From Apoderus coryli (lineage: Eukaryota > Arthropoda > Insecta > Coleoptera > Attelabidae): DNA of 64,000 nt. Below, one piece after another: positions 1-64,000 of the stretch. The notes beneath the pieces were generated by a model. That model had not been told where the DNA came from. It saw nothing but the letters and a program-made list of their open reading frames with translations, and searched no databases. The DNA lies in NCBI GenBank assembly GCA_911728435.2, contig OU452202.1, positions 15,727,135 through 15,791,134 of the forward strand, written 5' to 3'. The first letter of the stretch is position 1; every line of letters starts with the position of its first letter. The translations under genes were made by a program, and so were the position numbers.

Positions 1-791
1 AGAGGAAATACAAATTAGTGTAAATACAACAAAAACAATACAACAATAATAGTTGTTACTATAAAGAAAGTAGGTAAATCACGAAGTTCGGTGTTGCGTA
101 TAAAGATTCAAAGAGCTTCTATACACGTTCTAAACATATTCGAAAGGCCTGGTTCTTAGAATACTTTTCCTATTGATTGCTATTAAAATAGTATTGAATC
201 TATAGTGCAGTATTAATTCGCCCAATTTAGAAAGAATAACCAAATTACTTCTTGTACCTTAGAATACTTCAATTTTAATTTATATTTATGGAATTTTGTT
301 GAGAGTCAAAAAATCAGGTAATACCGTATAATGCGCTTGTATAATTATATGACGAGACTAATTTATTGCACATCAAATCAATGACCCTAATAATTATTAG
401 CATGCTGCTGGTTGGTACTAATTTAAACTTGTATAAATTATACGTTTATGTTCTGTACAGGTGATAGAATAAATAACTTATTATAGAAACAGAACAGATT
501 TATTTTAATGAGTTATATAATGTTCATTCACTTCGTAATCAAAATGCATAATATGCAAAAGTTTTAGTTTGAATTTGTATTAATGAATGGTACATGTAAT
601 CTTTAGAGATGGGGTTTGCATACAAAAAAAGAAAAGTTTTTCCCATGACGTGTTAGTTAGTTGTGTAGTTTTTAATCATCACCGATGCTTTTCAGAGGCA
701 ATGCAGATGAATTTCCTTTGAATTCATGGGCGGAGAGGCATTGGGAAACAATTAATAGATATAGAAAAAATCCTACTAAATATTAACTTAC
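1..791. other. AT-rich left edge, no gene seen
   Basis: No convincing exon, RNA gene or element was found here. The ATPase gene to the right ends its last visible exon at 792 with a splice donor. The next exon, which should begin with a TDM-P-like motif and lead into helix 7, was sought on the minus strand in this stretch and not found. The intron therefore probably continues past the window edge. Confidence 0.5.
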
Positions 792-3700
792 CAACATCAA
801 TCACTAGAATAGCCATAACACTCAACGCTTTCGGTATATTTAACACAATGAGGAAGATAAATGGTACAATTTCTGGTATATTTGCTGTCAACTCATATGC
901 AATACTTTTCTTTAAATTGTCAAAAATCAATCGACCCTCCTCGATACCAATAACGATCGATGCAAAATTATCGTCCAATAAAATCATATCGGCAGCTTCT
1001 TTGGACACATCAGTACCTGTAATGCCCATCGCAATTCCAATATCTGCTTTTTTTAATGCCGGTGAATCATTCACACCATCTCCTTTCAAATAAAAATACT
1101 AAAATTAGGAATTTTATTTAGATTTTGATAACATAATGTTATATACTACTTTAAGTACATATTTTACATAGCCCTATCCATCTTCTCGTCTAAAAATGTG
1201 TGTTTAAACCATTTTATTTTTATTTTTTAAGAGCGTATATTTGCAAATTATTAAAATAAAGCTGTAATTTAACATTTTTGTTTTTAAATAGAAACTAAAA
1301 TTAATTAAAATCAATGAAAATAATTTCGTGGCAAAGCGGCCTAAAATGTTGGTTTTACCTACACAAGGAATTTTGTTTAATTTAGCAGGGCCCCAGTCTA
1401 ATTCAATAGAACCAGACCGAGGCATGGGTCGACAGATACTGACGAATTCGTTTCGCTCTTGTTATGAGCTCGTCAGAGTACCATAGTCGTTGCCCATCTA
1501 CAAATATCGGCCTGCATTTAAGCACAGGATACACAACAGTAGACACATGTAAACACGTATCATCTACATGTACATAGTAATGCATATCCTATACCAAAGG
1601 CCGAACAAACTCAATGTATAGGTAAAAAGTATAAATATAAATAGAAATACATATAAATAAAAATAGTATGAACACAAAACGCTAGCAGGAGACCATTTTA
1701 TCCTTCTGCCAGCATTTTTTTAATAATTTTTTATTAAAAAACTATTAGGGTTAAGCTCATGTATAAGAATCTAAGCAGTTTTACAGGATGACCCATTTAA
1801 CATTTTCCCATAAAAATACAATTTAGAAAATGTGACCACCCTGAAATATTACAAATCACATGTCAATAAAATCCAGTAAAACGGAGAAAATTCAAATGGA
1901 TCTGTAACGAAAAATTGGTTGGTTTTTTGTTTTTGTAGTAACCACAAACCCGTAAATTTATGTCAAAATTAACCCTTATTTACAAATATTTCAAAAACTA
2001 CTGGACGTACGCATGTCAACCCTCATGTCATTTTTTTTTTTGTCTTTTAGAGCGGCATTTATTTATGTTAAAATATACAGGATGTCGCATTAAGAAAGAG
2101 CAAGTTTGGCTGCTGGGCGTTTGTGATCTACCCTGTATATTTGAAAACAATTTTGGATTGTACATCTCGTCAGTGCCTAAAAGTTTTGTACTGGATTTTT
2201 TTGTGTATCTCTTATATATCTTGAAATATCTTCTGCCCACACACCAATGGGCCACGCTGTATATTTACATTTGCTCAACTTTCTTCGATAATTTTTTACT
2301 AAATATAGTAACCAATCAAATTACTTAATTTTAAGTAATGTGTCAAATTTCATCCAATCACCTCTGGATTACAGCGATAATACCCTACATGTGGTGTTTT
2401 CTGTTTGGTGTTTTTTTATTACAAATTAATTAAACGTCAAACTGACAACTGGTTTAAAAATGTCGCGAAGATTTCGTATTGCATCTAACGATGCAATTAA
2501 TGATATTATATCTAATAATATACCAAAAAATACAATCAAATCAAAAAAATATGTATGGAAAATATTTCTCGAGTTTTGTGCGACCAGAGAATACGAACTC
2601 AATGCTGAAACAAGTTTGCATAATTTGGCTAATATATTGAAAGATTATGCAATAAATATGAGAAAAGCTGACGGAATACTACGATTAGGCTACTCCAGGA
2701 AAAATACTTCAATGACTTCAAAATTGTATTCGACCCGTTTACCAGTATGATATTCAAAAATGCGCGAGATGCAAGAAATGCAAAACGTAAAAGATTACAG
2801 CGCAGGATCCAAACAAACGAAAATGCAGTTCATCAATTTTGAGTTCAAGTGATTTGGCTAGAATCATTGGATTATGGGATGAATGTACACCAGAAGGTTT
2901 ACAAATTTTATTTACCATATTGTAGCTGTTGAGTTAGCTTGGCGAGGTGGTAAACCAGCTGATTGCCTTATAGATTATTTTACGATTGTGAAAAATAATG
3001 ATGGAATGCCAACCAACAGAATTGAATACAATCCAATATTCAGTAAAACATGCCAAGGAGGATCGAAAAGTTGTTAAAATAGTAAGTGGCTTTTTCCAAA
3101 TATTGCAAACGAAAGTGCATGCCCTGTTCGGTTATTCCATAAATTATTGTCCAAAAGGGGGAAAAATATTACTTCCAGTCGCCTATTCTTGAGACCAAAT
3201 CGTTTCTGGAAATCCGAAAGTGACACATGGTTTGACAATATACCGGTAGGCAAGAACACAATTAATATGTGAACCAAATCATCCGCGCAAGCTATTGCTT
3301 TGGACACTAAGTGTAACAAGATATCCAATCATTCGAACAGATCAACTGCAGTTAGCCATTTGGCAAATAAAGGAATTTCTGAACAGCAATTAATAAAAAT
3401 AACAGGACATAGCAGCTCTAATTCAATTGAACCGTACTTGAATATTAACCAAGAACGCCATGGTGAAATAATCAACACCATGCGAAGAACAGTGGAAATT
3501 ACCAATCCGTCAACTTCAGCAAACTCTTCTTCCAATTTAATATTTACCAATTGTACTTTTCACAACTGTAGTTTTAAATAAAAATGAATAATATTTGTTT
3601 GATTAAAACTAATACATTTTGTATTGAAAATTATTAAACGTCAGATTGACAATCAAATTTTTGATATCTACAAAGTAAAAAATTATCTTATCGAATACTC

Positions 3701-6700
3701 CTCGGGCCTTGATAAATACTCAAACTTTTGTCATAGAAAATGCTTCAAGCAAGTTGCTCAACGATAATAGCCCTCGGTCAAGCAACACGCTTTCGGCATT
3801 CTCTATGACAAAATTATCTCGGTAATATCATCAAGACCGTAGGGGTATTACTACTGATAATAATGGAAATGTTTTGTAACCAATGTCACTGATGATGATA
3901 CTTATTAGCCTCGACACATGTCTGGCTAAATTTCAATACTTTGAATACATGTACGAATATTTTGTTTCATTTAAAATATATTTCTGCTACCACAAAGGGG
4001 CTTTTCCAAGGAAAAAGAGAGAAAAAAGCAACAAATCAAAGTAGGCATAGGATGAAATTCTGTGCAGTTTTTCATTCTGAATAATTTTTCTTAATAACAT
4101 TTTGTCGTAAGTTAAACCGGAAGGACACTTTAGAGTGTAAAATATTAGTATTTTCTAAATTTCCAAATCATACTTGATTTTTTAAAACTAAAATTATGTC
4201 TCAAATTAGTTTCAAACCAAGCAGGTTGGTTGGACCCCAGAAGATCAAATTTAAACTCAAAAAATCTTTCTCTTTTATAAAAGTCGTTTCACCTATCCGG
4301 CGACACACTGTATTTCAAGAAATTCATGGGTAATATTCAAGTATATATTTTCTAAAATTAACGTTATATCTCTACAGTATTGCAAAAAATCAAACAAGTT
4401 TATTAGAAATTCCATGTATTAATAAAAATACAGAAGATTAATTGAAACTAGTATTCCCCTATACCTTCATAATATAGATAGATCAAATAATATGAATTAA
4501 TAAATATCCAAGATCGGATAAGTGTCTAAGTCGTATAATATATAATATTATATTATAATATGTCTTTATAAGTGATAGAAGTATCATGATCAAGTATGAA
4601 TAAATTAGAAAAAAGGTGGATCAGATATCATTCATGTAGCAGTGGATGGTGGCAAAGATTAATGTTTATTAATCTTTGATGGTAGTCACTACATACACAA
4701 GGGTATATTTTGAAAAATATACCTGTTGCTGCTACAACATACTCCAATCTTTGCAACGCCTCCACGATCTTCAATTTTTGTTGTGGACTCGTTCTAGCAA
4801 ACACAATTTCCTCATACTGCGTTAATGTATCTTCCAAAGTTATTTCATCCATGGAATTTAAGTCCGTGCCCGTTATAATAGCTGCTGTAAGTGGTTTTTC
4901 CCTAATGCTAGTTCTCACCGACAACAAAGAGAACTCTCTTTTGATTGTTTCATCAAAAATTGATGTGGCGTTTGTCGAAATGATGCCCACTTTTCTTGCT
5001 ATCGCCGATGCAGTGATCGGATGATCACCGGTCACCATTATTACACGTATACCTAACAAATAAATAAAAAAGTGTTAATAGCAAACCAAAAAGCTATGTG
5101 ATACCAAAGATTAATGTACACAATGTGTACAGGGTGGCCCAAATTAGGCGTTTTCCTATGGGAATTGAACTTAACCGAAGTATGCAGCTGTCAAATCTGT
5201 TGAAATGTTTGACACGTCAAATTTATTTTGGTAAAAATGTGGTTTCAAATATTGTGCGAGTTCGGTATTCATCTGCAATAAAATAAGTTGTAATAATTTA
5301 AAAATGTATCAAAATTATGACATTTTAAAATGCTTTATAGAGTGTAATTAAAATATAGAAGCTGCGAAGAATCTTTATTTATTTATATCCACAGAGAGTG
5401 CAGCCCTCGAATACGAGGTTTCAAAGCTTAAGAAGTAACCTTATTAATTTTGGTGCGTTTCGGAAACCACGGACCACTGTCAATAATATCGATAATTGGC
5501 AAGAACTTATGGGGAAATTACAGTTTTGGGTGCAGTTGCAAATAACCCATGCTCGTCCACCCGAATGTTAGAGGGCGAAACAGGTGGCCCAAGAGCATCG
5601 GAGCGCAGATAATTTAAACAAACAAATTTAGGCCATACCGAATGCGATTCATTTATCATTTACTTCCGGCAGATTTAAATAGAACTCCAATTTTGCGAAT
5701 GGTATGCGCAGAAGTGTGCGCAAAATGCCAACTTTGATATGAGGTGGATTTGGACAGATGAAGCAAACATCAGTAGCGCGGGAATATTTAATAGGTTCAA
5801 CTGTAAATGGGGCCAACCCAATCCGCATTCAACAGTGACGGCCAGGAACCCAGGACGATTTGGTTTTAATGTATGGGTGGGTATGTTTGACGACAGATTC
5901 ATTGGCCCCTATGTTTTTGTTGGTATGCCAAATTCAGTTAGATACAGTCAGATTTTGAGATCACAAGTTGAACCATTCTTAGATGAACTACCTTTAGATT
6001 AACAGAGAAATGGTATTTATTTTCAACAAGACGGCGCCCTCCCCATAATTCAAGGGTAATAACTAATTACTTAAATGAACATTTTGGTGATAAGTGGATA
6101 AGAAATCAAGGACCTATAGCTTGGCCAGCCAGGTTGATTTCTATCTTTGGGGACGAATTAAAGACTTTGCAAACAATCAATTACCTCAAGAGAGTTGTTG
6201 GAGGAAGCATTATACAATGCTTTTACTACAGTTACCAATTTGGAGATAAGACCTGCAATAAATGCTGTACAAAAACGTTGCCGCATGTGTATAGATCAGA
6301 ACGGTGGCCAATTTCAGCATATTTATGTGGTAAATGTTTTCTCATATGCAGGTGTTTTTCATGTATTTTTGCGTGTGTTGTTTCTAGTAGGTATCTTGTT
6401 TGTGGTTAATTTGTTGATTATTTCTTTCTCTTTTGTGTATTGTTTTGATTGATCATAGTTATTTCTAGTTTATGTAAATTACATATTGTTGCGACTTGTA
6501 TCATTTGTTGTCAAAAAATTGTTATTTGGGTTAATTGTTTTTACTAAATTTTTGGGGTGCAAAACCAAACTTGGCAACTGCATTAATAGGCAAATATAGT
6601 GTTAGGTTTAAAAAATATATATAACTTGTTATATGTCTTTGAAAAGGAAATTTTAGGGGCTGTAAGAAAATTAATCAAAATTATACAGGGTGTCCCATTA

Positions 6701-9700
6701 GGAAAAAAATATTTTCGTTACAGTAACTTTACGAATGACCCTGTAGTAAAACAGGTTACTATATCTTCTTCTACGTTGAAAAGAACTACTAGAAAGTTCT
6801 TGCAGAAATCAATTATCTCAAATAACAAAAAAGTTATAAGCCATAAAAGAAATCCACCAAAATTGAGAAACGCCAACTAACCGCTTAACCGTTACAGCTA
6901 GCCAAATTTAGGTTGCACGAGTGAGCTTTTCATAGAATTTGACCCTGGAGGACATTGGTTAATTTTTTTCTATCTTCGATAGGAACATGAGTTCCCATAA
7001 GAAAACGTCTAATTTGGGCCACCATGTTTATTGATTTAGGTATATCGAGACAAGTTAGTCTAGTCTCAAACTTCAATTAATATTTTCCTTGATTATTACC
7101 TCCAACCTCCAGTATTATGTCTATTTAATTTTTTATAAATTTTAATGGTAATCATACATTCCGAAAAAGCTTGGAAGGAAGATTGACAGCAACATAGAAA
7201 ATAAATACCAATAGTATGTTCCTATCATCGAGTCGGTACATACATAATATTTCATTTTACAGTTATACATAATACGTAAGTAGTACCTTATTTGTATAGA
7301 AAGGCTATTAGCATGCACATATAAAGAAGCATAAATATTATACCTACACATCTTATTAGACTAGACGTAATAAGCATAATTGAACAATAGTTAGCAATAT
7401 AAGCTTTACCGATAATTTCTTCAAAGGTATTTTAATTTTTTTCACCTGCAACAGAGATTTATTGGTACCGTTTTCGTACCCATACTTCATGTTTATGTAG
7501 GTAGTTATACCTAGTCATAGTACCTACTTATACCGTTGGATGTATACGAAATATACAGAGACCCCATTTTATCCTAAACGAGCCTTCAAAGTCATAAAGA
7601 CGTTTACAACTTTGATAACGAGTCAAATGGCAAATTTTTTATCATTCTTTTGGTTCTGAGAACCGTATTGACACATTTTATCGTCTACATCAAAAACACG
7701 GCTTCATTCGGTCAGTCTGCATGCCCAACTTTTTACAGACTTCATTGCAGACTTCTGTATAATTCTTAAAAGTTACTATTTGTAAGTTATAGCGATTTGT
7801 CTCACTCGTACACAAGTTTCGAGCCTGTCCTTGTATCCATTTTAACCCACATTTGATTTTTTCCAAATTTGAAAACTGAAGTAAATGATTTTTTTTTTCA
7901 AAAACATATCGTACCTACCTATATTTTTGCATATTTCAAAAGAGCTAATTTTTCTGAGCAACTTTTGTCCCGAAATTAACTTAAAATTATTTAAGGGGAC
8001 ATTCTAAAAGCAAAAATAAGATTTTTTTTTCATATCAACATAAATATATACTAGGTATATCGAAAAATGCTTCGTATTTCAGATTGTTTGTAAATTCCTG
8101 ACGATGGGTTTTTAGTAATATTTCCGAAACGTGTCTCGATATCAAAAAGGACATTTGGCACACTTACGTATCTTTGTAGGAAAGGGAGAAGTTATTCTGG
8201 CAAACCCTTAATACGCAGTATTGTATTATCGTAGCCGTATCTTGAAAACGGCTTCTTCTAGCGTTATGAAACAAGTGAACATTCTTTTATGTACAAAAGT
8301 CTCAAATTTATTATTATTTTTAGAAAAAGTAAAAAAGCGCACAAAAAAAAAGTTGGGACAAAATTTGTCCTAACCCACCCCTGACCTTTTCCTAACCATG
8401 GGATATCATATTTTTTAATAATCCTACAAAGATACGTAAGTGTGCCCAATTTCATTTTGATACCACCGGTTTTCCTCCAGAGATGCATTGAACCACTGTT
8501 GCAACCTTTAACAGGAGCAATGCAGAATTGTTTTAACACCGGAACCCTGCCAGATGGGTGGTCGAATGCAATAGTCATACCAATTTATAAGAAAGGGAAC
8601 AAATACAACGCTGAAAATTATAGACCAATAAGTTTGACTTGTGCCCTGTGCAAATGCATGGAGAAAATTATTACGAAGGCAATGACTCCATTTTTACTGC
8701 AGTCAAACGTTATTCCTAACCAACAACATGGATTTATGCCGGGAAGATCAGTGGAGTTAAATCTGCTGGAATGTCTTAACTTGTGTACCAAACAGAACGA
8801 TGATGGTCAGCCTACTGATGTTGTGTACCTGGACTTTGAGAAGGCATTTGATAAGGTGCCATTCGCTCGTCTGCTATTGAAGCTGGAACATTATGGTATT
8901 CGCGGAGAACTCCTGCGATGGATTGAGAGTTTCCTTAGAGGAAGAAGTTTCCGGGTTAGGGCGAATGGTTCGATGTCCCGTAGCCTGCCGGTCCACAGCG
9001 GGGTGCCTCAGGGTTCGGTGTTGGGCCCGCTGTTGTTCCTGATTTACATATCGGATCTGACGGGAAATATAAATGCAAATCCAAGTTTCTTTGCTGACGA
9101 CTCTAAGCTGTTTTGTGATCCGCTGCAGAGTGCTGAGGTGTTCCAGACCGATCTCGACAGAGTGATGACTTGGTCATCAACTTGGCTGATGAGTTTGAAT
9201 TTAGACAAATATACTGTCCTCCATTTGGGGCCAAATAACCCCGAAATATCCTACACCCTTGGTGGACACGAATTAAGACCAACTCTTCAGCAAAAGGATC
9301 TCGGCGTGATTATTACCAATGATTTAAAATGGGAAATCCATGTCTCAGCGGTAGTGCAGATGGCCAACAAATTGTGGTATTTGATCCAGAAAGCATTTAG
9401 ATCAAGGTCCAATGACATGGTTCTGAAGCTGTACAAGTCGTTTGTCAGGCCTGGCCTGGAATATGCCAATAGTGTATGGTCTCCTTATTTTGTTAAGGAT
9501 ATTGAGGCTTTGGAGAGAGTTCAGAGAAGATTTACCAAGCTTCCACAAGCGCTGTGCCAGCTGCCATATGAAGATCGGCTAAGAGCTTTGAACTTAACAA
9601 CGCTTCAAGAAAGGCGTCGTCGTGGCGACTTGATACAGACGTATAAGGTTCTTAGCGGACATTACACACTAAACTTCATCTTTCATCTTAATAGAAATCC

Positions 9701-12700
9701 GAGCCTACGTGGTAACAGCAAGAAATTGTGCAAAGAAAGATGCGCCAAGCTCGCTCGAAGAACCTTTCTATCAAATAGAGTGGTATATGCGTGGAATGAT
9801 ATGTCGGAGGAGGTTGTATCAGCGCCAACAGTGAATAGTTTTAAGAACAGACTGGACATTACGCTTAAAGATCGGGGCAGCTGCATGATCCACTACTCGT
9901 TATAGTTATATCGTCGTGTTTTTATACACTGAGCCGAGTTTTATCTTATATAAATCGGGCGACAGTCTCATCGGTTTCACCGCTAACTGTCTGAACTAAT
10001 AATAATAATAATATCGAGATGCGTTTCGGAAATATTACTAAAAACCCATCGTGGAATTTACAAATAATCTGAAAAACAAAGCATTTTTCGATATATGTTC
10101 ATATGAAAAAACAATCTTATTTTTGCTTGCAGAATGTCCCCTTAAATTGTTTTAAGTTAATTTCGGGACACCCTGTATATATTCGTTAAAAAATTATAAT
10201 CAAATCTGTACATAAAAATAATATAAAAATTTCGCAACTTGTACACAAGTAGGCTTTGGAAACAAACAGCAATTACATCTGTTGAATGGTTGACAAATAG
10301 TATTCATGTGATAGCTTGTAATATAAGCCAAACATTTGATATTCAATCAAGGGTTATACATGCCTTTTAGTGTAGTCTCACTGAGCTTAAAACACAGCCA
10401 ACACCGCTGAAGGAAATAAGGAGAATATTAGGGTTAGGGCACAGTTAAAATAAGCAACGTGTCGGCACGTCTGATGTACATGGGTATAAAGCAATTCGCC
10501 GCGCTTATAGTATAGTACAGTATCTTATAGTATATATAGATGCGGGACCAGAAACGAGCTGGGAATGCGACGAGTCGATGCCGTTTTCAGCGTTAAGTGG
10601 ACCTTCTTGTATATAGTTAATATTCGATGGTTAGGGTATACATTTATACACAGCCCCCTCTAGACAAGCCATGAACAGATAGATAATAAATAATAGTATC
10701 TACGTTAAGATATAAAATGGGTCTCTTATAAGAAGTTTGGGACGCTGTACTTGATAGCATGTTAAATATAGTAAATGTGAAACAGAGAAGAAGAAAATAA
10801 AACAAACTTTACAACATAACTATATACACAAACAACACTGACTTACCTGCACTTCTGCATTTACTCACTGCCTCAGGTACAGACGGTTTAGGTGGGTCTA
10901 GTAAGGATATCATGCCGACAAATCGTAATCCTACATTACAAATCATATTTTATTCAACTATAATATTAAGTATATAGAAACACTGCATTAGCATCTAGAA
11001 GAGTAATGTAACTCGGCTTGTCAACTTATTTCAAATTTTGGTCTAGGCAAATGGTAATTTATTATCATCAATCAGCATAAGTTTCTGGTTTTAATCGCAA
11101 ACCAGTTGCGTCCAACGACTCCGAACTAGTTTGACTATGGCAACAATTCAAATTAACCAAAGTACTGTTTGATGATGCTGATGATTCTCAACTGTACGCT
11201 CGTATACCGGGTGGTCCATTTATCTTGAGACAGACATATCTTAAAAACGGAACATTTTTCGGAAAAAAAGTTCAAATAAAAATTCTTTGCTATTGTGGGG
11301 GAAAAACAATGGTGGTACCCATTGGCGAGTTTGTCAACCGTTTCAAGGTTATCACAAGGTCAACTCGTTTTTTCTTAATGGAAACATCGAAAAGATAATT
11401 GAACAACAGATGAGAAAGTATGTAGAGAGCAATAATATACTTCCAAATACGCAGTCTGGTTTTCGACCGGGGTACGATTGTGCATCTGCACTCACTGATG
11501 ATGTGATTACTGCAACCAAAGACCTTATTAATACAGGAGACCACATTGTTTACGTTTTCAGGGTTAGCAAACATCGTCCCTTCCTCTATTTATCCTAATA
11601 CAAGCATTGCCAGACTTACAAATGTATTTGGAATATCTTTAAATTTTTGTCACAACATATAAAAAATGAGCAATGTAAATAATTATTTGTAACTAGGATG
11701 TTAATAAAAAATTTTATTACTATACTTAGGTTATAAATTAGTTCATTTTAAGATTAAATTGTACAAAACGGGATAATTATTTTATTTTAGGAATTATTCT
11801 CATAGTAAAATAAAAGCGCACTACGGCAACATTGTTTACAACTTCACGCTTCTTGTACGACAGAAATCGGCGTTATGAATGAAATTATAATTTGCGACGT
11901 TGACGTTGAGAAACCCTCATGTCATTAGCGCTTTTAATCGTTTTTTGAAGTATTTTCCTGTTTTGCGATATTCTTGTGTGTGTTTTTTTAAACTTTAAAT
12001 ATTTATTGAATAACTATGGTTCGTGGTTGTGTAGTTTGTGGAAAAGTGGATAGTTTATTTCCAGATTTAACTTTTCACAGGTAAGTGTGGTTATGTTTGG
12101 AAATTTGTTTGTGTTTGGTGTTAGTTTACACAGTGGCGGGGTTTGTTTGATATGATAAATTTGTTACATTTTGAATTTTTATTTCTATTAAATTATTAGT
12201 AACAAAAGCAAACAGATACTTTCTGAAAATAATGTTGGTTCATTTACGCCCAACAATGTAACCGCTTAGTAATTCAAAGCAGCATTAAAGAAGTAAGTGG
12301 TAAATCTACATAGGATATTACCTCCCTAGCTCTGTAGTATAAGGCTTATTATAGCCTTTTTACATTAGGTACTTATATTTTACTTTTTAAATTAGGTTTC
12401 CGCAGGAACCGGAAAAACGAAAACTCTGGTTTTCTTTAGTTGGCATTGCTAAAGGACCACTTTTGCCAAAAAATCCATGGTTATGCTCGGATCATTTTTT
12501 CCCAGAGGATCTGGTAACGAAATCTAAGAGAGCAAGCTTCGTTAGAAAGGGTGCAAATCCTCGACGGTGTGAAGGTGAGAGAATTATTCGCAATCAAATA
12601 GACTTCATACTTATTAAAAAGCGATACAGAAACTGCATAAAGTCTGCAAAAACATAATTAATTTGTATGTTCATAGTAATTATTATGTATTATCATTGTG

Positions 12701-15700
12701 TATAATTTAATATATGTAGCTAAAAATAAACTATTGAGAGTAATGTGCCTTTTTTTATTTCCTGACTTCCTATTTGTAATGCATAAAATGATTTTAAAAT
12801 TAGATTATCTTCAAATTATACATAAATATATTAATTTAAGTATCGTTTCTTCGATATACGAAATGAAGGTTTTTCAGCTATATCAAGAAATACCTACTAC
12901 AAAGAAAGATTAACAGCCTTTCTTAGCGAATACCTTATACATATTAATATTTAAATTATTTTACTGAAAAACTCATTCCAATTAAATATCGACTAAATTT
13001 CAGTTTCAAAATAAGTTGAATAGCGGTTAAATTCTCGGCACGTTGGCCTTTTAATGTATGCTATTAATTATGTATTGTATACATAGTTCAAAAGCAGTCA
13101 GCGATCAGTACGCCACTGGCTGCAGAACGCATAGCGGAGATTACAACGTTGCCAATGAGCAACTTGAAGGCGACAAGGATAAGTCTTTCTCGCTCTTACA
13201 CATTACTTGTTTACAAGTAATGTTGGCTCGTGTTTGAAAGCACGTTATCAATGAAATATATTGTCTCCTGTGTTACTAAGGTCTTTGACTGCAACGGACA
13301 ATAAAAAACTGAATCTTCTAACGTTGCTTGATTTTACGAAAGCGTTTGACACACTTAATCATCAGCTTTTGGAGGCAATACTAGGGTATGTTGGATTGTC
13401 ACAAAGATCTAGCAATCTGATAACCAATTATGGTGCAAATAGGGTGCAGTCGGTCTGTTACGGTGGACGAGCCTCGGGCTACTTGAGCGTCAATAGGGGG
13501 GTGCCTCAGGGGTCAGTATTGGGACCACTTTTGTTTACGATATATTCTTCAAGTTTTCCCTCACATGTGACTAATTGCAAACAACACTACTTTGCTGATG
13601 ATGCACAACTTTACTTGTCCTTTTTTTTAAAATATAAGGCTGTCTCAAGATACATCACGTACCTTGTAGCGTAAAATTAATTTTATCTGCATGAAACACA
13701 TAACTAGCATCGTACTTCTCAGGCATATAGAAATCTGCAAAAGCCAAGACTCGTTCTCCTTTGCGACCCAAATTCATCAATGACCGTTTGATTGGTTTCG
13801 TAGTGATTGGATTGATAGGCAATTCTTCACCTTCTCTCAATATTGTTGTGCAATGTTCCAGCACTTTTTCCGGCGCCCCTTTCATCACCATCACGAATCG
13901 TTGCGTGGGTAAACGATGAATTGACACTTGGTATTTGGTTGATGAACTGAATGGAATCTCACAAACCTTTAAATAATTATTAACAAACAAGTACTGACAG
14001 AGCAACGCCACGTTGCATGATATTAGGTATGTAACAATTCTAACAATACTCACCTTTGGACATTCCGCTCGTATACCCTCAACATCACCAAGCAATGCAT
14101 CCATAATTTTCAGAATAGCAGATTCACTAGCATCCCCAACAATACCTTTCTCTTCCTGATTGTTCGTCGATGGTACAAACCTAGCTCTGCTACATAGAAC
14201 AGCTACAGTTGATAGAGCTTTATAAGCCTCACTATCATCATTTAAACTCTCCAAATTTTGCAGTACATCATACTCGATCCCATCGAAATAGAAATGCGAC
14301 GCTACCATTTTATTTTGTGTTAAAGTTCCTGATACAAAACTCAAAGCTAAATACAACACAAACATTATCATTCTCTATCTCACCAGTTTTATCGGAACAA
14401 ATCACATTGCACGCACCCAAAGTTTCAATAATCTCAAACTTTTTAATTAAACAATTCTTTTGCGCCATACGTTTCGCAGTTAGGGTCAGGCATGTGGTAA
14501 AGGCCACTGGTAATCCTTCTGGTACGTTTGCTACCATGATCGCAATGAAGTACGTGAAACTTTGAAAGAGACCGTATCCCAAACCCATGGAAATTCCAAA
14601 TAGTGTTCCAGCAATTATAAAGGCAATCGCTGATAAAATCCTGACGAATACATTTAGTTCTTTGCGTAGTAGAGTTTCGCCCTTTTTCAGACCTGATGTC
14701 AGTCCAGCAATATGACCTTGAACAACGAGAATTACAAAAAATGATCTTCCGATATTACAATGTAAAATTGTGGTTATCATGTTAAGGAAGAACGCATGGG
14801 GTCAAGTTCTCGCCTGATTCATTGGGATATCGAATGCTCGTGTACTCAATATTTTTTTTGTGAATTTGGTATTTTACAATAGAATTTTCGCATAGATTCA
14901 TTACCTTCAGAAGAGTAAAAGTATCATTGGTAAATACTAGGCAGAATTGCAAAGTTTAAAGGACGATTTGATTTGGCTAAGAAACAAATCTTATTTCACC
15001 ATAACAATACACCAGCGTCAGATGTTGCGTTGGGAGAAATATCCATCCTACATGTTCATCAAATGAAGCCCACAGTGATTGTCATTTGTTAAATTAGCTA
15101 GGAGGTGAACCTTTTGACGCAACGGGGAGGTTCTTCATACGGTAAATGCGTAATTTGAGGAGCTTGACGAATCGCTCTAAAAAAATGGTACAAATGCATT
15201 AGAACACTGTTATAACAGATGTATTAATTTTGACACAGATTATATTGAAAAACGCTAGTTGATCAATTAGCATAATGAAAAAAGCAACGACAGTGCAATC
15301 TTAATCGACTGCAAGGCTTGCCATTGTTATCCTAGAAAAAGCTACTCGCCAAGCAAATGCTGTACCGACTAATTCTTATGTTCATACACTGACCACAGTG
15401 ATGATGGAGATGTCGTCCTGTTAGAATTGTTACACTGAGTCAAAGAGAACTTCTTGCCATTAGAAGCAGACTCATTCAGCTCAGAAGCAAATCTATTGCT
15501 TGTTATCTCATCCCGGACTTCAAGTCAGACAGGCTGACCTCTTTGCTCTCTGAGTTGCAGTTGCACGCTCGACTTTCTTTTCCCACAGGCGAAGTCTGAC
15601 CCTACTCTCTCCTCCATTTGTTACGCCAGTAGTTTCGGAGAGATCAACCTCCGTACTACGCACATCTGATGTTAGACTAAAGCTCCAGAAGCAATCAATG

Positions 15701-18700
15701 CCCTTATGATTTTAGTGTACCGATTTCCAAATTCTGACCCTAGGTTTCAATCCCCAGCAGCCTACTAATAGGAGCAGCATTACAATGCTGTTTCCCATAC
15801 TGACTTCATAATCATACATTGATAACATTAGAATCCATCGCAGTATTCTGGGAGAAACAACTTCAGGAATATCTTTTTTAGAATTAAACAAACCCAAACA
15901 AACCTACGACCAGCTAAAAATCGTGAAACGTTTTAACTAAAATAATTGAAAGCCCTTTTTATCCAGCTGTGAATAGTTTTTCTCTGCAAATATTAACCCT
16001 TTTGATGCAAATGCAATAGGTTTCTCTGTGCCGTCTGACAATACACGAGATAAAACTGCCCCCACTCCAATTCTTCGGGAAAATTCATAAGCACCAAATC
16101 AGAACATATTACTTCTTTTAATTCTTAGTATGCTCCTTAGTCCATATAAACTTAGCATTCTTTTTTACTCTAATCATATAATGGACTAGCAATTGATGCA
16201 CGGTTTTTAATAAACATTTCATAAAATGATAACAGTCCCAAACCACCAAACGCTTGCAATTTTTCTTTATTTTCTGATACAGGAGCATCAAGAATGGCTT
16301 TAACCTTCTTTTCTGTGTTTTCATACCCATTTTGTCAAATACAAAACCTAAGTATTCAATTTACAGTTTTCTTTGGACATTCTTCTTGTCTTTTTCCTTG
16401 ACGTCATTTGCAGTGTAATAGAATTCTAAACGTTCTTGTTAGTCTTTCCACGACTCAATACCAACATCAAATTCTTCTATTGAACCAATAATAGGCATAA
16501 TGATACGTTTTAACCGACTGCGCCAAAATTGTTATAATATATTTGCTGCTTTATTAAATAACTTTATTTCAAATTTATATAATTACAACTTTTTGCATGT
16601 CAACATTACAGCTGTAAATGTACAGAGTACACCCATAGAACACCCAAGATTTACCTTGTCCTGCGATACTGATTAACTTTATAAACTAGGTCTGTTCTAA
16701 GCATAGATTTCATGTTAGTTGGTGATCAAAGCTAATTGGACAGGACCCTCTACCATAGAACTTTGTATGGAGCAAAATTTAGCAAATGTTATCGTGCTTA
16801 ATTTAATTGCCACTAAAATTCACTGCTGCCGTTCGAGTGCTCCCCTGTAAACGGGCCAATAATTGACTAACTAATAAACAATAAAAAAATATCGTATTAA
16901 TTAAAATGTTACAAAAGTAAGTTAATATGATATGGTCTTCTCGTTTAGGTTAAACGATATACTTTGTCACAGGTAATTTATTTCTGATTAAGATTGAAAA
17001 CAATTTACATGCTGGATCATAATAATAATTTATTAATTTCAGAAACAAGAAAAAACGAACATATTAGTTACCATATAGTAAAAAAAATAAAAATCTAAAG
17101 GAACATTATGTCAGCGGTGTTAAAATCATGACTCCGTTCATAATCTCCACATTCCACACGAGGAAAATTTAAATGAGCGTAAAAATAGTGTTATTATTGA
17201 ATTTAGAGCGTGTAATGAAGATTGATGCGGTTTAATATTATGGAACAACGACGACGCCGGCAAAGACTGAAGAAACTAGAAGAACCAATTCAGTGGTGGC
17301 GGTCAGAGGCGTAGATATCAAGAAATATTTTTATCGAAGAGTTTACAGCAATAAACATGTAACATCTCAAATGTTGTCAGATTCCCTTTTTGGTATTTAC
17401 CTTTCTCGTAAGACTCTTGGTGACAAGCTATATTCCCAAATATTTTTTTTTTAATTTTTATTGTAGATATCAGCTATTTTTTATTTAAATTATTTAATAT
17501 TTCGAATAAGATTTCTAATTTTTTTTAATTTTGACCCCTTTTCCACTATTTACGAACGCCTATGAAAGCAAGATTTGTATGGTACATTTTATAGGTTATA
17601 TTCTATCAAAGCTATAAATAACTAGTCAATATTTCTGCTATGTTTAAGAAATAAGTTTTTTTTAACCCCTTTTTACACTTTTTTTGAAAGCCAATGTTAT
17701 CTAATTTCTTACCATTAATGTTTTAGATTATACTCTATTAAACCAATTAAAAATTATTCAATATTTCGGATAAGTTTAAGAAGTATGATTTTTTAAATTT
17801 TTGAACCCTTTTTAAACCCCTTTCCTACGCTCACCATCTCCTAAAAGTTATTCAGCCCCTAGACATATTCGGTGGTATTTTTGTACCAAATATGTTAAGT
17901 GGTTTTTGAGTTATCTTACAGACACACAGGCAGACATTTTTTGTAACCTAAAAAAAACGTATTTCCGGAGAAATAAAATAAAAATTTCTAGCCTCCATAT
18001 ACATATGATACATATTATATGACATGGAGAGAGTTCTGAAAGAATTGCTTCTTGCAAGACTGAATATGATTAAAATATTGTGTTAGCGGGAGTACCTGTC
18101 TGTACGTGTCGGCAAAAACTATAATAATTGTACCTTTCGCTCAAAAAGCAAGATGGACGGCTTAACTCCCTTAATTCACCTTTTTGTTCACGGAGGGAGT
18201 AAGCCAAATGAAATTCAAGCGAAATATCTAAGATTAGTACTGGATAAAACGGTTATTTGGGAAGGATCCTACAAAAGACAAGATATCTCGACGAATCTGT
18301 AGAAACAACAATAAAACCATCAAGCAAAGCTATCTGCTCTGGAGAGGCACGCTTGTGATTCATTATCCCCGAAAATAATCAGCTTCCTGGAGAAGACTGA
18401 GTTGCTGTGTGAAATATGAACGCTCGTGGGGTTACAGTCATTTTGAACATACCTAACTAGATAAAGAAATGTCTTTGCTCCTTAATCTACAAAACATATG
18501 TTGAAAAAAGAATAACAGCTATCAATTCATTCAATATAAAAAGAACTTGAAAGTTATCCGGTGAAGATTATTATTAATAAAAATATAGAAACATGCAATA
18601 AACTAATATTGTTACGAACTGAAAAGAAAATTCCATGTTACAAGTTGGATCTCTCAATTTTGGGAGATGTTGGTTCGAATCCAACTTGTGACACGGATTT

Positions 18701-21449
18701 TTTTTTCAGTTCGTATACAATATTAGTTTATTTCATTTTTCTATATTTATATTATACAGTGTCAACTACTTATGTTGAATAGATGATTATACTTTATGTT
18801 TCGTTTACCTAGAACAGTGTCATCCCCGCGCCGTATGACAATCCCCAATCCAGTACCCTCGACAACACTGGTACCATAAAATACTAAATTAATTGTTTCT
18901 AATGGATTGTAATCTGTAAATTCTGGACCACGAGACACTGCATGTGGTTCACCAGTTAGAGCACTGTTATCTACTTTCAGATGTAATGAATCCATGATTC
19001 TTAGATCAGCTGGTACCATATTTCCTGAGAAATCAATTCAGTCGCAGTTCATTAGAATTAGTTTCCTTTAGTCGCAACATCTTAAAAACGTTCGATTTAA
19101 AGATACTGCGTAGAATGAAGACTGTGCAACGGAAAATTGAGCAACTTGCGAAAATCGTTACCTGCATTAATCTCCACCAAATCACCTTCGACCAACTCCT
19201 CACTGGGTATACAATATTTATTACCACTACGAATAACGTTAGCAAATTTCGGTACCATTTTCTTGAACGACTCCATAATCTGCGAATTATTTTTGGCTTG
19301 AATATAACCGAATAAGCCCGTGACAAGAGCAACACTACCCAAAACAACAGCTAGAAAATTGTTACATATAAATCTTACTAAAATAAAGACTCCCCGAAGA
19401 AACTTCTCCGTCTAGTACTGAATACTTGATATTAGTTTACCTAATCCGAGTATTTCGTAGTCAATCTCTTTCGTTTCTTTGTGTTTTAATATTAATTCGA
19501 TAACAGTCAAAGTTGATCCTAACCAGATCATCGTATTGAAGCCTCCAAATAAAAAATGCACAAATACCCTCCATTGTTCCTCCTCTTCGGGAGCCACAAG
19601 ACAATTGGGACCATTTGTAGTCAACAATTCATCGGCTTTAGCTTGGGTTAGTCCATTATTAATATCGGTGTGATACCTGATAGACAAATAGGATCTTAAG
19701 AAAAGATTAAAGGATAATAGGATTTCTGGCCAGCTCAACCCTCTATGGAGTAAGCACTCCTCCTCTTAAATCGATACCATCTGGATGAACAAACACAATA
19801 TTGCTATAGAAGGCACACGGCACTATCGGATAACTTATTAATTTTTCGCAGGGTCGATGTGAGACTCTAGATGTCAACTGAATTCTATGACTTAAGGCTG
19901 TTTTATCAGACTCCAAATATAGGTATAAGGCATTCATGATTGTGCACTTATTTCTTAATCGATTTGAAAAATTCTTTTTGGATCATAGAGAGAACGCTTT
20001 AACAGAGGTTTATATAGGAATAAAAAAAAAGTCTTAGCCATTTATATTAACTTTAAAATAAATTTTTAAGAAATTTTATTTTTATTCCTATAGTATAAAC
20101 CTGTGTTAAAGTGTTCTCTCTATGATCCAAAAAGAATTTTTCAAATCGATATTTGGAGTCTGATCAAAGCCTTAAGTACTTTCTACTTTCTGTGCTACGC
20201 TTACATGTCGGTCTGAGATATCACTAGACAAAGACTAAAGTCAGCAGGATATTGTTTGCTCATCAGAAAAATAATGTTTATTTATTTTTCCGAGGTTTGC
20301 TCTAACAGATGGTACCTACTATTTCTCAATTAATGAATTTTCTAACACTGTACGTCTATTCTAGAAAAAAACTCTAACTCCAGTGCAGCAAACGATTTGA
20401 TGAGGATTTTAATTCATTAAGTATCTATTTAAATACAATACTCTTACCTCTTGTACCTGAGACTAGTTATTTCATTTGTATGTTATCATTTCACATCACT
20501 TTGACATAAACATAGTATCAAGTATCAGTATAATAAATATAACAGTATTCCGAGTCTCCGGTTACGAGGCGTCATGCGCATCTGGTCGCGCATGCCGCCA
20601 TTATAGGAGTGAACTTGTCAATAATCGCATATACGTAGGTAGATACCGTTCACTCCTGTGTTTAGTATAGAGTTCATTGTCGGCGTGTACGAGATAAATA
20701 AATATTGTGTTTGTAATCTGAATCTGTGTGTCTCTGATAGCGTATGTGAGATTTATTGAAAAATGCTCAGAATGACATATTTGGAAACTTAAATAATCCA
20801 CATGATGCTTTTGTGGATTTTGTTACACATATTGAGGTCATCGTTCAAAGATACTTCGAGGAATTTTTATTGAAATCATCGATTATTTACTTAAATATTT
20901 TTACGAAAATAAAAATACAGTAGGTACTGTGGTTAGAAACTAAAATATAGTTATTTTTGGTCAAGACTTGACTTCTCTCCTAAAATGGCGGCGTCATATA
21001 GGTCACACTTTGAAATTATTTAGTTCAAAGCGCCGACGCGACGTAGACTAGGATTGCTGTTCTTTATGCTGTGATAATAACTTAATTTGTTCGAATTATG
21101 GACAAGCTCTGCTGAACAAATATTAAAGCAAAGATTAATGTACACAATCTTTGATTAAAGTAAAGAGATTCAAGTTAGAAGGATTAATTACGCATTTTTA
21201 ATGTATTGTATTTTACCTTTCAATAAATTCATCAAAATCAATAATATGATCGTCAATATCTAATTCTTTCTTGTACTCATTAACAACATTTTCGTTTCGG
21301 GATTTTCGCACTGGTTTCAAATATGATACACCCGATATACTTCGTGATACAATTGATGTGATACTGCCATCAACTGTACGTCTTCGTAAGACATGATAAT
21401 CGGAGGATCTCCTGCGTGACATACCCGAACCAGAACTGGAGTTGTTCAT
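792..21449 (-). CDS. Na+/K+-ATPase alpha-like P-type ATPase, divergent paralogue, 3' end outside window
   Basis: P2C-type cation pump of the plasma membrane, about 830 residues visible. Exons in transcript order: 21449-21217, 19676-19441, 19350-19162, 19024-18809, 14716-14384, 14328-14054, 13966-13663, 10930-10847, 5052-4723, 1082-792. All junctions are GT-AG with matching phase and no stop. Landmarks: helices 1-2 about residues 122-175; TGEP 243-246 where the family has TGES; helix 4 PEGLP at 357-361 (family PEGLL); phosphorylation motif DKTG with Asp400; [30 protein letters not shown] around 733-741; helix 5 NIPEI with Glu804; helix 6 starts at ILVID. Helices 7-10 are missing because the gene leaves the window. 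The start Met is preceded closely by an AG, so a 5' UTR exon may lie upstream. Many residues conserved in the main alpha subunit differ, which suggests a specialised paralogue such as the testis-type copies known in flies; that is inference. Confidence 0.93.
1314..1400. repeat. Partial copy of the 30.1-kb fold-back element
   Basis: From AAAATAATTTCGTGGCA through the TTTTACCTACACAAGG block, this matches the left arm of the palindromic element at 30141-30308. Its centre (AATTTAGCAGGGCC) is the reverse complement of the centre in that copy, as expected for an element whose loop can flip between its arms. The second arm is absent. Confidence 0.7.
2423..3655 (+). mobile_element. Crypton-like tyrosine-recombinase element, decayed
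   Basis: The frame from 2460 gives an N-terminal core-binding-like region ([19 protein letters not shown]) typical of Crypton/DUF3504 recombinases. After frameshifts around 2740-2880, a segment with [13 protein letters not shown] follows (about 2930-2970). From 3300 to 3581 there is a C-terminal catalytic part with an H-x-x-R pair (NHSNRS), [14 protein letters not shown] with the presumed nucleophilic Tyr, and an early stop after an Asn/Ser-rich tail. The three pieces lie in different frames, so no functional enzyme is encoded. Imperfect direct repeats sharing TTAAACGTCA and TGACAA flank it at about 2430-2448 and 3632-3651. Cryptons move through tyrosine-recombinase chemistry and have no TIRs. 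Family assignment is from motif order only. Confidence 0.72.
3693..3850. repeat. Fold-back repeat, about 50-bp imperfect arms
   Basis: The left arm runs from the CTCCTCGGGCCTTGAT region to TTTTGTCATAGAAAATGC. The right arm runs from GCATTCTCTATGACAAAATT to TCATCAAGACCGTAGGGG, as its inverted copy with indels. It lies immediately downstream of the Crypton relic. No coding content; a small non-autonomous element is likely. Confidence 0.6.
4653..4678. repeat. Perfect short palindrome with AAAGATTAATG core
   Basis: Two 10-nt arms, CAAAGATTAA and TTAATCTTTG, enclose a 6-nt loop. Related copies occur at 5105, 21129 and 25204. It lies just downstream of the ATPase exon 4723-5052 in transcript direction. 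Confidence 0.75.
5130..7025 (+). mobile_element. Tc1/mariner-type transposon relic with TIRs
   Basis: The left end CAGGGTGGCCCAAATTAG (5130 on) is matched by an inverted right end finishing at 7025. About 35 bp of each TIR can be aligned, including GGCCCAAATTAG and the inner TATGGGAA. Inside is a broken DDE transposase on the plus strand: 5739-6002 has WTDEAN with the first catalytic Asp, [15 protein letters not shown] and [12 protein letters not shown]; a frame-shifted QQDGA block at about 6028 marks the second Asp; 6195-6330 carries the C-terminal [18 protein letters not shown]. Stops and frame changes make it inactive. A second TIR-like end, ACAGGGTGTCCCATTAGG at about 6685, suggests a nested smaller element at 6685-6985. 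Confidence 0.8.
7026..7966. other. AT-rich intronic sequence, nothing recognised
   Basis: This part of the ATPase intron has several short TACCTA-rich stretches but no supported gene, inverted repeat or transposase. Open frames here are short and lack family motifs. Confidence 0.4.
8442..9905 (+). CDS. Non-LTR retrotransposon reverse transcriptase (CR1/jockey-like), 5' truncated
   Basis: A single open frame of 487 codons. Its first few codons are read from the flanking fold-back element; LINE homology begins about 8461. Reverse-transcriptase blocks in order: [14 protein letters not shown] and [32 protein letters not shown] with the first catalytic Asp, [25 protein letters not shown] at the second catalytic site (ADD; family usually has A/YADD), then a C-terminal [20 protein letters not shown] segment typical of CR1/jockey-type elements. 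The 5' endonuclease region is absent, consistent with 5' truncation on insertion. The unbroken frame suggests recent insertion. Transcribed opposite to the ATPase gene that contains it. Confidence 0.9.
   Translation: MPNFILIPPVFLQRCIEPLLQPLTGAMQNCFNTGTLPDGWSNAIVIPIYKKGNKYNAENYRPISLTCALCKCMEKIITKAMTPFLLQSNVIPNQQHGFMPGRSVELNLLECLNLCTKQNDDGQPTDVVYLDFEKAFDKVPFARLLLKLEHYGIRGELLRWIESFLRGRSFRVRANGSMSRSLPVHSGVPQGSVLGPLLFLIYISDLTGNINANPSFFADDSKLFCDPLQSAEVFQTDLDRVMTWSSTWLMSLNLDKYTVLHLGPNNPEISYTLGGHELRPTLQQKDLGVIITNDLKWEIHVSAVVQMANKLWYLIQKAFRSRSNDMVLKLYKSFVRPGLEYANSVWSPYFVKDIEALERVQRRFTKLPQALCQLPYEDRLRALNLTTLQERRRRGDLIQTYKVLSGHYTLNFIFHLNRNPSLRGNSKKLCKERCAKLARRTFLSNRVVYAWNDMSEEVVSAPTVNSFKNRLDITLKDRGSCMIHYSL
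8461..10012 (+). mobile_element. 5'-truncated LINE insertion with (AAT)n tail
   Basis: The element runs from within the reverse-transcriptase domain to a microsatellite-like AATAATAATAAT tail at about 9996-10012, after a short 3' UTR beginning at 9906. On both sides the fold-back element resumes (TTTTGATA before, TCGAGATGCG after), which fixes the boundaries to within a few bases. A simple-repeat tail rather than poly(A) fits CR1-like or related clades. Confidence 0.82.
10181..10846. other. Intronic sequence without recognised content
   Basis: No open frame with family motifs and no clear repeat pair was found. A short motif near 10660 (CACAGCCCCCTCTAGACAAG) weakly resembles the end of the fold-back element at 54537, but no partner end was found nearby. 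Confidence 0.35.
12016..12657 (+). CDS. THAP-domain protein, 108 aa, two exons, inside the P-like transposon
   Basis: Exons 12016-12080 and 12396-12657, GT-AG, phase consistent, no stops, 108 residues. The C2CH zinc module is complete: Cys5 and Cys8 (VRGCVVCGK), the conserved FHRFP junction, KLWF with the invariant Trp, and [10 protein letters not shown] with the C-x2-H pair. The usual AVPTIF box is replaced by a divergent SFVRKGANP segment, after which a basic tail of about 30 residues ends the protein. THAP modules bind DNA, and in P transposase they recognise sites near the transposon ends. A plausible role is binding its own element's ends, as a repressor or accessory factor; that is inference. 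A poly(A) signal AATAAA follows at 12725-12730. The frame is intact despite lack of a catalytic domain, which suggests recent insertion or selection. Confidence 0.82.
13200..13223. repeat. Perfect 10-bp-arm palindrome near the right transposon end
   Basis: ACATTACTTG, a 4-nt TTTA loop and CAAGTAATGT, 40 bp inside the right TIR of the P-like element. Its subterminal position makes it a candidate protein-binding site, but no matching copy was noticed at the left end. Confidence 0.7.
14960..15250 (+). pseudogene. Mariner transposase 3' relic
   Basis: The frame around 14980-15010 reads [13 protein letters not shown], the decayed form of the mariner FHHDNAPAH signature that carries the second catalytic Asp (here Asn). 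Downstream, KKWYKCI near 15180-15200 corresponds to the C-terminal W-KCI block of mariner transposases, followed by stops. Frameshifts separate the blocks. No TIRs were identified. It lies in the intron between ATPase exons 14716 and 18809. Confidence 0.6.
15700..16525 (-). mobile_element. Ty3/gypsy retrotransposon relic: primer site, gag start fused to pol
   Basis: Reading right to left: the primer-binding site TGGCGCAGTCGG (complement of plus 16514-16525) fits the 3' end of a serine tRNA. A gag-like start follows, with [12 protein letters not shown] and [18 protein letters not shown] (about 16500-16370). It then jumps directly to the end of reverse transcriptase, with the [13 protein letters not shown] block (about 16260-16200). 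RNase H follows, with [20 protein letters not shown] and [10 protein letters not shown] (about 16070-15950), and the tail [15 protein letters not shown] near 15830. Protease and most of the reverse transcriptase are missing between gag and pol, and there are frameshifts and stops, so this is an internally deleted dead copy. Confidence 0.8.
16529..16920 (-). repeat. Probable 5' LTR of the gypsy relic
   Basis: Sequence directly upstream of the primer-binding site in minus orientation. The inner LTR edge would be ATTATAACA (plus TGTTATAAT at 16530). A possible outer edge is TGTAACATTTTAAT near 16915, giving TGT...ACA ends. The second LTR was not found, so the outer boundary is a guess. Confidence 0.4.
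16921..18575. other. AT-rich intronic sequence, repeat-like
   Basis: No gene is supported. The stretch 17840-17950 (TTTTTGTACCAAATATG, then TTACAGACACACAGG) has the look of a 3' end of an interspersed repeat. A short relative of its TATTTTTGTACCAAAT core appears near 50385 in a prominin intron. Nothing else was recognised. Confidence 0.35.
18576..18750. repeat. Nested fold-back element enclosing a tRNA-like 3' half
   Basis: Outer arms of about 55 bp: 18576-18630 contains AATAAACTAATATTGTTACG, and 18696-18750 is its inverted copy with GTATAC in place of GTTAC. Inside is a second inverted pair, ACAAGTTGGAT (18640-18650) and ATCCAACTTGT (18679-18689). The core carries GTTGG-TTCGAAT-CCAAC, a perfect 5-bp stem with 7-nt loop identical in form to a tRNA T-arm. 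It is preceded by a CTCTCAATTTTGGGAG hairpin like the long variable arm of a class II tRNA. Confidence 0.8.
18632..18692 (+). ncRNA. tRNA-Leu-like 3' half (not a complete tRNA)
   Basis: In order: a weak anticodon-arm-like CCATGTTACAAGTTGG, a variable-arm hairpin, the T-arm with GGTTCGAATCC, and an acceptor-like strand CTTGTGACA. Animal leucine tRNAs end in a similar T-arm plus acceptor strand, and the long variable arm also fits Leu or Ser. No D-arm or 5' acceptor strand is present, so it cannot fold as a tRNA. It looks like tRNA-derived sequence trapped in or giving rise to the surrounding fold-back element. Confidence 0.5.
19891..20176. repeat. Large asymmetric palindrome in ATPase intron 1
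   Basis: Left arm 19891-19920 plus about 19958-20030, right arm about 20070-20176. Shared blocks are CTTAAGGCT...AGACTCCAAATAT and TCGATTTGAAAAATTCTTTT with GGATCATAGAGAGAAC. The left arm carries 37 extra bases (about 19921-19957) that the right arm lacks. The centre is A/T-rich. No coding content. Confidence 0.75.
21129..21153. repeat. Short hairpin of the AAAGATTAATG family
   Basis: CAAAGATTAATGTACACAAT followed by CTTTG: 8-bp arms CAAAGATT and AATCTTTG. It lies inside the first ATPase intron, 60 bp downstream of the first coding exon. Confidence 0.6.
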
Positions 21450-24376
21450 AGTTATCTAGCAAAATTCGATTTGAAAAATAGACTTGTGACAGAGTTGGAT
21501 TATTTGTTGACAAGTGTTCTTGTCAAAAATGGTTATGATGGGGTGACAATGAACGTAAAGTACGTAGGTGTATATGGTGTTTTGAGGTTTGTTCGTACAA
21601 CCAGAAATCGTTGCAGGCTGTCTGATGAAGCCTGCTCATTTGATTTTAGTGTTCGCAGCACAAAAAATATTGTTGGTCTATTCAAAAACCACTGAGATCT
21701 TTTTGCAAATTTCACTGAATTGTCTGTCTAATTATTGAAATAATATTAAATATCTCCCCATTGAATCTAATAGATTTTCTTTTGCGAGAGGTAAAACCTG
21801 AAAAGTGGCTCAGTTCATTCGTCGGAACAACTTACGATAGTCAAAAATATCAACTATTATTTATTAAACATGCGATAACATTAATTTTATTTGAAATTAT
21901 GAAATCCTCTATTTCTATTGGGGCTAAATTGTTTATGTACAGCCGTTGATTGAAATATTTAAATATTTCTAGCTAAATAAAAATGATTACAAAATGAGTC
22001 ACACATAATATTACGTACGTTGTAAAAAACCCATTTATGCACGTATTTCCAGTATTGATTGTAGTAGGTATCCCTGCGGTAACAGGAATCTTGAACTAAA
22101 ATTTCTTCTTGATACAAGTAGTTGGGTCATTTCATGTCAAAGATGATATTGAGAGTCATTCGTCCTACTTATTCCTTCAAATTAATTTAGTTTCTTTTAG
22201 GTTGGGTTGAGTTATCCAAGAAATTTGATGATGATGAATCCGACACATTTATATATTTTGAATATGTGATGCTATTTTTGTTAGATGCGTATAGATATTT
22301 TATTGAATAAAATGTTATGTATAAATTTAGAGAACAAGGCAAAACAACTACTCCAAGTTTTGTAAATAAATACTAAGTTTAAAATTTTATTTAGCTTTTT
22401 CGCATCAAACTAACTGAGTAAGTAAGTAAATACAACAAAAACCAAATAAATCATTGAAATGCAATCAAAAATATATAATTTATGTTATCAGATGTTAAAA
22501 AATCTAATTTACTAAAGCTGTTAACATATTTAAAGTGTTTAAGAGAAAAAATAAAAATAAAACTTAAACTTTACTTAGTCTTGAAGTTTGTTGTTTCAAA
22601 ATATCAAGTACACTATATGTGCATATTTCGTACTCATTTATTTAGAAAACTTGTGCTTGTATTTCAATGTCAGTCGTGGTATTAGCCAGTGGAGTAGTTG
22701 TTCTCTAAATTTATACATCACATTTTCGAAAAATTCTAAGTTGAATTTCTACATAATTTTTTTTTTGTCATTAATAAAACAGATACATATATTTTGAATG
22801 TCTCTGTGATAAAATATAGTATTAGTATAGTAGGTATCTAATAAATAAAAACGTGATTATCGGAAATTATCGAAGATAAATATTAATACTCCTAAGATAT
22901 TTCATAATAATTTATTTGAGAAAATCTTCTCTAATTATCTGTTAGTCTAAATTGAGAATTATTATTATGTATGAGCGTATGCATAAGCTGAGAATTATTC
23001 GGATTATTATCTGCTTTTAAAATTAATTGGCATACCTACTAAGGTACACCTTTTACAGTTTAAAATTATAGACATTCATCGTTTTATATAAAATAAGTAT
23101 AATATATATTAAAACGCCTAAGTAATACCGCAATTTTATTTTTAGATGAATCCCAAGTTCCAATGCATGAAACCAGTTAAATTTTTGTTCCAAGACTCTC
23201 AGGTTCCCCACAGCCGCTAAAAATATTACTGATATTAGATTTTTTGCTGGTATTTTATTATTGCAAGAAAATTCATGCTATTATCATATAAAAACATAGT
23301 TTTTTCAGAAAGGGAAAGGTATATGTTTACATCCAACATAAAATATATTTTGCAGTTTTAGGCATCTATTTGTAGAGTTGAGTTCGTAATACTACTACAA
23401 AAACATCTCCCGACGAGTAGAGATCAGTGGCGGTTTATCAATATGTACACGTGCGTTAGCAAATTAATTATGTACTCTTCTTTACATGAACATATTTATA
23501 TTTGATCGCACTTCGCACTCTACCGCGACAAGTACATTTGAAAGCCTCATGTGCAATATGTTTACTCAAAGCTGATAGATAACATTAACGATATTCAGAA
23601 ATCATAGGTAATGTGTTAAATTAAAAAATGTTCTTTTTTTATTTTATTTATTTATCAGAAAATAAAAAATCAATCAAAAAAACATAATCAATAACAAATG
23701 GACAATTGCCTATGCACGTCTGTGTCTGCATATTAACTATTTAACTAACTATAAATTAAATTTTTTGGGAGAGATTTATTTTGACAGTAGCAGACTGTTA
23801 TTTAATTCTAAGAAACATAATGTCGAGCTGAAACGTATAGTATACTATATGACTCTTAAAAGTGGAAAAATAGCATGTCCAATATAGGTATGTTCCAAAT
23901 AGTTAATCACGGAAATACGCAGAGCAAATTGAATTGCATACCTTCTAGGTATGCTATAAACTCAGTTATTCCATACCCATCCCATTTCCCCTATATATTT
24001 TTGTTAACAACACCAACAACCGCTACTTATTTTCATATAGTTACCTACCTGATCTTTTATGGAATTCCTTTGATGCTTGCGATTGCTCCTTCGCTGTATG
24101 TCGGTACTTTTTTATTAATCTGCGAGTAGTCGAAATTATGCTATATAGAAATTATGACACTCTGACTGTTATTTTCTCATATTATGTTGGCATTAAGTAC
24201 AGGTAAATTAATTGTATGCTTATGACTAGATTTCTTAGTCAAAGAATATACACTTAAAAACTAAAATAACACATTAATCTGACGTGTCACAGTGTACTTA
24301 TTATCCCTATTTTTTAAATGGCATAAGTATATCGATAGATAATCTTTGCAACTACAAATACTTACTATTTTTTCAG
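21450..24376. other. Intergenic region between divergent genes, no gene seen
   Basis: It contains the presumed promoter and any 5' UTR exon of the ATPase gene (leftward) and the missing first exon of the small secreted-protein gene (rightward). The frame at 21471-21695 has no family motif and was rejected as a gene. A candidate start ATGTTGGCATTAAGTACAG followed by GTAAAT at 24184 does not give the right phase for the next exon. The rest is AT-rich. Confidence 0.4.
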
Positions 24377-26092
24377 ATACATCGTCCTGTTTGCCGTCCT
24401 TACATGCATAGCGTCCTTAGTCCAGGCCAAACCGTCAATATCTACAATCAAAAATCACGAGTTACTCGGTAAATTGGGTCTACAGAAGACACGCAGTCCA
24501 AGTACACATCACAGGAAGCGATTAGCTGTCGAATCGCGCCATCACAGTCGATCAGATGATTCGCATATGTTTGTCATTAAACTACCACCGAATCCACATT
24601 ACTACGCTTACAGTCAACCGAATAGTGTCGTACCAAGCAAAAGGTAAACCTACACGCATTCGTCATATATTTTTTCCTTAGTCGGAAAAGTCCTAGAAAT
24701 CAATTGTTGAGTATAGGACCCAGGGAAGTGAGGTAATGGAGTACTAATTCAGTTAGATGTCTCGCTTCTCTCTATTGTTTTCACGTTCTCAAGAATTGAT
24801 GAAGTGAAGGCCGATTTAGGCAACGTGTTTGTACAACACACAAATCACAATGAATACGTTTTAGTCCTAATTTTTGTCACAGATTTAGTGGATAATGCAT
24901 AACAAAAGCGAGTGGTTTATCCAACATATAAAAGTCATAACAACATTTGTTTTTATGTGTTTTATTCTAACGATCTAACCTTCTGTTATTTTTCTTTTTT
25001 ACCGGCGTTTTGTAAAAAAAATGTTTAAAAAAACGTTTCAATAACAAGGTATATACGAGTACTTTTTATAGCTAACTATTCAAAAAACAATCACGCCTGC
25101 GCAGCTGCGCATATTTCCATTCGGCGTAATCACAATCATAAAAGTTAAAATAATTGAACATTCAGAGTTATGACTAAGCATTACAACTTGTAACATAAAC
25201 CATAGATTAATGTCCCTACATTGTTTACATTAATCTTTGCCTAAACGTTACCAATAGACAGAACGTTATTTAACTAGTTGTGATTGTGATTAAAGTTGTC
25301 CACTAAACAAATTGTTATTCTTATTCGTTGGCTAAATCTGTCTTAACAAATACAACGTTTTATTTCCTGTCAATGGTAGTCCTCCTACCAACCCAACAAA
25401 TTAAAATCAAACAACTTATATAGTCAAAATAGTCAAAAGAATTCCGACTACCTACTCTGTTGCTAGACTTCTTCATGGCTCGTAATTGTAGAACGCATTG
25501 ATTTGGGTGTTTATCATTAACTGATTATTAGATGAGATGTATAATTACAGGCCAGTATTTAAGATCAAATCATTAATATTTTCGTCAGGACCGATTTAGC
25601 TTTCTACGGTTATCTGTGTTATTAAAGTTTTAATTAACGATAAATAATATACAATTGTTAATTAGGCGCTCCATATAATTCTTTATTATCGACTTTGATT
25701 AGATATCATTATTTTAATTTACGTGTTTATTCATTTTCAGCAAAAAGCTACCGCTAGGATTCAAAAGCAACGGTAAACCAGGAAAAATCTATCATTGGAA
25801 CATACCGGTGATAAAAAAGATCGTCCAAAACAAACATAAATCGTTGTTGATGATGAAAGGAAATAATAATGCCAAAACGAATACCGCAATGGATATTGAG
25901 AATCCGGAAAGTTGGAATGAAGTGTTGAAACAGGACGAGAAACATCGAAAACCGATGAAACCATCATATTATGTGCCAGCCAAACCGAAAAAATCTAGTT
26001 TTATGAAATATTTTCCAGGAAATGGGAAACCGCATTCGTTTTATGTGATTGAAAAGAGCAAAAAGGCACACTACCATAGATTGCTGCCATAA
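24377..26092 (+). CDS. Small basic secreted protein, function unknown, first exon not found
   Basis: Two exons are supported, 24377-24643 and 25741-26092, GT-AG with matching phase, giving about 206 residues to a TAA stop. The first begins mid-signal peptide (YIVLFAVLTCIASLVQAKP, likely cleaved after VQA). The mature part has KR- and HHRKR-type basic sites, an FVIKLPPNPHYYAYS segment, then KKLPLGFKSNGKPGKIYHW, PESWNEVLKQDEKHRKPMKP, and a tail rich in Lys, His and Tyr. No known domain was recognised. The dibasic sites would permit proteolytic processing, but this is inference. The initiator exon must lie upstream and supply two bases to the first codon. A poly(A) signal AATAAA is at 26679-26684. 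Confidence 0.72.
25204..25240. repeat. Hairpin of the AAAGATTAATG family
   Basis: AGATTAATGT (left) and ACATTAATCTTTG (right) surround a short centre containing CCCTACATTGTTT. It lies in the intron of the secreted-protein gene. Confidence 0.65.
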
Positions 26093-27603
26093 AACATAAT
26101 GTAATAGAGCACAGGGTGTTTTTTTAGTACCTAGAAATATATATTTAACGCCGTAAGACTATTTTTGTGATAATACATAATATGGAATAATTACAAAGAA
26201 GTTCAGTACCTATTTCCTGAAAACAAAAATTTACTCTAAGTACATTACAGCATATAATATACTAAATATTATTTAGTTCCTTTAAAAGCTGAATTAATAT
26301 CGAGCACCTCAAAATACCTTCATTCCTTTTACAAAAGCTAGATATTCAACGTTGACGGACAACGCATGAATTCTGGGTATTGCAAAATCCTTTGTTGTGT
26401 TCTTGTGAGATTTAATGAAAGGCATATTATGTCCACAGAAAGAAACAGAGGACTCCGATGTTACATCAAATTTTACAAAAAAAAAAACTAAATAAAATTG
26501 GAATCAAAGAGGTAGTTGTTAATGAAAAGAATGCATATTTTCTATCTAATTAAAAAAACTAAACAATTCGCAATCCACCAATACCAATAAGGAAATGTAA
26601 AGGGGGATAAGCTCGAATGAACAGAAATATATAGTTAGTCGTGACAATATAGACTGGATTTCAAACATAAATAATTTTAATAAAATTGCTTTGGTATTTT
26701 AATGATCATTTTTGTTGCAGAGATTATCATTATTTAATCATTTAATACAGAATGGAAATACTTATATAAAATATTCAATGTTTTTTTACTATTGTCTTTG
26801 TGTTAACTTTCCTAAGTGGTTTATATAAATCATGATAGTGTCTTCAGCGTTAAATATATCATTACTATTATTTTATATTATTTAATTACAAATAATATTT
26901 TATCAATGTTAAGGTAATAAAGACTATTTTGTATGCACTTATGCAAAACTTAATACTTATTATGTGAAAACCATAAAATAGGTTTCATATAAATAAACTT
27001 CGGATAAATGTTTCATAATACCTACTTAAGTAAGTATGTCCAATAATTTTTATAATAGACTGAGCTTATTTTATACATAATAATATATATTTATCTAACT
27101 AATTAAGTATTACGATTATTGTATTTATATAAAAAAATATACTTAAGTATATGTCTTAATTTAAGTGATTGTTTTTATATTTCAATAAATTTATACTATA
27201 ACAGGAATATATAGTGTTCGTTTAATATTTAATACTTAATCCTATTCTGAAACCCCCAAGCTATCAATATCCATAAATATGGAACATAAGCAGTTATTGC
27301 TAGTTCTATTCTTATTGGAATTCCGAATCCGTAATGAAGCTAGAACCCAATAACTGTACCTACATTAACTAAGACAAATGGAGTAGGGACTATAGCTTCT
27401 CTATAAGATTTCAATGGATGTCAGTAATTTGTGCTCAATATAAGAAATTAAATCAAAATGGATTGCTAACTCATTTGCAGCACTTTTGAAAAACATTTAT
27501 AAACTGTCGAGGTTTCTAAATTATTGGATTCATTGATTCTTGATTGCCTTATAAAAGGTCCGAAATTTCAAACAGTATTGAGAGCATAGATTTAACAACG
27601 TTT
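26093..27603. other. 3' flank and intergenic AT-rich DNA
   Basis: Includes the likely 3' UTR of the secreted-protein gene, with AATAAA signals at 26679 and 27184. No further gene or repeat was recognised. Confidence 0.4.
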
Positions 27604-28019
27604 AAGCTGCCTTTTGTGCGAGGAAGATTTGGAGATTCGGGTATTTGGGTATTGAGAGATTTGATGGTGGGGAATAGCAATGTCATGAGGCCCTTTTACT
27701 GCGTTGAGTATTTGGAGATTCGGTCCTAATAGTCTTAAAACTTCGAAAAACATATACCAATAAACACGACAGACTAAACACTATATTATTTAAGTTTAGT
27801 AAAGGTTTATTAGGTTATTTTTGTTGTTATTTATTTTATGGTTCACAACGAAGCCGATCATAACGCATGCGCAAATATCCGAAAAACATAAACTTAAACC
27901 AACTTTTGGGTATTTGGAGAAACGGAGATTTACCTCTACGCGCTGGCGTCACGTGATTGTCATCCACCAATAGGGTGAATACCCAAATCTCCAAATTTCT
28001 CTCGCACAAAAGGCAGCTT
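27604..28019. mobile_element. MITE-like element with about 48-bp TIRs
   Basis: The left end AAGCTGCCTTTTGTGCGAG is matched by an inverted right end finishing at 28019 (CTCGCACAAAAGGCAGCTT). The similarity continues inward through GATTTGGAGATT and GGGTATT. The 416-bp interior has no transposase motif. Superfamily is unknown because a target duplication was not clear. Confidence 0.8.
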
Positions 28020-28078
28020 TATAGTTGTATTACCACAGAATAACCAGTACCTTTCTCTTCCTAGTGGTCACATATATA

Positions 28079-28378
28079 TAAAGAGGACTATATCGCTCAA
28101 AACCGTATGCGCAATTAAATAGAGAAACCGCCATTTTGATGCGGTTTTATGCCAAGTCATTTCATTGCCTTAAAATTTTTATACTATAACATGTTCAAAG
28201 GACACATCGTAACATAATTAATTAACTAATTAATATATAGCAGGTTACATCCATATATTATAATAATAGTAATAATAATATAATAAAGTACTTTTTAAGA
28301 CTCCGCTGTAGTAAAACATCAAAATGGCCGCGAAGGGATATTCCATCTTTTTTACCTTCAGCGATATAGTTCTCTATA
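28079..28378. mobile_element. MITE-like element ending AGAG(G/A)ACTATATCGCT
   Basis: The left end AGAGGACTATATCGCTCA (28083 on) and right end CAGCGATATAGTTCTCT are inverted copies. A second inverted pair carries GCCATTTTGATG and CATCAAAATGGC. A lone copy of the same end lies at 31168-31190. Non-coding. Confidence 0.75.
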
Positions 28379-29150
28379 GTTACACATGAGTTGTCACAGA
28401 AAACTATAAGTAGGTATACCTACCTACTTTCTACTTTGTAAACAAAAATACCTGGTTTTTTTAGGACCCAATGCCAATGAGAGAAGTGTACCTATATTCG
28501 TTCAAATTTCATTTCATGTAAATTTCTGCTTCCAGCAAATTTAAGTCCATATTAAATTCTTTGCAAATCTGTGTATGGATTAGGAATCGATGATTGCATT
28601 GCTTTGTCAACAACTTTCCACTGTACAATATAGGAAAACCGGTAATGCTGCATTGGGAATCATTGACCTTATAATAAATAATAATACTGATCTAATAACT
28701 AATAATACTAGTATTATTAGATCAATATTGAATATTTGGCGTAATAACTAGGTAGGTATTGGGGGACAACATTTGCTGAGTGATGACATACCTACTGGGA
28801 AGCCAAAGAATACTAATATAATAATTACCTAGGTACGTATTTGGAATGTTATGTTGTTAATTTTTAATAATTAATATTTTGAAGACCGGGTTTAACTTCC
28901 ATAATAGTGAGAACAAGAGGATTGTGTTTTCTCTCTTCTTCCCTTGTTGGCGTTTTACCAATTCAATTAAAGCTGTTGTTACCAATGATAAACTCATATA
29001 AATAATTTGTAACAAAATATATTACTATTTATTTATAGGTATTGTTGTTGCATTACGAAATATGTTAAAATCACAACCAAAAAAAAATTCTTATTTCACA
29101 TTTAAATAAATTAAAACAAAATCAAAAACATACTAGTTATCTAAAATATA
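28379..29150. other. Intergenic AT-rich DNA
   Basis: It probably includes the 3' UTR of the minus-strand gene to the right; a minus-strand AATAAA lies near 29025-29030. A short inverted run of ACTAATAATACTAGTATTAT sits near 28690-28720. No gene. Confidence 0.4.
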
Positions 29151-29507
29151 TCACATTTTGTGATGTTTAGTTAAGTACTCCATAAAATGTGGCAGGATCT
29201 TTTCCATTATTCGACAACATTCAACTTTAATGTATTCTAATTTATGTTCACATTCTGCTATAGTTAACAATGGATTCTCATTAAATCCATCTACGTTTTC
29301 TATAAGATCTAGAAACATATCTTCATCGAAAGAGTTTGTATTGTTAGCTGTTTGCCACAGTACTAAGGCGTTGGACAAAATTGGTTTCTTTGTCATTTTA
29401 AGGTAATCTCGCAATATGTCTCGGCACGTTGGTTCTTCGAGACAGTTTTTTATCTTGTCATTGAATCGTTCTAATTGTTGTAGAGTGTATTTGTGTTTAG
29501 ATGCCAT
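29151..29507 (-). CDS. 118-aa single-exon protein of unknown function
   Basis: One uninterrupted frame from ATG (29507) to stop with balanced, soluble, protein-like composition: helical and acidic, six Cys, no signal peptide or membrane segment. Segments: KHKYTLQQLERFNDKIKNCL, CRDILRDYLKMTKKPILSNA, FDEDMFLDLIENVDGF, then a Cys-containing helix ending FMEYLTKHHKM. The first half faintly recalls RGS-type helical bundles (FL-L followed by LW), but key RGS residues are not evident, so no function is assigned. Codon content and length stand out from random frames in this AT-rich region, and no competing frame overlaps it. Confidence 0.62.
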   Translation of the reverse strand: MASKHKYTLQQLERFNDKIKNCLEEPTCRDILRDYLKMTKKPILSNALVLWQTANNTNSFDEDMFLDLIENVDGFNENPLLTIAECEHKLEYIKVECCRIMEKILPHFMEYLTKHHKM

Positions 29508-30140
29508 TTATTCTTGAAAAATATATTGGATTACTACTAGGTGTACCACTGTATACCTACCTATTTGAATACTGTCATGAATAAAAGACACCTACTTACA
29601 TTCCTTAATTTTTCTTTTACTGGGAATAATAATTCTTCCATTATTCTTCTACCGTAGATCAAGATAAGTTGGAATTTTAAATTCTGTTCTCATATTATTT
29701 CATTGTATAAGTGAACCATAACAATAGATGAATGTCAATAACCTATTTTTTATCAACAATCACAATCACAAGTTACAATTCTTCCTTTTTTCCTAGCCAT
29801 CACCAGGTATTTAGCTGATATATGCCCGTTTGCACCACATACAGTTTAAGTAGAGAATAGTTAAGAGTCACCTAAATTTTAAGTATTCCTTAGAACGGAA
29901 TTGATTGCACCGAATCATGAGTAGGTAGCACTTAGTTAAGTATCGGGTAAATTTGTCAACATAGCAAATTTAAGGTAGCCGACAATGAAGAAGAGTTTTT
30001 TGGTCGGGCAGTAGGTAATATTTTAACTTTTAACCTCTTCAGTTTTGTTTTCATAATAATTCATAATGTAAACATTAGTTTTGATTGTGAATGTGAACGA
30101 AAATTATTAAATACTAGAGTGAAATTGTGTCCGTAAATAT

Positions 30141-30308
30141 AATAAAAACAAAATAATTTTGTGGCATAGCGGACAAAATGACTGGTTTTACCTACACAAG
30201 GGACTTTGTTTAGACTGAGGCCCTGCTAAATTACATTACCCAAAGTCCCTTCTGTAGGAAAATACAGTCATTTTGTCCGCTATACCACAAAATTATTTTC
30301 TTTTTATT
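30141..30308. mobile_element. Long-hairpin MITE (about 67-bp arms)
   Basis: The left arm 30141-30207 includes AATTTTGTGGCATAGCGGAC. The right arm 30241-30308 is its near-perfect inverted copy with GTCCGCTATACCACAAAATT. The 33-base centre contains GACTGAGGCCCTGCTAAATT. A partial copy with inverted centre is at 1314-1400. Confidence 0.85.
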
Positions 30309-31279
30309 ATTAAATACATTTTTAATATAATACGATGGAAGTTAGTGATACATAAAGAAAGAGAAGACCTCCAAACTACACTTCCAACGAGAAAGAAGTT
30401 CCTCACCGATATTGTTGGATCATATCATAATTGTGGCATCATTCAAATTAATAAAATTAACTTTTTGTTATTATTTTCCATTGTTAAATTTATCTATTGT
30501 TATTATTATATATTTGAAATGTATTTATTACATGTACCTATATTGGTCTGTTTCTATTATAAGATTTAACTAGATGAGTGCTACTACTAACATATTTTGT
30601 GATTTATATTCAAAAATAGTTTTAGGTTATTATTTACCTGGGAACATAAGTAGAGTTGTTAGCTTATTTATTCTTTTGTGGATTAATAATTAAATAAACT
30701 GTAAACGTGAAGTTGTTATGGTTTTAATACATAGGTATATACCTCTATTATTATTTTTTAATATCGACTATTTCCTCAGTACCTCTATATATATATATAT
30801 AATAGGTATGTTAAGCACAAAGACTCTTTTCGGTCTTTCCTACTAAAATATCTTCTATTGAAAGCTGTCAGCTCATCAAATTCTAGTAAAAATGCTCAAT
30901 TTGGTCTAGGATAGACCGAATCGTAGTCTTCGTCAGTCGAAATCTTTGAAAAAAATTTAAATTGTCCATATCTAAAAATAATTCGGCCTTTCATAAACCC
31001 TCCTTGGAAATCCATGTTCAATTAATTCGAAAACATCAAGATCCTCGTCAAATAATTCCATATTTTTAATTTTTTAATCGCCACACACAGTAAACAACCC
31101 AATAATGAAAAATATAAAAGCAATATTGAGGTTAGAATTCCATTTAAGAAAAGATTTCAGCCCCATATATATAGAGAACTATATCGCTCAAGTGAGAGAT
31201 AAAATAGGTGGCGTATATGCAAGGAGCATTAACTGCGTATATGCAAGGCGCAGCAGCTTCCCGTTGAGAGGGACTGCGC

Positions 31280-31820
31280 GGGGGTCGACGTGAGCTGTTA
31301 CTGAAGAATTTTTATACTTCCTCGAATAAGAGTTTAGACATTTTGGTGTTTTTGTGAATATTATTATTATATTGTGTTTTGTTTAAAGTTTTGTGACCAC
31401 TTTTTTAAAAAACTCGTTTTGACTTATTTACATATATTGTGTATAACGATCTTTTTATAAATGTAAATACTAGGTACAGAACATATTTTTACCGAGAAAA
31501 CACCCTTGTGACACTTGGATATATGTAATACAAAATGTTATAAAATATCTACTAACTATTTTTAATGCAAAAACTTTACAAGAATATTTTTCAAGGCATC
31601 AAAAATACATTATATTTTTTCGAAAAGAACTGTTTGAAATATGTTCAGCAAAACAAAACATGGACAAAGTTTGTACTCCCTAAACATAAATTTAAAATTA
31701 TTGTAATAACTTAGAACTTGAATATTGTATTTTATTGTAACACTAATGTTTTTACTCAAATAAATAAATAAAAATTGTTAATTTATAATATTTATAAAAG
31801 CTTACAGAAAAGAGATTCAT
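31280..31820. repeat. Dispersed repeat, copy 1
   Basis: Blocks shared in the same order with 39850-40655: ATACTTCCTCGAATAAGAG, TTAATGCAAAAACTTT, AAAATACATTATATTTTTTC, ATGGACAAAGTTTGTA, CCCTAAACATAAATTTAAAA and GCTTACAGAAAAGAGAT. No coding content was recognised. The copies differ by small indels, and copy 2 holds extra sequence before the last block. Confidence 0.75.
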
Positions 31821-31829
31821 AATGCCCAT

Positions 31830-32245
31830 AGATATAAGGACAATGATTTTATCATGTCTATGCTTTTACAATATTTCAAATGAAAACTATGACATATGAC
31901 AGTTCCTCACCACTGAGTGCTGTTAAAATTACATACCTACCATATGATATCAAAAATTATATTAGTTTATCATTCTCAAATGTTTATAAGTTTAGTAATT
32001 CCGTGATAAAGCAAGTCGGTCGCCGGTGACGTAGTTGCTTGTGGTAACTCAAGATCAATCGAGGCAACCTATTTAGTTAATACACCTTGGATTTTACCAT
32101 TGCCTTTATAAGGACAATGATTTTATCATGTCTATGCTTTTACAATATTTCAAATGAAAACTATGACATATGACAGTTCCTCACCACTGAGTACAGTGCT
32201 GTTAAAATTACATACCATATGATATTAAAAATTATATTAATTTCT
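31830..32245. repeat. Direct duplication of about 140 bp upstream of the ZNF598-like gene
   Basis: Copies at about 31834-31968 and 32108-32243 are almost identical, starting ATAAGGACAATGATTTTATC and running through CATATGACAGTTCCTCACCA. They differ by a 5-bp ACAGT insertion and a few bases. The second copy ends about 115 bp before the start codon of the ZNF598-like gene, so the duplication lies in its probable promoter region. Confidence 0.85.
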
Positions 32246-32359
32246 GATTTACGTTTTACAGTAATTTATCCTTAATTTTTCCACCGCGATTATTATTTAT
32301 ATTGTTTCGGTTTTGAATCAGTCTAATTTTTGTACTAATCTAAATTACTGGCAAGACAA

Positions 32360-35300
32360 ATGTCCCAAATAAGTAATCAAAATTCCAGTGACATGGACAA
32401 TTTATGTGTGGTGTGCTTCAAGAATGTGGAGATCTATTCGATTGGAGTGTGCGACCATCCAGTATGTTTTGAGTGCTCAACTCGAATGCGAGTATTGTGC
32501 AAACAAAACGAGTGCCCCATTTGTAGACAAGATATGCCCAAGGTAGTAACGACACTTATTGTCAGTAATAACAGATTAATCTAGTTTTGTTGGCAGTATA
32601 TTTAAAAATAGATTAAGAAACACTACCGCTGGTAGCGTAAGTGTTTATTTTTACTAAAATAAAATCAAAATATTGCATTTCAAGCTCTATTTCTATGTAA
32701 AAAATTAGTAGGTACCTACACATGTTATGAAGGCAAAGTACATTATTCCATTACAATTTCAATGAAGGAAGACATAATCAGCCATTATTATCGTTTAAGG
32801 ATAGATGCGTAAATAAACATTGAAACAGCAGAAAGTAATGCTTTGTTGTCCATATGTTAATACAGGTAGATATAGTTGAAAGGTTTCAGTTCAGATTTTC
32901 TTACATACTTCCAAGCTCTTGACTGGAACTCGCACACTTTTCTGTGAATGAAACAATGGCTATGGACGTAGCTCAACTTTTAGATCTCTTTCTATGAGGA
33001 ACTTGGGTGAGCCTTAGGGGCGTCGATGTGTGTGTTTTTATTTACTTCTTACTGTACTTACCTGTAGGCGGATAAAAATAACCTGTTATCTACCTAAATT
33101 TTCGATTCACAGGTGATTTTCACTAAAGCCATTGAACCCTTCAATGTACTCTTTCAAAAATATGAGCGCAGTAATCAGTCTGATCGCAAATTCGGCATCA
33201 TATTCTGTACGCAAGCCATTCAAAAGACATATATGGGTCTGTTGGAGCACCGTTGTCGCCACTGTGATGAGATGGAGCGGACAACTCGGTGGCCATTTAA
33301 GACGTTCCAACATCTGAAAGACCATATGCGTCGTGAACATGAATTATTCTATTGTGATATATGTACGGAGAATTTGAAGATATTCAGTTATGAGAGACGA
33401 TTTTATACTAGACAGGAGTTGGGTCACCATAGGCGGAAAGGCGATGTGGATAACACCTCACATAGGTAAGTTTTTGATTTATTGTATATTAATTTCTTAA
33501 TTTTATCCTGTTATAAACAGACATTCAATTTCAATTTTAGCATCAAATGTGACAATAGTTTTTTCTCTTAGGGGTCATCCTCTGTGTGAGTTTTGTGACA
33601 CCCGCTTCATGGACAACGACGAGCTGTTCCGGCATTTGCGTCGTAACCATTTTTTCTGTCACTTGTGCGACACGGACGGCAAGTATCAGTACTACATTTC
33701 CATGGATGACTTGAGACGGCATTTCCAAGACGAGCACTTTTTGTGCGTAGAAGGTGAATGTAAATCGATGCCGTTGACAGCCGTTTTTCGAACGGAAATC
33801 GATTTGAAAGGTAAAAGCAAAAGAAATATTGCTAGTGTTGGATAAATGCTGTTTAATTGTAGCTCATGTGGCTCGGGAACACTATGGGTGTATGAGTAAA
33901 TCGGCTTCAAAACAAGCTAGAACGTTGGAATTAGAGTTCACTTTGGCGCCAAGGCCTAGAAGTGAGACCACGCGAAATAAACGTCGCGACATTAGGTAAT
34001 ATAGTACAGGCACAAGCATTTGTATATATTTTGACAATTATTTTCTATTTGAAGGTATGAGCATGAAGAAGGCGCTGTTGGGTATAACATGGATCCTGAA
34101 GGTGGTGGGAGTAGTAATATTTTCAATAACCCACAATCTAGTTCAAGAATATTTGTAAATCCGTTAACATCGCAAGATTTTCCTGCATTAGGTAATGCGA
34201 CGTCAAGCAATATTACGTTGACGACGACAAGGAATTATGAGAAGTTTACTAATGCGCCCTATAATCGCAAGGACTTTCCTTCGTTAGGTAATGACTTTGA
34301 AAGTATGTTGTTAGATCTTATGTCTTTAAATTGGCCATAATTATATGGAAAATTTGTTCCGATAAATCAAAATTGACCTAAAATAATAGAAACAATAATT
34401 ATCAGCATCGTGAATATGTTATAAACGGTTTTATCATTATCAGAATTGACTCAAAAAGTCAAAATTGATATGAATTGAATGAATCAGGACTAAAATTAAT
34501 AAAATCTGCAATAAATGTGTAAAAATTCATGTGTTTGTTGTGGCCTGAACAAATTACGGCATTCCGCAACTAATTAAAGTTAAAAGCAAATATCTACACT
34601 TCCTTAAAAAAATCTTTTTATGATTAGTAATCAATGTCACAGCTTCAGTGAAAGAATATCTAAATTTGTCAATGAGTTTTAAGTAACCTAATTGGATGAA
34701 ATCTTAATATAAAGGTTTTTATCAAAAGATAAGCAATTTACTTTTTTATCTTTTAAGTTTCTATCCAATTTTTAGTTATTTATTGAGAAATTAAGATATT
34801 TTTCATGGAATTTTATGCCACCCAATCCAGTAGAGTAGTTCTAAAAGCTCCCGTGATTTGAAAGGATTAGTAAAGGAATTGTTTTAAAATATCGTTGTAT
34901 TTAGGTTCAAGTTCGGCTAGATCAACACCGGCTGTTACAATCACTACAAACTCAACCACAACTAATGGTCATAGTCGAGCTCCAGAAGTTACCATAACCC
35001 GTACAGTTAAAGCCCAGCCAACGTCTAGTAGATCGAAAGAGGATTTCCCGGCGTTAGGTGGCGGTACGAAGGCTAATTCAGCAAAAAGTAGTACAGTCAG
35101 ATTAAGTGTCAAGTAAGTATAGAGCGTTAAAATTATAAAACACATTTTTTTAATTTCTACGCGCGTTTCACTGACTCCTTTAACATTCAAGAGGTCTTGG
35201 ACATACCTACTGTACCTAAATTATGTAGACCCAACTTCGTTTACGTAAAGCTGGTTTGATGCTCATATTAAGATTTTTTTCAACACTATATTTTAAGAAA

Positions 35301-36798
35301 TATTTGAGTGACCCTCGGAGTCACCGGTATAAAATTTTACGCTTTTTTTAGTAGCATTGAACATTACTTTATTATATTAATATTTATTTTAGTGACACTA
35401 TTTCTACTACATGGCGGAAAAGAAAGGTAAAACCCAGCACTTGTATGTTCTTCTAGGTACTCAAAATTTTCCAGTTACTTTACAATCTCAACGCTTTTAT
35501 CTATATTTCTTTTGGTGACAATCCTTTGTTATTTCAGCCGAAACACGCAAGACTCTAATGCCCCCAAAGTTTCAATCCACGTAAACCACAAACCGAGCGG
35601 CAGTGCCATCACCACGCACATTTCAACAACATCCAATGTCTCCTCAACGTCGCGAACGACAGACGCGTTCCCAGCCCTAAACAGTTTTACGCCAGCCACA
35701 CCCCATCCGAAATGGGTTCAATCTAAACCACAGAAAAAGAATGACGAACCGAAACCCACAAAAGTAGCTCCATGCCCACAACTACCTCCCAATGACTTAG
35801 CAGCATTTCCAAGTTTAGGAAATGGTAGCTCGAGTACCGGATCAGTCACCAAAATTAACCACAACAATAACATTAGTAAGAAGAAAACTTCAAGTGTTAC
35901 TGTTCCAGTTACCAATAACTGGAGCAACTTGAATGAACTTAATCAGAATAAAACACAAAATAACGAAAACCAAGCGGAAACACCTTTGGAGCGGAAGTTG
36001 AATTCACTTAAACTAGTATTAGAAAATGATAATTCTAAAAGTGGGAAAAATAAAAACAAGAAAAAGAAACAAACTAAATCAGAATCGAATCACGATACAA
36101 CAGAACAAAACAAAAATGGAATTATAACAAAAAAGCGTTCCGAATTACGTATCGGTACGTTAGTAACCAATACCGATAACGAGAACAGTTCTTCTTCGGC
36201 CAGTGCCACTGTCGTCAACAACGTGAACAATAACCCTCCTCCAGGTTTCAGTATGAAACCACCACCAGGCTTAAGTCGATTAAACTTTCCCGCGTTAGGA
36301 ATGACATCAAGCGACCTAACTTTCACCAACTCAAGTGGGGAAAGCTATGTAATTCCTACCACAACGACAAACAACTTTCATCAACCAGTAAATTTTGCGA
36401 GTCGCAACCAGAATTTGATACACAAGTTTATGGCAACGTTGCATAATAACGACGAAATTCAGGAGTTTAAGAATGTCTCCACGGAGTTTCGTAACGGAGT
36501 TTTGCCAGCAGAGAAATATTATGCGCATTGCAAAGAAGTTCTGCGCAATAGTTTTAATGAAGTGTTTCCTGAGTTGTTGGTGTTGTTGCCGGATGTGATT
36601 AAGCAACAAGAGTTGTTCAAGATCCATCAACGGAATTGCACTAAGAAGAATGAGAGTTTAGTGGTGATGTGCGAACATTGTAAGCAGGTCGTATTCAAAC
36701 GGGAGTTGAGGGATCATTACAATTATCATGTGTTGGATAATAATTTTCCAAGTTTAAGTGCTGTACCGCAAAATACGAGTAATGTATGGAAAAAGTAA
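32360..36798 (+). CDS. Znf598: ZNF598/Hel2-type RING E3 ubiquitin ligase, complete
   Basis: Seven exons: 32360-32542, 33113-33465, 33572-33810, 33863-33995, 34055-34287, 34905-35112, 35538-36798, all GT-AG, in phase, 869 residues. ZNF598 binds collided ribosomes and ubiquitinates small-subunit proteins to start ribosome-associated quality control. RING at residues 16-55 with Cys16, Cys19, Cys31, His33, Cys36, Cys39, Cys52, Cys55. Then a string of C2H2 fingers in exons 2-4 (CRHCDEMERTTRWPFKTFQH, YCDICTENLKIF, CEFCDTRFMDNDELFRHLR, CHLCDTDGKYQYY, HVAREHYGCMSKS). A low-complexity middle carries seven FPAL/FPSL-type motifs. PPPGF and PPPGL near residue 680-690 fit GYF-domain ligands, as in GIGYF partners of ZNF598. 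The C-terminus has a conserved helical region and one CEHCKQVVFKRELRDHYNYH finger. Length is close to the human protein (about 900). Poly(A) signal AATAAA at 36853-36858. Confidence 0.95.
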
Positions 36799-37430
36799 CG
36801 TAATATAAGGTTCAAATCTATAATATTCTGTTTTTCGCAAATTAACGCAATTAATAAAATGGTAAGGCTATACTTTTCGATTATTTCATCTAATGTAAAT
36901 GGAAATGTGGCAAGATTGAAATGTTGCAATTAGTAGCAAGCAGGCAAAACAGTGTTGCCGATAAAATACTGGAAAAAGAAGTAATTTGTTTATTTTTTAA
37001 AATTAATTTATTTCGAGAATAGAAAGCTGTATTTTTGTGTGGGCGCAATAGTTAAGAATATCCACAGTCAGTGTCGGTTTCTACAGTAGAACAGTGTTTC
37101 AAAACTAAGTTAGCTAATATATGCTGGAATTTGCCCAAAATAATAAACGTAGCAGCAACACTGAATATTGCCAGAAATATTTAAAGTTTTCTTGATTACG
37201 TAAAAAACTTTTTACATAAAACGAATGTCCAATTGTCACCTCATTTTATAGTAAAATGATTTTTTAAACATGCATTAATTGAGAATTTTTGTAAATTTAC
37301 AAAAAAAAACATTGAAAATTCGGAAGTAGCAAAATATTTGTCTGTTTTTAGATAGTTGACGAACAATGTTACTAACTATTAAAATAATTTTGTTTAACGA
37401 TCACAAGCTTAATATCCTTGAATAATAAAT
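36799..37430. other. 3' flank of the ZNF598-like gene
   Basis: Short 3' UTR with AATAAA at 36853, then AT-rich spacer with no recognisable feature. Confidence 0.4.
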
Positions 37431-37809
37431 TACACTCTGTCCAAGATAAGAATTGGAAACGGTAGGAGTTACAATGTCGGTTAAATTAGACAAAAGTTGT
37501 ATAATTTAAACACCCTTTAAATGCTGTTTTTAAAAGTAAACTAACACCGCTTTCGAAAAATTTTGAGAACACGATTTATTGAGATTTCAGTTTTTATTTA
37601 TTTCTGACATTAGTCTTACAGATTAAAAAAAATGACAAGTGTTTTCTCACTGTTACCTTTTGAGGAGAATAAGATAGCGTTTACACATTTTTACATTACT
37701 AAACCATCATCAAATTGGTTTTTTTAAATACCGCCCGATAACCGATATTGTAACTCCTACCGCTTTCAAGATTTCAATGTATCCCATTCTTATCTTGGGC
37801 ACAGTGTAT
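37431..37809. mobile_element. Long-TIR MITE, copy with shortened right arm
   Basis: The left end TACACTCTGTCCAAGATAAG and right end CTTATCTTGGGCACAGTGTA are inverted copies. Internal blocks AACGGTAGGAGTTACAATG and its complement also pair. The left arm extends to about 37615; the right arm keeps only about 90 bp. Same family as 50742-51350. TA at both tips suggests mariner-type TA target use. Confidence 0.8.
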
Positions 37810-39849
37810 ACTTAAATAAAGGGTGATTAATATACAACGTTAAACAAGATTTTGCAAAGGTGAATGTGGCAAGACGTGTCAGCTGCTATTTTCAAAAGTT
37901 TGCAGGTAATTTGGATTATAAAATAGTAAAAGTGACAATACTGGAATATAGAGAGCGCGAATTGTGGAGAATATTTCTATTTAATATTGCCATTTACCCA
38001 CTCGTACCTCTCTTATTATGTCTTACCGTGTCGAAAAGAGATTGTATGGCATGAGCCTAGATTGTATATTAAACTGTCAACAGAGGAAACAGATCTAATG
38101 TTTGTTATAGTTGAATTACATTAGTGGAGATGTATTTGTTGTAATCGTAATTAAGTGCCTCCACTGCATCCAATTGAATTATTTTTTTCATAATGCATAA
38201 CTTATTGATATTTGCCAGAATGATGTTTAATTTAGAATTGGTTTCATTAGAATTAGTTTAAGATTTATTTTATATTACAGGCAAATAATATTAACAAAAT
38301 AAATAAAGTCATCATCCCTAAACTATCTTTTTGTATTAAATAAATCTTAAAGGTTCACAATATGTGTCGAAGCTATTTAATATGAACCATGCTATAGAAA
38401 CCACATGTCAAAGCGGTTTCGATAATGTGATGTAGTCTTTCATTTGTGGTTGTACCAGACTGAAGATGAAGGTAGTTACCCTAGAAACGTATCTCAATTT
38501 GAAGGATGTAACCTTCAAGGTTTAAGAAATAAAATTACTATGTCGAGGTGAGGATTTTATCTGCTTTGTGAACAACATTGTCTCCAATGAGATCATGAAC
38601 TAGGAAAATAAATATTTTTTTAATATATTTAATATGTAGGATTTTATTTTATTTTTTATATACATTGATATAACGTTAAAGAATATGTATTTTTGCATAT
38701 AAACCAAGAGTTCACTTATTTTGATTTTGTACATCTAACAAAAAAAAAACTTTAGAAATAAGTAGACTAATTTACTTTTCAGTTAACTAGGTAGCCAGGT
38801 ACCTAGCGTGTGTATTTTTGTGTGTAAAATAAATGTAAATATATAATATTTAGAGTTATTACTTTTATAATACACGTTATTTCGTTTGTAAGATTTTTTG
38901 AGAATAAAAATGTTTTTTTTTTCAATATTCCGGTATTTTAAATTTTCAAGTGAAGTACGGGGGTAATACTGGGAAGAGATGGATTACGTTCAATTATAAG
39001 GTTCGTTCCAACCTCCCTAAAAACCGTGTAATGTACGGTCACTCTCATGCGCAATCGTTATATCGCTTTCCAACCTAGCGATTATCGGTCATTGTACGAT
39101 TTCGCTAACGTTCCAACCAAACCTGTGACTGTTTAAGAACCGGTTTCGACACCGTCATTTTGATCACGGGTGAAAAGCAAAATCCGTGTTGACGGATTCA
39201 CGACTGACATGCGCAATATATTTTTTTTTCATTTTGTTCCATGTTATGTTTGTCTCCCATTGACCTTGTATACTAACTAGTATAATATGTCATTGTTCTC
39301 TCCTGTTAAACAACCAATCTCTAACCTTTAGCATGTTTGCTCTTGAATATGTTTTTATCTTTGACTAGCTCAGTCAAAGGTTTTTATTTTTTTCGGGGTT
39401 CTACTAATTGTTTGTGTTGTGCTACCTAGGGTTTAATGAAGAAATAAGACAATACATATTAAGAAAAATGAGTGACGACGGAAGAAGTGATTTGTTGGAC
39501 ACTGCTGACACAAGTAAAGACGATTTTGGATCCTAGGGGAAGATAGACATAATTTAAATAATTAAGTGCTTTATTGAAAATTTAGTATAGGGTACGTTAT
39601 TACATATTTAATGTAAGGCCTATTAGAAAAAAATGAAAGAATCGAAAAAACAGGATACGGGGGTCGTCTCAAACAAAATATCAGCCCATGTATGTTAAAA
39701 TTTCAAGAGTGATAGTTCGTCAATGCGCATTAACTATATATGTTACTTTATTGAGCAGCATTTAGGTGAGGGGATTGCGCGGGGCACGTGACGTCAGCGG
39801 TGACCGGAGTTCTGTGGCCACTAGTTTTTCAAAAATTGAGTTTATCGTT
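37810..39849. other. Intergenic, no gene; one GC-richer island
   Basis: The stretch 38990-39210 is less AT-rich than its surroundings and starts with GTTCGTTCCAACC and contains CGTTCCAACC, hinting at a small transposon, but paired ends were not resolved. A short frame at 39469 (MSDDGRSDLLDTADTSKDDF) ends after about 22 codons and was not accepted. 39660-39840 shares GCGCGGGG and neighbouring short motifs with 31245-31290. Confidence 0.35.
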
Positions 39850-40655
39850 ACGATAATGTTTGTGAGTTACTGAAAGAATTGTATACTTCCTCGAATAAGA
39901 GCTTAAATAAATAAAGTCTTTATTGCAAAACATAAAAAATTTACAAAATGCGAAGTTGGAGTCATAAGACTTCCTCACTTAACCCTTACTAAAAAAACAA
40001 AATTTTATAAAATTGCTAACTATGTTTAATGCAAAAACTTTTTACAATAATATTTTTTAAGGCTTCAAAAATACATTATATTTTTTCGAATAGAACGTTC
40101 TAAAATGTATTCAGCAAAACAAAATATGGACAAAGTTTGTAACTCCCTAAACATAAATTTAAAATTATTGTAATAACTTAGAACAGTAATGTTTTAACTT
40201 AAATAAATAAACATAACTAAAAGTCTTGTTTCTTTATGTAACAAGCAACTCGTAAAAAAGCCTCCCGCTAGAGAATTTCGGCGCATCTAGTGTTGGTAAT
40301 AGGATATAATGGAGTTGTTACTTCTTGTCCGGCCATCGTTTGTGAACTGTGTTTCGCCGGGCATAATGCCTGCTCACGCTAGATGTCGCCAAAAACATCT
40401 CTGTCAGTCATCTCTCGTGCTAGTATAAGCTCCTCGTAAATGTTGGATATTTGGATCACACTGCCTGCCGATCACCACTGATGAGTTGTGGATCAACGAA
40501 ACGGCCCCGTCTGGTGAAAGCATGGTAGTGTGAAACAAATTTCCAACATAACTAAAAGTCTTGATGCTTTATGTAACAAGCTATTCGTAAATAAATTAAA
40601 ATTGTTAATATATAATATTTAAATATAAGCTTACAGAAAAGAGATCCATACAAAG
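39850..40655. repeat. Dispersed repeat, copy 2
   Basis: Collinear with 31280-31820, but interrupted between about 40210 and 40590 by sequence absent from copy 1. The two halves of the similarity resume with AAATTGTTAAT and GCTTACAGAAAAGAGAT. The intruding segment includes TGATCCACAACTCATCAG on the minus strand and looks like a separate repeat. Confidence 0.7.
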
Positions 40656-40949
40656 GTCTGAAAAAGAACAAAACGGTAAAGTTACAATTATGAAATACCA
40701 ATATCCAACTCGTCACTTACACTAAATAATTCCAACTAGCTTTCGATTTTGACCTAACCACTGATGATAGAAATATTCCGAAACATGTAGGTAGGTAGGT
40801 ATGGTTCAATGGTAATATAACTATTAAAGCTTGTATTGTGGAGTAGATAGATGTCTTTCATTGCCATTGCATTGCTGCTATGGATTATTTCTTAAAAATA
40901 TTTAAAAATGTACATGTTAGGTTTACCTATTAATATCAAGAAATGGCTC

Positions 40950-42420
40950 GGATTACCAAACGCAAACAACTTTCAAACATTCTCGCTAGACGCTTTATCT
41001 ATTTTTTACACCGGGTAATCCTAATCACAACGAAAATACCTACGAATATTGAACTGCATTAGTTAAGCCGGGTTAGGAATATACTCAAGGGATTTAAAAT
41101 ATATCAAGATTCAACAACATTCCAGGTAATCCTTATCACATCTCCATTGTCACCCTTTTTAAGAATCTCAAAAACTGTTTGGGTATTGGAATTTCCTCAT
41201 CAATAAGGTTAGACTAGGGTGATATCCCTGTTGACCTAATCTCCGACAGTGAAAGAGTATTATAGCTGCTAGAAACATCATGTGTTTTGGACGTTTATAG
41301 TTTATTGTGGACAACGCCCTTTGGTTGGAAAGGTTCGTTTCACCGACCACCACTTCCATCACATTCTCGCTAGAAACTTTATTTGCTCTTAATATCACAT
41401 TAAAGAACTTGCGATATCAAATTCGATGACTGAGAATTCTTACGAATATTGAACTGTCTTAAGCCGGCTCGAAAGTGTTGGCGAATAGTCAAGATATTTA
41501 TAAAATATCAATCCACTCCAAGTAATACTAATCACATCGCTATTACTGTTCCCTTTTGAAGAGTCTCAAAACTGTGTATTGGAATTTCCTCATCACTGCA
41601 AGATTAGATTAGGATGACATGCCTGTTGGCCTAAATATCGACTGTGAAAGAGTATTATTATAGTTCCCAGCACCATAATGTTTTTTGGAAATTTATATAT
41701 GGACAACGCTCTTTTGTTGGAAAGGTTCGCATCACCGACCACCATTTCCAATACATTCTCGCTAGAAACTTTATTGACTCTTAACACGTTAACGACCTTG
41801 CGATATCAAATTCGATGACTTTGAAAATCCTCTTTTTAAGAGCATGAAAACTGTATATTGGAATTTCCTCATCACTGCAAGATTAAATTAGGATGACATG
41901 CCTGTTGACCTAAATCTCAACTGTGAAAGAGTATTATTATAGTTCCCAGCAACATAATGTTTTTTGGAAATTTATATATGGACAACGCCCTTTTGTTGGA
42001 AAGGTTCGCATCACTGACCACCACTTCCAATACACATTCTCGCTAGAAACTTTATTCACTCTTAACACGCTAACGACCTTATTGCGATATCAAACTCGAT
42101 GACTTTGAAAATTCCTACGAATATTGAACTGTGTTAAACCGGTTAGAAGTGTGGAGGATATCAATACGCTCCAGGTAATACAAATCACATCGCTATTACT
42201 GTTCCCTTTTCAAGAGTATCTAAACTGTGTATTGGAATTTCCTCATCACTGCAAGATTAGACCAAGATGACATGCCTGTTGGCCTAAATCCCGATTGTGA
42301 AAGAGTATTATTATAGCTGCCAGCAACATAATGTTTTTTGGAAATTTATATATATGGACAACTTTATTCACTCTTAACACGTTAACTACCTTGCCATAAC
42401 AAACTCGATGACTTGGAAAT
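40950..42420. repeat. Degenerate tandem array, unit about 385-390 bp, five partial copies
   Basis: The motif CATTCTCGCTAGA recurs at about 40979, 41363, 41753 and 42033, and its downstream ACTTTATTCACTCTTAACAC again at 42360. ATTGGAATTTCCTCATCA recurs at about 41187, 41580, 41857 and 42234. ACGAATATTGAACTG recurs at about 41041, 41444 and 42117. The shorter 277-280-bp interval shows one unit lost about 100 bp. On the minus strand two units share an open frame (SSENV...LSN-RALS), but the third unit breaks it, so coding is unlikely. Confidence 0.85.
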
Positions 42421-42623
42421 GGGTGCGTTAATGATGTCCATATCCCATTAATTACGTAAATAACTATTACAAAATTGATACTTTAATATACATAATACAA
42501 ACTCCCATACGGCGCATGTATTTTTTTTACCTAATTTCTTATTAGTTAGAATTAAGAATTAATAATTATTTTGCTTACCTGAAATTCTCCTTTCTTATAT
42601 CTTAAAATTAATAAATCAAAATA

Positions 42624-44520
42624 ATGAAAATGACTATTTTATACTTGCTGATAGCGATACTACCAATTTTAGCTCAGGATGATGTCCTTGTACTAACTAA
42701 AAGCATTATACGCCCGTGCAAGAATTGCATCATACAAGTTATCTTTCACTTCAAACAGTCTGCAGCAAATTGTAGCAGCCGCAACCAGAACCAGAAGCAA
42801 GGAAATGGGTAGGTACTCCAAATTTATATTTGACACATAGAAGAAAAAGCTCTAAAACAATATAACAACTCTAGTGTTTTTATATAGTCGATTAAAATAA
42901 TATACAATTATACCTACCTAATAACCTCAAGGGTTGAGGATTTTCTTCAACCAAGTTGTTAGTCGATAGTCACTAAAGGGTTCCTATGTTTGGTTGGAAT
43001 TGATATTCACTATAAGACCTATATGTAGAGATAAGATTTGTAAAAATTAGGTAAGTAGCTAAAATACAAAAAATATGGAAGGAAAAATACTCACGCATTC
43101 TTGATGGAAACTGAATCCTACTCAAAGCAGATCGAAAATAAGAAATTATTACCCACTGAGTTACTGTACAATATATTCCCAAACTGGTTTTCCAACACTT
43201 CATTACCTAAAAACTTAATTTTTAAACCAAATAATTTTCGAACATTACAACAACGAATCTGTCACATTAAAAAAAAAGGACGCGGAAACATTAATCTAGT
43301 CGACTATGAAAATTAAAACTTGGAACACCAACTATGCAACCAAAATGTTCCCACTTGTAATTATTAAAAATATCAAAATATTAGAATTTAGATGAAAATT
43401 AGATTAGAAGACAAAAATAGAAATACTTAAACCTCGTTGAATTCAAATATATTTAAAATTTCTGAAAATTGACGTTCCGCAGAAACAGCTGTCTAAAAAT
43501 CAGAATATTCGATATCCGAAGCATAGATAAACAACATTAAGCATATAAGAGAAATATATCGGAATTTAGGGCGCGGCCATTTTTATATTCTACTACAAAG
43601 GAGTCTTAAAAAGAGCATACATTAATTTGCCAAAGTGCCGAGCCAATCAAAATCCGTATATTATGCGGGATCCGGGCAATACACCTGATTTATTATTTTT
43701 GTTTGTTGTTTGGCGCCATACCAAGATATCAAACATTCAAAACAATTTTGCAAATTTGTCCACGATTATATCATACCAATCAGTTTATTGTTTGTATGGT
43801 GTAAAATAGCATATAATATTTTATCTGTGTCGAGTTTGTTTTCTTGTAAACAGAAATTCCATTGTTGTGTAGATATACAGACATTCTTTGTTATTTAATA
43901 TTTTGTTTTTAATTCTAGCAAAGTCTAGATTTCCATTGCATAAACTTTGGTTCTAGTGTTGGTTATGGTTATATCTTTGGTTATAATTAAGAACCATCAT
44001 TACCATTACAGCGAAATACATTTCAGTAGCGTGTCGACAAGAAGCAGGCATGTGAGGAATTTCCATCCGGAGTCAAAAGTAGCCGCACGAGCAAAAGAAA
44101 ACCACTTCATATGCCCTATATTTATGCACAAATACAGAGAAGTTTTCCACACATAATACTTAGATTAATCATTTCAATAATATTCATAAGATAGATATTA
44201 AACAATCTGTTTTATATTTTAGAACTTCTGAAGATTTTACAGCTTCGAGCCAACAGGAAAACAGAGAAGTAGTAGGAATAAATGTCATAATGGAGAAGAA
44301 ATCATACTATATAACTACTGCAATAGAAGCGATTCAGGAGGTTGGGCATTTATTTATTTACTTAATAATACGGGTATTTGTGGAAATCTTGCTTTTAGGT
44401 TATGTAAGTTCATGTACAAAACGCACATGCAGACTGGAGGTACTATTCGTATTCGTGGTACTAAAAAAAGTTATAAAAATAGCAACTAAGAAAAGTAGAA
44501 CATGTTCTGTTTGTGACTGA
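42624..44520 (+). CDS. Possible small secreted or membrane protein, two exons
   Basis: Exon 42624-42808 begins MKMTILYLLIAILPILAQ, a clear signal peptide, followed by a Cys-containing stretch (RPCKNCII, ANCSS) and an Asn/Gln-rich end, with donor GG|GTAGGT. Exon 44223-44520 follows a TTTTAG acceptor, fits the phase, and encodes TSEDFTASSQQENREVVG, a hydrophobic HLFIYLIIRVFVEILLLGY span, and a Cys/Lys-rich tail to TGA, about 160 residues in total. No family was recognised. A strong internal donor TAT|GTAAGT at about 44402 means the second exon may end there and continue elsewhere. Intermediate frames at 43101-43316 and 43947-44156 were not used because no clean splice pair joins them. Confidence 0.38.
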
Positions 44521-47500
44521 AAATGCGCCAATTTATGCGCAGAATGTCTTTTTTTTATTGCTGGAAAATATTGTTAAGTGTTGAAGCGGCAGCCATGGCA
44601 AGTACTAAATTTCTACGATTCATATTAGATCAACTATGTAGTTGAATTTTGTGAAATTTATCAGACCAATTTAGCACTAAATCTATAACCTTGTCAGACG
44701 GCTTTTATCTCGTAATACCACAGCTTATTATAACATGTAATTATTATAATCTGGAACAAACACATGTAGCAATATGTAACTACCAACTGGAAGTAAAAGT
44801 TAAGAAAATGAAGTGGCAATAATACGTAGTTTCTGTTTAGTATTTAATTTAACGTAACATAATTGAAATAGTACACAGAAATATAAACCGACTCTCTAAC
44901 AAATTTCAGGATATTTTTGGTCAGATATGTTAGATGCTAATTTAGAAATTATTTTTCCCAAACGAATTCTCTAGAGACAAACTATAAAATAAGTATTAAA
45001 TAAGACGATATATTTCTTCTGTTCTTCATCTAATTTCTTATTAGTCGATATAGTACATTAATATGGTAGATTTGGAAGTAAGAACTTAAAAATGTCTGAA
45101 CGTTAAACGACAAAGTTGAATTTGGATTACTCAAAATCTATCAAATTAAGTATAAATTATTGATACTTTTGCATTCAAGAGCATTTAAGGTATATTAATA
45201 TGCATAATATTTCTATAATATAGCACACAGCAAGCAAGTGTTTAAGGCGCATGCGGTCTGTGTGACATGAATTTGGATGATTTTTCTAACAGACTACTAC
45301 AATCTACAACATTATTTTCGTTGTCTAACATATAATATGCTAGATCCTAGATGTCGATCTAAGTTTTATAGGGAGGGGCAAAGCTCAATGTTTTTGTTCT
45401 ATTTGATTTTGTATATTGTTGATTGTTTATGAAATTTCCTAGTCGATTTGTGCTTCTGGGGGATCGAGTTGTGGGTGACGTAAAAATAAAAATACTTCTG
45501 TTAAATACCAAAAAAATAATTGGTTACACTTATCCATACTACCTATGAGTTAACTAATACCTGGTTACAAATTAATAATGCGAAGTGTTATTAAGTGGTG
45601 ATTGTAATTAATGTTAAAATAAATACAAAACAGTTTTAGTTCATCTGGAAATAATAAGGTGCAGTGTTTTTGTGCAATACCTAATTTTGTTCCAGTAATC
45701 TCGTGAGAAGAAATTTCATCACATAACAAATTAAAGATGTAAGTATAAGCATTTGTAATAATAAATGGTATTTAGTTATTGATTTAAAATCAAGTACTAA
45801 TATTTTTTAGATATAATATGTACCTAAGCACAGTTTGCATAAAATGCAAATACAAAGGACCTAGTCAATGATATTTTAATTAAAATGACAATCTTCATGC
45901 CATTTATTATTATGATTATTTTTAGTTGAGAGTAACAAATATGCTAGAGTGTCTTATTTAGACAATTAGTCATTATGATTAAGTACAGTAACTAGAGTAT
46001 TATAACGGAGTATTTTTAAGTTGAATGACACCATTTCCTCTTGCATTTTTTTCTTTATATTTCAGTGTCTGTTGTAGTTATATCGTTATACCTATATGCA
46101 AACTTTGTAGGGGCTGCTCAAATTATCGATTTGCTTTATTACAATATGTAAACAAACTCAATGTAAATATTGCAGGCAATGGTAGTAATCAGTTAAAGTT
46201 TATCTGAACGCCTAACGTAACAAGTTTTAACCTATATTAAGTACCTAGGTACCTATATATAAATCATTTTGTGGAGTAGACGTGTTTTATCCAAGTTAAA
46301 GTTGATTTGATTTGATCGCTAAATACTTACCTATACTTAATTTTTGTTAATTTCCTACTTCACTGTTTTGTTGTAAAACTTTTTCTAGATTTTCGGAGTC
46401 ATACAAAATACCTATGTGTTTGGGTACGTGATGATTCTCCTTCGATATCCTCCAAGCGAAAGAAACAACAACAGAAAGTTGCTGGGAGCCAATTCTAGGT
46501 TTAATTCGCGATCGCGAGTGATGTAGGTAGCGTCTTAGCGGGCATGATCTGCCTTGAACGTTCAATCCCATTCAGTCCAATACCATTTGGTGTACAATTT
46601 TAATGTTATAGGTGGTAGTGACAGTCCCGAACGCTTATCCTCAGCTAAGTTTTTAAAATTCAGCTGTCCATATTTTTTTTTTGGGAAATAAGTAAGCGTA
46701 TGGCTTTTCTAATAATAATTTAAGCACGGCACCCTAGGTAGATTCCTATAATGTACGATTTTTCCATTTTTACAAAAAAACTGATAGTTATTGACCCAAA
46801 CTACCAAAATGGTTTTGACAGATGGATCTTCATGTTGGGACACAAAACTTTTCAGACAATCGTCGTAAACTAGGTATTATTTTACTATTGAAAACGCTTT
46901 TCAAGTGTTTTCAATTTTATGTGAGTGCGTTGGAAATACTAAGTAAAAGTGTTATTTACTTATATACCTGAACATGAATCAAAACAAGTAAGATTAGCTT
47001 TCATTTTCATAATGTTTAACTATCATTGCTTGTAATAGAATTTATAACAATCAATATCCTTGTGTGGTGTGTAGTCTACCTATTTTATTATTAATAGTTT
47101 GATTATGTACTGTTATTGTTGCTATTATACATTTCACAGCTACCTATGTGCTTTATTTTTTTGCTCGAGCTACGTAACTATCCACAAGTTTAATTTATTG
47201 TTCTAATAAAAATAAATATTTCTTAATTCTTAGATTGTTATAAATACTTATGTATACATTCATCAAGTTGTGTTTGTTTCTTTAAGACTAAGGTAAATCG
47301 TTTCTCTTGCTTGAATTTATATAAGATTATTCAATAAATACTTAAGTAATGAGACAAAACTTTTTACAAATTCATAGTCTATTCCAATTTTTAGATTAAA
47401 CGCTCAATTAATATTAATCCATTCGATCGAATGCGGCACATTCACTGTCTGAGGACAAGTCAGTCTGCTTTAGAAAAATAATAAGGATAACATTTGAAAA

Positions 47501-47699
47501 CAAAGAACGAAGAACGTGAACCTTAGAAGAAGAAAGAACATGACTAGAAGACGAAACAAAATTACGTCAATGAAAGAAAAAGATGCCAAGAAGAGAAGAA
47601 ACAACGCGAGGAAAACATAGAAGCTGAACATTGGAGACGACCGAAGGAGAAGAAATAAAACTACGCGATGCTGAGAAAGAGACACAAACAAGGAAGCAT
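44521..47699. other. Intergenic AT-rich DNA, no gene seen
   Basis: Frames at 46025-46207 and 46347-46571 are short and motif-free. No paired inverted or direct repeat longer than about 20 bp was noticed. Confidence 0.4.
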
Positions 47700-47950
47700 T
47701 AATGATAAAATCCAATATACCTAAATGATGAGAACTTTTATAGAAGAAATAAGACAACAAAAGGATTACGCGTCTTCCGCAAGCACAAGCAGGCCGCTCC
47801 TTTGGTGGATCTGTGGCGAAGCGGGTCGTTTTCGTAACCGATGTTACAAGCCAACGGGTGTTGCAGACCAGCGGAACCAAGATAATCGTGAACACAGCTT
47901 CGAGATGCGGAAGCTGAACAGACCATATTTCATTACCATTGAAGCTTAGA
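47700..47950 (+). pseudogene. LTR-retrotransposon gag zinc-knuckle relic
   Basis: The plus frame from 47725 reads LWWICGEAGRFRNRCYKPTG, a degenerate C-x2-CGE-GH-x4-C zinc knuckle: the first Cys is replaced by Trp and the His by Arg. A purine-rich, Arg/Glu-rich stretch precedes it (47500-47700), as in many gag proteins. No pol motifs follow. The longer antisense frame over the same region has composition explained by this purine-rich strand. Confidence 0.5.
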
Positions 47951-48387
47951 TCCATAAAATATGCTTGATATGGGTCAGTTAAACCACAGTTTAGGTTAGG
48001 TTGAGTTGGGAGGCTCGGGATCGAATCACGAGTTTTATTAATTATTTTTATATCATAAATTATTACAGCTACTTACTGTGATCAAATTAACGTTCTAGAA
48101 ATGACATTGACGTTATTTTTTTCGAAATCTTTTCGTTAATTTGATGTTGATGTTTGTTTTTAATTCTAAATAATTACTACTGATAACTTATCTGATTTCC
48201 AGTGTACCTATTCTTTGTTAGCCGCAAAAAAATTAAATGAAATAGGTAGCTGTACTAATTTGGAATGATGTGCAAGATAATAATAAAACTCAAACAATGG
48301 ACTCGGTATCACCAAGCATGCCCAACTAAGGTTTTTTAAGACTAAATCAATAAAACCGCAACTTTTCTTTAGCTTGATTTTTTTTAA

Positions 48388-48520
48388 CACGTTAAGCCCC
48401 GGGTGGCGTCAAAGTAATGCCACGCTAACTTGTTGCCTTTGGACCGGGAGGCATCATGGCGATGCCTCACAATTGGTATCAGGGATATACGATGTGGCAT
48501 TAAAACGATGCCACGGAGTG
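48388..48520. repeat. Three evenly spaced hairpins next to a TTAA
   Basis: Hairpins at 48403-48423 (GTGGCGTCAAAGTAATGCCAC without its last base in 20), 48448-48468 (GAGGCATC, GATGCCTC arms) and 48494-48514 (GTGGCAT, ATGCCAC arms). Starts are 45 and 46 bp apart. The first follows TTAAGCCCCGGG, a TTAA tetranucleotide plus CCCCGGG like piggyBac-type ends. Locally GC-rich in AT-rich surroundings. Confidence 0.6.
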
Positions 48521-49497
48521 AATTAAAAGTGACATAGACTGAAAGTATATACTCTTCCGATTGTGAAAACATATGCTGACTCTGAGTATTATGACTAGTT
48601 TTCAAAATATAACTCTTCAACTATAGAAAATTATAAAAATTAGTTACACAAAGTGAATTTCGCAAAAAAACACATTTTTTCAAGTAAAATTAAAATTTAT
48701 TTCTGGATTTTGTTGAAATTATAGAACCAATTCAACCTATAAAATATAATGTTGCCGTGTTGGAGCGGTGAGGAAAATACTGTCTACTTTTATACAAATG
48801 AACATACAATTGTTAATACATAAAGGATTTTTAAAATATCGTATGACATGTATTGTTATGAAAAGTTAAAAGGGTGCGCCTATGGACGGCTACGGTCGGT
48901 ATTGACATTACAAAGGGAGGTTGAGTTGTGGTTTTTTATATCATTTTAAATTAAAATTAGAAAGACTATACCTTGTATGCCTTGCTAACAATATCGTAGT
49001 AATGGCTATTATTATTATTAAGAGACGATCGGGTCGTTGCTTTTGATTTTTAATAATATATTAACGAGTATATTTAATACCTACATTTTAATAATATTGT
49101 TTAAAATTAGAACGACAAAAAACTAATTTACTCTTTTGTTTCAGCCCCAAGAAAACAAAATCTCATCAAATGACTCACAACAAATGAAAACAATCTTAAT
49201 AACAAACAAAAGGTAGTGCACACAATTTGATATTGCGCTAATTACTATCTAATCAGTAGGAATTAAAATGTGTTTTCATCGTCTGATACATTCCAACTTG
49301 TTAATCTAAAAGAAATGGTTATAATCAAAAGTAAATCATTATTAAAATCATAAATTAAAATAGTAAGAACTTAATATTAGGTATGCATAAAAGTGAATAT
49401 GTCTTAACTAAAAACTAATACAATAATAACCTTAAACGATTATCCACCAGTGTCTATTAACTTTTTATTATTGTGATCTCGCTTGTTCGTGATAATC
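48521..49497. other. Upstream region of the prominin gene
   Basis: AT-rich with no recognised element; it presumably contains the promoter or a 5' UTR intron of the gene starting at 49498. A TTTCAG at about 49138-49143 could be the acceptor of a 5' UTR exon. Confidence 0.35.
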
Positions 49498-52400
49498 ATG
49501 GATCATCGAATATCCGTTAACGTACTATCGTTATTATTCACATGTGGTACTCTGTTGGTGGCCATGCAATTATCCGATGCCGGATTCGCCAACAGTATCA
49601 CCAGGATCACCAATAACCTGGATAAGGCATTGTTGGATTTGGATGACAGCGTCAATTATCGGAATTACACCAATGCGGCTGAAACGTATGTGAGCAATTC
49701 CAGTTTTCGATCGAAAGGTATGGCTGGATTGTATAATTTGACTACGATGTTTATGGATTTGGTGGCGCCGAAGGATATTTTGATAGATGGTAAGTGGGTA
49801 TCTTTAAATTTGGCTTGATATTAGGCTCGACATGCCATTGGATATCGATAATTCGATAAGGTTTGTTATTATATTGATTAAGGTTACTAACCTTTTAAAG
49901 TAATATTAACTATTATGGATTTGATTTTATTAAAAAAAAAATTAAATTCTTCCCACGATAATGGCAAAGATGAACCAAACCAAAAAATATTTATGGGCAC
50001 CTATTATTCTTGTTTCGAATCTAATGTTTGAATTAGATGAAAATATTTAAATAAATTTAAATCTCTATATAGGTATTATGTTAATACATGTTTCGACCTT
50101 AACTAATAACCTCATCAGTTGCACAATATATTGTATACCCGTCACGTACGACTTATATCCAAAAGTTACACATAAATTCGAAGAACCGTTCACTTTTGGT
50201 TTTAAGTGGTCCAATTTTAACAGAAAAGTGTACACGGTCGATTATGTAGTATGTACACGATTCAAGCTCTATATTTTTCTGTTAGATACGGCAAAATAAG
50301 AATATATTATTATTTTTGATCCTCGTTTACACCACTCACCTACGCCCTATGTATCTCAAAACCTAATCAGTCTAATAGTATTTTTGTACCAAATTTGTAT
50401 CGTGTATGCCATTTTTTAAAAACTGCCGGTTACGTTTCAAATTACTCAAGACCTAGTTATTTTACGTTACAACTAAAAAAAAATAATAATAATCACAAAA
50501 TAAGTATAAACTTTTGTTTTACAATATCAATTAATTAAAATGTTGGGTATTTTGCTTGTATCATTTGTAGGATGTGAGTCAGCAGACAGACTAAATATTA
50601 TTAATTTAAACGCTGTTTTGATAAAGTTTTATTTGGGTTATATACAGTACAATTAGGTACTATTAAACAAGCAAATGACGGCAAATATTTTAAAGCAATC
50701 AGTGTTACCCTGAAGAATATACTGTAAAACCTATAAAGATATACACGGTGTCCAAGCTAAGAATGGGATCTTGGAAACGGTAGGAGTTACAATGGCGGTT
50801 ATATTAGAGAAAAGTTGTACAATTTAAACACCTTTTAAATGGTGTTTTCAAAATTAAACTAACTTTAGCGGTTTTCGAGAATTTTTGAAAAAACGATTTA
50901 TTGCGATTTTAGTTTTTATTTATTTCTGACATTATTTTTCCAAATATAAAGAAATGAAAAGCACTTACTCATTGGTACTTTTTGAGGACAATAAGATAGC
51001 GTTTACAAATTGTTACTACGACGTTTCTTTTTTGAAAAACCATCAACAATTTTTTTTCAATACGGCCCTGGATTTTTTAAAATAGAGTTAAAGTCATTAT
51101 CAATTAAAACATAGGTGGTATATCACATGTAATGGTTTAAACGAGATAATGTCAGAAATAAATAAAAACTAAAATCGCAAAAAATAGTTTTTTAAAAAAT
51201 TCTCGAAAACGGCTAGAGTTAGTTTATTTTTGAAAAAATCATTTAAAAGGTGCTTAAATTGTACAACTTTTCTCTAATTTAATCGACATTGTAACATCTA
51301 CCGTTTCCAAGATTCCAATGCTATCCCATTCTTATTTTGGACACAGTGTATAACAATCATCGCCCAACTTTGAAAATCCAATGTTCTGAGCAACACGCAC
51401 TACCGGATGCTCCTGTATGGACATATTCCAGCTATTTGAAGAAAACCACGTTATTAAGTACTATAATCTATATACAGATTTAAGAACAACGATGGCATAT
51501 TCAGCAAATGAAATTCCGAATCAAAGATCGGTACCTGAAAAGACTTGATCTGTTTCAGTGTACACGGTGTAAAAATCAGATTGCCCCTGCCATCACTACA
51601 CTTATCCAATCACTGATACTGATGGAATTCGAATTTAAGATTCTCATTGGGCAAAAGAATTTTCGTAACCAGTTTGAGACTGACAAAGAAGTTTTGAACT
51701 TCGCGGACTATAATAGTGTTAATCGGGGTTAATACGGGTTCCACGGCACACAGGAATCGGTGACAATCAGAGGAGATTGGCCGGCTAGATAGGCCTCTAG
51801 GCCCCACATGCTCGTTTGCAACCTGCACTGGGATTGTATGGAAAAATGGTGTGAGAGCTTCTGAAAAATCAGGGATATTGGTAACATATTCCTAAACAGG
51901 AACATGTTACGCCAATCATAACTGGGGAATAAATTTCACCGAAGAATTGCTATTATTAAGCAGGGATCAAGTACGAAGGACCATGCGACTCCTCACAGGA
52001 CACTGCGTCCTTAGAAAATCCCGTAATAAAATGGGTTTGTATAACGGGGCTCTGAAATCAAAATGTAGATTGTCCAACGGGGCATTTTAGACAGCAAACT
52101 AAGTGTGTAGCTTTACAATGAGTCGAGGGTACAGGGTTGCTGGATTGTGTAGCATAAAGATACAGGGATTTTTCCAAGAAGTTTCTGAGGCTGCAGTAAA
52201 ACGGGAATCTCTGGGGACTTAATTTCGTGTATTTCCCAAAAATGAAACTACTATTTTAATAATCAGCTTTTGATTTGTTTTAGGTCTTTTAACGTTTAAG
52301 GACAGGAACAGCCCACCAGTCATAAACGAAGTAGACTATATGGCCATATTGAGAATGTATTGGGGCATTCTGCTAGTCGTGCTGATACTCCTCCTCATCG

Positions 52401-55400
52401 TGTTGTTGTTTCCGTTTTGCGGTTTGTGTTTCTGTTGCTGCCGGTGTTGTGGTAATTGTGGTGCACTTTCACAACCGGCCGATAAGAAACGTGATTTGTG
52501 CAAGAAAATTTTCCAAGCTACGTTACTCATTGCTCTTGGTACTGGGTTATTGTAAGTATTTCTTTTCATTTTAATGCGACTTTTAAGACTACTCGTTCCG
52601 TTTTCGTTATTTGGGTCAGACTCCACAGTATCGCAACATAATTAATGATTGTATACAAATTTTAAACTTTGTTGTAGGTTTTGCGTTGTCTGTGCCTTCG
52701 CCAGCAATCAACAACTGCAAGAAGGCATCGATAAAATTGCTGGACATGCGAAAAACAGCGTTCAGGACACCACCACATACATTAAAAGCGTTAAAAATCA
52801 AGTGTCATTCCTGCTAGTAGAAAATTTCGATGACTTCAATAAGGTTTTCAATGATACATTGGACAGTACGTTATAGTTTGAATAAATTGTATTTGCTTTT
52901 CTTAAATTGCGATTTATTGGTTTGATAGAAAGCAGTGCAACAGTCATGACACAGTTGGAAACGTATTCTAATGCCACCTCAATGCTGAGTATTGCTGCGT
53001 TTGTGAAATATACGTTGCCGAAAGTAAATACCACTTTGTATACGCTCAAAGAGGATACGAACCAATTGAGGGTATATGCGTCACAATTGAATGATGGTTA
53101 GTTTAGGTTAGTGGGTTTTTCGCCAAGCAGCAAAGTTTGAACTGTTAATTTTGTTTCAGCTGTGCGCAAAGTTAGAAAGGATCTAACCAATACGTTAAAC
53201 ACGTGTACAGTGCAAAGAACTGTGCCGATGTGTGGACAGATTATGCAGAACATTACAAGGCTTCAAACAAGTATTGATTTCAATAAGGTGAGACTTGGTT
53301 TTTAATTTTAGAACCTTTGTGTCGCGTTTTACAATAACATTATCAACTAAAACTATGCGCATCAATAAGAGGTGTTAGCTGCTTGAAGAAATCAGAGAAA
53401 TCTAATTTAAAGAATTTATTTGATTCATCTAAAGCTTGTGGTATGGGTTTTATTTATTTATTTATTCATCGACGGACAAAGTCCATTATTACAATACGGA
53501 AATAACAAAAACAAAAATCAGGCTGGACAAATACTTAGATATCTAACTAAACTAATATATCTAACTAAACTAATCGGGCAGAAAAAGTCCAGTTCCAGGT
53601 CTGAACATTCATTGGCCAAACGACATGCCATAGGAAAAAAAATTTCCCCTAGCGTAATTTTTCCGGTAATATGCCTCATGAGACACATGAGTCGCCCTAA
53701 CAATATTCAAGATCTTTAATCACTGCCAAAGAATACATATAATCAAAATTATGTTAGTCTACCATCCCGGCACTCTCAAGCTTATGAACGAGAGTCGGTA
53801 TATAATGTAATCTAATAATTTGTCACCAAATATCCCACCAATACTTACTTTACCCTATTTTTTAATGTATCACTTGAATTTTTTCATGCAGTACGTTGAT
53901 AGGTATTTCCCAAGGGTGAGTTTAGTTTTTTTTTAATTAATATTGTTTTCCTTTTTGTAAATCAAATTATGAACTCTTCTATGTGAAATATGTTTGATTA
54001 GTTGCCAGATCTCAGTAACGATATTAAGCAATACGATGAGTTGCCATTATCCGACATCCAAGAAGCAGCAAGTGGGGGTACACAGAGATTAGACGAGATT
54101 CGACAAAAGATTAATGAAACATTGGATTCAGCATTGGGAAATGCCAAAGATACTGTTTATTCTGCAAGTATGCGGTTTTAAAATAAAATTAAGGTAATTT
54201 TAAGTAATTTTGGAATTGTATTTTAGAATCCACAATCGGAACGAATATGGATAATGTTACTAGTATATTGAAGGAGTTAAATGATCAAATTGAGCAAAAT
54301 GCCTATCCACATATCGATACAGCTAGAAGTTATATTAATGACTATTCGCCGTACAGGTTTGTTGTATATAGTTTTATTTCATTTTCATACATTTGAATTT
54401 ATTCACGGTGATCAATTATTGACCAGGCGTTCGTTGTATTGAATGTTTTCATGGTCATAGTAGACTTCGAAAAATACATTTTCATTATTTCGTGCTACCG
54501 ACCTTTTGATCCATCTCTTTCGGAAATAACAGATCGCCTAGCCACAGCCTTCTTTAGACAAGCCATGGCAACACCGCAATACGGTTAGTAAACTGTCTAC
54601 TATACATACTCGGCCGGTGAGCTGTCGCAACGAAACTATTTCGTAACATAGAATGCTATTTTTTTTTGTATATATTCCAGTTATTAGAAACATTACTTTT
54701 ACTTAAATTTAAAAGAAGATCTTCGAAACTTGCAATTAAATCGGCTAAATTTGGAAAAGTGGATGGTTACGCATGGTGTTTAGGTTTATAGGGAATTCTT
54801 GTTAAAGTTCCATCCGGTAGAATTTGTCTTTCAGGAAAGTGTTTACAACAAACTACGGGTTAAAATTAGCTCATTTGTGATTTTTTTTTTTTAATTTTCA
54901 TCTTTGGGAAATAGAATAAGAATTAGACCGCGTATTGCAAATGTTATAATGTAAACACAAACAATAGACCTGAATTCGACGTTGCCAAATATATTAGTTC
55001 ATGCTTTGTCTAAAGAAGGCTGTGGCCTAGCATGTGTTACCTTTTCAACTATCACCAATGCAGTAAACATTTAAAATAGCTGCAAATGCCTCCATCTCGG
55101 TCGGTCGTTTGCGATCTGCTCCCAGTTATTCTTCACATCTAAGCCACACTTCTTCATGTTGGTTTTAAGAACATCCTTGTATCACTTTTGCTGGCCTACC
55201 TGATTTATTGACAGAACCTTTGGCTGTGAATAAAGGATTCTCTGGTGCCTGATAATCATCGCCCCAATGCTAGTTGCTGCTCTTTATTCGTCGATCCTGC
55301 CATTTAATTCCAAGAATTCTTCTAAGACATATTTGATGGTACTTTTCAAGAGTTTTAAATGCCTCATCATTTGTTAACATAACACATTTCAAATAACTAA

Positions 55401-58400
55401 TGCTACACCGAAGATTAATCTCCAATAAATAGTAAATACACTGTACAGTGTTTGCAGTTTCATGATGTCTAAACCTTTGGAACTAAAACAAATTTAAACA
55501 CCGCAAATTTTGCAAAACTGTTATTCACATTGTTAGACCTGTTTTTGGTTAAAAAAAAAAAATTAAAAATATAATAATCGATAAATCAAACGACGCGCGA
55601 CGTCTGCTCCACAAAATTCTTCATATATATGAGTTCGGGAAGCGGTGTTGCCAGACATGTTTCGGAACATCTATTATTAAAAGTTATGATTTACAAAAGA
55701 AAACTTTGAACAATATGTGTTGATAGTTTTAAGAGATTAGTGTGATTTGCTGTCCACTTTTTTTTTATATGTCATAAGAAAAAGTTTTTTTCACAAAATG
55801 CTTAGAGATATGTCCATGTTTAATGTATGCCTCAACATGACTGCGCGAGTTTGTATTTCGTGTCCTGATAATGGAAAAATGTCTGGCAATACCCCGTCTC
55901 GAACTTAAATATATATATGAAGAATTTTGTGGAACAGACGTCGTTTGATTTGTCGATACATCCAGCTCCTCTTTGATATGGATTACTTCAAGAAATATAA
56001 TAATATACTAGGTTTTTGATACTTCAATTTGTATAATTTCTCCTTCAGATATTATGTTGGTTTGGCTGTTAGTTGTGTCCTGTTGCTTATCACCATTTGT
56101 ATAGTTTTGGGTTTAGTTTGTGGTATATGTGGCAAACGACCTGATGGTTATACTGATAATTGCTGTAATAAAGGAGCTGGCAGTCAATTTTTAATTTGGT
56201 AAGTTTTGTGTCTTTCAGAAATTAAAATAGTAATAATAATAAATGTATTTTCAGTTCTGTGATGATAATCTTCACTTTTGGTGCTATTATCGCTCTCATC
56301 GCTGTGGTCACCTTCATTTTGGGTGTGGCATCACAGCGCGCCATCTGTTATCCACTTCGCAATCCAGACCAATCGAACATTATGGATTTAATTGATCAGT
56401 ATGTCTATATCGATGCTGAAACGAAGGTTTCCGACATTCTTATCAATTGTTACAAGAACAAGAGCGCCTACGAAACGTTTAATCTACACACTCGATTCAA
56501 TATCAAAGAGATACAAGACAAATTCCAGATTGACGAGTATCTGAATAAATTGGATTTGGATGGGGTGATTGGGAGCAATTTTGTGTTGTTGAGCGATACT
56601 GATATTGAAAATTTGCGCAAGTTGAAGACTTTTGATATCAGCAATAGTCTGGATAAGTTTACTGACGAGGTGAGTGTTGCTTTTATGCTGATTCCATTTG
56701 CTAAATTGTCTTGTTTTTTGATTTTTTTAAAATCATTTATTACACATCCTCATTCTAACTTCAAACATTGTAATCGAAAAAATGGAAATTCTTCTTTAAT
56801 ATTGTCATATTTGGTTTTAACGTGAAGTATGAGGGATATTGTAACGCCGAATATCGGGTTTAAAATTAACGCAGCACTAAAATTTGTCACAATTTCAAAG
56901 TTATTTTTCTCGCAAATTGCTGAATCGATTTGGACATTTTTTTGTAGCTGAAATCTTTAGGAATGATTTTTCATTGGGAGCGAAGTGTGCGGCATAATAT
57001 AGTATTTGTTTCCATTTGTATTTACAGGATGTTTTAAAAGAAAAATGTTTGATGCCTAATTTTTTTGGCAAAATCGATTAGCTAGTTTTTGAGAAATGAA
57101 CAAAAAAGTTAATTTGACCACTAAATTTGCACACCCTGTATCTCGATAACGAGGTATTTGCGACATGGGTTCAATGGCAAAAAATGCTTAAATTACTTTC
57201 AGGAATCTCCAGTCTTCGTTTGTTGCATCCATAATGAATCACCCTGTATAATTATTGTCAAGTATTGTGTTGTCATAGAAACGAAAAAAAAAGTTTAATT
57301 TTAATTAAGTTTTTAAATAAAGAATTTGAATAAATATGCGCTTCGATCAACATCAATTTCGTAAACTCATCAAGTAAATTTTTCAAATGATAAAGGCATT
57401 TTAGTTTAAAGAAAGAATTTCGATACACAACATTACAATGACAATACAAGATTTCGCGCCTTCTCTACCCATGCAATATTTTCGTTATTTATAGCAAGAT
57501 TTCTATTAATTTAGTTATGTTATGGAAAGGTATCAAGCTGTTGTGTTATACATATATATTTATATTCTTTGTATTGATACTTTTGTGTAATTGCTCTGTA
57601 AATGGAAATATTCTGTTGAGCAATTAAGCATTTATTATTATTATTATAACTCTGCCTTGTCAAAAATAGTTTTAAAATTGAGACTCTTACGGAGGCAGTT
57701 AACTTCTAATAGTCCGCTTTATTTGGTATAGCCTGTATAGTTGTGAATAGTTTGGTATTTTTACAATATTTTTCTTTTCAGTTGAAGGATAATTTCACCA
57801 ATTTCAGTTTAGACGATTTGTCGAATGAATTGGAACAGTTAATATTGAATATATCAGAACGATACGATTCGGATTTGGGGGCTATTGTCAGTGAGTTAAA
57901 ATTGAGTTTGTTGCATTTAAACACGTACAATGAGAAGTTGTTGAAACCAATGAAATTGAAGGCAGAATCTGCAATGGTAGGTGTACTTTTTCTGTATTTA
58001 AACCATTGGTAAAATTATCTAAAAACAAAACACTTTTGGTTTTACTACAATAAACCATGTAAAAAATTAAATTAAATTTATTATTTCAGAATGCCGCTAG
58101 AGATATTGATAATGAACTGAAAATGAACCAAAGCTCATTTAGTGATGCCATAGAAGTGTTAATTAGTGAAATTAATGATGCTCAAATTAAGTTAAACACA
58201 ACTGGAAATAATGAATTGAAAAGGGTACAGTATTTTGCTTAATTGTTGGGTTTTTAAAAATATCGTTGTTTTTTTTTTCTTTTTTTGTATTTTAGATTGC
58301 GGAAGGTTTTAAGGATACTGTTAGGAATTTAGTGAATAGTTATATTTATCGTGTTGGTAATTATACCCAATACGAAATAGGAAAATGTGAACCGTTGTCG

Positions 58401-61400
58401 AATGCCATTAATGCCACTTTGATAGCCACTTGCGAGAAAATCTTATTGCCATGGGTAAGAAATAACCTGCATTTTTTTTAAATCATTTATTTCGAAAATT
58501 ACGTCGTTTCGATTTCGAAAAAAGAAGGAGATTCCGCATTGATTCTTGGTAAAGTATTACAAGGGAGAACTTTTCACAGTTTAAATATTTTTACACAAAA
58601 TATAGTTTTATAGTGTCTTTGAAAGGAAATTTTTGATTCTTTATTTATTTGTTTTATCTTCTTTATTTAAAATTTTCAAATAGCAGTGGGGGTCGAGTGT
58701 TACATTATTTGGAAGTATTTTTTATCTGCTTTACAGCGATATGTGACTTTTGATATTTACCTCCATAATTCTCGAGAAAATTGCGTTTAAAATTTCACCA
58801 GTTAGGTAGTTGGAACCTATAACTCTTAATAGAATAGGCTTGGTGAGACACCCGATGAAACGCTGGAAAAATAATGCAGACACGACCAAGTAACGAACTT
58901 AATTTTAGTGAGAACGAACGCCGAGAACCACACATCGATATCTTGAACAGTTTAAAAGATGCAAGGGGGTTTGAGTTTTGTACGTTTCTGACTCACTCCC
59001 TAACTGGTTTAATTATAAATATTTTTTTCTGTAAAAGCTTCATTAAGGCACATTTTTGAAAGAATTCCAATGGCGTTTTTGAAGTTGTGATATTAACTTT
59101 GTATTTGTTCTTAGTAATAAATAAGCTATGTGTTTTTTTAGAATGGATTTTGGTTTAGTATATTGTGCTCATTAATCCTATTCCTGCCAACCATTGTGAT
59201 TGCAGTTAAGTTGGCGACACTGTATCAGAAGTATAAAAATTATGGGCCATACATTGAGACGTATGTATCATAATAATCATCATGATTTTATATATATTTT
59301 AATTCATTCATTCTTGATCATAAAAAAACTTCAAAGTTTTTCATAAAACGCACACGAAAAAAACATACTTGCACGGTTTTTTTTATGTTTTCGTTATTTC
59401 GCCTTTTACGTTTCTTGTTTTGTTTTTGTAAATGTTAAGTTGTTGGATTTTGTTCTTTTTGCAGTGAATATTTGTATGATGCGTATGCAGATCGTGGCGA
59501 TAGTATTCCCCTGAACAGGTAATACTTAGTTTTCCGGTAAAGTAAAATGCATGCGAATTTTTGGTTTGGGTACTTGGTTTATGTATTGATAGCATATTGA
59601 TTTACTTATTATTTCCAGGTTTTCGTTTTTTTTCTACTAACAATTTGAATTATACAGCAATAGATTTCAGTGGCTCCTTTGATTTATTTTCGATATCTTT
59701 TTGGGCTCATATTGAACTTAAATTTATTATTTGTATGTTGCACGTGGAATTTATGCGGGGTTAAGATCTTATATTCTTTATTTTCCGCTCAGGGCTTCCG
59801 TATTTTTAAGCAAAACACTAATTTTATCAGGATAACATCTGCTAATTTAAAAAAATCAAATTCAAGCCTTTGGGCTGATCTACACAAAATCTGTTAATTA
59901 ATATGAGTGAAAGATGGTGTAAAGACTATAATGGCGCTGGCATGAAGTTTGAGGAATAACAATTTTGTGATTGCCCGTCTTAAAGAACGGTTAGCGGCGG
60001 ACTGTAGTTGATGGACGGAAGCATTGTCTTAATACATTTCTTCCCCTCAGTTTGCTTGTGTTATTAATAATTAACTAGTTTGTAGAATTAGAAGTCTGTA
60101 ATGTACGGTCTTTTAGAATAATTTTAGTCATTTCTTTTTGTGCTTTGTGTGATAAAATTTTAACTAAATTTGTACTCCACATTTTAGTAGTGCTTTTCCT
60201 TTAATCGATAGGTACTAAACACATCTTGACATACGGGGTGCGTAAATTAATTAATGATGTTTTTAACATTAACTCCCTCAGAATAACTTCATACGTTTCT
60301 ATCACTGTTCGTAGCAGTGTTTAAACACTGATACAGGATTAGCCGTTGGTATGATTTTTAAATCTCGATAAGACGAAAAAGTCGCAATCACTCAAGTCTG
60401 GTGAACAAGAGGAGACCAAAACCCGTTTATTGAAAATGTTGTGAGCGTTTTGCGAAGTTTCTTAATAAACTCAAGGTAAAATTGTTGATTTTTTGTGGAT
60501 GATTTATTTCTTTGCCAAAAAAGTAATACATCATGCTTGTCGATCTTTGGTAGGCATTTAGGTTCAAAATGCGTGGCTCTGCACCGGAACCGTCGACTGC
60601 GACCACCGAGGGTCTATTGAGGGTCATACCTATTTATATTTCTTAATGAAGTCGATTATTTGTCGATCTTTGACTGCATTGTGCATTTTTGTTGTTTGGA
60701 CTTTAGACTGAAATGTGCTTTTCCATACTTAGTTGCTCCTTAGTCACACCAAACTCTCGTTATCCAAAGTATAAATGCAGCAGTCTTTCCTAATGCAATT
60801 TTGTTCCTGCGAAAGTTTAATGGGAACCATTTGGAAGCAAAGTTTTAATCATTGGCCAAAATTGATGGACAGTAATGTCTAATACGACTGCTCCTCTAGC
60901 ACTCTGTAGTATTTTGTTATGGGATAATCTGAACGAAACAGATCCGAGATTTGTCGAAATTTTGTTTCTTAACACATACTGCATCCATAGGTCTGCTAAT
61001 GTTTTTGTTGCACTGTGCCCAAGTCTGAAGCAAAATTTACATGAAGTCGATTATTGTCGATCTTTGAGTGCATTGTCCATGTTTGTTGTTTGGACTTTAG
61101 ACTGACATGTGCTTTTCCATACTGTGACGCTTAGTTTTTTAATCACAACAAACTCTCGTCAGCAAAGAGTAACTGCAGCAGTCCTTCCTAATGTACTTTT
61201 CTTCCTGCGAAAGTTTATTGGAAACTATTTAGAATCAATTTTTTTATTCCCAATTCATTGGCCAAAATTGATGGACAGTAATGTCCTCTAGTACTCTGTA
61301 GTATCATGTTATGGGATAATCTGAACGAAACAGATCCAGGATTTGTCAAAATCTTGGTTCCTAACGAAATACTGCTAAAGTTTCGCTAAGGTTTTTGTTG

Positions 61401-62149
61401 CACTGTGCCCAAGTCTGAAGCAAAACTTACATGTACACTATATCATTACTTAATTTACAAACTTCATCTATTTTTTAAATTCTCCCTACGTAGTGTTTGT
61501 GGGTATTAACTTCATATAATTTCTTTTTACAGTCGTGGTGGTAAACGGAACAAAAAGAAAACTAAAAAGTCAAAAAAGTACGATGAACGTCCAACAAATC
61601 CAAATGGGGAAGTCGTTGCTAGAGAATATGCTAGTGGATCACATCCACCTGATAACAGATATGCCGATATAGCACCAAAGTAGGTCAAAATGATATTCAT
61701 TTCTTAAATAATCTTTTTTCTGAGTGAGTTTTCCGACGTTTTGCTGACAATAGTGGTGGGAAACCTTTCAGGAGTTGCTGTGTTGTGCACCGGAGAGTTT
61801 CTCTTGATAAAACGGTTTATATAGTTTTTTTTTCGGTGCTTGAGAATTTGTGATGGCTTAATAATTTTCTAACGACAGAAGAGCTCACGCAACCAAAGTC
61901 TTGTATAAATACTCCTCAAGATTCCGGCCATATATGTCAACAAAACGGCGCGAACAAAACTCTATAAGATGACAGGCTGTTAACCTGAGAAACACATACA
62001 ATTACGCAATGGCAATTTCATTGGTTTAAACATTTTATTTCCGTAGGTCTTTGGGGCACTATTACGCCGGAAATTACAATTACCGTAACGGTTTTCCTAG
62101 AAATTCTTATCAAAATAATAACGATTATGTTTCGTCTACACGTTTTTAA
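49498..62149 (+). CDS. Prominin-family five-span membrane glycoprotein, isoform with short tail
   Basis: Prominins are pentaspan cholesterol-binding glycoproteins of plasma-membrane protrusions. Exons: 49498-49789, 52284-52551, 52678-52865, 52929-53096, 53160-53287, 53892-53915, 54002-54167, 54227-54356, 56049-56198, 56255-56669, 57782-57976, 58090-58224, 58296-58454, 59142-59260, 59465-59518, 61533-61679, 62047-62149. All are GT-AG and phase-consistent, 946 residues. Signal peptide 1-26. Helix 1 about 124-145, followed by the family's Cys-rich loop (CGLCFCCCRCCGNC). Helix 2 about 172-195, large extracellular loop 1 with N-glycosylation sites (NVT, NIT), helix 3 about 456-480, helix 4 about 505-530, loop 2 with ICYPLRNP and NCYKNKSAYE, helix 5 about 807-830, then a basic cytoplasmic tail (KRNKKKTKKSKK). 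Whether it is the prominin or prominin-like orthologue is not settled. AATAAA at 62370-62375. Confidence 0.92.
50742..51350. mobile_element. Long-TIR MITE, complete copy, in a prominin intron
   Basis: Arms of about 190-200 bp: the left begins TACACGGTGTCCAAGCTAAG and runs to TTTATTTCTGACATT (about 50935). The right begins AATGTCAGAAATAAATAAAA (about 51148) and ends TTGGACACAGTGTA. Same family as 37431-37809. Non-coding interior of about 200 bp. Confidence 0.85.
51930..52085 (+). pseudogene. LINE RNase H-domain relic
   Basis: The frame reads LSRDQVRRTMRLLTGHC then VLRKSRNKMGLYNGALKSKC, matching the TGHC-LRKHL-KMGL-C pattern at the end of the RNase H domain of jockey-type LINE ORF2. It ends at a stop near 52090, and no other part of the LINE is visible. 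It lies in the first prominin intron. Confidence 0.6.
53440..53720 (-). repeat. Probable interspersed-repeat fragment in a prominin intron
   Basis: A GC-richer block with (TTTA)n at one edge and an open minus frame (GKITLGEIFFPMACRLANEC). A direct repeat TATCTAACTAAACTAATA occurs twice near 53537-53575. It resembles a LINE or SINE tail, but no family could be assigned. Confidence 0.35.
54537..55031. mobile_element. MITE-like element with 25-bp TIRs
   Basis: The left end GCCTAGCCACAGCCTTCTTT and the inverted right end AAAGAAGGCTGTGGCCTAGC are complementary apart from one base, with TAGACAA continuing the match. The interior is AT-rich and non-coding. It lies in the prominin intron between 54356 and 56049. 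Confidence 0.75.
55578..55956. mobile_element. MITE with about 80-bp TIRs
   Basis: Arms 55578-55658 and about 55878-55956 share TCGATAAATCAAACGACG, CCACAAAATTCTTCATATAT and TTGCCAGACAT as inverted copies, with small indels in the left arm. The interior is non-coding. Same intron as the 54537 element. Confidence 0.85.
56823..57740. other. Prominin intron with repeat remnants
   Basis: Contains TTTACAGGATGTTTTAAAAG (near 57025) and TGCACACCCTGTATCTCG (57128 on) plus AATCACCCTGTATAAT (57236 on), the kind of CAGG-GT/ACCCTG-type tips left by mariner-like elements, but no complete pair was established. No exon was found between 56669 and 57782. Confidence 0.4.
60290..60640 (-). pseudogene. Possible mariner-type transposase relic
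   Basis: On the minus strand short phrases such as TGFGLLLFTRL and a nearby FFVL-like stretch recall the SPDL-DFFLFP region of mariner-type transposases, but frames shift repeatedly. It lies immediately before the tandem duplication at 60648. Low certainty. Confidence 0.25.
60648..61435. repeat. Tandem duplication, two units of about 393 bp, in the last large prominin intron
   Basis: GAAGTCGATTAT marks both unit starts (60647 and 61041). TGTTGTTTGGACTTTAGACT, CCAAAATTGATGGACAGTAA, TTATGGGATAATCTGAACGA and TTTTTGTTGCACTGTGCCCA recur in the same order in each. The units differ by point changes and small indels. No intact frame. Confidence 0.85.
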
Positions 62150-62504
62150 TTAATTGTCTTTGTGTTTTAATTATTTTATTTATTGTTTCTATTGTTTAGT
62201 TGTTTTGTGCTTTAACATACACTTATTTAGACAGTTATTGGTTTAGAGATTAATTTCACCGTCAAACTGCTTCTGAGCTGATTTTTTCTCCATATTACCG
62301 GTTAGATACTCTGGTTGGGAGTCATGGTTAAAAGGGAAACTATTCCCCAATATATTCATATTTATTTTAAATAAAATCAGGGGCCGTATAATTTTTGTTT
62401 TAATATTTTGAATCTGTAAAATTTGTTTGAACTGTTACTTGTTGCTTTTTGTCGCATTTGTGTCTATTTTGTCTTAGTGTTTTTGTTTTGTGCCTTACTT
62501 GTAG

Positions 62505-63396
62505 GCATTGGGAGGAGTTTCCTAATGGTGGACCACCGCAATATCAAAGAGCACCGACTGAATATGAAAGACCACCACCTTATTACTATCCAGGCAGTGG
62601 AGGGTAAGTCATTCTCATTATTTACTATTGTAACGATTTTATCTCGCTTTTACTCTAGGTTCTTAGGTGTTATTAAAAACTAATGTCTTTAAAAATATAA
62701 AGCAATTTATTTACACTAAACACTAACTTTAAAAAATATACTACTTAAATATACTTAATTACTAATCTATTATGTATATGTCTTTATGTATGTGTATTTA
62801 TAATTTATTTAAACTGCGCCGCTGATATTTATTTTGTCGTTTGAAACACTTGAACTGTCCTCTGTCCCTGTTACGTTGGCTATATTTATGATTGGCCTTC
62901 TTTCTCGAACACTTCCAGTGAGTAGTCGAACATTCTGGCGCACGTACGTCCATTCTAGATCCATACGGTAAACGAGGCACATCCTACCAAATTAACACAC
63001 CTTTGCCTACTAAATTTGTACAGAGTCGCCTCCCGTTTATATGGTATATTCACTGATATTGTGATTGTCGAAAAGTAGTTTGGTTAGCCAATCCGAAACC
63101 TGGGTAAACAGTTTGACATTTATTTCACCGTCAGTAGTAATCTAATCAAAATGTTAAATTGATAAAGTGTTGGTTAACAAATAACTGGCAGTCAAATGAA
63201 CATCAACATATTTTTTAACCCTAACTGGAAGTTAAACTGAATAAAGACCATATTTTATCCAACCTTTAGTTGAATGAATGTCAGTGTTAACCAGTTTACT
63301 GTCACATATATTAACCATGCACTGAAAAACTGTCCTCTCTTACATGCATGCATTTCGTTTCACATTGTATAAATTATTGATTTCAGTGAGCAGTAA
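62505..63396 (+). CDS. Alternative C-terminal exons of the prominin gene
   Basis: Exons 62505-62603 and 63387-63396. Splicing exon 61679 to 62505 instead of 62047 keeps the frame and gives HWEEFPNGGPPQYQRAPTEY, then ERPPPYYYPGSG, then GEQ and a stop, for a 948-residue protein instead of 946. Both junctions are GT-AG and phase-consistent, and a final AATAAA lies at 63429-63434. The Pro/Tyr-rich tail differs completely from the Asn/Tyr tail of the other isoform. Its PPQY and PPPY motifs resemble WW-domain ligands; that is inference. Confidence 0.75.
62604..63386. other. Last intron of the long prominin isoform
   Basis: Nothing recognised. The minus frame 62798-62980 has no family motif. The frame is AT-rich with short CAGT/ACTG-type repeats around 63110-63300. 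Confidence 0.4.
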
Positions 63397-64000
63397 AACC
63401 CAGTGGTAGGCGCAAGATGAATAGACTGAATAAATATTATAAAATCTACAGAGATTATATTATTATTAATTAAAAGATAATCTGGATAGTATAATGTAGA
63501 TGAGAACAAATTTTTTGAGTTACTATTTTTGTAATTTTATAATATTTTTGTTCTTTGTTAAATATATACAATATTAGAGTTGATTGTTAGATGAGTATAA
63601 AATTATTTGTTTATCCTCAATTTTTTGATTGATCAAAGTCTTTAACAATGTGTTCCAGAAAAAAATGTCCTATTATCATATATTTAGTAATTTTAGTCAT
63701 GTTTTTTTTTTATTTTATACTCTTACATCAACATTTAAAAAATGCTTAACAAGAAGAGTTATTGTTTAATGTTAAATTCATTCAAATTATTATTATTTTT
63801 ATGGACAGAATGTCTAATACAACAGTTTCTATTAATAAAATAGTAACATTCGATAAAAATCCCAAACAAAAGCTCCTACCTAAATGAAACATTCCACTCA
63901 GAACGAAAATAATTAAATCAACCAGATCAAATATTTTAGCCGCAAACGACATAATTTGTTCTGTTAAATGTCCCGCAAAATGAATGGAAAGGAATAGAAT
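63397..64000. other. 3' flank of the prominin gene
   Basis: Contains the poly(A) signal at 63429-63434 and otherwise AT-rich sequence with no gene. Confidence 0.4.

Follow-up and report, generated by a model that had tools for sequence, protein, structure and literature searches.

A KP-like, internally deleted P element with a predicted THAP-LINE fusion frame in the beetle Apoderus coryli

Passages of PMC7776569 describe KP of Drosophila melanogaster as a 207-aa repressor encoded by a small non-autonomous P element, and state that in Drosophila truncated proteins containing the DNA-binding domain act as repressors. In parts of PMC12393704, KP-like repressors are recognised by an interrupted transposase and a retained DNA-binding domain, and a P invasion can come to be dominated by deletion derivatives, which can outnumber the full-length copies and are probably preferentially mobilised and possibly also repressing. 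For Anopheles gambiae, sections of PMC1562414 report P-MITEs in which P ends surround a non-P centre; ectopic gap repair was proposed for them, and they are thought to borrow P transposase.

We analysed a stretch of 64,000 nucleotides of Apoderus coryli (the window; contig OU452202.1 of GCA_911728435.2) containing a KP-like internally deleted P element, which is a copy of a recently multiplied P-element family. As in KP, internal sequence has been deleted, the ends and the THAP exons have been kept, and a short THAP protein is predicted. It differs from KP, a widespread element whose protein dimerises, in the lack of a coiled coil, in a junction found in one copy, in a LINE-derived tail and in a repression that is only putative. 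With the derivatives from experimental invasions treated in parts of PMC12393704 it shares the interrupted transposase and the retained DNA-binding domain; in those invasions expression and full-length donors were tracked, whereas the family in A. coryli is known from sequence and its donor was not found. As in the Anopheles P-MITEs, P ends enclose sequence unrelated to P, but here the THAP exons are retained and the filler is identifiable as LINE endonuclease. The features of the window copy are as follows.

11245..11516, + strand: left flank, initial part of the interrupted LINE reverse-transcriptase frame (insertion target)
11509..11516, + strand: left copy of the target site duplication (TSD), ACTGCAAC, 8 bp
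11517..11541, + strand: left terminal inverted repeat (TIR), 25 bp, matching the right TIR at 23/25 positions
12016..12080, + strand: exon 1 of the THAP gene (MVRGCVVCGKVDSLFPDLTFH plus 2 nt), followed by a GTAAGT donor (splicing predicted)
12081..12395, + strand: predicted intron 1, GT..AG, 315 bp
12396..12577, + strand: P-derived part of exon 2, finishing the THAP domain up to ANPRRCEG (THAP score; beetle proteins P0001 and P0002 aligned)
12576..12577, + strand: deletion junction with 2-bp TG microhomology (from comparison with longer copies)
12578..12657, + strand: LINE endonuclease-derived tail of the frame (ERIIRNQIDFILIKKRYRNCIKSAKT, stop TAA; from Pfam and alignments)
12725..12730, + strand: AATAAA just past the stop, a candidate polyadenylation signal
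13263..13287, - strand: right TIR, a reversed match to the left one
13288..13295, + strand: right TSD copy, ACTGCAAC, a perfect duplicate of the left one
13296..13671, + strand: right flank, rest of the interrupted reverse-transcriptase frame (RVT_1 score)

The P-superfamily insertion occupies positions 11517-13287 (1771 bp), exactly as given in an earlier note made from the letters of the window, and the 25-bp TIRs with 23 matches, CA/TG tips, perfect duplication and complete two-exon THAP protein reported there were all confirmed. Three characters of the superfamily are present: an 8-bp TSD, here perfect; TIRs of about 30 bp starting with CA (23/25 in this copy, with 425 ends in the genome); and an N-terminal THAP domain (PF05485, 35.7 bits against a cut-off of 23.9). 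The RNase H/GTP-binding catalytic region of autonomous P members is absent in 19 aligned copies including that of the window, and this is therefore a non-autonomous member. When the flanks are joined with a single ACTGCAAC, an open LINE reverse-transcriptase frame is regained, with RVT_1 in its right part, so the element was inserted into a LINE.

Spliced together, exon 1 (12016-12080) and exon 2 (12396-12657) form one open frame that predicts an intact product of 108 aa. It matches only three entries among solved structures at E <= 10, the best being THAP domain-containing protein 2 (E 1.1e-5). The three named relatives of the P gene come from the beetles Sitophilus, Psylliodes and Molorchus, and a Psylliodes protein has the same THAP type without the P catalytic domain. 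No P catalytic domain was found in frame downstream of the window THAP frame, in keeping with the earlier note. Its description of a P transposon reduced to a THAP-only gene is right as to the missing catalytic region, but the copy is not a neat cut-back, its frame being a THAP-LINE fusion produced by a later deletion. The statement that only the DNA-binding module remains needs correcting, since the final 26 codons are LINE endonuclease rather than P and all 19 aligned copies were already without the catalytic region.

Allowing up to 3 mismatches, a 28-base end pattern has 425 matches in the 428-Mb genome; its reversed version, used as a control, has none. Because both ends of one copy can match, these correspond to about 200 copies; the genome search for the same TIRs proposed in the note thus reveals that other copies exist. 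From 100 listed left and 100 listed right ends we obtained 80 pairs, 1.7 to 7.3 kb long, with 2.9 kb as the usual form (44 of the 80); 20 of the listed left ends, including that of the window, have no partner. The five longest paired copies (4.98-7.3 kb), read in part (216 bases of one, L063), all contain exon 2 and are therefore family members with extra sequence. The 19 aligned copies, 1771 to 3617 bp in length, are the window copy and 18 complete copies out of 20 fetched stretches (L013 and L015 omitted), selected as best matches to the window. A perfect 8-bp duplication flanks 18 of these 19 oriented copies, and in L009 it agrees at 7/8 positions. Chance is not a credible source of the ends, given the 425 matches against none for the reversed pattern and the perfect duplications of 18/19 copies.

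The longer copies L012 and L016 (3.5 and 3.6 kb) have seven exons with consistent splice phases, predicting 322 aa, although the first splice donor of L012 is damaged. The predicted protein begins with THAP, followed by a linker, a basic region resembling a coiled coil by eye, and ASVTGPAANIFENLLAGK.RYNESLKA, at which the similarity to P transposase ends. The family exons 5-7 are 55% identical over 142 aligned positions to P0003, a predicted P transposase of Molorchus minor with HTH, RNaseH_N and GBD. The family breaks off at YNxSL, whereas P0003 runs on into FALTLSFYSAKAYNFVRR and its HTH, RNase H and GTP-binding domains. The P continuation is replaced in the family by a LINE endonuclease piece, presumably RTE-type, at least the tail of which takes the place of the catalytic region in all 19 aligned copies. 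Pfam Exo_endo_phos was found in the frames of L055 and L016, the tail RIIRNQIDFILIKKRYRNCIKSAKT is endonuclease by alignment, and the piece has 175 related proteins at E <= 1e-5. Among the 120 of these 175 matches that were listed, the named ones are mostly 'craniofacial development protein 2-like', which we take to be the usual label for such LINE fragments. At least the last 79 bases of the endonuclease region, to the stop, are kept in 19/19 aligned copies, and L014 and L017 have a 28-base gap inside the LINE region (seen in the alignment for L014). Products of 184 aa are predicted in 10 of the 19 copies, 186 aa in two, 161 aa in two and 114 aa in one, these 15 being out of frame or stopped ahead of the coiled coil.

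Past the junction point, longer copies continue with the remainder of exon 2, further P exons and the LINE endonuclease piece. The window copy lacks the stretch from the end of the THAP part of exon 2 to the end of the LINE piece, and the coiled coil for dimerisation was taken out with it. One base adjoining the junction is unlike that in other copies. At the junction the THAP frame passes into the LINE piece in the matching register, the chance of which is one in three, and it runs to the TAA of the family. Over its first 1061 bases the copy is about 99% identical to others; its 5' part is nearest to L014 (99.5%), a 2.9-kb copy, and its 3' part to L026 and L012 (98.1%). With different nearest copies for its 5' and 3' parts, it may have a past in which copies exchanged sequence. 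A similar yet separate deletion occurs in L009 (contig C5, 1796 bp), whose left breakpoint is shifted by 18 bp and whose right one by 3-4 bp; the reading runs out of the LINE frame, and the product ends at 94 aa with THAP kept. The 5' parts of the window copy and L009 are closest to different copies, and the two are independent, near-coincident deletions. Only these two span a junction query among the 40 of 386 candidates scored, and the L009 junction differs; within these candidates the window junction was met once, and no multiplication of this deletion derivative was found.

No autonomous donor emerged from the listed ends. None of 163 left ends has one of the 150 listed P RNaseH_N (PF21787) hits within 14 kb, the nearest being 14.4 kb away. 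These hits are 150 scored out of 252 candidates, and 162 of the 163 distinct left ends are on contigs with a listed hit; the left-end list holds 100 of 114 ends of one variant and the window's own variant up to contig C12, with diverged ends outside it. An autonomous copy with the family ends may have escaped listing. A fuzzy TIR search of L029-L056, allowing up to 8 substitutions in 26, returned the family copy L055 and five further hits (L033, L042 twice, L050 and L053), each at the limit of 8 substitutions and taken as chance. CA...TG ends with an 8-bp duplication, searched for in the fetched transposase loci, were found in L055 only. The closest matches of the genome to the Molorchus protein carry stops (C1:19146571; C1:11147253 and 11147680; C1:26450221 and 26449953). 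Identity to that protein is 42% for the open P frame on C11 (759 aa) and 39% for the one on C18 (528 aa), and there is also a family of open P transposase frames of 859 aa. All these frames stand further from the THAP-LINE family, whose ends they would have to accept in order to act as donors; the 322-aa protein itself matches the fetched transposase loci weakly. The comparison with a full-length relative suggested in the earlier note was possible with P0003, up to YNxSL, while no relative with the family's own ends was found among those listed. In the open-licence literature, covered by titles and the beginnings of abstracts, no report seemed to concern this family, and we found no paper joining P element, Coleoptera, DNA transposon and THAP.

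We suggest that the window element is very probably a non-autonomous, internally deleted member of a recently multiplied P family mobilised in trans, with the following history. An ancestral P element of the Molorchus-transposase kind would have had its sequence from the HTH onward swapped for part of an RTE-type LINE endonuclease, gap repair from an ectopic template being the most likely route. A P transposase supplied in trans would then have spread this catalytically dead chimera to about 200 sites, since the copies share ends and duplications and no copy examined has a catalytic domain. Subsequently, a deletion between two TG dinucleotides would have removed a further 1.1 kb or so from a 2.9-kb copy and left the window element, in which the THAP exons continue in frame into the LINE tail. 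If transcribed, the 108-aa THAP protein could conceivably sit on the ends of the element and, like KP, be a weak competitor of transposase.

Against the Drosophila background, the simplest reading is a neutral deletion derivative mobilised in trans. Three points are unusual: that the LINE filler can be named, that THAP is fused to LINE sequence, and that two independent deletions nearly coincide. They call for no new mechanism. Similar broken P copies are well known in fruit flies, and the single window copy is of modest interest. With this case, P elements that have lost internal sequence but keep THAP, familiar from Drosophila, are also seen in a beetle; here it is possible to say what the foreign filler of a P element is and to locate the break point in the HTH region. 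This genome has many other P transposase frames, which makes it testable whether P invasions outside flies are stopped by deletion derivatives.

Across the THAP exons of the 19 copies there are 15 replacement changes on 211 sites and 5 silent ones on 62 (pN/pS 0.88, Fisher p 0.78), and variable sites amount to 20/275 in the exons, 20/315 in intron 1 and 36/499 in the 5' region. These changes look neutral, as far as the substitutions tell. In L028 the histidine of the WLCSDH motif, presumably a zinc ligand, is lost (H55Y). Exons 1-2 are free of stops in 19/19 aligned copies, which could hint at constraint in a sample chosen as best window matches. A wider search (150 of 311 candidates scored) gave a stop in exon 2 of 26 copies and an open exon 2 in the other 124. 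Decay of the THAP frame in relatives, which the earlier note counted against its own proposal, is thus seen in part; the 124 open frames are what either a young family or weak constraint would give. Twelve of the 26 stop copies were read. Nine equal-scoring copies each have a TGA, identical and within THAP in the three of them that were read and also in L069. A subfamily with a stop inside THAP has multiplied, and thus a copy with a broken THAP can be multiplied, as mobilisation in trans predicts.

This evidence bears on the idea that the whole family, with its predicted THAP and linker (184 aa in 10/19), is a self-limiting repressor lineage of which the window copy is a shortened member. The 15 of 19 frames that end ahead of the coiled coil with THAP still open would fit such a lineage, as would the prevalence of the 2.9-kb class. 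We nevertheless consider it unlikely, given the neutral substitution pattern, the 26 exon-2 stops and the multiplied subfamily.

That the window copy itself is a functional KP-like repressor, whose 108-aa protein is expressed, binds the ends, lowers transposition and is kept for that reason, is rather improbable. The repressor proposal of the earlier note retains the two sequence features of KP-like elements, an interrupted transposase and a kept DNA-binding domain (the parts of PMC12393704 cited above), together with an open frame, splice sites, a downstream AATAAA and a second deletion, L009, that retains THAP too. Against it stand the product without its coiled coil, the junction in a single copy, the neutral THAP pattern, two replacements among the three private exon changes, and the lack of an autonomous partner among the listed ends. 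A self-encoded repressor role of the predicted protein is conceivable but unsupported; more probably the frame is a side effect of a recent neutral deletion and has not been preserved as a repressor. Quite improbable is the broader proposal of an orphan P lineage, about 200 copies strong, that is maintained by THAP-only proteins blocking P transposases in trans, with the deletions of the window copy and L009 favoured for repressing.

Domestication of the THAP frame as a host gene, reported for P-element THAP in a portion of PMC1562414 and echoed by the Psylliodes protein, is extremely improbable for a copy that retains its TIRs and perfect duplication, was inserted in another transposon, agrees with other copies at about 99% over its first 1061 bases and belongs to a set of 19 with no THAP constraint seen.

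Exact words common to both subterminal regions, up to 10 bp long (for example TTGTTTACAA, at positions 316 and 1691 of the window-copy element), were considered as THAP binding sites and rejected; they are no evidence of such a site, because the longest shared word reaches at least 10 bp in 109 of 200 dinucleotide shuffles of L016. The 8-bp duplications are biased towards G in the first position (15/19) and C in the last (16/19), as counted by eye.

A repeat that encodes an 859-aa P transposase is represented by these loci:

C5:14411500, L037, copy of the repeat
C1:33194400, L038, copy of the repeat
C7:30888500, L039, copy of the repeat
C15:2993000, L056, copy of the repeat

These copies share 99.7-99.9% identity over the 6.7-7.0 kb compared, and the repeat extends further on, with ends lying beyond the stretch read. 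Its 859-aa frame is free of interruptions and contains the RNase H N and C domains and the GBD. At 1.9 kb upstream there is a 207-aa frame matching DDE_Tnp_1_7, a domain of the piggyBac type. At least 33 copies retain the full 859 aa among the matches listed in the PF21787 search, and for the first 1200 bases all 40 scored copies (from 1110 candidates) are given as 100% identical. The repeat is a very young element, possibly a composite one.

A further P family, with open frames of 444 to 554 aa, is found on contig C24, for example at two loci:

C24:1053000-1060000, L040
C24:1590500-1597500, L041

Among the matches listed in the same search, it occurs four times on C24 with one common score, which is absent from all other contigs.

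Two loci contain copies of the window P family:

C12:8349736-8355400, L014/L015, one family copy that appears to be nested in another
C20:10878000-10884634, L055, family copy with an insert

The L055 insert, of about 1.2 kb, holds a 233-aa frame, presumably of a mariner-type transposase, and the target duplication of the family copy is perfect (GTCTATAA).

In P0002, a predicted 324-aa protein of Psylliodes chrysocephalus, a different C-terminal region is attached to the THAP type of this family, suggesting either a gene-prediction merger or host-gene capture of THAP.

The LINE and the P element of the window are adjoined by a coding stretch:

window 13658-14374, PF13246 match to a P-type cation ATPase, on the minus strand

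Its reading contains what looks like an unspliced intron.
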